A stretch of DNA of 37,581 nt from NCBI GenBank assembly GCA_029251005.1, contig JAQXEE010000097.1, positions 1 to 37,581 of the forward strand. Direction: 5' to 3'. Source of the stretch: Flavobacteriales bacterium (GTDB lineage Bacteria; Bacteroidota; Bacteroidia; Flavobacteriales_C; GCA-002722245). The translations under genes and the position numbers were made by a program. Every line of letters starts with the position of its first letter. Position 1 is the stretch's first letter. Shown piece after piece: positions 1 to 37,581 of the stretch. The notes beneath the pieces were generated by a model. The model was not told the origin of the DNA. It made no database searches and was given only the letters and a program-made list of their open reading frames with translations.

Positions 1-1
1 T

Positions 2-112
2 TCAATCTTCCCATGGAACTGGGCAAACTACCCAGCTGATCGTAACGACGAAGTTTCACCTTGGTTAGAAGCTTTCGATAATGCTCGTAAGTGGTGCTCG
101 GAGAATAAATAA
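2..112 (+). CDS. 3' end of an unidentified protein gene (5' partial)
   Basis: An open frame enters from the left edge and ends at TAA 110-112, leaving 36 residues that begin SIFPWNWANYPADR and end WCSENK. The tail is rich in Trp and Asp and looks like the C-terminus of a soluble enzyme, but I do not recognise the family. A strong intrinsic terminator follows about 45 bp downstream, which supports this being a genuine gene end. A decayed copy of the same 110 bp lies at 3685-3794, so the gene was duplicated at some time. Function is unknown because most of the gene is outside the window. Confidence 0.7.
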   Translation, partial: SIFPWNWANYPADRNDEVSPWLEAFDNARKWCSENK

Positions 113-154
113 CGTAGGGCTGGCCTGTTTGCCCGTCCTAACAACAACATAATT

Positions 155-187
155 AAAAAGAGCGGTTTTTCAACCGCTCTTTTTTTG
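155..187 (+). terminator. Rho-independent terminator of the left-edge gene
   Basis: The arms AAAAAGAGCGGTT and AACCGCTCTTTTT flank a 4-base loop and run into a T tract. It lies about 45 bp after the stop codon at 112. A weaker, mutated version of the same hairpin is present near 3886-3918, beside the decayed gene copy. Confidence 0.85.
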
Positions 188-218
188 TTCAGATTTAAAA
201 CAGATATCCCAAATAACA

Positions 219-341
219 TCAAAATAGATTTTTCTCTTTGGCTCTATGATCTTCTTCTTTAAGCGAAATCCAAACGTATATATCTTCATCAATTAAACTA
301 CCTAAGGGTAAAAAGTAAAGGTTCTTTTTTTTAAATAACAT
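219..341 (-). CDS. Possible small ORF of 40 aa, or remnant of a larger gene
   Basis: On the minus strand an ATG at 341 opens a 40-codon frame ending in TGA at 219. The product starts MLFKKKNLYFLPLG and includes DEDIYVWISLKEEDHR, which reads like real protein rather than AT-rich noise. It lies 107 bp downstream of the probable anti-sigma gene on the same strand. It could be a small gene or the surviving end of a decayed one. I recognise no family. Confidence is low because of its length. Confidence 0.3.
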   Translation of the reverse strand: MLFKKKNLYFLPLGSLIDEDIYVWISLKEEDHRAKEKNLF

Positions 342-448
342 TAATTAACAGATACAAAACAATGATTAAAAAACGGATAAGTTACTTCGTGTACAATACA
401 TCAGAAATGTTTTCTTTAAGTTCGTTGAATTACGAAGAATCACAAACA

Positions 449-2704
449 CTACTTCACTTTTAATGTTTTACTCGAAATAATTCTATCATCATAATAGAGC
501 TTAACATTGTAAATCCCTTTCAGTAGCGTTGCCCCATCCTTTATAGACCAACCAAAAGAGATGTTTTGTTGACGAGTACCCTCATCAGTTTTCCTACTAG
601 CCAGGTAGAATTTATCCTTTAATACATCATTCCCTTTGTCATCAAAAATCCCCACCCTAAAGCGGTCTTTGGTGAATCGATTGATTTTGTATTCCTTGGT
701 ATTTAAAAACCCTTTAATAAAATTTATCTCATTAGATTTTTTTGTTGGAATTGCAGCTGCTCTTCGGCTAATCCAATCATAATCCATAGTCTGAATCGTA
801 AACTTGTTTTTATCATATACGTTAATGTAATTTTTGTCTATAACAGTATCAATGCTGTAAGTGTATATGGCTTTTGAAATTTGTAACCGAATACTTATTT
901 CAATTAACCTCTCGGTACTTTTATTCTTATTAGCTTTTATAATTTGATTAGTTAAACTGGTTTTGAATCGATTTGAAGATCCAATTTGATTGACTTTCTC
1001 ATTAAAACCCTCCTCTGACTCTAATATCAATTCAACCGAACCGTTTTCAATTTTATCAGGAATTAAAAGCCAGTGTTGCCCTTTATTTAAACCAATAATT
1101 GCTAAGTTGTAATTCTTTAAATTTTGATGTTCAATATTAAGCACACCACCTTTAATAGCTAACTTTTCAAAAGTATAAGCGTCTTTTCTTAATAAGTAAG
1201 CAAAACACATCTTTCTTTTAAACTGTTCAGCGTTTTTAATTTTAATAGTAATATGTGATCTTACTGGAACAGCATGAGCTTTAGTAAGTTTAGAGCCTGT
1301 TGTTTTTTCTTTTTCAAAGTTTTGGCTTAGTCGTTTATATCTTGCATTATCGTTATCGATTATTGCTTTTCTTCTTGCCAAGGGGACATCAATGTTAAAG
1401 TAGTAAAATAGGTCCCAACTCATTAATTTCCCTCGATAGCAAAGAAACTTCTTAGACGTTTTGAGTTTTCCTTGTCTTAATTCACTAATTTTCAAGGCTT
1501 TTTCTAACTTCATTAAGCTTTGGGTTGATTTAGCTTGAGGGACTTTACCTTGCTTTAAGCAATACCAATCTCTAAATTCATTTTTAAATTCTTCAGGAGC
1601 CAATTCAATCGCCATAGAATCGATTTTATATAATTTTTCATTAAGATTTGTTGTATACAAATTCAATATCCTTTCGTCGCCAATCTCATGTATTAATGGC
1701 ATCCTGTTTTCAAACTCTTTTGTAGCTAAAAGGGTATGGTTAAACGTAGAGTTCCAGAAGGATTTGATTCTATGTGGAGGTATTAATTTTTTGAATGTGA
1801 AATTAAAAAGTGTATCCTTTACCTTATACAATTTGTCTGAAGTATTAATTTGTGATAAATCGAAATAAACGCTATCCTTCCAAGATTTTCTTTTATTCAT
1901 CCAGCCCTTGTTCTTTAAATATTCCCGGTATTTAGGCGGGTGAAAATTCAAATGAGCGATATTGGCTGGAGTAAGGGGATTTTCCAGTTTCTTTGGTTTG
2001 GTCCAATTAATTTCACCATTATGATTTAATTCTCCTTTATAGCCTTGCATCCCTGGAATAGGGTTAGTTGTTGGAACGAAAAAATCAATGAAGCTAGAGT
2101 CGTTTAAGTAAATTTTCATTTTTGCTTGAAAGGCAGATATTTTAAACATCCCCCCAGTTTCTAGTAAATCATTATCAGCTAAAGTGCTTAATCCACCTTT
2201 TACTATTTGTGCAGGCGAAAGTGCTTCTTTAATTTCTAATTGATAAATAGGTGAGGAACCAGTAATAAATCCATTTTTAGGGATAAAAAAAACAATCCCT
2301 TCGTTGGTTACAATTAACGTGTCTTTAAGGTTGTTAATTTCAAAATATTGAGTTTTAATTAAGCTATCGGAAATTGCTATTATCAACTCCTTTTCTTTTA
2401 CTGTATTGGAGTTTGTTAAGTTGGCATTTTGATTTTGGTTGAAAAAAACACCAATTACAGCGGCTAAAACAGTAATTACTACAAGTGCCGTTTTTACAGT
2501 TTTAATCAATTTAAATTTCGATAAACTACTTTTAGATTGCTGCATAAAGGCATCTTTTTTCATAGCCACCTTTAATGCCTTTTGTGTTTGAATATGTTCT
2601 TCTAAATTTTGTACGTCTTCAAGTTCTTTGGCGAGTTCTTCTTTAGATATCCTTCCTTCTAAAAAGTCGTCAATTTGCGCTAATATTTCTAGTTCTCTTC
2701 TCAT
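449..2704 (-). CDS. Membrane-anchored probable anti-sigma factor with a very large periplasmic domain
   Basis: A 751-residue protein. Residues 1-69 are charged and helical (MRRELEILAQIDDFLEGRIS...), as in the cytoplasmic sigma-binding part of anti-sigma proteins. One hydrophobic segment at about 70-88 would cross the inner membrane. The remaining roughly 660 residues would lie in the periplasm and match no domain I can name. The gene starts 3 bp after the stop of an ECF sigma factor gene on the same strand, the classic sigma/anti-sigma arrangement. The inferred role is to hold the sigma factor at the membrane and release it on an envelope signal sensed by the large domain. No HxxxCxxC zinc motif is visible in the N-terminus, so it is not a ZAS-type anti-sigma factor. 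The role rests mainly on topology and gene order. Confidence 0.65.
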   Translation of the reverse strand: MRRELEILAQIDDFLEGRISKEELAKELEDVQNLEEHIQTQKALKVAMKKDAFMQQSKSSLSKFKLIKTVKTALVVITVLAAVIGVFFNQNQNANLTNSNTVKEKELIIAISDSLIKTQYFEINNLKDTLIVTNEGIVFFIPKNGFITGSSPIYQLEIKEALSPAQIVKGGLSTLADNDLLETGGMFKISAFQAKMKIYLNDSSFIDFFVPTTNPIPGMQGYKGELNHNGEINWTKPKKLENPLTPANIAHLNFHPPKYREYLKNKGWMNKRKSWKDSVYFDLSQINTSDKLYKVKDTLFNFTFKKLIPPHRIKSFWNSTFNHTLLATKEFENRMPLIHEIGDERILNLYTTNLNEKLYKIDSMAIELAPEEFKNEFRDWYCLKQGKVPQAKSTQSLMKLEKALKISELRQGKLKTSKKFLCYRGKLMSWDLFYYFNIDVPLARRKAIIDNDNARYKRLSQNFEKEKTTGSKLTKAHAVPVRSHITIKIKNAEQFKRKMCFAYLLRKDAYTFEKLAIKGGVLNIEHQNLKNYNLAIIGLNKGQHWLLIPDKIENGSVELILESEEGFNEKVNQIGSSNRFKTSLTNQIIKANKNKSTERLIEISIRLQISKAIYTYSIDTVIDKNYINVYDKNKFTIQTMDYDWISRRAAAIPTKKSNEINFIKGFLNTKEYKINRFTKDRFRVGIFDDKGNDVLKDKFYLASRKTDEGTRQQNISFGWSIKDGATLLKGIYNVKLYYDDRIISSKTLKVK

Positions 2705-2707
2705 TGT

Positions 2708-3244
2708 TTAAGCTTTTAGTTGGTAAAATTTCTTTGCGGCTTCAAGGCACCTGTATTTTTGAGTTTTTGCCACTTTATCAGAGCCAAAGCCAAAAATCTG
2801 GGCGATTTGTTTCATCCTTTTACCGTCAACATAAAATGCTTTGAGAAGTTTTTTACAGTTTTCATCCAGCTTTTGAAAAGCAAGTTTAGCCATCTCGTAT
2901 TTTTCATCTTCTTTGAGTGCGGCTTCAATATCCTGAGTTAAACTTGCGTCCAAATCTAAATCTATATTTTTTTTCTTCTCGCGATGAAGAGAGATGTATT
3001 TGTGTTTACAAATACCAAATAAAAAAGTATTAACGCTTGAAGTAAGAATAAAGCCAGGATCATTTAACTTATTAATTAAAATATAAAGTGCATCATGATA
3101 AATATCTTCCGCTTCTTGTTTAGAGGCACCGAACTTTAATAAATATGATCTGATCTTAGGGAAGTATTTATACAAAAGCTTAAAAGCTTGTTCATTGTTT
3201 CCTTTAAGTTTTTCTATTAATTGCGATTCCTTCATGTAAAGCAT
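2708..3244 (-). CDS. ECF-type RNA polymerase sigma factor
   Basis: 178 residues. Sigma region 2 covers about residues 20-90, with the characteristic KQEAEDIYHDALYILI stretch that binds core polymerase and the -10 element. Region 4 is a helix-turn-helix at about 120-175 (MKQIAQIFGFGSDKV). Regions 1 and 3 are absent, as in the ECF group. ATG 3244 is used here; a second in-frame ATG at 3235 (MKESQLIEK) is equally credible. It is cotranscribed with the membrane-anchored protein 3 bp downstream, which probably controls it. A GC-rich palindrome sits about 90 bp upstream. The regulon cannot be inferred from this window. Confidence 0.88.
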   Translation of the reverse strand: MLYMKESQLIEKLKGNNEQAFKLLYKYFPKIRSYLLKFGASKQEAEDIYHDALYILINKLNDPGFILTSSVNTFLFGICKHKYISLHREKKKNIDLDLDASLTQDIEAALKEDEKYEMAKLAFQKLDENCKKLLKAFYVDGKRMKQIAQIFGFGSDKVAKTQKYRCLEAAKKFYQLKA

Positions 3245-3331
3245 TTACCTTTTAATGCGAAAATTCAAAAAGGTAAACAAATGAAATTAAAAAAGATTAA
3301 TTATTTTTTTGTGATTTACACAATAAACAAC

Positions 3332-3344
3332 GGTGACCGTCACC
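3332..3344. promoter_or_regulatory. 13-bp perfect palindrome upstream of the sigma factor gene
   Basis: GGTGAC-C-GTCACC is a perfect 6+1+6 inverted repeat in an otherwise very AT-rich spacer, 88-100 bp upstream of the sigma factor start. It could be an operator or an autoregulatory site. No adjacent promoter matching the housekeeping consensus was found, so its role is inferred only from symmetry and position. Confidence 0.35.
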
Positions 3345-3684
3345 AAATAAAAAAAAGGAAACATCTTATTTACTACCTATACCCTAAACATATGGAATTT
3401 TGCAATGGCCAAAATATGTGACAAATAGGTTCGTACTCTTTTATTATTCAAATTCAAACAAACAACACGGCAATCTTATAGTCATTAACTCAAATTACAT
3501 TGGGTATTTGAACAGCATACAATTAAGTGAAATTCAATTTACCATGTTCTGAAGAAGAATATTACATCCTTTTAAATTACGTGCATTCAGCCCTCTCAAC
3601 TAAACCAGTCGGCTAAGATTAAAACAGAACAATTAGAACATCAACAGACAGACTAAATTTAGTAATTATGGCAAATACTTAACG
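3345..3684. other. Intergenic stretch without a recognisable gene
   Basis: This AT-rich stretch has stop codons in every frame. It directly precedes the decayed gene copy at 3685-3794, so it may be the degraded upstream part of that same copy. The corresponding part of the intact gene lies outside the window, so this cannot be tested here. Confidence 0.4.
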
Positions 3685-3794
3685 TTCAATATCCCCATCT
3701 AACTGGGCAAACTAACCAGTTGTTGGTAACAACAAATTTCATTAGTTTTTAGAAGCTTTAGAGAATTGCTGTAAGTAGTGTTCAGAGAATAAAT
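3685..3794 (+). pseudogene. Decayed copy of the left-edge gene's 3' end
   Basis: Aligned base for base, this matches positions 1-110 at roughly 75 percent, including identical blocks such as AACTGGGCAAACTA and GAGAATAAAT. In the ancestral frame it reads SISPSNWAN and then hits TAA, with further stops after that, and one compensating pair of indels near 3737-3747 improves the alignment. A mutated relic of the downstream terminator hairpin follows at about 3886-3918. It is therefore a non-functional duplicate of the gene that ends at 112. Confidence 0.75.
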
Positions 3795-3885
3795 ATTATT
3801 AATTTTATTATTGTCTACTAAACAACCAAAGATCAAACGAGTATTTATAACACTCATCATATTCTTATTTTAAACCATTTAATTT

Positions 3886-3918
3886 TAAAAATCGTTTTTT
3901 CAACTGCTCTTTTTGTTT
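3886..3918 (+). repeat. Degenerate copy of the 155-187 terminator
   Basis: The sequence reads AAAAATCGTTTTTTCAACTG followed by CTCTTTTTGTTTCAG. The intact version at 155-194 differs by substitutions that break the stem. It supports an ancestral duplication covering both the gene end and its terminator. Confidence 0.6.
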
Positions 3919-3979
3919 CAGGAAACATTAAATATTTACAAAATATTTACTCGAATAATTAGCATTTACTAACACTTAA

Positions 3980-3987
3980 TAATTTTG
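3980..3987 (+). promoter_or_regulatory. Candidate -7 element for the 4060-4954 pair
   Basis: TAATTTTG matches the Bacteroidota -7 consensus TAnnTTTG and lies 73 bp before the ATG at 4060. No clear TTTG -33 box is seen at the expected distance, so this is a moderate-to-weak call. Confidence 0.35.
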
Positions 3988-4059
3988 TAGAAAAACACCC
4001 ACTCCTCTATCTTATTTTTAAAGCATCTCACGTTTATTTTGAACTTTAATTTTTTTCTA

Positions 4060-4272
4060 ATGGATTTATTTGGTTTATTTTTCTTCGGATCACCTATATT
4101 GATAGCTGCTATCCCTGCATTAATTTTATTTAAAAAACTGAAGGCTAAAAACTCAAAATGGAAATGGCTTTTTTCAATTGGCACAGGCATTATTATATAC
4201 TTCTTTATTAGTGCTATTTTAACCGCTATTGTTGTATCGCAATTAACAATTACAAGAGGTGGAGGCTACTAA
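4060..4272 (+). CDS. Small two-segment membrane protein
   Basis: 70 residues from ATG 4060; the frame can be extended to a TTG at 4039, but the ATG start (MDLFGLFFFG) is more natural. Two hydrophobic segments, about residues 2-24 and 38-59, flank a basic loop (KKLKAKNSKWKWK-like). The 3' end overlaps the next gene by 14 bp, so the two are probably translationally coupled. I recognise no family. The pairing suggests an accessory subunit or partner of the DUF2306-type protein that follows. Confidence 0.6.
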   Translation: MDLFGLFFFGSPILIAAIPALILFKKLKAKNSKWKWLFSIGTGIIIYFFISAILTAIVVSQLTITRGGGY

Positions 4273-4954
4273 AAAGTTAGGAGTAAGAAAAAAGCTTCTA
4301 AAGCTGGTTTGGCTACCAGTAGCATATTTAGGCTTGAGCATTGGACTAATTTTAATAATCCAATTAATCCTTACTTACATAAACCTACAACCAAACGTTG
4401 GATTCCTATCGCATAAACAAAACTACATAAACATTCCTGTTTGGAAAACATCTTTCTATGTTCATGTTTTTTCTAGCTCGTTATGTTTGCTTGCTGGTTT
4501 AACTCAGTTCTCTAGTACAATATTAAAGTATTTACCTAAAACCCATAAGTGGATTGGCAGAATATATGTCTACAACATTCTTATGATTAATTTTCCAACA
4601 GGAATGATATTGGCTTTTTATGCGAACGGTTTATGGCCAACAAAACTTGCTTTTGTTATACTAGATTTACTGTGGTTTTGGTTTACACTTAAATCTATTC
4701 TTGATATTAAATCAGGAAATATTCAAGGACACAAAAACAACATAATGAGGAGTTTCGCACTGACTTTTTCAGCTATTACGTTAAGAATATGGAATGAGGT
4801 ATTATCGGCAACTACGAACATCGACCCTTTAAGTATGTATCAAATTAATAGTTGGTTAGGTTTTTTACCCAATTTAATTATTGTAGAATTATATATACGT
4901 TTAAGCTTAGCATCACAAAGAATAAAAAAGCAAGAATTGAAAGATGATTGCTAG
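4259..4954 (+). CDS. DUF2306-type integral membrane protein
   Basis: 231 residues with about six hydrophobic segments. The pattern resembles DUF2306 membrane proteins: a conserved HKWIGRIYVYNI motif at the start of one helix, and a later GHKNNIMRSFALTFSAITLR stretch with paired His and Arg that could bind haem or another cofactor. The start is a GTG at 4259 inside the preceding gene, with the purine-rich AAGAGGT just before it. No better in-frame start exists nearby. The biochemical function of the family is not established. It probably sits in the cytoplasmic membrane with the small protein encoded upstream. Confidence 0.7.
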   Translation: MEATKKLGVRKKLLKLVWLPVAYLGLSIGLILIIQLILTYINLQPNVGFLSHKQNYINIPVWKTSFYVHVFSSSLCLLAGLTQFSSTILKYLPKTHKWIGRIYVYNILMINFPTGMILAFYANGLWPTKLAFVILDLLWFWFTLKSILDIKSGNIQGHKNNIMRSFALTFSAITLRIWNEVLSATTNIDPLSMYQINSWLGFLPNLIIVELYIRLSLASQRIKKQELKDDC

Positions 4955-5150
4955 ATAATTTGGGAGTGTGCCAAAATTAAAAAAGCAGCATTGTTAAAAA
5001 CACAAATGACATTTCTAAAACCCATCAACTATATTACTTTAAAAACACAGATTTTTTTTAGTTCTTCAATCATCAAAGAACCGCGTAACTAACCTTTATT
5101 CAAGAAAACTATTTATGGAAAAAATTGCTAAAGCTCCCCTATAAAATAAA

Positions 5151-5450
5151 ATGGTAAAAATTTTAGTTTCCATATTCGCGACAACTATTTTCATTTCATG
5201 TATTAATTTTGAAGGATATTATACTGGACGAAATCCTAAATTTAAACACATCTGCCACCTTCATCACAAAAAGTTAAAAACTAAACGAGCTGATATTTTC
5301 TTTGCTCCTTATTGTAATATTCAATTTGATAAAAAAGAGACTCCCTTTCCTTATGTTGGAATTTGCGGAGGATGCTGCGTAGGAATTCAGAAACAAGTAG
5401 TTATCAAAGTATGCTCCGTTTGTGATTCAATTTACAGGAAAGAAAATTAA
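5151..5450 (+). CDS. Small Cys/His-rich lipoprotein
   Basis: 99 residues. The N-terminus MVKILVSIFATTIFISC is a lipoprotein signal peptide with the lipidated Cys at 17. The mature part has HICHLHHKKL (33-42), Cys55, Cys72, Cys75, Cys76 and a final CSVC (88-91). The spacing of these Cys and His residues would suit a structural zinc or another metal site, or disulfides. Short lipoproteins with an HxxxL segment and a terminal CxxC are common in Bacteroidota and have no known function. The gene stands alone between spacers containing gene remnants. Its membership in that group is my inference. Confidence 0.6.
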   Translation: MVKILVSIFATTIFISCINFEGYYTGRNPKFKHICHLHHKKLKTKRADIFFAPYCNIQFDKKETPFPYVGICGGCCVGIQKQVVIKVCSVCDSIYRKEN

Positions 5451-5456
5451 TATTAG

Positions 5457-5774
5457 CTGCTGAAAATCACCGAAGAACAACGGGTAAAAGTCATCACATA
5501 AAAACACCCACATTATTCATAATCAGTAAGAATTCCGAGGGATTACTACGATATTAGAAACGGTTATTCATACATAGCTCAATCGAGTTTTTTTAATTCC
5601 TTTGGTTCGAGCTTGTAGTATATATATTTATTTGATGAAAATTATAAGCTTGACGCAGAGTTTAAATTTTACAAACTTGAAGTCTTAAACCTAGGTAGGA
5701 ATAAAATAGAGCAGTTTAAGCAATCAGAAAAGATTCGAATACCAATCATTAATTCACCGACTACTTTAAATTGA
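5457..5774 (+). pseudogene. Remnant of a protein-coding gene with three in-frame stops
   Basis: One frame runs without a frameshift from 5457 to TGA 5772-5774 but is broken by stops at 5499, 5520 and 5616. Between them the translation looks like real protein, for example DYYDIRNGYSYIAQSSFF and later YLFDENYKLDAEFKFYKLE. It follows the lipoprotein gene on the same strand and may be a former operon partner. The family is not recognisable. Confidence 0.45.
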
Positions 5775-5814
5775 AAAACAATTACATTAGTTAAATCCTA
5801 AAAATATACTTGAC

Positions 5815-6087
5815 TTAGTTTAGAGATTCTGACAACTCTGATCCAGCTTTAAATTTGACCATTTTTTTAGCTCTAATTACAATCTCTGCTCCTGTTTTTG
5901 GATTTCTACCTTTCCTTTCAGCTCTATCAGATGTCGAAAAAGATCCAAAACCAACCAAAGCCACCTTACCTCCACTTTTTAAAGTTTTACTTGTTGTAGA
6001 AACGAAAGCATCTAACGCTCTTTTTGCATCTGCTTTTGATAAACCTGCTTCTAGAGCTACTGATTCTATTAATTCTGTTTTATTCAT
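5815..6087 (-). CDS. HU-family DNA-binding protein
   Basis: 90 residues, the standard length for HU/IHF. It starts MNKTELIESVALEAGLSKAD, contains the signature GFGSF (47-51), and has the DNA-gripping arm with ERKGRNPKTG before the C-terminal VKFKAGSEL. HU dimers bend and compact DNA and are abundant nucleoid proteins. The gene is monocistronic and has a near-perfect Bacteroidota promoter at 6124-6155. Whether it forms a homodimer or pairs with another HU/IHF paralogue cannot be judged from this window. Confidence 0.95.
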   Translation of the reverse strand: MNKTELIESVALEAGLSKADAKRALDAFVSTTSKTLKSGGKVALVGFGSFSTSDRAERKGRNPKTGAEIVIRAKKMVKFKAGSELSESLN

Positions 6088-6123
6088 AGTTAATTAAAAA
6101 TTTATTGGTAATCATAGAGTAAC

Positions 6124-6155
6124 CAAATATAATTGATTCTTGAAATTGAAGCAAA
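6124..6155 (-). promoter_or_regulatory. Housekeeping promoter of the HU gene
   Basis: On the minus strand, TTTG (6155-6152) is followed by a 20-base spacer and TATATTTG (6131-6124). This matches the Bacteroidota sigma consensus TTTG-N19-21-TAnnTTTG exactly. Transcription would start near 6118, about 30 bp before the ATG. Confidence 0.8.
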
Positions 6156-6418
6156 AAAAGTTATGTCGGCAGCCTTACTTATATCCCAAAAAAAATACAA
6201 AAAAATTTTATCATTTTTGAGTAGCCTTTCTCTTCGAGTTTTTATTCTATTTTTTTCATTTGAAAAGAGATATATCAAGTCGATAAAACATCATGATTCT
6301 AATTGATTCATTTTACAATAAAGCTAAAAATGATGTTGCCAATATAAATTGGTAAACACACTTACCTGAAATGTATGATTTTTGAAGAAATATAGTTCCT
6401 ACACCTGGGGGTTGCTAA

Positions 6419-6529
6419 AGAAGCACAATCAAGGTTTACTTAAATATTGTATATCATACATCAACAGAACACTTTAAATATTGGCTTGAGCTGTTTACTA
6501 AAACAGATAATAAATTGTTCGAAGGATAA
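6419..6529 (+). pseudogene. Possible short coding remnant in the HU-SRPBCC spacer
   Basis: A stop-bounded frame of 36 codons reads STIKVYLNIVYHTSTE and then KYWLELFTKTDNKLFEG. The first part faintly resembles the start of IS200-type transposases (xxKVYxHIVFHT), but nothing else supports that. The rest of the 6156-6610 spacer holds no gene I can support. Confidence 0.2.
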
Positions 6530-6610
6530 AAAATACAAATAGCACTTAACAAAGAGAACTCAATATGAAACGTTATTAAAATATTAATTAGCGAATCAAA
6601 AAAAAGAATG

Positions 6611-7117
6611 TTAAAGCTCCTTTTTTAATCTTTGAATATCCTTTTTCATACCCTCTTCTATGTCTTCATCAAGGTTCATACTAACGACTTTGACAATTGG
6701 ATTATTACTTATTTTCCAAACCTTCTCATATTCGAGAACCGTTCCATTATTTTTAGCTGAAGCTTTAAATTTGATTACTGCCATTTCATCATCTTCTCGT
6801 TTGTAAACAATTTCCAATCCGTTTATCTTATCAATTGTTAAATATCTAAACGTATGTAAATCTCCTTGAAAGCCTTCGTACTGTATACCTCCATCTTCTT
6901 TTAAGTAGTTAACTTTAAATTCCTGACTTCCGTCTAACCATTTCTGAAAGTTTTTCGGATCCTTTAAAAAAGCATAAACCGAATCAACCTTGTTATTAAG
7001 TACATACGACTTCGAGACTCGAACTTCTGATCCTACAAAAAAAGAGACCACAAATAATATTACTATAGCTGAACCTATAGCGATTAAAATGCCTTTTACG
7101 TGTTGTTTTAATTCCAT
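6611..7117 (-). CDS. Membrane-anchored SRPBCC (START/Bet v1-like) protein
   Basis: 168 residues. A single hydrophobic segment at about 10-28 anchors it with the bulk outside the cytoplasm. The rest follows the SRPBCC plan for a helix-grip ligand pocket: a strand ending VSKSYVLN, the helix VDSVYAFLKDPKNFQKW, beta strands, and a long C-terminal helix (EDIEEGMKKDIQRLKKEL). Many such proteins are annotated as polyketide cyclase or START-like and bind hydrophobic ligands. The ATG overlaps the stop of ybaB (TAATG), so it is translationally coupled and is the last gene of the bioA operon. The ligand is unknown. Confidence 0.75.
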   Translation of the reverse strand: MELKQHVKGILIAIGSAIVILFVVSFFVGSEVRVSKSYVLNNKVDSVYAFLKDPKNFQKWLDGSQEFKVNYLKEDGGIQYEGFQGDLHTFRYLTIDKINGLEIVYKREDDEMAVIKFKASAKNNGTVLEYEKVWKISNNPIVKVVSMNLDEDIEEGMKKDIQRLKKEL

Positions 7118-7419
7118 TACATTCCTGGTATATTCGGTAAAACACCTTGCATTGCTGACGCTCCTTCTGCTTGAGAAACTTTATCTGCACTTTCTAAACC
7201 TCTATTTACTGCCAACAAAAACAATTCCTCAATATCCTCCTTATCCCCATCATCAATAATCATTTGTGGAATTTCGACATTAGTAACGACTTTGTTTCCA
7301 TTTACAGTCACCTTAACACCTTGAGCGGAACCTATAACTGTTATTCCGTCCAACTTGGTTTTAACGTCTTCCATCTTTTGTTGCGCTTCTTGCAACTTAC
7401 CCATCATATCTCCAAACAT
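7117..7419 (-). CDS. YbaB/EbfC-family nucleoid-associated protein
   Basis: 100 residues, the family's usual size. It starts MFGDMMGKLQEAQQKMEDVK (amphipathic helix), then has the VKVTVNGNKVVTNVEI beta hairpin and a C-terminal helix. YbaB proteins are dimeric tweezers-like DNA binders, usually found beside dnaX-recR; here the gene instead sits in a bioA operon. It begins 10 bp after the DUF2797 gene and its stop overlaps the start of the SRPBCC gene. Confidence 0.92.
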   Translation of the reverse strand: MFGDMMGKLQEAQQKMEDVKTKLDGITVIGSAQGVKVTVNGNKVVTNVEIPQMIIDDGDKEDIEELFLLAVNRGLESADKVSQAEGASAMQGVLPNIPGM

Positions 7420-7429
7420 AACTTAAACT

Positions 7430-8260
7430 TTAAAAAAGTGATTGCTGTCCTGCTTTCTCTGGTGCATCAACTATTGTTAATTCAATATTATACCCCGTAA
7501 ATCTACGAAGATTAATCACTACTCCTCCTTTAAATAATAAATACTGTCCACGAATACCTACTAAAACACCTCCAACGTCTGGTGTTTTGTCAAAATTCAT
7601 ACTTTTCACCTTCACAGGATATTCGTTTACAGGGTAATTAATTTCACAAACTTCATCATCCTCAGAAATAAAATCTTGTAATTCCTCGGGTAAATACTCA
7701 ATTAACTCATCCTTCGATTCCAATAAATCGACGTCTTCATTTCTTTCATCCTTGAGCATTCGCTGCCAATTGGTTTTATCCGAGATATATTCTTTTAAAG
7801 CGACTTCTATTAATCCTGAAGTATAACGATCGGGAACATCTGCTAACTTAATAGTTTTCCAAGCACCTTGATCAATCCATCTTGTATTTTCATTTCCAGA
7901 ACTCGTAATTCCTACTTTAACAGCAGATGTTAAAGCTAAATATACAGTATGATCTTTTACGTGATTTTTTTGTTCCCACTCAGCATCTCTTCCCTTTCCC
8001 TCATGACCGCGGCAAAGCTCTGGTCGAATTATGCATTCAGAGTTTTCAGGAGCAGTTGAAAAACATGAATAGCAAAAACCTGAAAACGCCTTTTTAGTTG
8101 CACGATGGCAAAGAGCACAATTAATTTTACCTGTAAATGATAATTGGATTTTCTTACCAATTAAATCATTCATATAAACTTCACCATCTTCAACAGCAAG
8201 CCAATAATCCACAGGATTATTTAACTCCACTCTCATTTTTCTTAAATGTGATTTATACAT
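7430..8260 (-). CDS. DUF2797 protein with zinc-ribbon Cys pairs and GIY-YIG-like motif
   Basis: 276 residues. Cys48/Cys51 and Cys63/Cys66 form two CxxC knuckles, followed by Cys76 and Cys83. Residues 107-119 (VYLALTSAVKVGIT) and RWIDQGA nearby are typical of DUF2797 and resemble a GIY-YIG nuclease core, though catalytic activity has not been shown for the family. The start ATG overlaps the stop of the DUF493 gene (TAATG at 8258-8262), so translation is coupled; an internal ATG at 8236 is less likely. It belongs to the bioA-ybaB operon. A nucleic-acid-related role is plausible but inferred. Confidence 0.82.
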   Translation of the reverse strand: MYKSHLRKMRVELNNPVDYWLAVEDGEVYMNDLIGKKIQLSFTGKINCALCHRATKKAFSGFCYSCFSTAPENSECIIRPELCRGHEGKGRDAEWEQKNHVKDHTVYLALTSAVKVGITSSGNENTRWIDQGAWKTIKLADVPDRYTSGLIEVALKEYISDKTNWQRMLKDERNEDVDLLESKDELIEYLPEELQDFISEDDEVCEINYPVNEYPVKVKSMNFDKTPDVGGVLVGIRGQYLLFKGGVVINLRRFTGYNIELTIVDAPEKAGQQSLF

Positions 8261-8514
8261 TATAATGACATTAATCCTTCAATATGAGAAAGTGATTTAT
8301 ATTTATCGATAATCTGATCGGCACTAATTGCCATAACAACAGCTGTGAAACTAACATATTTACCTTTACTTGATGACTTAGTGTTAATTTCAGCGTCTTG
8401 AAAATGAGGTTTTAAATCAGGGATTTTATCCAACGAAGTAATGAATTTATACATATACTTACAAGGGAATTCTAGATTTTCTAATTTTTCTCTTAATCCT
8501 TTATAATCGTCCAC
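8260..8514 (-). CDS. DUF493 (YbeD-like) small protein
   Basis: 84 residues, matching the small ferredoxin-like alpha/beta fold of the DUF493/YbeD family (LEFPCKYMYKFI..., then KYVSFTAVVMAISADQIIDKYKSL). The family is thought to be regulatory, but its function is unproven. The start is a GTG at 8514, 15 bp after the stop of bioA; the next in-frame ATG would remove the first strand. Its stop overlaps the DUF2797 start. It is the second gene of the bioA operon. Confidence 0.82.
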   Translation of the reverse strand: MDDYKGLREKLENLEFPCKYMYKFITSLDKIPDLKPHFQDAEINTKSSSKGKYVSFTAVVMAISADQIIDKYKSLSHIEGLMSL

Positions 8515-8529
8515 TTTGTAATAATTTTG

Positions 8530-9810
8530 TTAAAATTCTTGATTTTTGATCGCTTCTCCTAATTCCAAAACTACCTTTTTTATTATATTGTATTCATCTT
8601 TTGTAATACAATATGGAGGCACTAAATAAACTGTGTTCCCTAATGGACGAAGTAAAACCTCTCTACTTAAAAAGAAGTCGTAAAGTTTGTTTCGAATTGG
8701 ATTAAAGTATGAATCTTCTTCTTCTGTTTTCACTTCGAAAGCTAAAATAGTTCCCTTTTGACGAATATTTTCAAAACAATCAAACACTTCTAATTCACTT
8801 TTAAATGAAGTATGAAAACCCATTAATTGTTCTATGTTACTCCTAGTTTCTGGTTTATCAAATAAATCCAAACTTGCACAGGCTGCTGAGCATGCCAATG
8901 GATTACCTGTATAGGAATGTCCATGTGAAAACATCTTTAGTTTATCATCCGAATAGAAAGCGTCGTATATATCCTGAGTACATACTGTTAAGCCAAGCGT
9001 CATTGTACCGCCAGTCAATCCTTTGGACATACAAATCAAATCGGGCAATACTTTTGTTCCTTGATAAGAAAAGAAATCTCCAGCTCTATAAAAACCAGTA
9101 AACACCTCATCTGCAATAGTTAATATCCCATGTGCTTTACAAATCGCACAAAGCTTTTCCAATAATTCATTAGAATACATAACCATTCCAGCAGTTCCCA
9201 TTACCAATGGTTCAAATGCAAAAGCGGCAATGTCATCATTCTTTACGTAACTTGTTAATTGTTTAATTATATGAGCTTCATTCTTTCCATTTGGAGCATC
9301 TAAATGATACACATCAAAAAGGTTTGGTTCAAATGCAGCCGTGAAACTACCTCTTCCACCTGTACTCATAACTCCAAAAGTATCGCCATGATAACTATCT
9401 TGAAAAGCGATAATTTTGTTTTTGATTTCACCTTTATTGTGAAAATATTGCATGGCCATTTTTAGCGCCACTTCATTTGAAGTTGAGCCATTATCTGAAA
9501 AGAAGACTTTTGAATAATTATCTCCTACCTTATCTAAAATCCTTTCGCTTAGCTCTAGCGCTTTCGGATGGGTAAAACCTGCAAAAATAACATGTTCCAT
9601 CGTTAATGCTTGTTTATAAATAGCATCAGCTAAGTACTTATTAGAGTGCCCATGAACATTTGTCCACCAAGAACTAATTCCATCTAGTATATTTCTCCCG
9701 TCTTCAGCTTTTAACCAAACACCTTTTGCTGATACAATTGGAACATTAGCTGGTGCTAACTTCTCTTGAGTAAACGGATGCCAAATCAAATGATCTTTCT
9801 CTTGTAACAT
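8530..9810 (-). CDS. bioA: Adenosylmethionine-8-amino-7-oxononanoate aminotransferase (biotin synthesis)
   Basis: 426 residues, full length for a class III PLP aminotransferase. It opens with LIWHPFTQ, a BioA hallmark, followed by SSWWTNVHGH in the substrate pocket. ADEVFTGFYRAG carries the PLP-pairing Asp234, and the Schiff-base lysine is Lys263 in MSKGLTGG. The enzyme moves the amino group of S-adenosylmethionine to KAPA, giving DAPA, in the cytoplasm. No other bio genes are in the window. It is the first gene of a tightly packed operon with DUF493, DUF2797, ybaB and an SRPBCC protein, which is not a biotin operon in the usual sense. Confidence 0.95.
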   Translation of the reverse strand: MLQEKDHLIWHPFTQEKLAPANVPIVSAKGVWLKAEDGRNILDGISSWWTNVHGHSNKYLADAIYKQALTMEHVIFAGFTHPKALELSERILDKVGDNYSKVFFSDNGSTSNEVALKMAMQYFHNKGEIKNKIIAFQDSYHGDTFGVMSTGGRGSFTAAFEPNLFDVYHLDAPNGKNEAHIIKQLTSYVKNDDIAAFAFEPLVMGTAGMVMYSNELLEKLCAICKAHGILTIADEVFTGFYRAGDFFSYQGTKVLPDLICMSKGLTGGTMTLGLTVCTQDIYDAFYSDDKLKMFSHGHSYTGNPLACSAACASLDLFDKPETRSNIEQLMGFHTSFKSELEVFDCFENIRQKGTILAFEVKTEEEDSYFNPIRNKLYDFFLSREVLLRPLGNTVYLVPPYCITKDEYNIIKKVVLELGEAIKNQEF

Positions 9811-9862
9811 AAACTAAGTAAATTGTTACAAACATCGATATTGAAATGAAGAAAAACGACTT

Positions 9863-11962
9863 TTAATCAATGATTTTATCAATAGTGGACCAAAAAGTTT
9901 TAAGATTATATGTCGTAAATTGTTTTTCTACGAAAAATGGGATCTTACCTTTCACGATGAATTCACTTCTTAACTCCTGTAAAAATTCTTTTTTTGAATA
10001 AAAAACAAGCTGATCACCACGTTCAATTGCGATGACGAAAACCTTATTGTTTCTAATCTCGATACCTCCATCGAGTCCTACATCAAAATAAATTAACTCA
10101 TTTTGAATTGGATAATAAACATAAATATGACTAGGGAATACCTCCCCAACTCTCGACTTCAAATCTAACCTAACATTTGTAATCACAGGGTTTATTAGGT
10201 TTTTTTTCACTTGAATGCTCGCTTCTTTTAAATAAGAAACCTCACGAACACTAGCACTTACTTTAACAGAAACCTGATTAACATTCATGGTATCCAATGG
10301 TGAGTGTTTTTCATTGATGTAATAGGTTTTATAATTCAGCCAACCATCCCTACTCATTTTCTGCTCAAAACTACACATGTAGCCTTTTAGTTTTTTCCAA
10401 CTATAATTATCCCATTTTGTTTGTCGCAATTTGTTTTTTTCCTTCGCTCTTCTTAAATCAAGATCAAACCGTTCCGATCTTAACTCAAGTCGGCGTTCAT
10501 ACATGAGGAATTTTTTGGAATAATAAAGTTTAGCGTGTTTCAAACTAGATTGTGGATTTACATAGCGAGGGTAAGCAGGTATTTTTTTAATTCCTCCTCC
10601 TTTTAAGACAATAAAGAAAGTCTCGTTTACATCATCAAACTCTAAATAAATATCTTTCCATTTTTTATTTCTTACATAATCTTGGTAGAATTGTTTTTTT
10701 GATTTTGCACCAACATAAACCCAAAGCATTCCTGTAAAGGCTTTTAGCTCGGGATATAAATTCCCTTGAGGGCAAATACTAAAAGCGATTTCTCCTTTTT
10801 TGGTTTTATACCTTGGGTAATTCACGTTCTTCTTCAAAAAGTTCTTATTATGCAACATTAATCCAACGCCTTCATAACTCCCATCAGCAAGTAGTTTTTC
10901 TGAATAGCTATAATTTAAATCCGAAAGTCTTTCGAAAAAGCTTATTGAATCAAACTCACTATAATTGTTTCGCTTATTAAACAAAGAATGGTATTTTTTA
11001 ATAGCTCTATTACAGTTTTGATATTTAGAGAGCATTGAGGGTTTAAAATCCACTCCAAAATTTGCTGACTCCTGTTTCTTATTTAAGCCGTTTATAACTT
11101 CCATATTTTTTTTATTGTCAATTACTGCATTAGGGAAAATAGACTTTAATTGAGTCGATACTTCTTCACCTACCTCATCAACAGAAACATATTTAATATT
11201 CAATCCTTTTAGTTTTGAAAGTTCCGAATTGATGTCCAAAAATATATTATCCTCTGATTTAAATGACTCTAAACTATCCAACTCGGATATTGACGTTGGT
11301 AAATCAACAAGATAGTTTTTTCGAATATCCAGAACCTTTAGTTGCTTTAACTCTTTAATGCTTTCAGGAATTTCGGAAAGACTATTTAAAGGAATTGACA
11401 ATTCCTCCAATCCGCTTCCTCCTAAATCATCAACTAATTTTTCATAATTTAGATTTTCGTTACCTGAAATATGTAAACTCCTTAATGTCTTTATTTTTTT
11501 TAATGAACTCGGCACCTCTTTTAGCTTATTATCTATTAATGATATTTTCTCTAGACTATCAAGTCCTGAAAGTTTTTTAAATAAATCATCATAATCTAAT
11601 TGCTTATTTCCCACAATTGAAATCACTCTTAATCCAGAATTCTCTTTTAGCTTCTTGGGAACCTTTGTTAATCCGTCATTATAAAATAACTCCAATCCCT
11701 TCAATTTTTTGTGTTTTGATAAAGCATCAAATAAATCATTCCAATGTTCTCCTGGTTTATAACCTGTTATTCTGAGGTATTCTAAATCGTCACAATGTTT
11801 TAAAAAACCCTTCAGTAAGACGACATTATCGTTTGTGGCATAAATTGTATATCGATTTGTTTTCCCACATTTACAATCTTCCTTTAAGAGCTTATACTCT
11901 TGTCCGATAACTGGAGCTAAGAAAATAAAAATTGACGCTATAAAAAACTGCACTTTTAACAT
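9863..11962 (-). CDS. Secreted leucine-rich-repeat protein
   Basis: 699 residues with a cleavable signal peptide (1-20, ending VIGQ). Residues about 55-260 are leucine-rich repeats of the 23-26-residue type: units such as LEKISLIDNKLKEVPSSL, LRSLHISGNENL and LKVLDIRKNYLVDLPTSI are plain. An N-terminal Cys cluster (DCKCGK, then HCDD) may cap the solenoid. The 430 residues after the repeats are rich in Lys, Tyr and aromatic residues and match no domain I know. No type IX sorting domain is visible, so it is probably periplasmic or outer-membrane associated. It is divergent from an ECF sigma factor gene across a 119-bp spacer, so a sensing or envelope role tied to that sigma factor is a reasonable guess. 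Confidence 0.75.
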   Translation of the reverse strand: MLKVQFFIASIFIFLAPVIGQEYKLLKEDCKCGKTNRYTIYATNDNVVLLKGFLKHCDDLEYLRITGYKPGEHWNDLFDALSKHKKLKGLELFYNDGLTKVPKKLKENSGLRVISIVGNKQLDYDDLFKKLSGLDSLEKISLIDNKLKEVPSSLKKIKTLRSLHISGNENLNYEKLVDDLGGSGLEELSIPLNSLSEIPESIKELKQLKVLDIRKNYLVDLPTSISELDSLESFKSEDNIFLDINSELSKLKGLNIKYVSVDEVGEEVSTQLKSIFPNAVIDNKKNMEVINGLNKKQESANFGVDFKPSMLSKYQNCNRAIKKYHSLFNKRNNYSEFDSISFFERLSDLNYSYSEKLLADGSYEGVGLMLHNKNFLKKNVNYPRYKTKKGEIAFSICPQGNLYPELKAFTGMLWVYVGAKSKKQFYQDYVRNKKWKDIYLEFDDVNETFFIVLKGGGIKKIPAYPRYVNPQSSLKHAKLYYSKKFLMYERRLELRSERFDLDLRRAKEKNKLRQTKWDNYSWKKLKGYMCSFEQKMSRDGWLNYKTYYINEKHSPLDTMNVNQVSVKVSASVREVSYLKEASIQVKKNLINPVITNVRLDLKSRVGEVFPSHIYVYYPIQNELIYFDVGLDGGIEIRNNKVFVIAIERGDQLVFYSKKEFLQELRSEFIVKGKIPFFVEKQFTTYNLKTFWSTIDKIID

Positions 11963-12081
11963 AAAAAATTATTAACTCCGAATAAATAATAATGAGATTT
12001 TAAAAATTAGATACATTTTATTTGTAACCATTTTTTTAATTTGCATTGTATTAATAAATTTAGCTAATTATTACATAAACA

Positions 12082-12630
12082 TTGTTTAAGAAAAAGGAAA
12101 AAATATCAGAGGAAAAGTTAATTATCCTAGCGAAGAGAGATCGTAAGAATTTCAGGTACTTATACACGAAATACTACGAGCTTATATTCCTATTCCTCCT
12201 AAGAAGAACCGAAAACGAAAATCTTGCTCAAGATATAACACAGCAAACTTTTATTAAAGCAATGTTAAATATTGAAAAGTTTGAATTTAAAGGATTTCCA
12301 TTCTCTTCTTGGTTATATCGAATTAGTTTAAATGAACTAAACCTTCATTACCGAGAAACAAAAAAGAAAAGATGTATTAGTATCGATCAAAGCGAGCTTC
12401 CTGAATTAGCGGAAGAATTGCCAAGTGAAGCTAAACATCTTTCTAATGAGGATTTAATTAAATCTCTAAATGGACTAACAGACGGTGAAGTCACTTTAAT
12501 TGAAATGAAGTATTTCGAAAAAAGGAGTCATAAAGAAATTAGTGAAATTTTGGGTATAACTGTAGCAAATGCAAAAGTAAAACTACACCGAGTTATAAAA
12601 AAGATGAGAAAAAGAATTGAAGTAAAATAA
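12082..12630 (+). CDS. ECF-type RNA polymerase sigma factor (TTG start)
   Basis: 182 residues. Region 2 is at about 25-90 (ENLAQDITQQTFIKAM, then FKGFPFSSWLYRI), and region 4 is a helix-turn-helix at about 130-178 (KSHKEISEILGITVANAKVKLHR-like, shown in shorter form as EISEILGITVANAK). The frame has a TAA at 12076-12078 and no upstream ATG, so the only credible start is TTG 12082; the next ATG would delete half of region 2. It is followed 33 bp later by a small single-span membrane protein that may act as its anti-sigma factor, and it is divergent from the LRR gene. The regulon is unknown. Confidence 0.88.
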   Translation: MFKKKEKISEEKLIILAKRDRKNFRYLYTKYYELIFLFLLRRTENENLAQDITQQTFIKAMLNIEKFEFKGFPFSSWLYRISLNELNLHYRETKKKRCISIDQSELPELAEELPSEAKHLSNEDLIKSLNGLTDGEVTLIEMKYFEKRSHKEISEILGITVANAKVKLHRVIKKMRKRIEVK

Positions 12631-12663
12631 TCAATTTGATTATACGTAATTTTAAGAAGTAAA

Positions 12664-12966
12664 ATGAGTGACGATAATAAATATGACGTTAAACTAAATC
12701 CTAAAAAGCCTAATAAGGAAGATATTAAGGCTAGAATGGATTTTGAGGGTGCTTATAAGGCATATACTCATAAAGTTTACCGTACTCCTTGGAGTAGGTT
12801 CCAAAGACATGCGTCCAAGAATAATAAAACAATGATGTTTATTATTCTTATTATAGTTGTAGGATCTTTATTATTTATTGAGGAAGAAGAGTCCAACAAT
12901 CCACCTAAAGATGTGAAGACAGAGCAAGTAGATAGCTTAAAATCGCCACTTAAATTGAATGAATAA
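12664..12966 (+). CDS. Small single-span membrane protein, possible anti-sigma factor
   Basis: 100 residues with a charged cytoplasmic part at 1-55 (MSDDNKYDVKLNPKKPNKED...), one transmembrane segment at about 57-71 (MMFIILIIVVGSLLFI) and a short acidic tail. It lies 33 bp downstream of an ECF sigma gene on the same strand and is followed by a bidirectional terminator, so the two form an operon. Topology and position suggest it binds the sigma factor at the membrane, but no sigma-binding motif can be pointed to. It has no large sensory domain, unlike the partner of the first sigma factor at 449-2704. Confidence 0.6.
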   Translation: MSDDNKYDVKLNPKKPNKEDIKARMDFEGAYKAYTHKVYRTPWSRFQRHASKNNKTMMFIILIIVVGSLLFIEEEESNNPPKDVKTEQVDSLKSPLKLNE

Positions 12967-12971
12967 TCTTT

Positions 12972-13019
12972 AAAAGACAAAAAAATCACCGGTTTTAGCA
13001 ATCCTTTTTTGTCTTTTTT
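12972..13019. terminator. Bidirectional terminator between convergent genes
   Basis: AAAAGACAAAAAA and TTTTTTGTCTTTT form a long AT-rich stem around a roughly 20-base loop, with A and T tracts on both sides. It separates the sigma operon (ends 12966) from the giant minus-strand gene (ends 13024) and can serve both. Confidence 0.65.
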
Positions 13020-13023
13020 CTTT

Positions 13024-16000
13024 TTATCTAAGCATTGTTATAGTCCCAATTCTAGATTTTGACTCTACGCCTCCACTTATGTTAACATAGGTATATTTTA
13101 AATGATAAACATAAACATCTTGTTGAACCTCTCTAGCGTATCTCATATGCGTACCATCCCAGAATTCACCTAATGAATGTCCTTCCCAAATCAACTCTCC
13201 CCATCTATTATAAACTAGAACTTCAACAGTTTGGATACTTCTACCTTTAATTATCCACTTCTCATTTAATCCATCTCCATCGGGTGTAAATGAATTTGAT
13301 AACCAAACATGTGAAGGACAATCTTCCTGAACTTTCACCCAGTCTCTTCTAGTACACCCAACCTGATTAGTGATATCGACTACATAAGTTCCCGGAGCAT
13401 CAATATCTATCAACTGTGTTGTTTCCATGGTACTCCATAAGTAAGAATCACCAACTCTTCCTGGATTTAAACTTAAACCGTTTAGTTCGTCTTCAAAACA
13501 AACAACAGTATCATTTCCTAATCTACTTTCAGGCAAAGAATGAACAGTTACATTCACTTCACCTTGATCTGCGCAGGTTCCGTTTGTCACCTGTAAACTG
13601 TATATTCCAGACTCCTCTACAGTAATACTCGTTGAAACTTCATTTGTACTCCATTCAAAGTCATAACTAGGGTCAACCTCTGGACTTAAAAGCGTAATTA
13701 CATCACCTTCACAAATGCTTGTGTCTGGTCCTAAATCTACACTTGGCACTTCTAAAAAGGTGAAAATAACAGTATCTTTTGCCGAACACTTTGTTAATAC
13801 ATCTGTTACAATTACGGTATATTCCCCCGTAGTTTTAACGTCTATTGATCCTGATAATGCTGAACTTCCTCCAGCCCATTGATTAACATAACCTACATCA
13901 TCAAATCCAGTTGCTAAGGGGAATGTTTCTCCTTCGCAAAGCAGTTGATTATTTGGCAAGTTAACAGTAGGTGGTGTGTTCACTTTTAAATAAACACTAG
14001 CTGTATCAAAACAGCCTGTAGCATCATTGGTAACTGTCACATTGTATCTATTTTCTTTTGTTACAATGATTGTATTACTTGTTTCACCAGTACTCCATTT
14101 AGTACTTACTCCACTTAAACCATGATCTAAAACTCTATCTTCTCCTAAACAAATCGACCCTGCAGATAATTGAGGATCTGGAATTGAATTTACAACCAAA
14201 TTAATTGTTGTATCTCCAGCACAACCTTCATCACTTGTAACACTTAAACTGATCGACCCAGCATCATTCTCACTAACTGAGGTAAATGCTAAATCATTTC
14301 CTGTTGATCCGCCAAACCATGCAAATGCATAACCTAAAGATGGATATCCAGAAACAAATGTAATGTCCTCTCCTGCACAAACTGCAGTATCTTTTAAACT
14401 TATTGGAAGGTTATTATCTACTCTTACACTACTTGTATCGTTAGAAATACAACCAAACTCGTTTGTGAAACTTAAAATAACTTCAACTCGGTCTCCATCT
14501 AGTCTATTATCCACAGTATAACTCGTACCTGTTGAATTATCAATCAACCATTCCCAATTTGCACCAACAACTCCCTGAAGATCAGCAGGTACGTTTAACG
14601 TAGCACTTCCCGCAGGACAAATCGATGTATCCAATGCGATACTATAAGTCGTCCCATCTTCTTCCGCCACAGAGATCGTATCTGCATATATGCAACCATT
14701 TGTATCAACTACACCTAAGGCGTAAGTTCCTGTGGCAGTAACATTTTGAATCTCACTAGTTCCTATCGAAATCATATTTGTTAAATCAACCCATTGATAT
14801 GAGACAAATACTCCTCCGCTTAATGTTATAGTTGGCTCAGTTCCTTTACAGATAAAAGTATCCGTCCCTAAATCCACACTTGGTAAATCGTTAACTGTTA
14901 ACATTACTGAGTCTCTAAAAGTACAACCTGCACTATCAACTTCCAACCAATAAACTCCATCTTGACCGGTAGATAATGAAAGTCCAGTTGTAAAATCATT
15001 CCAACCTATTACGGTTACATCACTTCTACCAGAAACCATGGAAAAATTCACCTCAGCATCCCCAAAACAAATTTCTTGATCGTCACCTAAGTCTATTTCT
15101 AAAGGATTTAACTCAGTAATTGTAATCGTGTCCCTTCCCTCACAACCACCTGCATCAGCAACTCGAACAGTAACTGTTCCCTCACCTGTGGTAAATACTT
15201 GTGTTCCTGTTATCCCTGCGTTATTCCAATCAAACGTAAAACCTGATCCAAAGCCAGCATCTAAATCTATTGTTGTTCCAATACAAATCTCACGGTCACC
15301 TCCTAAATCAACTGTTAATTCTGTTGCTACTTTTAAATGAACAGTGTCCGAATCACTACAATTGTTTTCCGTGACAATTATATAATAATCACCTTCATCT
15401 CCATTTCCTTTTTGGATAGATTGACTTGATTCCCCACTACTCCAATTAAAATCTGCACCAGGATTTCCAGCATCAAAAGTAACATCCGGAGAAGTTGCAC
15501 AAATTGTAACCGTATCAGCACCTAGATCAACTTGAGGAGATTGACTAATTGTGACGTTAATTGTATCTTCTGCAAAACAACCTGAAGCATCCTCTACTGT
15601 AACAATATACTCTCCAGTAGTATTTACAGTAATGTCTCGAGATAAAGATCCGTTATTCCAAGTATAGCTTGAGAAGCCTAATCCTGCATCCAGTTGTAAA
15701 TCTCCTAAGTTAGAACACAAAGTAGTGTCTGGACCTAAATCCAAAACAACATCTCCTAAAACAGTAACTGTTATAGAATCTCTTGTAGAGCAACCAGCAA
15801 ACGTTACCTCAACTTTGTATTCAGCAGTTGAATCTACGTTGATTGTTTGAATTGTTTCTCCTAAAGGTTCCCAAAGATAGTCTGCTCCAATATTTTCACC
15901 ATCTAACGTTAATGCACCTAAAGCAGCACATACTGAAGTATCATTTCCTAAATCAATAATTGGAGATGTTCCAATGGTAATATTAATCGTATCAGAACCA

Positions 16001-19000
16001 ACGCAACCGAATACATCCTCAACATCTACAAAATACTTTCCTGAAGTGGCTACTAATAATGTTTGAGTAGTTAAAGTATTATCTCCATTCCAAATAACAG
16101 ATGTAAACCCAGTCCCTACATCTAGAGTTAAATCTTCATCACATATTGCAGTATCACTTCCTAACTCTAAAAGGGCAATTCCTTCAACAGTAACTACAAC
16201 AGTGTCAGTGTCTGAACAAGTTCCAACCGAAGCAATTGCCCAATACTCACCAGTTTCTATAACATTAAAAGTAGTATCTACTGATCCATCTTTCCATTCG
16301 TACTTCCCATCTAAATTAAAGGCATCTAAAACAAAGGCTCCGTTTGCAGCACATACTGTTGTGTCATTTCCTAAATCAACAGTTGGAATAACCCCAACTG
16401 TGATACTTAATTCTAGGGAATCTGCACCACATGAATTATCTCCAACGACTGTTAAAACTCCATCAGTTGCGTTATCAGCAAAATCCAATGTTGCAGTAGA
16501 ATCTAAAGGTATTGGATTGAAGGTTAAACCTGTTCCTGAATAATTCCAAGTATAAAATGTTGCACTTACAGCTGTTGAAACTTCAATTAAAACCCCCTTA
16601 GCTCCTGCACAAATGATTGTATCACCGTCTTTAAAGGAAGGAGCATTGGGTACTATTTGCTTGATAAATTCAATCGTATCTGAATACACATGACAATCTG
16701 TATTTCCTGCATCTGCATCATCGCTTACTAAAACGTAATACTCACCTGCATCCGAAATCACAAACTCACCTGTTGTATTAGTAGGTGTTTGAGCAACGTC
16801 ATTAAAGTACAATTCATATAAAAACATCCCTGCATCATTACCGTCTAACTTTACATAAAGCGTTGAATCGGTACAGGATATTACAGTATCTGTTAAACCT
16901 ACGTCATTATTGTTAATTAGGGTAACCTTACCTGGGTTTGCACAAATAGATCCACAACTTATATCTCCCGGCACAATCACAGAATCTTTTAAGACACATT
17001 GTGGGTTCTCTGTATTTGTTGCTGTTACAGTATAAACTCGATCGGTTGATTGAACGATAACATCACCCGTCGTTTCAATAGCAGTTGTTACTTCATTATT
17101 AATACTTGGAGCCCATGCAATTGAGTAGTTTGAAACATCCTCGGGACAGGTTACAGTGTAGGGATTACCAACATAGTTGCCATCAAATGTTGCTCCTCCT
17201 GCTGGTGAAATAATAGCTGTTGCTAAATCATTGTTTTCGTCATAAATACTAAATTGATAATCTCTTAATTGAGAAGCTCCTGGAGTTCTAGCTACTGCTG
17301 TACCAATTGTAATTTGATCTCCTGTATTTAAGGATAACCAAAACTCACTAATAGGAGCTGGATTCCATTCATCTATTTCTCCTCTAGGTGCTAATCGCGT
17401 ATCTTTTTGAATTAAAGTTTTACCTGTAGAAGTTGTTATTACTGCATTCACCCATCTTTCCCATTGAAAGTAAACTGGAGTATGGACTTGAATTTTCCAT
17501 AAACATGGCGTTGGTTGTTCCTTTATTTTAGCTCCTAAATCTGCGTGACAATCCGTAATTCCTAAAAGGTCGGCATCTATGTATTCATTAATCTCTGTAT
17601 CGTACCCTACTATAACCGTGGTATATGCAATACAAGTAGGATCTGACAAATCTTGTAGTTCAATATTATAAGCTCCATCTCTTACTCCATCCATTTGAAC
17701 AGTCCCTCCTGATGCCTCAAAAGAAACCGTATCATTTCCAACTGGTGTAGTTGCAATATAAGTCACTAGGTAATCTGCAGGGAAATTTGTTAAATCTAAT
17801 GTAATACTTCCATCAGGTGTCCCCTTACAGACTGCGTTTACGGATGTTCCTGAAGCAATGAATGGACATAATTTACAATCATTGGCAGTCACTGTAAATC
17901 CATTAATATTTCTTGGATCTTGACAATCGTTTTGTGTATTACTATAAACAGTATAGCATCCATTTGAATTACAAATCTGTCCAGAATAAACATCAGTTCC
18001 CAAAGTATTTGGTGTAACTGTGACTTGCTTATTTGTTCCGATAAGCATTCCTGTTTCAACATCACCTTTAAACCATTTATATTGAATATCTGGATCATTT
18101 CCGGCATCAACCATTAACTCAAGTGTAACCGATTTTCCTAAGCACATAGTCGTTGTACCGTTAATAATGTCAACATGACCGTAAGGCAAATAATCGCCAG
18201 TACAACCTAAATCAATACCAATAGGAGTACCCTCTACTGCTGTTGGCTTATCCATCGGCAGATGCAAAACAATTGCATCAATAACTCCTCCAAAATCGGT
18301 GAAATTTATTGTCCCGCCTAATGAACCTGCTTTTTCAGTAAAAGCAGCTTCAACGTATGGTATAACATCGTTTACAAAATCAACATCTCCAAACATCGGT
18401 TTAATAATATCCAAGTACTTTGTCACTTCACCGTAGGGAACCGATCCGTCATAATAACCACCAAATGAGCTACCAGCAGGATACTCACAATAACTTGTAT
18501 TATTTTCAACTACAGAAACCCATTTTGCAATATCATTTGCATATCCGGCAGTTGTTGCTGGTAAACCTGTCCAACAACCTGGACCTGTATCATTTAAAAT
18601 ACCTTCAGCATTTAAAAAAGCATTTGGACCTCCATTATAATTAGAAGCTGACATTTTCACATAAGCATATGGATCATGCTTCATTTTACAATCTACATTT
18701 TCATAAAAATCCCAACCTACGTTGTAATTAAAAATTTGACTAGTATATAAATCGTAATAGGTTTTTGTTAAAGCACTTGCCTCAAATCCGTCAACCCCTT
18801 CTATTAATTGGTCATACATTGTTGTATTATCAGCTGGATTAGAAGAAGTAGGAATTCTACCGTTTGGATATGCTTGCTGTAAGGCACTCCATGCATTACC
18901 TGGTCCTTCAATTTGTAAACACCCATTATTTATTTGAGCTGCATAAACTACATTCGGATCATAGGCGTCGGGAACATGAGATGGATCATCCCAAGTTAAT

Positions 19001-19368
19001 CCTGTTGCACATCTCAATTCGGTTTCTTGAATTAGAGTTGCCATCCAATATCCCATATTTGGATATTCAACTCTTTGATTAATATTACGAGCTAAATTCC
19101 ACGCTACTGCAATTGCAATTGCCCACGAAGGTTTATTTGATGGTATGAAACCTGGTCGTATAATGCTTCCTCTTTGAGCCCATCCTTGCCCTAAATATAG
19201 TTTTCCTGCTGGATTTGCAGGATCGGTTGGGATATTTGCGCTTATGTATCCTAAAGTATCGAATTTGGCTCTGGATGGTAATCCGGGGCAATCATTTTGA
19301 GCCAATACTTTATTGAAAAGCAAGGTTACAAAATAAACCACTAAAATCAGCCAGTTTTTCCTATTCAT
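13024..19368 (-). CDS. Giant type IX-secreted protein: lytic-transglycosylase-like domain, about 14 Ig-like modules, sorting domain
   Basis: 2114 residues from ATG 19368; the frame extends to a TTG at 19383, but the ATG gives a normal signal peptide (1-24). Residues about 105-290 have the three marks of an SLT/lysozyme-like fold: ATLIQETEL with Glu115 as candidate catalytic acid, GCLQIEG (149-155), and SASNYNGGPNAF (about 239-250), followed by GYANDIAKWV. The middle carries unknown beta-rich segments. About 990-2015 are some 14 tandem modules of 70-80 residues, each starting like VDLGNDTxxC and ending near GCxxxDTxxVTV, with one conserved Cys pair per module. The last about 98 residues (SFTPDGDGLNEKW, VYNRWGELIWEG, DGTH) are the gliding-motility-associated C-terminal domain, a type B sorting signal. 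It is thus predicted to be an exported surface protein that may cut or bind peptidoglycan. Catalysis is inferred, not shown. Confidence 0.85.
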   Translation of the reverse strand: MNRKNWLILVVYFVTLLFNKVLAQNDCPGLPSRAKFDTLGYISANIPTDPANPAGKLYLGQGWAQRGSIIRPGFIPSNKPSWAIAIAVAWNLARNINQRVEYPNMGYWMATLIQETELRCATGLTWDDPSHVPDAYDPNVVYAAQINNGCLQIEGPGNAWSALQQAYPNGRIPTSSNPADNTTMYDQLIEGVDGFEASALTKTYYDLYTSQIFNYNVGWDFYENVDCKMKHDPYAYVKMSASNYNGGPNAFLNAEGILNDTGPGCWTGLPATTAGYANDIAKWVSVVENNTSYCEYPAGSSFGGYYDGSVPYGEVTKYLDIIKPMFGDVDFVNDVIPYVEAAFTEKAGSLGGTINFTDFGGVIDAIVLHLPMDKPTAVEGTPIGIDLGCTGDYLPYGHVDIINGTTTMCLGKSVTLELMVDAGNDPDIQYKWFKGDVETGMLIGTNKQVTVTPNTLGTDVYSGQICNSNGCYTVYSNTQNDCQDPRNINGFTVTANDCKLCPFIASGTSVNAVCKGTPDGSITLDLTNFPADYLVTYIATTPVGNDTVSFEASGGTVQMDGVRDGAYNIELQDLSDPTCIAYTTVIVGYDTEINEYIDADLLGITDCHADLGAKIKEQPTPCLWKIQVHTPVYFQWERWVNAVITTSTGKTLIQKDTRLAPRGEIDEWNPAPISEFWLSLNTGDQITIGTAVARTPGASQLRDYQFSIYDENNDLATAIISPAGGATFDGNYVGNPYTVTCPEDVSNYSIAWAPSINNEVTTAIETTGDVIVQSTDRVYTVTATNTENPQCVLKDSVIVPGDISCGSICANPGKVTLINNNDVGLTDTVISCTDSTLYVKLDGNDAGMFLYELYFNDVAQTPTNTTGEFVISDAGEYYVLVSDDADAGNTDCHVYSDTIEFIKQIVPNAPSFKDGDTIICAGAKGVLIEVSTAVSATFYTWNYSGTGLTFNPIPLDSTATLDFADNATDGVLTVVGDNSCGADSLELSITVGVIPTVDLGNDTTVCAANGAFVLDAFNLDGKYEWKDGSVDTTFNVIETGEYWAIASVGTCSDTDTVVVTVEGIALLELGSDTAICDEDLTLDVGTGFTSVIWNGDNTLTTQTLLVATSGKYFVDVEDVFGCVGSDTINITIGTSPIIDLGNDTSVCAALGALTLDGENIGADYLWEPLGETIQTINVDSTAEYKVEVTFAGCSTRDSITVTVLGDVVLDLGPDTTLCSNLGDLQLDAGLGFSSYTWNNGSLSRDITVNTTGEYIVTVEDASGCFAEDTINVTISQSPQVDLGADTVTICATSPDVTFDAGNPGADFNWSSGESSQSIQKGNGDEGDYYIIVTENNCSDSDTVHLKVATELTVDLGGDREICIGTTIDLDAGFGSGFTFDWNNAGITGTQVFTTGEGTVTVRVADAGGCEGRDTITITELNPLEIDLGDDQEICFGDAEVNFSMVSGRSDVTVIGWNDFTTGLSLSTGQDGVYWLEVDSAGCTFRDSVMLTVNDLPSVDLGTDTFICKGTEPTITLSGGVFVSYQWVDLTNMISIGTSEIQNVTATGTYALGVVDTNGCIYADTISVAEEDGTTYSIALDTSICPAGSATLNVPADLQGVVGANWEWLIDNSTGTSYTVDNRLDGDRVEVILSFTNEFGCISNDTSSVRVDNNLPISLKDTAVCAGEDITFVSGYPSLGYAFAWFGGSTGNDLAFTSVSENDAGSISLSVTSDEGCAGDTTINLVVNSIPDPQLSAGSICLGEDRVLDHGLSGVSTKWSTGETSNTIIVTKENRYNVTVTNDATGCFDTASVYLKVNTPPTVNLPNNQLLCEGETFPLATGFDDVGYVNQWAGGSSALSGSIDVKTTGEYTVIVTDVLTKCSAKDTVIFTFLEVPSVDLGPDTSICEGDVITLLSPEVDPSYDFEWSTNEVSTSITVEESGIYSLQVTNGTCADQGEVNVTVHSLPESRLGNDTVVCFEDELNGLSLNPGRVGDSYLWSTMETTQLIDIDAPGTYVVDITNQVGCTRRDWVKVQEDCPSHVWLSNSFTPDGDGLNEKWIIKGRSIQTVEVLVYNRWGELIWEGHSLGEFWDGTHMRYAREVQQDVYVYHLKYTYVNISGGVESKSRIGTITMLR

Positions 19369-19397
19369 AATTAAACTTCTCAATTGCGAGATGGATT

Positions 19398-19419
19398 TGA
19401 GTAAAAGTAACTTTACTCA
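19398..19419. promoter_or_regulatory. Inverted repeat just upstream of the giant gene
   Basis: TGAGTAAA and TTTACTCA are perfect 8-bp arms around a 6-base centre, 30-51 bp before the ATG at 19368. It could be a leader hairpin or an operator. Only symmetry and position support this. Confidence 0.3.
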
Positions 19420-19573
19420 CTAAGGTTAACGTCTCAAAAAATAAACAATTAAAAACTAAAAAAGTTACACCTTACAACAAAAACTAAAAAGGTTTAGATG
19501 AAATAAAAACAAAGGAAAGTTATTCAACTTAATTAAAATATGAAATTTAAGAAAAACAGTTTTGCACTTTTAC

Positions 19574-19987
19574 TTAATGCGGAAGCTTCTTAATAAAATA
19601 ACCGTACAAAAATGTTCCAATCAACGCACTAAAAACAACAACTAAAAAAGATAAATATCCATTTCCCACCAACGTAAAAATTGGACCAGGACAAGCTCCT
19701 GTCATCGCCCAACCTAGCCCAAAAATTGTACCTCCAAACAAATACCGCTTCCATGTTATTTGTTTTGGTGTAAACAAAATAGAAGTTCCATTAATAGATT
19801 TTATTCGCCTTTTTTTAATGACTTGAATTATGATTATTCCAGTAATTATTGCAGATCCAATAATTCCGAACATGTGGAAGGATTTAAACTTAAACATCTC
19901 ATAAATTCGATACCACGAGACAACTTCTGATTTGGTGAAAATTATTCCCAACAACAATCCCGCGAATAAAAATTTTATTTTTCTCAT
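19574..19987 (-). CDS. YeeE/YedE-type sulfur transporter half (DUF6691-like)
   Basis: 137 residues with about four hydrophobic segments. The stretch GLGWAMTGACPGP carries the conserved Cys of the YeeE/YedE fold, which passes thiosulfate or sulfide-type ions by a Cys relay. This is the shorter half; its partner begins 571 bp upstream and ends 1 bp before this start (TAA-A-ATG), so the two are cotranslated and probably form one transporter. Neighbours are a persulfide dioxygenase-like protein and a SulP permease, which fits sulfur detoxification or assimilation. The substrate is inferred from family and context. Confidence 0.82.
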   Translation of the reverse strand: MRKIKFLFAGLLLGIIFTKSEVVSWYRIYEMFKFKSFHMFGIIGSAIITGIIIIQVIKKRRIKSINGTSILFTPKQITWKRYLFGGTIFGLGWAMTGACPGPIFTLVGNGYLSFLVVVFSALIGTFLYGYFIKKLPH

Positions 19988-19988
19988 T

Positions 19989-20558
19989 TTATTTTAAGCT
20001 TAATATTATTGGTAAAAAAAAGTATGTCATTGTTATTCCTCCAATAAAAAATCCAATTACTGCAATTAAAGAAGGCAATTGTAAATTACTTAAACCACTA
20101 ATCGCATGACCCGAAGTACAACCTCCAGCCCAACGAGTTCCAAATCCAATTAAGACCCCACCTCCAACTAGCAAAATCATACCACGAAGGCTAAAAATAG
20201 CATCCGTCGCAAACAATTCTTCAGGCAGCAATTGTTCACCTGGATTTTTAATTCCCAAAGATTGTAATTCAATAATGATATCAGAGTTCAAATCCATGGG
20301 TGCAGCAGAACTCATATATTCACTTGCTATAAATCCACCCAATACTACTCCACTAAGTAATATTAAATTCCAAATTTGACTTTTCCAGTCAAACCTAAAA
20401 AACTCAGAGAACCTACCTGCTCCTCCAATCGAACACATTGTTCGCAAATTAGATGATAATCCAAAGTTTTTCCCGAAAAACAATAGTAAAAACATCATTA
20501 ACGCTATAAGTGGTCCAGCAATGTACCATGGCCAAGGTTCTTTTATAAGTTCAATCAT
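19989..20558 (-). CDS. YeeE/YedE-type sulfur transporter half
   Basis: 189 residues with about five membrane segments. The motif IGFGTRWAGGCTSGHAISG holds the family's conserved Cys and the Gly-rich pore helix. It starts 83 bp after the persulfide dioxygenase-like gene and ends 1 bp before the second transporter half. Proteins of this type import thiosulfate or move sulfur compounds across the inner membrane. An extracytoplasmic segment near residues 85-120 (SSAAPMDLNSD...) separates the two helical parts. Confidence 0.85.
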   Translation of the reverse strand: MIELIKEPWPWYIAGPLIALMMFLLLFFGKNFGLSSNLRTMCSIGGAGRFSEFFRFDWKSQIWNLILLSGVVLGGFIASEYMSSAAPMDLNSDIIIELQSLGIKNPGEQLLPEELFATDAIFSLRGMILLVGGGVLIGFGTRWAGGCTSGHAISGLSNLQLPSLIAVIGFFIGGITMTYFFLPIILSLK

Positions 20559-20641
20559 TTTAAATTCTTAAGAAAACAATCTTTGTATTTCATCAATCAG
20601 ATCGCTATAATTTATATAATCAGTTATTAGTCTTTATATCC

Positions 20642-22054
20642 TTAATCTAAAGTTGAAGGACAAACATATTCTGATAGCGCTAAGCCTGTTTTCCTAATAG
20701 AATTAAAACCACCTGCAACATCAATTACCTTATCAAAACCTCTCGATTTTAAAATTGATGCTGCTATCATGCTTCTATATCCGCCTCCACAATGAATATG
20801 ATATGTTGTACTTTTATCTAGTTTAGAAATAATTTCATTTATCGAGCCCAAAGGATAATTCACAACTTTATTATCACTAATATGTTCTGTCAAATATTCT
20901 GAATTTTTCCTTGAATCAATAACAGTAATATCTTCAACTAATCTGCTCTCGAGTTCAGCAGCAGAAATAGACTCTATTGAGTCAACTTCGTTTCCTGCAT
21001 CAACCCAAGATTTCATACCTCCCAACAAGAATCCAATAGTATTATCATACCCAACTCTACTTAACCTAGTAACAACTTCTTCAGCTCTTCCTTCATCTAC
21101 AATTAACAAAATAGGTTGCTTTAAATCAATGATTAATGCTCCAACCCATGGTGCAAAACCACCATCAATTCCAATATTTATAGCGTTTGGAATAAAAGCA
21201 TCCTTAAATGTTTGTGGTTTTCTAGTATCTAATAATAAAGCCCCAGACTCATTCGCCAATTCTTCAAAATCAGGTACTGACAATGCTCTTGTTCCTTGTG
21301 TAATTACCTCATCTATGTTTACGTACCCTTTTTTATTCATAACTGCATTTTTAGCGAAGTATTGCGGAGGTGCTGTTAAACCGGTTGTTACTTCTTTGAT
21401 AAATTCGTCCTTAGTCATATCGGCTCTTAAAGCGTAATTAACGGCTTTTTGGTTTCCCAAAGAATCAAAGGTCTCCTTGCTCATATTTTTACCACAAGCC
21501 GATCCTGCACCATGCCCTGGATAAACGATTACATCATCCGATAAAGGCATTATTTTATTTCTTAAACTATCAAAAAGCATTGCTGCTAAATCAATTTGTG
21601 ATAAATCAGTCTTAACAGCTAAATCAGGTCTTCCCACATCTCCAATAAATAAAGTATCTCCGGAAAAAACAGCATGATCCTTACCGTTTTCATCGATTAA
21701 TAAAAAAGTAGATGATTCTTGTGTGTGTCCAGGAGTATGTAAAACCTTAACGGTAATAGCTCCAATTTTAAACTCTTGACCATCTTCTGCTATGATTGAT
21801 TTATAACTTGTTTGAGCTGTAGGTCCGAAAACAATATCAGCACCAGTTTTCTCAGCCAATGAAACATGCCCACTAACAAAATCAGCATGGAAGTGAGTTT
21901 CAAAAACATACTTAATTATAGCATTTTCTTGTTCAGCTTTATCAATGTATGGTTTAATTTCTCTTAAAGGATCAATAATCGCTGCTTCCCCATTAGATTC
22001 AATATAGTAAGCACCCTGAGCTAAACATCCTGTATAAATTTGTTCAATTCTCAT
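20642..22054 (-). CDS. Persulfide dioxygenase-like metallo-beta-lactamase with two rhodanese domains
   Basis: 470 residues. Residues 1-240 are a metallo-beta-lactamase fold of the ETHE1/CstB kind: ETHFHADFVSGH (His54, His56, Asp58; Phe replaces the usual last His), then HTPGHTQES and SGDTLFIGDVGRPDL supply the remaining ligands for one iron. Two rhodanese domains follow. The first (about 260-360) lacks a catalytic Cys, with LIVDEGRAEE at the loop; the second (about 375-465) has it at Cys422 in HCGGGYRS. Such enzymes oxidise low-molecular-weight persulfide to sulfite and can form thiosulfate. It is cytoplasmic and lies between SulP and the sulfur transporter genes. A Crp/Fnr-type palindrome lies 69-82 bp upstream. 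Confidence 0.88.
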   Translation of the reverse strand: MRIEQIYTGCLAQGAYYIESNGEAAIIDPLREIKPYIDKAEQENAIIKYVFETHFHADFVSGHVSLAEKTGADIVFGPTAQTSYKSIIAEDGQEFKIGAITVKVLHTPGHTQESSTFLLIDENGKDHAVFSGDTLFIGDVGRPDLAVKTDLSQIDLAAMLFDSLRNKIMPLSDDVIVYPGHGAGSACGKNMSKETFDSLGNQKAVNYALRADMTKDEFIKEVTTGLTAPPQYFAKNAVMNKKGYVNIDEVITQGTRALSVPDFEELANESGALLLDTRKPQTFKDAFIPNAINIGIDGGFAPWVGALIIDLKQPILLIVDEGRAEEVVTRLSRVGYDNTIGFLLGGMKSWVDAGNEVDSIESISAAELESRLVEDITVIDSRKNSEYLTEHISDNKVVNYPLGSINEIISKLDKSTTYHIHCGGGYRSMIAASILKSRGFDKVIDVAGGFNSIRKTGLALSEYVCPSTLD

Positions 22055-22122
22055 TTCAACATAATTTTATGATTCAAATAATATGGAGCTAACAATAATA
22101 GTAAGTTTGACTTCCTTTTGCA

Positions 22123-22136
22123 GTGACTCAAATCAC
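22123..22136. promoter_or_regulatory. Crp/Fnr-type operator upstream of the persulfide dioxygenase-like gene
   Basis: GTGAC-TCAA-ATCAC is an imperfect 5+4+5 palindrome with one mismatch from GTGAT-N4-ATCAC. It lies 69-82 bp upstream of the ATG at 22054. A degenerate -7 element (TATTATTTG on the minus strand, 22083-22075) would put it around -60, an activator position. Confidence 0.45.
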
Positions 22137-22145
22137 TTAAAGATA

Positions 22146-23900
22146 TTAAATGTCTTTTTCTTTAAAAACATTAGTTTGTAGTGCGTGTTTAAAAACTTGT
22201 TTTTGTTTCTCATTTAAACAATTATCAAAGCAATCAATAGCTGTTTGAATATCGTTATAGAAATGTTTCACTCCTAATTCATCAATAAATTTTGTTTTAA
22301 AAAGGAAGTCTCTAACTGGACCTATTAATCCCGAAAAAGCAACTTGAATTCCTTTTAATTGTAGCTCAGCTATTAATTCTTTTAATGCTTGTAAAGCCGT
22401 TGCGTCAATACTTGAAATACTTCCGCAGTGTAATACAAACAATTTCAAGGGCATTCCTTTTAACTCAACCTCTTTTTTTACTGCATCTATAAAATGTGTA
22501 ACATTGGCAAAGTATAATTGGGCATCATGCCGCATTACTAAAACATCATCTCTTAACTCAATCTCCTCAAAACGACCTACATTCTTAAAATTATTCGTTC
22601 CTTTTAGTCTTGCCAAAACGGCTATATGAGGTTGTGTTGTCCTGTATATAAGCATGATTAAAGAAATAAAAACTCCTGCTAGAATACCCTCTTTAACACC
22701 AAACATAAGTGTAACAATTAAAGAAACTATCAACATCCAGAAATCTTGTTTCTTTGTTTTCCAAAGAAATACAGGATATTTGAAATCAATTAAACCAAAC
22801 ACAGCAACCATAATTATAGATCCTAAAATTGCTTTAGGTAAATAGTAAAAGAGTGGTGTTAAAAATAAAAGTGTTAATGCTATTAAACCTGCCGCTATAA
22901 TTGCTGCTAAATTAGTTTTCGCTCCTGCCTGATCACTTACTGCCGATCGACTAAAACCTCCTGTTGTAGGATAGCATCCAAAAAAGGAACCTACTAAATT
23001 ACCCATCCCTAAACCAATCATCTCTTGATTATTATCCAACTTATACTCTCCTTTATGATTTGATTGAATTGCTTTTGCTATAGATATTGATTCCATAAAT
23101 GCTATCAATGCTAGTGTTAACCCAATTGGAAGTAATGCATCTAAATTTTCGGTTTCTAAATCTGGTATTGAAAATGAAGGCAAACCTGTAGGGATTTCTT
23201 TAACGATAATTACGTCGTGAATTTCTAAATTACCAAACTTAACAACTAATATCCCAGCCACTACAGCGACTAAAGCTCCAGGAATAGAATTGTTTATCTT
23301 TTTAAGATTCCGAACCAAAAGAACACCGCCAAAACCTATACTAAGCGTAACCAAATTAATAACCTCATAACTAAGGAAAGCTTGATGAATAATTGAAAAA
23401 ATATTTGTGCTTCTATCTAAATCAACTCCAATGATATGCTTTAATTGGTTTAAGCCAATAATTAAAGCTGCCGCTGATGTAAAACCACTAACTACTGGTT
23501 TAGATAAAAAATTAACTAAGAATCCTAATCGAAATATTCCAAAAGCGACCTGAACTACTCCCATTATAAACGAAAGTAAAACTGCGAGTAAAATATAATT
23601 TTCACTCCCAAGCACAGCTATTCCAGAAATTCCAGCCGCAACTATTAAAGAATCTAGTGCAACAGGACCAACCGCTAATTGCCTTGATGTTCCAAAAATG
23701 GCATAAACAACTTGGGGAATCATTGCGGCATATAATCCATAAACCGGTGGTAAACCTGCAATCATTGCGTAAGCCATTCCTTGAGGAATAAGCATTACTC
23801 CTACAGTTAAACCTGCCGAAATATCGCCTGAAAAATATGCTTTTTTATAGTTGGGCAACCAATCTAGAATAGGAAAAAATTGCTTTAATTTCATCTTCAT
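22146..23900 (-). CDS. SulP-family sulfate/anion permease with STAS domain
   Basis: 584 residues from ATG 23900; a TTG one codon upstream was not used because the ATG is adjacent. Ten or more membrane segments span about 20-430, with the family signature region near GLYAAMIPQVVYAIFGTS and LAVGPVALDSL. A C-terminal STAS domain (about 450-565) contains GSISSIDATALQAL. SLC26/SulP proteins move sulfate, bicarbonate or related anions. Its place next to a persulfide oxidation gene suggests export or uptake of sulfite or sulfate. A perfect Crp/Fnr-type palindrome lies 45-58 bp before the start codon. Confidence 0.92.
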   Translation of the reverse strand: MKMKLKQFFPILDWLPNYKKAYFSGDISAGLTVGVMLIPQGMAYAMIAGLPPVYGLYAAMIPQVVYAIFGTSRQLAVGPVALDSLIVAAGISGIAVLGSENYILLAVLLSFIMGVVQVAFGIFRLGFLVNFLSKPVVSGFTSAAALIIGLNQLKHIIGVDLDRSTNIFSIIHQAFLSYEVINLVTLSIGFGGVLLVRNLKKINNSIPGALVAVVAGILVVKFGNLEIHDVIIVKEIPTGLPSFSIPDLETENLDALLPIGLTLALIAFMESISIAKAIQSNHKGEYKLDNNQEMIGLGMGNLVGSFFGCYPTTGGFSRSAVSDQAGAKTNLAAIIAAGLIALTLLFLTPLFYYLPKAILGSIIMVAVFGLIDFKYPVFLWKTKKQDFWMLIVSLIVTLMFGVKEGILAGVFISLIMLIYRTTQPHIAVLARLKGTNNFKNVGRFEEIELRDDVLVMRHDAQLYFANVTHFIDAVKKEVELKGMPLKLFVLHCGSISSIDATALQALKELIAELQLKGIQVAFSGLIGPVRDFLFKTKFIDELGVKHFYNDIQTAIDCFDNCLNEKQKQVFKHALQTNVFKEKDI

Positions 23901-23944
23901 CAATTTACTTTGCGCAAAGAAATGAGATAAAGATTTAATTCACA

Positions 23945-23958
23945 GTGATTTTTATCAC
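23945..23958. promoter_or_regulatory. Crp/Fnr-type operator upstream of sulP
   Basis: GTGAT-TTTT-ATCAC is a perfect 5+4+5 inverted repeat in the 74-bp spacer before sulP. A weak -7 element (TTTCTTTG on the minus strand) would place its centre near -43, the usual class II activator position for Crp/Fnr proteins. A similar site occurs at 22123-22136. Confidence 0.55.
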
Positions 23959-23974
23959 AGTAACTTGAATTAAC

Positions 23975-25606
23975 TTATTCTCCAATAAACTCTACCCTTC
24001 TATTTAATGCTCTCGATACTTCACTATTATTAGGAGACAACGGTCGAGTTTCTCCGTAACCTTTAGACTCTAATCGTACAGCAGTAATTCCTTTGGAAAT
24101 AAAGTAATTTTTTACAGATAGAGCTCTGTTTTCAGATAACGCTAAATTTTCTCTAAAATCACCTACATTATCTGTGTGACCATGAATTTTAAGCTTTAAT
24201 ACTGGATTAGATTGCAAAACCAGTAAGATTTCCTTTAAGATTATTTTAGCTGAATCGGTTAATTCAATCGAATTGCTTTCAAAAGTGAAATTAGGATGAA
24301 TAATGGTGTCACCAGTAGAAAATTTCATTACTGATTCATAGCCTGTAATCCCCACAATTGTATCTATTGAAATTGAAATGATTTTTTCTTGTGGACATTC
24401 TATATGATATATTGGCAAAGAAGGTAAACCTAACCCTAAATGCATTTTATACTCAACAGGAATACATATTTGCTCCGGTCGCCATTTTGCTTTTTTACCT
24501 AAATGATTTGGGAATTCAATTTCTCCAATAAAATTACAGCCTAATTCATAAGCTCTTCCCTGAAAATCCATTGGGATATATAACCTTTTGTTTGGTCCTT
24601 CTTGAATTTGTCCGAATCGTGCATTCGTTTGATGTCCGTGGTGTAAGAGTTTTCGAGATGCGTTAATTTGAGATTCATACTGATAATAAATTTCATATTG
24701 ATTTAGCTTCTCCCCTTCACATTCGGTAATATATAATAAACTATCATTTGGTGAAAAGGCAACTCCATAAACATCATCTGGATCAGAAAAATTATTGATC
24801 TTAGCAAACGTTGCATCAACCGATCCTGTTTTATTGTTAAAGTTTACTATCTCACAAATTCCAAGTTTTCCATTTTTAAAAAAAGTTGTTGCTAACTGAT
24901 TGTGTTTATGATTAACATTCATAATACCAATAGAGCTGTATAAAAATCTATTCTTTACTTTCGTAACAGATAAAGCGTATGTTCCATTAGAGACTACTTT
25001 TTTGAACGTCAAACTGGAATCAATTAAAACAGACTCATATAATTGTCTAGATTTTAATCCTGCACCATGAAATACGGCCCAATAATCTGTTCCATTACAA
25101 TGCGGAACAATTGTAGCCGCCTGCATGTAGTTACCAACCAGTAAAGCTTTATTTGATTGAATCACATTAATTCGTTCATTTTTCTCAGCTGTTATCTGAG
25201 TAAAATCCCACCCCGTTACATTATTACCGCTGCCGCGTGGATGAATTAATAAATACTCATCATCTTTATTTGGTATTTTCACCGAGAGTATTTGAGCGTG
25301 TGAATTACTGGATTGCAATAAAACCTCAGCTTCATGATAATGATTATCCCAAATCAAAGAACCATCTGAGTAAAAAAGGACTCGTCCTTCATCATCAGAC
25401 ATTACCGTGCTTAATTCGTTCTCTACGGTCATCCATTCGTTTTGAATTCCCTTTTGTTTTGTTTCCCCCGTTTGTCCTCTAATTACATAAGGATTGTCAC
25501 CCTGGGAAAAATTTAAACCAGATTGGTAGCCGAAATACCATTTGTTGGGGCTTGATTGACCGATGGCAAACAACCCTAAATGGATAAATAACATAATTAG
25601 TTTCAT
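23975..25606 (-). CDS. OmpA-family envelope protein with N-terminal propeller-like domain
   Basis: 543 residues with a signal peptide (1-16). The N-terminal about 400 residues begin KWYFGYQSGLNFSQGD and contain EGRVLFYSDGSLIWD and IPNKDDEYLLIHP, a pattern common in Bacteroidota proteins predicted to form a beta-propeller. The C-terminal about 110 residues are an OmpA-like peptidoglycan-binding domain: IHGHTDNVGD, LSENRALSVKNYF and SKGYGETRP with the conserved Asp and Arg. It is probably tethered between the outer membrane and the wall. It is transcribed after a type IX-secreted protein gene, but a terminator lies between the two. Confidence 0.85.
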   Translation of the reverse strand: MKLIMLFIHLGLFAIGQSSPNKWYFGYQSGLNFSQGDNPYVIRGQTGETKQKGIQNEWMTVENELSTVMSDDEGRVLFYSDGSLIWDNHYHEAEVLLQSSNSHAQILSVKIPNKDDEYLLIHPRGSGNNVTGWDFTQITAEKNERINVIQSNKALLVGNYMQAATIVPHCNGTDYWAVFHGAGLKSRQLYESVLIDSSLTFKKVVSNGTYALSVTKVKNRFLYSSIGIMNVNHKHNQLATTFFKNGKLGICEIVNFNNKTGSVDATFAKINNFSDPDDVYGVAFSPNDSLLYITECEGEKLNQYEIYYQYESQINASRKLLHHGHQTNARFGQIQEGPNKRLYIPMDFQGRAYELGCNFIGEIEFPNHLGKKAKWRPEQICIPVEYKMHLGLGLPSLPIYHIECPQEKIISISIDTIVGITGYESVMKFSTGDTIIHPNFTFESNSIELTDSAKIILKEILLVLQSNPVLKLKIHGHTDNVGDFRENLALSENRALSVKNYFISKGITAVRLESKGYGETRPLSPNNSEVSRALNRRVEFIGE

Positions 25607-25622
25607 AAAAAATCGATTTCAT

Positions 25623-25656
25623 AAAAAAGCCAACCCTTTTAAGGATTGGCTTTTTA
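25623..25656 (-). terminator. Terminator after the 372-aa type IX substrate gene
   Basis: On the minus strand AAAAAGCCAATCC pairs with GGGTTGGCTTTTTT around a short loop, followed by T residues. It lies 19 bp past the stop at 25675 and upstream of the OmpA-like gene. Confidence 0.85.
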
Positions 25657-25674
25657 ATTTTCTTTTGAAAAGAA

Positions 25675-26793
25675 TTAATCCGAGTGGATAACAGTAAAAA
25701 ACCCGTTGATTCTTTGTTGAATCTCTCCAGGAGTTAAAAACGTGTAGTAATATGTTCCCGGGGAAACATAGGTTCCTATTTCTGTCCTCATATCCCAAAT
25801 TGGATAACTATTATCCTGAGAATTATAAACTTTAACACCCCAACGATTATATATTATTAATTTAGAATTTGTCCAATCTTGATTTAACAAAGTTTGACCT
25901 ATTATAAGCTCAAAAACATCATTAATTCCATCAGAATTAGGAGTTACAATATTTGGAAAAGTATATGATCCTGTACAAGATGCAGCATCTAAAAGATTAA
26001 CTTTTACTGAATCGATAATCTCACAAGTTTCATCAAAAATTCTAAAAATATAATATTCTCCAACATTAGGATTAACAGTAGTGTATGGTTTTTCGTTATC
26101 CCATAAATTATTCCAGTGATAATATGGAAATTCGGCATTAGCATAAATTGTATCACCAATACAAGCGCTAAAACCCTCACCTAAATTAGGTTTTCCATAC
26201 AATGAAATAGAATTGTATGGACTAATGAAGTATTCTCCTGTTCCACTTTGAGTTGGAAATGTCACAGAATTTGTAATTGATGTTCCCGCAGTATGTATTT
26301 TAACACTTAACCTAGAACATAAAGTTTGGTCATAATCTAATTCTTGTTTCGGGATTACAAAAGTGTAATAAACATGATTGGTGGCTTCATAAGTAGAAGA
26401 CTTTAACTCCGCTTTTGCAAACCCTCCAGAATTGGCTTCACAAGGCGTAATATCATTAGGCGATGTCACGTGTCCATTACACAACGAGTTTGTTTGAGTA
26501 GAATCGTAAGTATAATACAAATCAATTTGACTCCCACCTAAGTCTATAACGTTGTTTGAGTTCAGATCAAACATTAGGTACACAAAATCATCGTCATCAC
26601 CCAATATCCCGTCACTGTTTAAATCCAAGGTGAAATCATTTAAAACTTCAACATAAATTTTAATACTGTCTCCAAAAACATTGTAGGTGATTTTATGCTC
26701 ATCATCCGAAGCAATAATGATTCGATCTTGTGAAAAAACAGCGAAAGTAAAAAAGGAGAAAACAAGTAAGGCGATAGTTTTAATTCTACTCAT
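25675..26793 (-). CDS. Type IX-secreted protein with gliding-motility-associated C-terminal domain
   Basis: 372 residues from ATG 26793; the frame runs up to a TTG at 26835, but that would place coding sequence over the promoter's -7 element. Signal peptide 1-22 (MSRIKTIALLVFSFFTFAVFSQ). Residues 57-69 (DLNSDGILGDDDD) and 76-86 (DLNSNNVIDLG) look like paired calcium loops of the EF-hand or dockerin kind. The final about 95 residues (NIVTPNSDGINDVFE, IYNRWGVKVYNS, then SPGTYYYTF) are the type B sorting domain used by type IX secretion. The protein is expected on the cell surface. Its ligand is unknown. Confidence 0.85.
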   Translation of the reverse strand: MSRIKTIALLVFSFFTFAVFSQDRIIIASDDEHKITYNVFGDSIKIYVEVLNDFTLDLNSDGILGDDDDFVYLMFDLNSNNVIDLGGSQIDLYYTYDSTQTNSLCNGHVTSPNDITPCEANSGGFAKAELKSSTYEATNHVYYTFVIPKQELDYDQTLCSRLSVKIHTAGTSITNSVTFPTQSGTGEYFISPYNSISLYGKPNLGEGFSACIGDTIYANAEFPYYHWNNLWDNEKPYTTVNPNVGEYYIFRIFDETCEIIDSVKVNLLDAASCTGSYTFPNIVTPNSDGINDVFELIIGQTLLNQDWTNSKLIIYNRWGVKVYNSQDNSYPIWDMRTEIGTYVSPGTYYYTFLTPGEIQQRINGFFTVIHSD

Positions 26794-26832
26794 GATTTTA
26801 TAAAAATTAGATCTCGTAACAAAACGTAGTTG

Positions 26833-26864
26833 CAAATCTAGTAAAATCGATTTAGAGTTTCAAC
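26833..26864 (-). promoter_or_regulatory. Promoter of the 372-aa type IX substrate gene
   Basis: On the minus strand GTTG (one change from TTTG), a 20-base spacer and TAGATTTG (26840-26833). The -7 box fits TAnnTTTG exactly. Transcription would start near 26827, about 34 bp before the ATG. Confidence 0.65.
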
Positions 26865-27373
26865 CTTCCCCAGCGATGTTCGTCAAAAAAATGATTTTCA
26901 AGCAATTTATGTGTTCCTTTTAACTGATCAACAACACCTTTAGCCCACTCCAAATACTCAAATTTCTGCTCATAACTCCAATTTGGTATATCTGCACCAC
27001 AAATATCTTGAATGTTACAAATTTTATCTGCAATCCGAATTAATTTAGCCTCATATGATAAATTAGACGCATTTTTAATCTGCATTGCCTTTCGTTCATC
27101 CCTAGGTTTATCTTTTTCATCAGATACTTCTAGAACAAGATCTGCAACCTTTTCATTAAAAATATTCCTAAGGTCAGAATGCGTTGTGTCTGTATCCTCA
27201 ATAACATCGTGCAATATTGCTGCAGCGATAGTTTCAGGATCTGAAACCCCTCCCACTTTTTCTAAGACATAAGCAACTTTAATCGGATGGTTTATATACG
27301 GAGTGTTTAAATTTCCTTTACGGAACTGACCCTTGTGTTTATCCGACGCAAATTTAGCGGCTTTTAAAATCAT
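26852..27373 (-). CDS. HD-domain (p)ppGpp hydrolase-like protein (MESH1 type)
   Basis: 173 residues from ATG 27373; a TTG at 27397 would add 8 residues, but homologous small hydrolases begin near MILKAAKFA. The HD set is complete: His13 in DKHKGQ, His29 in YINHP, His55-Asp56 in AAILHDVIEDT, and the later Asp in RIADKICNI. Stand-alone HD proteins of this kind (MESH1, small alarmone hydrolases) cleave (p)ppGpp to GDP/GTP with manganese. No synthetase or TGS/ACT domain is present. It lies between the ychF terminator and the promoter of the type IX substrate gene. Confidence 0.85.
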   Translation of the reverse strand: MILKAAKFASDKHKGQFRKGNLNTPYINHPIKVAYVLEKVGGVSDPETIAAAILHDVIEDTDTTHSDLRNIFNEKVADLVLEVSDEKDKPRDERKAMQIKNASNLSYEAKLIRIADKICNIQDICGADIPNWSYEQKFEYLEWAKGVVDQLKGTHKLLENHFFDEHRWGRLKL

Positions 27374-27428
27374 GTTCTCAATACGGTTAATTTTCAAAAA
27401 AGTTGTTTTTGAAGAAATACTCTTCCAT

Positions 27429-27456
27429 AAAAAAAGGGAAGCTTAGCTTCCCTTTT
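27429..27456 (-). terminator. Terminator of ychF
   Basis: AAAAGGGAAGCT and AGCTTCCCTTTT are perfect 12-bp arms around one central base. On the minus strand a run of T follows. It lies 21 bp past the ychF stop at 27478. Confidence 0.9.
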
Positions 27457-27477
27457 CCCAAAAACAATATGATTTAT

Positions 27478-28575
27478 TTATACATTAAACCTAAAATGCA
27501 TAACATCTCCGTTATCTACAACATATTCTTTACCCTCTACCGAAAGCTTTCCTGCTTCTTTACAAGCAGCTTCAGAACCATGCTCAACATAATCGTCATA
27601 CTTAATTACCTCAGCTCTAATAAACCCTTTCTCAAAATCAGTATGAATTACTCCCGCAGCTTGCGGCGCAGTCATTCCTACTTTAATTGTCCAAGCTCTT
27701 ACTTCTTTAACACCTGCTGTGAAATAGGTACTCAAGTCTAATAACTCGTATGCCTTTCTTATTAATTTATTAACACCTGGCTCATCTAATCCTGCATCTT
27801 CTAAAAATAATTGACGCTCTTCATAATCTTCTAACTCTGCTATGTCAGATTCTAACTGAGCGCAAACCATCATAACACCCGCATTTTCCTCTGCCGCAAT
27901 TTCCTTTATTTTATTTACGTATTCATTTCCTACCTTTAAAGCAGCTTCATCAACGTTACATACGTACAATACTTTCTTTGCTGTAATTAAATTTAACTCA
28001 TCCACCTGAACCAGCTCATCCTCAGTAAATTCAATAGATCTAACTGACATTCCTGATTCGATGGTTTTTACCATATTCTCAAAAAGATCAACATGTTTTT
28101 TAGCTTCTTTATCTCCAGATCTTGCAACTTTTTTTGCTCTATCAAGACGTTTCTCAACAGTCTCTAAATCCTTTAATTGTAATTCGATATCTATTGTCTC
28201 CTTATCTCTAACAGGATCAATAGAACCATCTACGTGAATAATATTACCATCATCGAAACATCTTACAACATGTAAAATAGCATCTGTTTCACGAATATTC
28301 CCTAAAAATTGATTTCCTAAACCTTCTCCTTCGCTTGCCCCTTTTACCAAACCCGCAATATCAACAATTTCCATAGTATTTGGCACAACACGCTCAGGGT
28401 TAACGAGCTCCTCTAATTTTTCCAATCTTGGATCTGGGACATTAATTATACCAATGTTAGGTTCGATTGTACAAAAAGGAAAGTTTGCAGACTGTGCTTT
28501 TGCACTTGACAAACAGTTAAAAAGAGTGGATTTCCCAACATTTGGTAATCCTACTATTCCACATTTTAAAGCCAT
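27478..28575 (-). CDS. ychF: Redox-regulated ribosome-associated ATPase (Obg-like)
   Basis: 365 residues from ATG 28575; the longer frame reaching 28626 was rejected because MALKCGIVGLPNVGKS is the universal YchF start. The P-loop is GLPNVGKS (9-16), with switch DIAGLVKGASEGEGLGNQF and Leu in place of the catalytic Gln, as in this HAS-GTPase group. A coiled-coil insertion (about 130-200) and a C-terminal TGS domain (TAGVKEVRAWTIKVG, then HTDFEKGFIRAEVI) complete the family plan. YchF prefers ATP and acts at ribosomes in stress responses. It is monocistronic with its own promoter and terminator. Confidence 0.96.
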   Translation of the reverse strand: MALKCGIVGLPNVGKSTLFNCLSSAKAQSANFPFCTIEPNIGIINVPDPRLEKLEELVNPERVVPNTMEIVDIAGLVKGASEGEGLGNQFLGNIRETDAILHVVRCFDDGNIIHVDGSIDPVRDKETIDIELQLKDLETVEKRLDRAKKVARSGDKEAKKHVDLFENMVKTIESGMSVRSIEFTEDELVQVDELNLITAKKVLYVCNVDEAALKVGNEYVNKIKEIAAEENAGVMMVCAQLESDIAELEDYEERQLFLEDAGLDEPGVNKLIRKAYELLDLSTYFTAGVKEVRAWTIKVGMTAPQAAGVIHTDFEKGFIRAEVIKYDDYVEHGSEAACKEAGKLSVEGKEYVVDNGDVMHFRFNV

Positions 28576-28593
28576 AGTAAAAAAATATTTCCA

Positions 28594-28627
28594 CAAAGAT
28601 AATGCGAATAGGTAAAACATATACAAA
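28594..28627 (-). promoter_or_regulatory. Promoter of ychF
   Basis: On the minus strand TTTG (28627-28624), a 22-base spacer and TATCTTTG (28601-28594). Both boxes match the Bacteroidota consensus; the spacer is slightly long. The start would be near 28588, 13 bp before the ATG. Confidence 0.6.
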
Positions 28628-28730
28628 GTATCTAGTTTTATACGAATTCTAACATAAATTATCTGAGAACAGGTTCTAATTATCTCATTACTATTAACAA
28701 ATTACTATAAGTGAAAAAAATGCCTTAACA

Positions 28731-29672
28731 CTAATTACTTCTCCAGGTTTTTAAATGAGTCGACTCATAACTGAACTCTAATGTGCTCCAACCTTTTTTC
28801 TCTAAATCTTTTACTTTAAACCAAACCTTAGCACCTTTAGCTCCCATTTTTTTAACTACATGTATGCTTTGTGCTGGCATATAACTCTGAACCAATAACA
28901 CAGCTTTTTCTCCTTCCGAATTTTCGCAAACGTTCGCAACTATGACCACGTGTCCGGGGAAGCCACCAATTATCAAAACATCACCTGCCTTAATATCTTT
29001 AATATTCTGAGTTTTTAATTCTTTATCTAAACTATAAGTTCCTGCATAGTTATAAACATTGATAAGATATTTTTTAAATCCACTGTACAACTTATCATTT
29101 GCTTTTGGAGCACTATAATAATTAACTTTATTTCCACTTACCTTTATTTTCTTTCCAGCACGCCAAGCTGAATATTCGGCATTAAAACCAGATGTATAAT
29201 TAAAATGAATTTTATCATATTGATAGGAGGAATATAAATATTCTGATCGAAGACGAATAACAGCATCTGCACATTGTTGTAAATCTCTTGTTCCAATATC
29301 AATATTTACAACACCAGCGTTTAACATTTGGAACCTTTTTTTAGTACCATCAAAAAGCATAATTTTACTTCCTTTTGGTTTTAATGGTAAAAACCTAAGC
29401 CACTCTCCGAAACTTCCTTTTTTAACATTTGTTAATTTAAACCCCAATGGTAATACAAATCGATTAACAAGAGGCTCCCCCTCTATTTTAGATTGCCATG
29501 AATACTTTAAACGGGACGGTCTTTTTAAAACAACTGGTAAACTTGAATTATCAATCCATTTTACCTTTGAATACTCAGTTGAATCAATATCTAATCCACA
29601 ACCAATAATTAGTATAAAAAAACCACTACCTAAAAACTTAAACGAGGTAATTATCTTGTCTATTTTTATCAT
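28731..29672 (-). CDS. DUF4846 lipoprotein
   Basis: 313 residues. The N-terminus ends in a lipobox (FILIIGC, lipidated Cys25). The body follows DUF4846: VNRFVLPLGFKLTNV, WLRFLPLKPKGSKI, the central ADAVIRLRSEYLYSS, and a C-terminal KAGDVLIIGGFPGHVVIVANV, where the conserved Gly-His resembles an NlpC/P60-like or transglutaminase-like site. The function of the family is unknown. It is divergent from aroB across 91 bp. A possible -7 box (TAAATTTG on the minus strand, 29750-29743) precedes it. Confidence 0.82.
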   Translation of the reverse strand: MIKIDKIITSFKFLGSGFFILIIGCGLDIDSTEYSKVKWIDNSSLPVVLKRPSRLKYSWQSKIEGEPLVNRFVLPLGFKLTNVKKGSFGEWLRFLPLKPKGSKIMLFDGTKKRFQMLNAGVVNIDIGTRDLQQCADAVIRLRSEYLYSSYQYDKIHFNYTSGFNAEYSAWRAGKKIKVSGNKVNYYSAPKANDKLYSGFKKYLINVYNYAGTYSLDKELKTQNIKDIKAGDVLIIGGFPGHVVIVANVCENSEGEKAVLLVQSYMPAQSIHVVKKMGAKGAKVWFKVKDLEKKGWSTLEFSYESTHLKTWRSN

Positions 29673-29763
29673 ATTTAATATATACGCTTAAATGTGGTAG
29701 TTATTATTCGTTACAAATTAGTTTTAATCATTATTTTTATATCAAATTTAAAAATCCAATCTT

Positions 29764-30840
29764 TTGTTAGAAGTTAAATCACAAGGTTATTCAGTTATTA
29801 TTGGCGATGATAGTATCACGCACTTAAATAACTTTTTAATCGAAAATAAGCAATACAGTAATTATTTTATTATTGTAGATGAAAACACGGTTGAACACTG
29901 CTTACCAACACTTTTAACAAATATTGATTGTTTATCAAAAGCTGAAGTTATTCAAACTGAAAGTGGTGAAGAAAACAAAACAATTGAGATTGTAACTCAA
30001 GTATGGTATGCCATGAGTGATGCTCACGCCGACAGAAAAGCTTTAGTAATCAATTTAGGTGGTGGCGTTATTAGTGATATGGGTGGTTTTATAGCATCCA
30101 CATACAAAAGAGGTGTCGACTTTTTGAATGTTGCAACCACGCTACTTTCTCAAGTTGATGCAAGTGTAGGCGGGAAACTAGGAATTGATTTAGGTGGATT
30201 AAAAAACCAAGTTGGAGTTTTTAACTTCCCACAAATGGTTGTGATCTACCCTCCATTCTTATCTACGTTAGAATTTAGACAATTAAGAAGTGGGTTTGCC
30301 GAAGTTTTAAAGCATGCTTTAATTCAAGACGCAAACTATTGGGAGAAGGTAAAAAACATAGAAGTGACAACCGATTATGATTGGAATGAAATTATCGAAC
30401 AATCAGTTCAAATCAAAAATAAGGTTGTACTTGAAGATCCTACCGAACAGGGATTAAGAAAAATATTAAATTTCGGGCACACTATTGGTCATGCAATTGA
30501 AACTTGGCATTTAGAAAATGATCCGAACTTTTTTTTACACGGTGAAGCTATTGCAATTGGTATGATTGCTGAAGGATATTTATCCAATCAAAAAACAGGA
30601 CTTAGCGAAGCTGAATTGAATGAAATGGTTGACGTTCTTAGACGAGTTTATGACTTAAAACCAATTCCTCCTGAAAAATTTGAAGCATATTGTGACCTAA
30701 TGATTCACGATAAAAAGAATTCCGATGGAAAAATAAGTTGTTCTTTATTAACTAAAATAGGTAATTGTAAGTGGGATGTTTTCGCAAATAAAGACGATCT
30801 ACTTAATGCACTTGAATATTATAATAAAACTGTTGCTTAA
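29764..30840 (+). CDS. aroB: 3-dehydroquinate synthase (TTG start)
   Basis: 358 residues. NAD-binding GGGVISDMGGFIASTYKRG, substrate-site VDASVGGKLGIDL and zinc-ligand motifs NFGHTIGHAIE and HGEAIAIGM are all present, so the enzyme should be active. It converts DAHP to 3-dehydroquinate, the second step of the shikimate pathway. The start must be TTG 29764: the frame is closed by TAA at 29749 and no ATG lies between. It is followed 2 bp later by aroA, so the two form an operon. Confidence 0.95.
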   Translation: MLEVKSQGYSVIIGDDSITHLNNFLIENKQYSNYFIIVDENTVEHCLPTLLTNIDCLSKAEVIQTESGEENKTIEIVTQVWYAMSDAHADRKALVINLGGGVISDMGGFIASTYKRGVDFLNVATTLLSQVDASVGGKLGIDLGGLKNQVGVFNFPQMVVIYPPFLSTLEFRQLRSGFAEVLKHALIQDANYWEKVKNIEVTTDYDWNEIIEQSVQIKNKVVLEDPTEQGLRKILNFGHTIGHAIETWHLENDPNFFLHGEAIAIGMIAEGYLSNQKTGLSEAELNEMVDVLRRVYDLKPIPPEKFEAYCDLMIHDKKNSDGKISCSLLTKIGNCKWDVFANKDDLLNALEYYNKTVA

Positions 30841-30842
30841 TC

Positions 30843-32066
30843 ATGGAAAAACTAACTATAAAGGCAGAAAAAAAAGTAATTAACGGAGTTGTTAATCTAA
30901 CTGCAAGTAAAAGTGAAAGTAATAGAGTTTTAATTATAAGAGCACTATGTGAGCAGCATTTCCCTATACATAATCTTGCCGCTGCAAAAGATACTGAAAC
31001 TATGGTAAGTCTTTTGGCTGAAAAAGGAAAAATAAAAGATGTTGGACCAGCTGGAACGACAATGCGTTTTTTAACAGCATATTACGCAAACACCCCTGGT
31101 ACTTGGACATTAACAGGTAGTGAGCGAATGAGAAATAGACCAATCGCTATTTTGGTTGATGCTCTTAAATCATTAGGCGCTAATATTGAGTACTTAGAAA
31201 AAGATGGTTGTCCACCAATGAAAATTCAAGGCGGGAAATTAAAAGGTGGGAAAATTACAATTGACGGAAGTGTGAGTTCACAATACCTTTCTGCTCTTAT
31301 TATGATCGCACCTTCACTAACTGGTGGTTTAGAAATGGAGCTTACAGGTAAAATTGCCTCTATCCCCTATTTAAAAATGACATTAGCATTAATTGCTGAA
31401 TTTGGAGCAAAGTATACTTTTGAAGGAAGTATTATAAAAATAGAAGAAGGCAAATACCAAGGAAAAGAATTTACTGTGGAAGCCGATTGGAGCGCCGCTT
31501 CATATTGGTATCAAATTGCAGCCTTATCTGATGAAGCTAACATTACCTTAAAAGGATTAAAAGAGGTTAGTTTACAAGGTGATTCAGCAATTGTTGAAAT
31601 GTATAAAACCTTTGGTGTTGAATCTACTTTTAATGGAACACAAGTGAAACTATTAAAATCCAACACCAACTCAGCAGACACCTTTAATTATGATTTTTCT
31701 GATTGTCCAGATGTAGCTCAAACACTTGCTGCAACTTTAATTGGACTAAACGTAAAAGGTCATTTCAAAGGTCTTGAGAGTTTAAGAATTAAAGAAACCG
31801 ATAGAATTACTGCTATCAAAAATGAATTAGAAAAATTTGGAGCATCAATAGATATACTACCAGATGATGAAATTCAAATCAATCAAGCAACTGTTTCAAG
31901 CTATAATGGAGCGATCGAAACATACGATGATCACAGGGTTGCAATGAGTATTGCCCCGCTATGTTTAAAAATTGATAGAATTGAAATTAAAGAGCCAAAT
32001 GTAGTAGCTAAATCATATCCTGATTTTTGGAACGATCTAAATGATAAAGGCCTTGTTTCAAAGTAA
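30843..32066 (+). CDS. aroA: 3-phosphoshikimate 1-carboxyvinyltransferase (EPSP synthase)
   Basis: 407 residues, at the short end for the family but complete. The substrate site TASKSESNR has Lys23, Ser24 and Arg28. GPAGTTMRFLTA, GSVSSQYLSALIM, DCPDVAQTLAA and LRIKETDRITAI cover the phosphoenolpyruvate and shikimate-3-phosphate pockets. It carries out the sixth step of the shikimate pathway. The ATG is 2 bp after the aroB stop. Other aro genes are not in the window. Confidence 0.95.
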   Translation: MEKLTIKAEKKVINGVVNLTASKSESNRVLIIRALCEQHFPIHNLAAAKDTETMVSLLAEKGKIKDVGPAGTTMRFLTAYYANTPGTWTLTGSERMRNRPIAILVDALKSLGANIEYLEKDGCPPMKIQGGKLKGGKITIDGSVSSQYLSALIMIAPSLTGGLEMELTGKIASIPYLKMTLALIAEFGAKYTFEGSIIKIEEGKYQGKEFTVEADWSAASYWYQIAALSDEANITLKGLKEVSLQGDSAIVEMYKTFGVESTFNGTQVKLLKSNTNSADTFNYDFSDCPDVAQTLAATLIGLNVKGHFKGLESLRIKETDRITAIKNELEKFGASIDILPDDEIQINQATVSSYNGAIETYDDHRVAMSIAPLCLKIDRIEIKEPNVVAKSYPDFWNDLNDKGLVSK

Positions 32067-32147
32067 AGGAATCCTCACTTTTAATGTAAAACTCAATAAT
32101 TAAGGAACCTTGAATTAAAACATCATACTCTTAAAAGAAACTTTAAA

Positions 32148-32324
32148 ATGCACCTTTTTTATTGCAAATCTCAAAAAAAAATTGAAGGTTATGAATCCCA
32201 TTGCTTAAAAAATAGCTCAGATGAAGCTCTTTCAAAGATTATTAACATAATAAAAATATTCTTTGATAACTTATTCAAGTTTTTCGAGTCCTCAAAAAAA
32301 AGAGCCAATAACTGTAACGAATAA
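32148..32324 (+). CDS. Possible small ORF of 58 aa in the aroA-OMP spacer
   Basis: ATG 32148 opens a 58-codon frame to TAA 32322. It begins MHLFYCKSQKKIEGYESHC and has an amphipathic, Phe- and Lys-rich middle (IINIIKIFFDNLFKFF). The rest of the 309-bp spacer holds no gene. The length and base composition are compatible with chance, so this is a weak call. Confidence 0.3.
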   Translation: MHLFYCKSQKKIEGYESHCLKNSSDEALSKIINIIKIFFDNLFKFFESSKKRANNCNE

Positions 32325-32375
32325 GCGTTTCAGTTTTTATACCTATAAGCGCCGAAAGTCACTACGAAAAAACAA

Positions 32376-33044
32376 ATGATAAAAAAGCATTTAATATACC
32401 TCTTAATCTTAATTTCCAGCGTTTCATTTGGACAAGAAAAGAGCTTATTAGCTAAGGACGTCACAATTTCTCTTGGTGCCGGTAAGAATAAGTTTTTCGA
32501 AAAACGAGAATTTGCCGTTGCTGTACCAATTGAACTTCCGTCAACTATAATTGTTGGGCTTAATGATCAATTTGAGTTTGGGGTTGAATATGCCCCCATC
32601 TTATTTAACGATAGATCTTCAAGTGATTTTCAAGGTTTGGATTCTACAAGAAATCATTTCGGCGGAAACCTTCAAAGCTTTAATGCAATTTTGCAATACA
32701 GCTTAAATAATAATTATAGATTTAACGGCTACTTGCAAGCTACAGGCGGATATTCGATGCTTCATAAAAAACGATGGATTGTTGGTGATTTGAACGAAGT
32801 AATTGGCGAGGGTCACAACTGGTCTATTGGATGTGGCGCAAGATACCAACTTGGAAATATGTACGACGATGTATTCCCATGGTTTTTTGACTTTTCACTC
32901 GTTTACACACGTTATAATCTTGAAATAACTGATTTCCTCATTGAAAACATACAACAACCTAAAGTAAATTCTACTTGGGACCCTTTAAATTTTGGAGCTG
33001 TTGATGTTGTATTAAGAATAGGATATCGTTTTCGTAAAAAGTAA
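32376..33044 (+). CDS. Outer-membrane beta-barrel protein
   Basis: 222 residues with a signal peptide (1-20, ending SFGQ). The mature protein is built of short alternating strands (DQFEFGVEYAPILF, SFNAILQYSL, GYLQATGGYSML, WSIGCGARYQLG, PWFFDFSLVYTRY) and ends VDVVLRIGYRFRKK, typical of an eight-stranded outer-membrane barrel closing on an aromatic-basic terminus. No family-specific motif is visible. The NUDIX gene follows 15 bp later, so they may be cotranscribed. Confidence 0.7.
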   Translation: MIKKHLIYLLILISSVSFGQEKSLLAKDVTISLGAGKNKFFEKREFAVAVPIELPSTIIVGLNDQFEFGVEYAPILFNDRSSSDFQGLDSTRNHFGGNLQSFNAILQYSLNNNYRFNGYLQATGGYSMLHKKRWIVGDLNEVIGEGHNWSIGCGARYQLGNMYDDVFPWFFDFSLVYTRYNLEITDFLIENIQQPKVNSTWDPLNFGAVDVVLRIGYRFRKK

Positions 33045-33059
33045 ATTCTATATTTAACT

Positions 33060-33686
33060 ATGGAATTTTTAACGACGTTAGAACATCTTAGGCATTTCAA
33101 AAAAGAAAATCTACAAGGATTTGTAGCCCATAAAGAAGTTGTACCCTATAGAAATGATATTAGCAGTTACAATATTGATTCACCTCGAATAGCAGCTGTT
33201 CTTATTCTACTTTATCCAATTAAAAATAAAACTCATTTTGCCTTAATTAAACGCCCTAACTATGAAGGAAGTCATAGCGGTCAAATTGCATTCCCTGGAG
33301 GAAAGCAAGAACCAGAAGATATATCAATCACTCAAACCGCACTTCGTGAAGCAGAGGAAGAAACTAACATTAAAAGTAAAGATGTAACCATAGTTGGCAA
33401 ACTATCACAAATATTCATCCCTCCTAGTAATTTTTTAGTCACTCCAGTTTTAGGATTCTCAAACAATCAACCCGAATTTGTTCCTGAAAAAAGAGAAGTT
33501 GAGTCTATTATAGAAGTACCACTTTTTGATCTTTTAAATCATAAAGTATTACCTGAAACAACCATCTCGTTAAAAAACGGAGAAAGATTATCAACCCCCT
33601 ATTTTAGTTTAAATACAAAAGTTGTTTGGGGAGCCACTGCTATGATTTTAAATGAATTAAAATACTTAATGCTCGAAAAAAACTGA
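33060..33686 (+). CDS. NUDIX hydrolase of the coenzyme A pyrophosphatase type
   Basis: 208 residues. The CoA-specific element is HSGQIAFPGGK, immediately followed by the NUDIX box ending ALREAEEETNI, with the metal-binding Glu residues in place. The upstream AAVLILLYPIKNKTHFALIKRP strand pattern fits NUDT7/YeaB proteins, which cleave CoA to 4'-phosphopantetheine and 3',5'-ADP. It is cytoplasmic and starts 15 bp after the barrel protein gene. Confidence 0.9.
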   Translation: MEFLTTLEHLRHFKKENLQGFVAHKEVVPYRNDISSYNIDSPRIAAVLILLYPIKNKTHFALIKRPNYEGSHSGQIAFPGGKQEPEDISITQTALREAEEETNIKSKDVTIVGKLSQIFIPPSNFLVTPVLGFSNNQPEFVPEKREVESIIEVPLFDLLNHKVLPETTISLKNGERLSTPYFSLNTKVVWGATAMILNELKYLMLEKN

Positions 33687-33796
33687 TGGCTTTTCGGTGT
33701 TATAAAAAAAACGAACAACCTAACCACTAGCAAAAATATTATCAAACCCATATTTTCATTTATCTTAACCAAACAAACCTTTAAGTTAAAGCTTGT

Positions 33797-34087
33797 TTAA
33801 AATCCAAATATCTCCTTGATTTCTTTACCAATTAGCACTCCTGAAGCACTCTTAATCAGCTTACCATTTTTATAAAAGAATAAACTTGGCACTCCTCTAA
33901 CGGCCATTTTACTGGCCAATTCCTTATGTTTATCTACATCAATTTTTACAATTCTTAAATTATCACCGACATCTTTTTTTACTTGCTCCAAGATTGGTCC
34001 TAAAGTTTGACAAGGACCACACCAAGTAGCATAAAAGTCAATTAGTACATTTCCGTTACTTTCTATTATCTCATTAAAATTTGCCAT
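33797..34087 (-). CDS. trxA: Thioredoxin
   Basis: 96 residues, slightly short for thioredoxin. The active site is WCGPC (Cys23, Cys26), and the cis-proline follows in RGVPSLFFYKNG. It reduces protein disulfides in the cytoplasm; no signal peptide is seen. A TAATTTTG box ends only 4 bp before the ATG, so the mRNA may be leaderless. The family member is certain; the specific gene name is the usual default. Confidence 0.9.
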   Translation of the reverse strand: MANFNEIIESNGNVLIDFYATWCGPCQTLGPILEQVKKDVGDNLRIVKIDVDKHKELASKMAVRGVPSLFFYKNGKLIKSASGVLIGKEIKEIFGF

Positions 34088-34091
34088 AATT

Positions 34092-34099
34092 CAAAATTA
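34092..34099 (-). promoter_or_regulatory. Candidate -7 box abutting the thioredoxin start
   Basis: TAATTTTG on the minus strand fits TAnnTTTG and lies 4 bp before the ATG at 34087. If used, transcription would start at or within a base or two of the start codon. The -33 region is weak (TTTT about 18 bp upstream). Confidence 0.35.
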
Positions 34100-34149
34100 A
34101 ATAACTTTTCACTATTTAAAAGTGCTTTTCATTACACTTCATTATTCTT

Positions 34150-34186
34150 AAAAAAAAGGGTGATCAAATTGACCACCCTTTTTTAA
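34150..34186 (-). terminator. Terminator of rimO
   Basis: AAAAAAGGGTGATCAA and TTGACCACCCTTTTTT form a GC-cored stem with one A-C mismatch and a 2-base loop, and the minus strand then runs into T residues. It lies 19 bp past the rimO stop at 34205. Confidence 0.88.
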
Positions 34187-34204
34187 TCTTTTATTGCAAA
34201 CTAA

Positions 34205-35518
34205 TTATTTCACCAAATTCCCATACAAATCAAAAGCATCAGCTGCAGTAATTTTAACATTCGCAAAATCACCAATTCGAGTATAACCATCTGCTTTTTT
34301 AACTAACACTTCATTATCCACTTCAGGGGAATCATATTCAGTTCTACCAATTAAGTAATCACCTTCTATCCTATCAAACAACACTTTAAAGTCCTTACCA
34401 ACTTTAGCTTCATTTGCACTCATTGAAATACCCGATTGCAACTCCATTAAAGCCTCAACTCTTTCCTTTTTCACATCTTCAGGAACATCGTCTTCCAACT
34501 TAAAAGCATGCGTATTGTCTTCGTGAGAGTATGTAAAAGCGCCCATTCTATCAAATTTAGTTTCTGCAACCCAATCATATAACTCTTGAAAGTTCTTTTC
34601 AGTTTCACCTGGATAACCAACTATTAATGTTGTTCTTAAACCAATATCCGGAACCTTATTTCTTATTTGATCTATTAAGGCATTTGTTTTTGCTTTAGTA
34701 GTTCCACGACGCATACTTGTTAAAATATTATCAGAAATATGCTGTAAAGGCATATCCAAATAATTACAAACATTGTCACGCTCGTTCATTACGTCTAATA
34801 CATCCATTGGAAAACCCGTTGGGAATGCATAATGCAATCTTAACCAATCAATTCCTTCAACATCTGATAAACTACGTAATAAATCAGCTAATTTTCTTTC
34901 TTTATAAATATCAAGTCCGTAGTACGTTAAATCTTGTGCTATTAATAAAAGTTCGCGAGTCCCATTAGCTGCTAAACTTTTTGCGTTGGTTACCAAATCA
35001 TCAATTGGAGTACTTTTGTGCTTACCTCTCATTAGTGGAATCGCACAAAACGAACATGGGCGATCGCAACCTTCTGCAATTTTAAAATAAGCATAATGAG
35101 AAGGTGTTGTTAATAAACGCTCACCAACCAGTTCATGCTTATAATCTGCTTTTAATGTTTTTAATAATTGTCCCAAGTTTCTTGTTCCAAAATATTGATC
35201 AACATCTGGTATTTCTTTTTCAAGATCTTCTTTATAACGTTCACTCAAACAACCAGTAACATAAACTTTCTCAATCAGCCCTTGTTCTTTTGCTTCAACT
35301 GCACTTAAAATTGTGTCAATCGATTCTTGTTTTGCATTCTCAATAAAGCCACAAGTATTAATGATTACTGTTTTAGATTCCATTGAATCAGAATCATGGA
35401 CAACATCATAATTATTTGCCTTCAATTGCCCCATTAACACTTCAGAATCAAAAAGATTCTTGGAACAACCTAAAGTAATTACGTTAACCTTATTTTTTTT
35501 GACTGTTTTTGTCTTCAT
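34205..35518 (-). CDS. rimO: Ribosomal protein S12 methylthiotransferase
   Basis: 437 residues. The N-terminal UPF0004 domain has the three cluster-binding Cys: Cys18 (TLGCSKN), Cys56 (NTCGFIE) and Cys90 (VTGCLSE). The radical-SAM motif is CDRPCSFC (151-158), with the downstream THEDNTHAF-like segment (SHEDNTHAF) typical of RimO. A C-terminal TRAM domain (about 370-437) completes the family plan. It adds a methylthio group to an Asp of ribosomal protein S12. It follows ftsY by 76 bp and ends at a strong terminator. Confidence 0.95.
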   Translation of the reverse strand: MKTKTVKKNKVNVITLGCSKNLFDSEVLMGQLKANNYDVVHDSDSMESKTVIINTCGFIENAKQESIDTILSAVEAKEQGLIEKVYVTGCLSERYKEDLEKEIPDVDQYFGTRNLGQLLKTLKADYKHELVGERLLTTPSHYAYFKIAEGCDRPCSFCAIPLMRGKHKSTPIDDLVTNAKSLAANGTRELLLIAQDLTYYGLDIYKERKLADLLRSLSDVEGIDWLRLHYAFPTGFPMDVLDVMNERDNVCNYLDMPLQHISDNILTSMRRGTTKAKTNALIDQIRNKVPDIGLRTTLIVGYPGETEKNFQELYDWVAETKFDRMGAFTYSHEDNTHAFKLEDDVPEDVKKERVEALMELQSGISMSANEAKVGKDFKVLFDRIEGDYLIGRTEYDSPEVDNEVLVKKADGYTRIGDFANVKITAADAFDLYGNLVK

Positions 35519-35594
35519 AATATAAACGCTCTCACGTGTTTTTTAAATAACACTCAAATTAAAACTCGTTCAAATCTTAAATAAAATTGTGAAT

Positions 35595-36545
35595 TTAATT
35601 GAATAAGGAATCTACAAACTCTTTTCGATCAAACACCTGCAAATCTTCCATTGATTCTCCAACTCCTATAAATCGAACTGGAATTTTTAATTGGTCTGAA
35701 ATACCAATAACAACTCCACCCTTTGCAGAACCATCTAGCTTTGTAAGTGCTAAGGAAGTGATTTCAGTAGCCTTAGTGAATTCTTTCGCTTGCTCAAAGG
35801 CATTTTGACCTGTTGAACCATCAAGTACTAATAAAACTTCATGAGGAGCACCAGGTACAACCTTGTCCATTACACGTTTTATTTTAGAAAGCTCATCCAT
35901 CAAATGCGCTTTATTATGAAGTCTTCCTGCCGTGTCAATTAATACTATATCAGCTCCTTTTGACTTTGCTGATTCCAATGTGTCAAAAGCAACAGATGCC
36001 GGATCTGCATTCATTCCTTGTTCAACAATTGGAACATCAACTCTACCTGCCCAAATTTTTAATTGATCCACTGCAGCTGCTCTAAACGTATCAGAAGCTC
36101 CAAGCATCACAGATTTACCAGCTGCTTTAAATTGATAAGCCAACTTTCCTATTGTTGTTGTTTTACCAACTCCATTTACACCCACAACCATAACAACATA
36201 TGGTTTCTTGTCGGAGGGTAAAGAATATCCAGCATTATCTACTGAATTATTCTCCTCGAGTAGAGCAGCTATTTCTTCTCTTAATATTCTATTTAATTGA
36301 TCAGTTCCAAGATACTTGTCTTTTAAAACTCTTTCCTCAATTCTAGTAATAATTTTTAAAGTTGTGTCTACGCCAACATCCGAGGTAATTAAGACCTCTT
36401 CAAGGTTATCTAAAACCTCATCGTCAACCTTACTTTTACCAACTACAGTCTTAGCTAATTTCGAAAAAAGACTATCCTTGGTTTTCGATAATCCGCTATC
36501 TAGTTTTTCTTTTTTCTCTTTTGAGAATAATCCAAATAATCCCAT
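35595..36545 (-). CDS. ftsY: Signal recognition particle receptor
   Basis: 316 residues from ATG 36545; a GTG at 36569 was rejected because MGLFGLFSKEKKEK is the normal start. The N domain covers about 20-110. The G domain has GVNGVGKTT (122-130), DTAGRLHN, TKLDGSAKGG and the closing GVGESMEDL. The long acidic A domain of the E. coli protein is missing, as in most Bacteroidota, leaving a basic amphipathic N-terminus for membrane contact. It docks SRP-ribosome complexes at the translocon. Confidence 0.96.
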   Translation of the reverse strand: MGLFGLFSKEKKEKLDSGLSKTKDSLFSKLAKTVVGKSKVDDEVLDNLEEVLITSDVGVDTTLKIITRIEERVLKDKYLGTDQLNRILREEIAALLEENNSVDNAGYSLPSDKKPYVVMVVGVNGVGKTTTIGKLAYQFKAAGKSVMLGASDTFRAAAVDQLKIWAGRVDVPIVEQGMNADPASVAFDTLESAKSKGADIVLIDTAGRLHNKAHLMDELSKIKRVMDKVVPGAPHEVLLVLDGSTGQNAFEQAKEFTKATEITSLALTKLDGSAKGGVVIGISDQLKIPVRFIGVGESMEDLQVFDRKEFVDSLFN

Positions 36546-36571
36546 AATTTTAAAAAAGTATATATACACAA

Positions 36572-36599
36572 AAAGCTTTCACTTTAAAGTGAAAGCTTT
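36572..36599 (-). terminator. Perfect 28-bp palindromic terminator between DUF4295 and ftsY
   Basis: AAAGCTTTCACTTT and AAAGTGAAAGCTTT are perfect 14-bp arms with no spacer; the minus strand continues TTTTGTGT. It ends the rpmG-DUF4295 transcript or attenuates read-through into ftsY. Confidence 0.8.
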
Positions 36600-36621
36600 A
36601 ACAATGTTTTATAAGGTTTCC

Positions 36622-36771
36622 TTATTTGTTTAGGAAAGCTTGAACTTGCTCATTAGGTACCATCTCTTCTTTAAAGACATAAGCACCAGTTTTTGGAGAC
36701 TTTACAGTTTTAATAACTTTCGTATAAGTCTTTCCTCCCTTCTGTAGGGTTGCAACGGTCTTCTTAGCCAT
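36622..36771 (-). CDS. DUF4295 small protein
   Basis: 49 residues starting MAKKTVATLQKGGKTYTKVI and ending QVQAFLNK. This small basic protein is found almost only in Bacteroidota, typically in the order rpmG-DUF4295-ftsY, as here. Its basic, ribosomal-protein-like composition suggests ribosome association, but function is unproven. It lies 8 bp downstream of rpmG and is too short to be picked up by simple ORF length cut-offs. Confidence 0.9.
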   Translation of the reverse strand: MAKKTVATLQKGGKTYTKVIKTVKSPKTGAYVFKEEMVPNEQVQAFLNK

Positions 36772-36779
36772 AACTTAAA

Positions 36780-36962
36780 TTATTTTATTTCTTTATGAAT
36801 TGTATACTTCTTCAAAACAGAATTGAATTTCTTCAACTCTAATCTCTCTGGAGTGTTTTTTCTATTTTTTGTTGTGATATATCTTGAAGTTCCAGCAACA
36901 CCAGATTCCTTGTGCTCTGTACATTCCATTATCACTTGTACTCTATCTCCTTTCTTAGCCAT
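36780..36962 (-). CDS. rpmG: 50S ribosomal protein L33
   Basis: 60 residues: [21 protein letters not shown], then [21 protein letters not shown] and [10 protein letters not shown], the standard L33 pattern. Only one Cys remains of the four zinc-binding residues in C+ forms, so it is a C- (zinc-independent) L33. A strong promoter precedes it at 36991-37022. The usual upstream partner rpmB (L28) is absent here; an outer-membrane protein gene lies there instead. Confidence 0.95.
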
Positions 36963-36990
36963 TTTACCAACTCTTAAAATTTGCGGACTG

Positions 36991-37022
36991 CAAAAGTATA
37001 TCTTTTTTTCGTCATCAGCAAC
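36991..37022 (-). promoter_or_regulatory. Promoter of rpmG-DUF4295
   Basis: On the minus strand GTTG (one change from TTTG), a 20-base spacer and TACTTTTG (36998-36991), an exact TAnnTTTG match. Transcription would start near 36986, about 24 bp before the ATG. Confidence 0.68.
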
Positions 37023-37023
37023 C

Positions 37024-37578
37024 CTATTTTGAATTATCTAAAAGAAATCTTACACCTAAAGATATTTTAAAAGGGGTTGTTACATTATCTGCCCATCCTG
37101 GAACACTTATTATTCCTGTTTTAGCATCTAAATAAAATGCATAATTAGAAATTAACGGTTTGAATTCTAAGCCTGCATTAATAAGAACACCACCGTCATT
37201 AAAATCTTCTACGCCATTCCAAAAATAATCTTCCTTGTTAAAAATTCTACCTATGGCCACTCCAGCACCAAGATATCCTTTTACCTCCATTTTGGAATCT
37301 GCAATAATACTAAATGGATAATCAAATAAACAATGAAGCGCTACATTGTTTCGAGATGCTGATGAAGTGAAATCAAAACCTAAATCGATGAAACCAGGTT
37401 TAAATGGCAACCAAACTCCAGCTCCAACACCAACCCCTCCGGACTTGATTTTATCATCATGAATCCCTCCCATTCCATAAACACCTTCAACATTTACAAT
37501 TAATGGGTCTTTTTTAATTTCTTGTGAAAAACCAGAAATAGTTGAGAACGTTAATAAGAGAGCTAAAATTCGTTTCAT
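37024..37578 (-). CDS. Outer-membrane beta-barrel protein
   Basis: 184 residues with a signal peptide (1-19, [19 protein letters not shown]). The mature part alternates short amphipathic strands ([64 protein letters not shown]) and ends [14 protein letters not shown], consistent with a small porin-like or adhesin-type barrel. The ATG is 3 bp from the window edge, so the upstream context is unknown. It ends 61 bp before rpmG, and no terminator is visible between them. Confidence 0.68.
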
Positions 37579-37581
37579 TAG

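Follow-up and report, generated by a model that had tools for sequence, protein, structure and literature searches.

A predicted ChiD-type domain on a giant type IX-secreted protein points to a probable cell-surface chitinase/adhesin in a Flavobacteriales bacterium

Long repetitive surface proteins that end in a type B sorting tail include the adhesin SprB, which binds SprF, and type B cargo is bound by PorP/SprF-like barrels in both P. gingivalis and F. johnsoniae (PMC9143113). F. johnsoniae also exports ChiA through the type IX secretion system (T9SS), a chitinase built of many modules, Fn3-like and Ig-like ones among them (PMC7426924). Here we describe a protein that shares features with both and whose sole relative found among solved structures is an archaeal chitinase, 5XSV. 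We take 5XSV, together with 5XSW and 5XSX, to be ChiD of Pyrococcus/Thermococcus chitonophagus, an enzyme whose catalytic domain presumably resembles GH23 enzymes and which, we assume, has chitin-binding domains of its own. Each of these systems also differs from the present protein. SprB is not known, to our knowledge, for an N-terminal enzyme domain. The catalytic domains of ChiA are GH18 TIM barrels, a fold unrelated to the domain described here. Finally, 5XSV is a free archaeal enzyme, whereas its counterpart here tops a 2,114-aa T9SS protein with an Ig-like stalk.

The window is the whole stretch of DNA that we analysed, 37,581 nucleotides from a Flavobacteriales bacterium (contig JAQXEE010000097.1). 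On its minus strand, which the original prediction did not name, one open frame runs over 13024-19383 from a TTG start or over 13024-19368 from an ATG start, and the ORF listing and translation give 2,114 aa from the ATG. All features below lie on this strand. The protein opens with a signal peptide predicted from the sequence (residues 1-24, MNRKNWLILVVYFVTLLFNKVLAQ; 19297-19368), followed by the predicted catalytic domain (residues 33-372; 18253-19272) and a first Ig_7 (CHU_C-associated Ig-like) domain (residues 404-473; 17950-18159; PF19081, 42.3 bits against a cut-off of 27.3). As originally predicted, the remainder includes Cys-paired Ig-like modules, 14 in all, together with a T9SS sorting domain of type B. 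Module alignment places the array at residues 995-2005 (13354-16386), with modules of ~70-80 residues and Cys pairs spaced 45-56 residues apart, the last module being delimited only to its second Cys. The sorting domain (residues 2023-2092; 13093-13302) scores above cut-off with both PF13585 (CHU_C, 54.3 bits; cut-off 27) and the type B model TIGR04131 (39.6 bits; cut-off 35). Weak matches to CBM_35 and DUF642 within the array fell below cut-off and were dropped. A conserved non-Ig stretch without a family name (INEYIDADLLGITDC...FQWERWVNAVITTSTG; residues about 590-765, about 17074-17601) also occurs behind the catalytic domain in homologues, most clearly in L071.

Standard family models do not recognise the catalytic domain. 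Neither Pfam nor NCBIfam gave a credible match, whether to the domain by itself or to any of 31 aligned sequences, and PHROGs returned nothing for the window protein's own copy. A PDB-wide profile search yielded 5XSV, annotated 'Chitinase', as the sole significant match (E = 5.2e-13 with 22 rows and 5.2e-17 with 31), and the runner-up in the 31-row search stood at E = 0.38. The alignment covers the catalytic Glu (AAKE), FQVE, KDPWA and YNRG of 5XSV, and the catalytic Glu and the FQxE, DP.A and YN.G motifs line up between the two proteins. It continues past the YN motif of 5XSV (at about 335-340) as far as chain residue 449, pairing YDANLTWDDIEYFF...GDHISY in the C-terminal part of that enzyme with YYDGSVPYGEVTKYL...GGTINF in the window protein. 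Fold comparison agreed. With a template-free AlphaFold2 model of the domain (pLDDT 88.5, pTM 0.92), the top Foldseek matches were two 5XSV chains (E about 1e-6, probability 1.00, TM 0.66 by query length), to which identity is about 16%. An earlier 22-row AlphaFold model (pTM 0.84) had no significant Foldseek match; trimming and a deeper alignment gave the pTM 0.92 model and the significant match to 5XSV. By profile similarity to 5XSV and by its predicted fold, the domain is of ChiD type.

These comparisons did not support the original assignment to a lytic-transglycosylase-like domain. No SLT or lysozyme model of Pfam or NCBIfam matched the window protein, PF01464 found nothing in 30 homologues either, and hhalign against 27 SLT domains of the same class aligned 20 columns at a probability of 1.8%, leaving the active site unaligned. 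In the fold search, goose lysozyme (1GBS, E = 2.6), MltF and Slt do appear below 5XSV, as weak and non-significant matches (E > 1), which is what a distant lysozyme fold would be expected to give. The wider link to the GH23 lysozyme fold rests mainly on the presumed GH23-likeness of 5XSV, and this likeness would also account for the SLT-type marks noticed initially. Compared with goose-type lysozymes of GH23 and SLT domains (PF01464), the window domain has the same order of Glu, Gln and YN motif but differs in having an extra C-terminal region and, probably, chitin as its substrate.

The three marks themselves are present, in the predicted order: QETEL at residues 114-118, GCLQIEG at 149-155 and SASNYNGGPNAF at 240-251 (18616-18651), an AYNAGPG-like motif with YNGGPN. 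Conservation across the 31-row alignment goes beyond chance. Glu115 (19024-19026), the predicted general acid, is kept in 30 of 30 covering rows; Gln152 (18913-18915), the counterpart of goose-lysozyme Gln95, and Asp232 of the DPYA motif (18673-18675), which matches KDPWA in 5XSV, are kept in 31 of 31. N95 and P76 are also kept (30/30 rows each). Identity to the window protein is 22-53% for most homologues, and the window domain has 35 acidic residues, of which E115 and D232 alone are invariant. Being one of only two invariant acids among 35, Glu115 has strong sequence evidence for being functional and is very likely a genuine catalytic Glu. E115 and E154 correspond to the Glu residues of AAKE and FQVE in 5XSV and form a putative catalytic pair. 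The original reading holds as far as a distant active site of lysozyme-superfamily type, with Glu115 as the likely acid, borne on a long Ig stalk that has a type IX sorting tail.

The second residue of this pair bears on the chemistry of cleavage. For goose lysozyme, a putative accessory role is assigned to Gln95, and Asp97 assists in positioning the catalytic water (PMC2976769). Gln152 and Glu154 (18907-18909) of the window protein have the same spacing as Gln95 and Asp97, and 5XSV has FQVE. Of the 31 rows, 17 carry an acid at Gln+2, and those without it come mostly from a group with an extra N-terminal domain. Such an acid is not expected in transglycosylases, which have a single catalytic Glu. 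The SLT domain rows in the hhalign comparison read WQFM, and the presence of E154 sets the window protein apart from this pattern. Since E154 sits where goose lysozyme has Asp97, hydrolysis is the better guess, and the window protein is more likely a hydrolase than a lytic transglycosylase. It is highly improbable, in our estimate, that the paralogues belong to a lineage-specific, expanded family of cell-bound ChiD-type proteins split between two chemistries, with Gln+2-acid hydrolases of the window type on one side and on the other an acid-less, mostly CBM2-like group that might cleave chitin in a transglycosylase-like, anhydro-forming manner.

The domain is rare in Bacteroidia. Across 60 related genomes it was confined to two genera of the family to which the window belongs, often in several copies per genome. 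When 395 genomes of the class were searched with a profile, it was recovered in 9, all of this family. The richest genome has seven copies. A phylum sample added two genomes of another family, and 249 other genomes of the genus concerned yielded no further members. The named homologue contigs come from MAGs whose records place them mainly in Flavobacteriales and Cytophagales/Cytophagaceae. Complete members that we examined have a signal peptide, the ChiD-type domain, Ig-like modules and a T9SS tail in common, the tail being type A (Por_Secre_tail) instead of type B in the two Cytophagaceae members. Many paralogues carry an extra N-terminal domain, which CBM_2 (PF00553) matched in 4 of 13 (best E = 4.1e-5), with scores for full-length paralogues below the Pfam curated cut-off; its best PDB match, non-significant, was to part of a chitodextrinase, close to the C-terminal end of that enzyme. 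This CBM2-like domain is absent from the window protein. Two tandem paralogues, L047 and L031 (G006:C27:78500-92000), differ in that one has the CBM2-like domain and the other does not. Another homologue, L138 (G009/G974:C17), has an in-frame TAG in the catalytic domain (about 2332-2334), shortly after the catalytic Glu, which probably marks a pseudogene or an assembly error.

Genes of chitinase families are abundant in the host genome. Searched family by family, it gave 8 matches to GH18 and 4 to GH20. Coordinate and frame-length comparison suggests that five of the GH18 frames (contigs C6, C41, C52, C89 and C140) also carry a sorting tail of type A. Each of the 10 genomes of the family has between 4 and 16 GH18 matches, whereas among 50 others searched in the class 33 have none and the maximum is 6. 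Since the abundance characterises a single clade, it counts as one observation rather than an independent one per genome. The host, an aquatic bacterium, is probably chitin-eating.

Our preferred reading builds on the architecture, the conserved residues, the homology to 5XSV seen in both sequence and predicted fold, and the chitinase-rich genome: the protein is probably a cell-surface chitinase/adhesin, in which a T9SS stalk displays a ChiD-type chitinase whose likely substrate is chitin. Several points count against it: identity to 5XSV is low, the window protein has no CBM2-like domain, the gene lies outside any chitin-utilisation cluster and some paralogues lack the Gln+2 acid. As we envisage it, the signal peptide would direct the protein across the inner membrane and the type IX system would export it through the outer membrane, where type B cargo probably stays on a PorP/SprF-like barrel. 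The genome has ten PorP/SprF genes, but we recognised no such gene in the window. The Ig-like modules, as a chain, would keep the N-terminal domain away from the cell, allowing it to bind a beta-1,4-linked N-acetylglucosamine chain, most likely chitin. Cleavage may proceed by single-displacement hydrolysis, with Glu115 as the acid and Glu154 positioning the water. The cell could in this way stay on chitin particles while oligosaccharides are fed to its other chitinolytic enzymes.

The original prediction was a wall-cutting domain suited to attack on other cells or to wall turnover on contact. A surface-displayed peptidoglycan hydrolase or lytic transglycosylase, harming neighbouring bacteria or remodelling the wall on contact, would fit the ordered GH23-type motifs and the weak matches in fold to goose lysozyme, Slt and MltF, and peptidoglycan and chitin have a beta-1,4 backbone in common. 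We nevertheless judge it unlikely: the closest relative is a chitinase in both sequence and fold, SLT and lysozyme profiles do not match, the SLT profile comparison fails, and the Gln+2 acid would be unexpected in a transglycosylase. Moreover, the genome also has two ordinary SLT genes, and no immunity gene was recognised beside the giant gene. Attack on other bacteria is possible, but we rejected contact-dependent attack as the best explanation, finding no positive sign of it. Most likely, the protein grips and cuts chitin rather than attacking the walls of other bacteria.

Whether it cuts at all bears on another reading, an adhesin that binds chitin or another glycan, with a lysozyme-like domain that has become inactive or nearly so and with a stalk and binding that serve attachment or gliding. 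The build is adhesin-like, with 14 Ig modules and a type B tail as in SprB, and active-site neighbourhoods differ among the up to seven paralogues. We hold this reading doubtful, because Glu, Gln and Asp are invariant despite low overall identity, which argues for kept activity, and the window protein retains the second acid. Specificity, on the other hand, may have moved, given the low identity to 5XSV. That divergence and the many diverged paralogues would permit a hydrolase that acts on a different N-acetylhexosamine polymer, for instance an exopolysaccharide of algae, fungi or bacteria; with chitin the better prior in chitinase-rich genomes, we consider this very improbable.

To the one archaeal relative found among solved structures, the analysis adds a bacterial branch of about 30 members, unrecognised by any Pfam or NCBIfam model, carried on giant surface proteins and amplified in an aquatic Bacteroidota family with an unusual wealth of chitinases. 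Should the domain prove active, the type IX repertoire would gain a non-GH18 chitinase that automated annotation now misses.

Around the gene we found no chitin-utilisation cluster; its upstream neighbours are sulphur genes. This sulphur cluster (19574-23903) comprises two YeeE/YedE-type (Sulf_transp) half-transporters, a metallo-beta-lactamase with rhodanese domains and a SulP permease. Further along, at 23975-26835, an OmpA-domain protein adjoins a second CHU_C-tailed protein of 386 aa.

Follow-up and report, generated by a model that had tools for sequence, protein, structure and literature searches.

Two short palindromes in a sulfur gene cluster of a Flavobacteriales bacterium raise the question of which protein reads them, and in response to what signal. 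The cluster lies in a contig stretch of 37,581 nucleotides (the window, i.e., the whole of that stretch), and its features are the following:

Putative operator S, 23945..23958, no strand assigned: GTGATTTTTATCAC (read on the minus strand GTGATAAAAATCAC), before sulP
Putative operator P, 22123..22136, no strand assigned: GTGACTCAAATCAC (read on the minus strand GTGATTTGAGTCAC), before the PDO gene
sulP, 22146..23903, minus strand: SulP-family anion transporter with STAS domain (open reading frame and family search)
PDO, 20642..22054, minus strand: metallo-beta-lactamase fold and rhodanese (two stretches), CstB-like by architecture
YeeE/YedE-type sulfur transporter half (Sulf_transp), 19989..20558, minus strand (family search)
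Second transporter half (Sulf_transp / DUF6691), 19574..19987, minus strand (family search)

We consider it quite likely that both palindromes are class II operators bound by a CRP/FNR-superfamily regulator encoded on another contig (C47), and that they would serve to activate sulP and the PDO-YeeE genes when persulfide or polysulfide is present. A C47 dimer would bind GTGAY-N4-RTCAC centred at -41.5 and bring RNA polymerase, by class II activation, to a weak promoter of the Bacteroidota type, so that sulP and the PDO-YeeE genes are turned on; the trigger would be persulfide or polysulfide reacting with Cys77/Cys83 (211-aa numbering) of the C47 effector domain, and the outcome a cell that makes the enzyme and transporters removing reactive sulfur. 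The evidence comes from sequence comparison, i.e., from site conservation, promoter spacing, covariation of recognition helix and site, and linkage of the regulator gene in relatives; that C47 binds the window sites in this very organism, and that it activates there, is what we infer.

The two sites and their frequency

Operator S is placed between an OmpA-like gene and sulP, and operator P between sulP and PDO. The sulP frame opens at a TTG (23903), an ATG at 23900 being the likelier start. By its architecture the PDO product is a metallo-beta-lactamase-rhodanese protein, i.e., a CstB-like persulfide dioxygenase of predicted activity (among solved structures 3tp9 and 3r2u match best), and the YeeE/YedE half (19989..20558) is probably part of the PDO transcript. 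A preliminary description of this DNA had reported a pair of 5+4+5 palindromes here; their positions hold and operator S is a perfect 5+4+5 dyad, but the 5-mers of operator P (GTGAC/ATCAC) mismatch at the inner base, and its dyad is perfect when read as AGTGA-N6-TCACT. The same description correctly saw a cluster without a regulator gene: none is found among the open reading frames of at least 80 aa, and the six cNMP-binding genes of the genome all lie off the window contig.

It had also proposed the frequency of the motif in the genome as a measure of its meaning, and here the counts stay at chance in the strict, relaxed and near-consensus forms alike. GTGAY-N4-RTCAC occurs twice in the 2,903,766 bases, both times in the window, and since the reversed control also occurs twice the count alone is no proof. 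With one mismatch allowed, the window holds 2 sites against 1.87 expected from shuffles; the relaxed GTRAYN4RTYAC is rarer in the genome than its reversed control (37 vs 63), and near-consensus sites with TTTG behind them number 59 vs 76. Counting thus adds no member to the regulon and lends the sites no support, and by the strict match the regulon in this genome would be limited to the sulP and PDO promoters. It is their place, their spacing to the promoter and their conservation before orthologues that lift the sites above chance. A near-site, GTAATGAAAAGCAC (34122-34135, minus strand; two mismatches to GTGAYN4RTCAC), is present upstream of a thioredoxin gene (34087-33797, minus strand), 22 nt before TAATTTTG, and in locus L132 the thioredoxin gene likewise stands behind such a site; the gene is a possible weak third member of the regulon.

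Conservation before orthologues and distance to the promoter

Of 395 genomes in the class, 318 encode a relative of PDO (1e-70). Within the own order (10 genomes, 1e-40) the gene occurs only here and in one other genome, at 37% identity; the cluster may have been acquired. We fetched 60 regions, comprising those around the top PDO matches from 40 other genomes and 20 regions chosen for a regulator beside PDO, the latter being counted in the dyad search, the 990-kb motif count, the helix/site tally and the -7 spacing. They were joined by 20 further PDO regions (six picked for a family with the regulators nearest to that of this genome, the others being further PDO matches) and by 80 named loci that partly overlap the genomes of the earlier sample (e.g., L348 and L117) and are not fully independent of it. 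An unguided search for 5-mer dyads (gaps of 0-12, 124 upstream regions) ranked GTAAC-N4-GTTAC first, in 13 of the 124 regions, with none in 10 rounds of shuffled upstream regions; this dyad has the architecture and register of the window sites. The relaxed motif GTRAYN4RTYAC is seen 92 times in 990 kb (the 60 regions plus the window) vs 23 for the reversed control, and 163 vs 29 times in the named loci.

The expected conservation before orthologues is borne out for part of them. Of the 40 regions that were not selected for a regulator, 17 have an exact GTRAY-N4-RTYAC in the 170 bp before PDO, as do 10 of the 20 further regions and 37 of the 80 named loci, with a correctly spaced TTG of the -7 element at 17, 9 and 32 of these sites, respectively. 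The rest carry no exact site (23 of the 40 top orthologues), and six of these 23 have a regulator gene within the fetched region (L075, L077, L082, L089, L091, and L105). One region, L080, has the sulP-PDO-YeeE-DUF6691 order of the window and operators before both sulP and PDO. Behind correctly spaced sites, family look-up of 15 distinct genes gave two TauE/SafE proteins, a relative of type III sulfide:quinone reductase (SQR), a thioredoxin, two SoxA-like cytochromes, an OsmC protein and a peroxiredoxin; a DUF983 protein and two efflux proteins of the outer membrane also appeared, and four genes had no family. A search of the own genome, run without a positive control, found no SQR of the relatives' kind.

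Among 312 oriented sites (120 sequences in both directions), nnnnTTTG starts 22 nt after the site in 86, where the mean per offset is 4, and TAnnTTTG does so in 46; at the same offset, 84 oriented reversed-control sites show nnnnTTTG once and TAnnTTTG at most once. Both window sites are followed by such an element, neither of which matches TAnnTTTG perfectly:

Putative Bacteroidota -7 element before sulP, 23915..23922, minus strand: TTTCTTTG, beginning 22 nt past operator S
Putative -7 element before PDO, 22093..22100, minus strand: TATTATTG, one mismatch to TAnnTTTG, beginning 22 nt past operator P

In E. coli, CRP sites of class II have GTGA arms with six bases between them and are centred at -41.5, the classic activator position. 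In Bacteroidota the first T of the -7 element TAnnTTTG is at -12, as an excerpt of PMC6847099 gives it, and a 14-base site ending 22 nt before such an element therefore spans -48 to -35, with its centre at -41.5. By this 22-nt spacing both window sites have class II placement, with a predicted centre at -41.5, which points to class II activation as a reading of the sequence, and transcription would start at about 23910 (sulP) and 22088 (PDO). The activator-like distance named in the preliminary description is thus upheld, counted from Bacteroidota -7 elements. A sigma-70 promoter scan, ill-suited to this phylum, gave 5 hits vs 9.2 in shuffles, i.e., fewer than the shuffled sequences.

A candidate regulator and its probable operators

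The genome encodes six cNMP-binding proteins, five of them above the Pfam cut-off. The one that concerns us is the following:

C47 regulator gene, G000:C47:4903-5589, minus strand, outside the window: CRP/FNR-superfamily regulator of 228 aa

The protein (PF00027, 27.9 bits vs a cut-off of 27.5) has a C-terminal helix-turn-helix whose recognition helix, SSREVVSRLLK, is of the CRP-like Arg-Glu-...-Arg type, and it is the only one of the six with an Arg-(Glu/Val)-x-x-x-Arg helix. Both helix arginines are present in all 90 members of the family set, and the family profile matches CRP and NtcA chains. Relatives occur in 232 of 395 class genomes (1e-30). When 74 of the 79 best relatives (the own included) were fetched, PDO lay within 6 kb of the regulator gene in 22, and PDO, SulP or a YeeE half in 27, a count that takes in 12 of the 20 regulator-beside-PDO regions only as members of the 79 best. 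With one to few such genes per multi-megabase genome, 22 of 74 is far above random placement. Regulator, sulP and PDO are consecutive in L116 and L122. In the own genome the C47 gene is not linked to the sulP/PDO cluster, and no site was found upstream of it; its product is 39-49% identical to 18 aligned relatives, and the family tree does not settle its position. The distant Crp/Fnr protein that had been suggested for this cluster thus has a good candidate, of CRP/FNR type and encoded away from it, and C47 is likely the regulator of both window sites.

Two side observations concern the gene's surroundings. One genome of the same genus (74% complete), where the search gave no PDO, carries a 94% identical C47 fragment at a contig end (G004:C8:1-297), and its retention there suggests that C47 may have other targets, or that the cluster was lost or missed. 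On contig G000:C120 (L004, L005), two nearly identical 178-aa genes of CRP/FNR type are separated by about 2 kb.

The position following the first helix arginine (SREV or SRVV) holds Glu in 52 and Val in 38 members of the family set of 90, and the sites largely follow it, GTGA half-sites going with Glu and GTAA half-sites with Val. Writing A for a GTAA and G for a GTGA half-site, the sites within 5 kb number AA 36, AG 2 and GG 3 at Val loci, and AA 8, AG 28 and GG 26 at Glu loci, where 28 of 62 are thus mixed; L116, a locus of both classes, enters both counts. Named loci with a single class give AA 85, AG 10 and GG 6 for Val (27 loci) and AA 1, AG 2 and GG 9 for Glu (5 loci), leaving out L345, L352 and L353 (several classes) and loci without a regulator, with L289 set apart. 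Fisher values, which take related sites as independent, are not used. Exceptions exist in both directions, i.e., Glu loci with GTAA sites (L130, L188, L163, and L174) and Val loci with GTGA sites (L178 and L179). On the family tree, built from 216 columns with the Glu/Val column included, the label changes about four times, at least three of them forced by well-supported branches, and one small Val group has a site in one of its four rows. Within the Val clade sits a Glu clade (L174, L200, and L203) whose sites are GTGA once more, apart from one GTAA; L077 and L128, Val rows that stand separately, carry GTAA sites. In an advance prediction, the class was written down from the PDO sites of 11 genomes before the proteins were read, and it agreed in eight of the nine genomes with a match, G210 being scored by its better match (its second paralogue is of Glu class). 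The miss was G388, whose best match (35% identical) is Val while its PDO site is GTGA, and G300 and G238 (72 and 84% complete) had no regulator match. C47 itself belongs with the Glu proteins, and both arms of each window site are GTGA.

Some loci hold more than one class of regulator or site. L116 (6007-10811) has two family regulators, one Val and one Glu, in a single sulfur cluster with GTAA sites and a GTGA site. A Val-class regulator of G194 (L178 7259-7968) has a correctly spaced GTGA-type site in its own promoter and a Glu-class paralogue elsewhere (L166), and it is possible that the two cross-regulate. Five Maribacter loci (L307, L314, L318, L322, and L350) each show one GTGA/GTGA site and several GTAA sites, and only a Val-class regulator was seen in them.

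The helix has counterparts in known regulators. By profile alignment, Ser-Arg-Glu-x-x-x-Arg is common to E. coli CRP and C47, while C47 differs from CRP in the gap opposite the pocket Glu, the effector-domain cysteines, the Bacteroidota promoter and its sulfur rather than carbon genes. The nearest solved chain, PDB 3dv8, named only as a Crp/Fnr-family regulator, shows the two cysteines as well as the Arg-Glu helix when aligned by profile. Cyanobacterial NtcA has an Arg-Val helix like the Val class, and its activated promoters carry GTA-N8-TAC at about -41.5, i.e., the Val-class site and place, although it responds to 2-oxoglutarate and controls nitrogen genes (so described in an excerpt of PMC3898017).

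On these grounds it is very probable that the two palindromes serve a CRP/FNR-type activator as operators, with C47 the likeliest protein, and three other readings of the sites can be set against this one. Chance palindromes in AT-rich intergenic DNA would agree with window and genome counts that equal the controls, as would RNA hairpins (e.g., a terminator of the upstream OmpA-like gene), yet conservation before orthologues and the fixed -7 spacing make this hardly credible; the hairpin reading in particular is disfavoured, as the hairpins are not unusual (z -1.3 and -1.6) and terminator prediction was blank at both sites. Binding by another CRP/FNR paralogue, reporting oxygen, redox or nutrient state, has to be considered in a genome where six cNMP-binding genes occur and five of them pass the Pfam cut-off, but is very improbable because the other five lack the helix that goes with GTGA/GTAA and the covariation of helix and site is with the C47 family. 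The same protein could instead be a repressor that silences sulP and PDO until sulfur releases it, and a site at -41.5 does also adjoin or overlap the position of a -33 element; -41.5 before a weak -7 element is, however, the classic activator position (CRP class II, NtcA), and we regard repression as improbable.

The signal and its meaning for Bacteroidota

The cAMP pocket of CRP involves Glu72, Arg82 and Ser83, Glu72 being the Glu of the 'IGE' motif. In the profile alignment of the C47 family to the CRP chain this Glu stands opposite a gap and the first of two effector-domain cysteines falls beside the pocket Gly-Glu; a Ser conserved in 89 of 90 members lies one column off the CRP Ser. The cysteines (Cys77 and Cys83, 211-aa numbering) are present in 90 and 87 of the 90 members, respectively. 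C47 has no FNR-type N-terminal cysteine set, there being no cysteine before Cys77 in the 211-aa form. The redox or anaerobic signal suggested earlier is therefore not favoured, given this absence, the two conserved cysteines in the effector domain, and a gene that in relatives is often found among sulfur genes. Conserved pocket cysteines together with sulfur genes behind the sites favour reactive sulfur over oxygen, and reactive sulfur species as the signal are our reasoned guess.

An alternative keeps protein and sites and replaces the trigger by cAMP or another small molecule. An attempt to exclude cAMP through a missing cyclase failed, since a class III nucleotide cyclase domain is present (G000:C124:16364-16909, within a 1255-aa open frame), and the profile does give the CRP and NtcA fold. 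The gap opposite the pocket Glu with the first cysteine beside it, the near invariance of the two cysteines, and linked genes and genes behind sites that are largely sulfur genes all speak against a small molecule, which we hold to be rather unlikely as the trigger.

CstR, SqrR/BigR and FisR, of the CsoR, ArsR and sigma-54 activator families, control PDO-type genes; these families are unrelated to C47, and to our knowledge the familiar persulfide switches all lie outside CRP/FNR. They sense reactive sulfur through cysteines, according to excerpts of PMC7315123 and PMC9774590. A Crp-like protein of Acinetobacter is persulfidated under sulfide, with no known effect given in the excerpt of PMC7315123, and the excerpts of PMC9774590 and PMC8148161 name no CRP/FNR persulfide regulator. 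A full-text search, with most subscription papers and preprints outside its reach, gave, among the matches listed, no Bacteroidota regulator of the CRP/FNR type for persulfide oxidation.

If a reactive-sulfur trigger is right, operator, promoter spacing and regulator would jointly reveal a CRP/FNR regulon for the persulfide job in Bacteroidota, its candidate sensor being two cysteines. A wider reading, to which we give even chances, is that a widespread Bacteroidota branch of CRP/FNR may be a dedicated reactive-sulfur sensor in which two cysteines replace the ligand pocket, and that the Glu/Val change may repeatedly have altered the operator, in both directions between GTGA and GTAA, along with a sulfur regulon of PDO, SulP, YeeE, TauE, a type III SQR relative, thioredoxin and a SoxA-like cytochrome. 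The helix and its sites form a natural experiment in DNA recognition, where one residue and one base per half-site have changed over a number of times, the operators for the most part keeping step.
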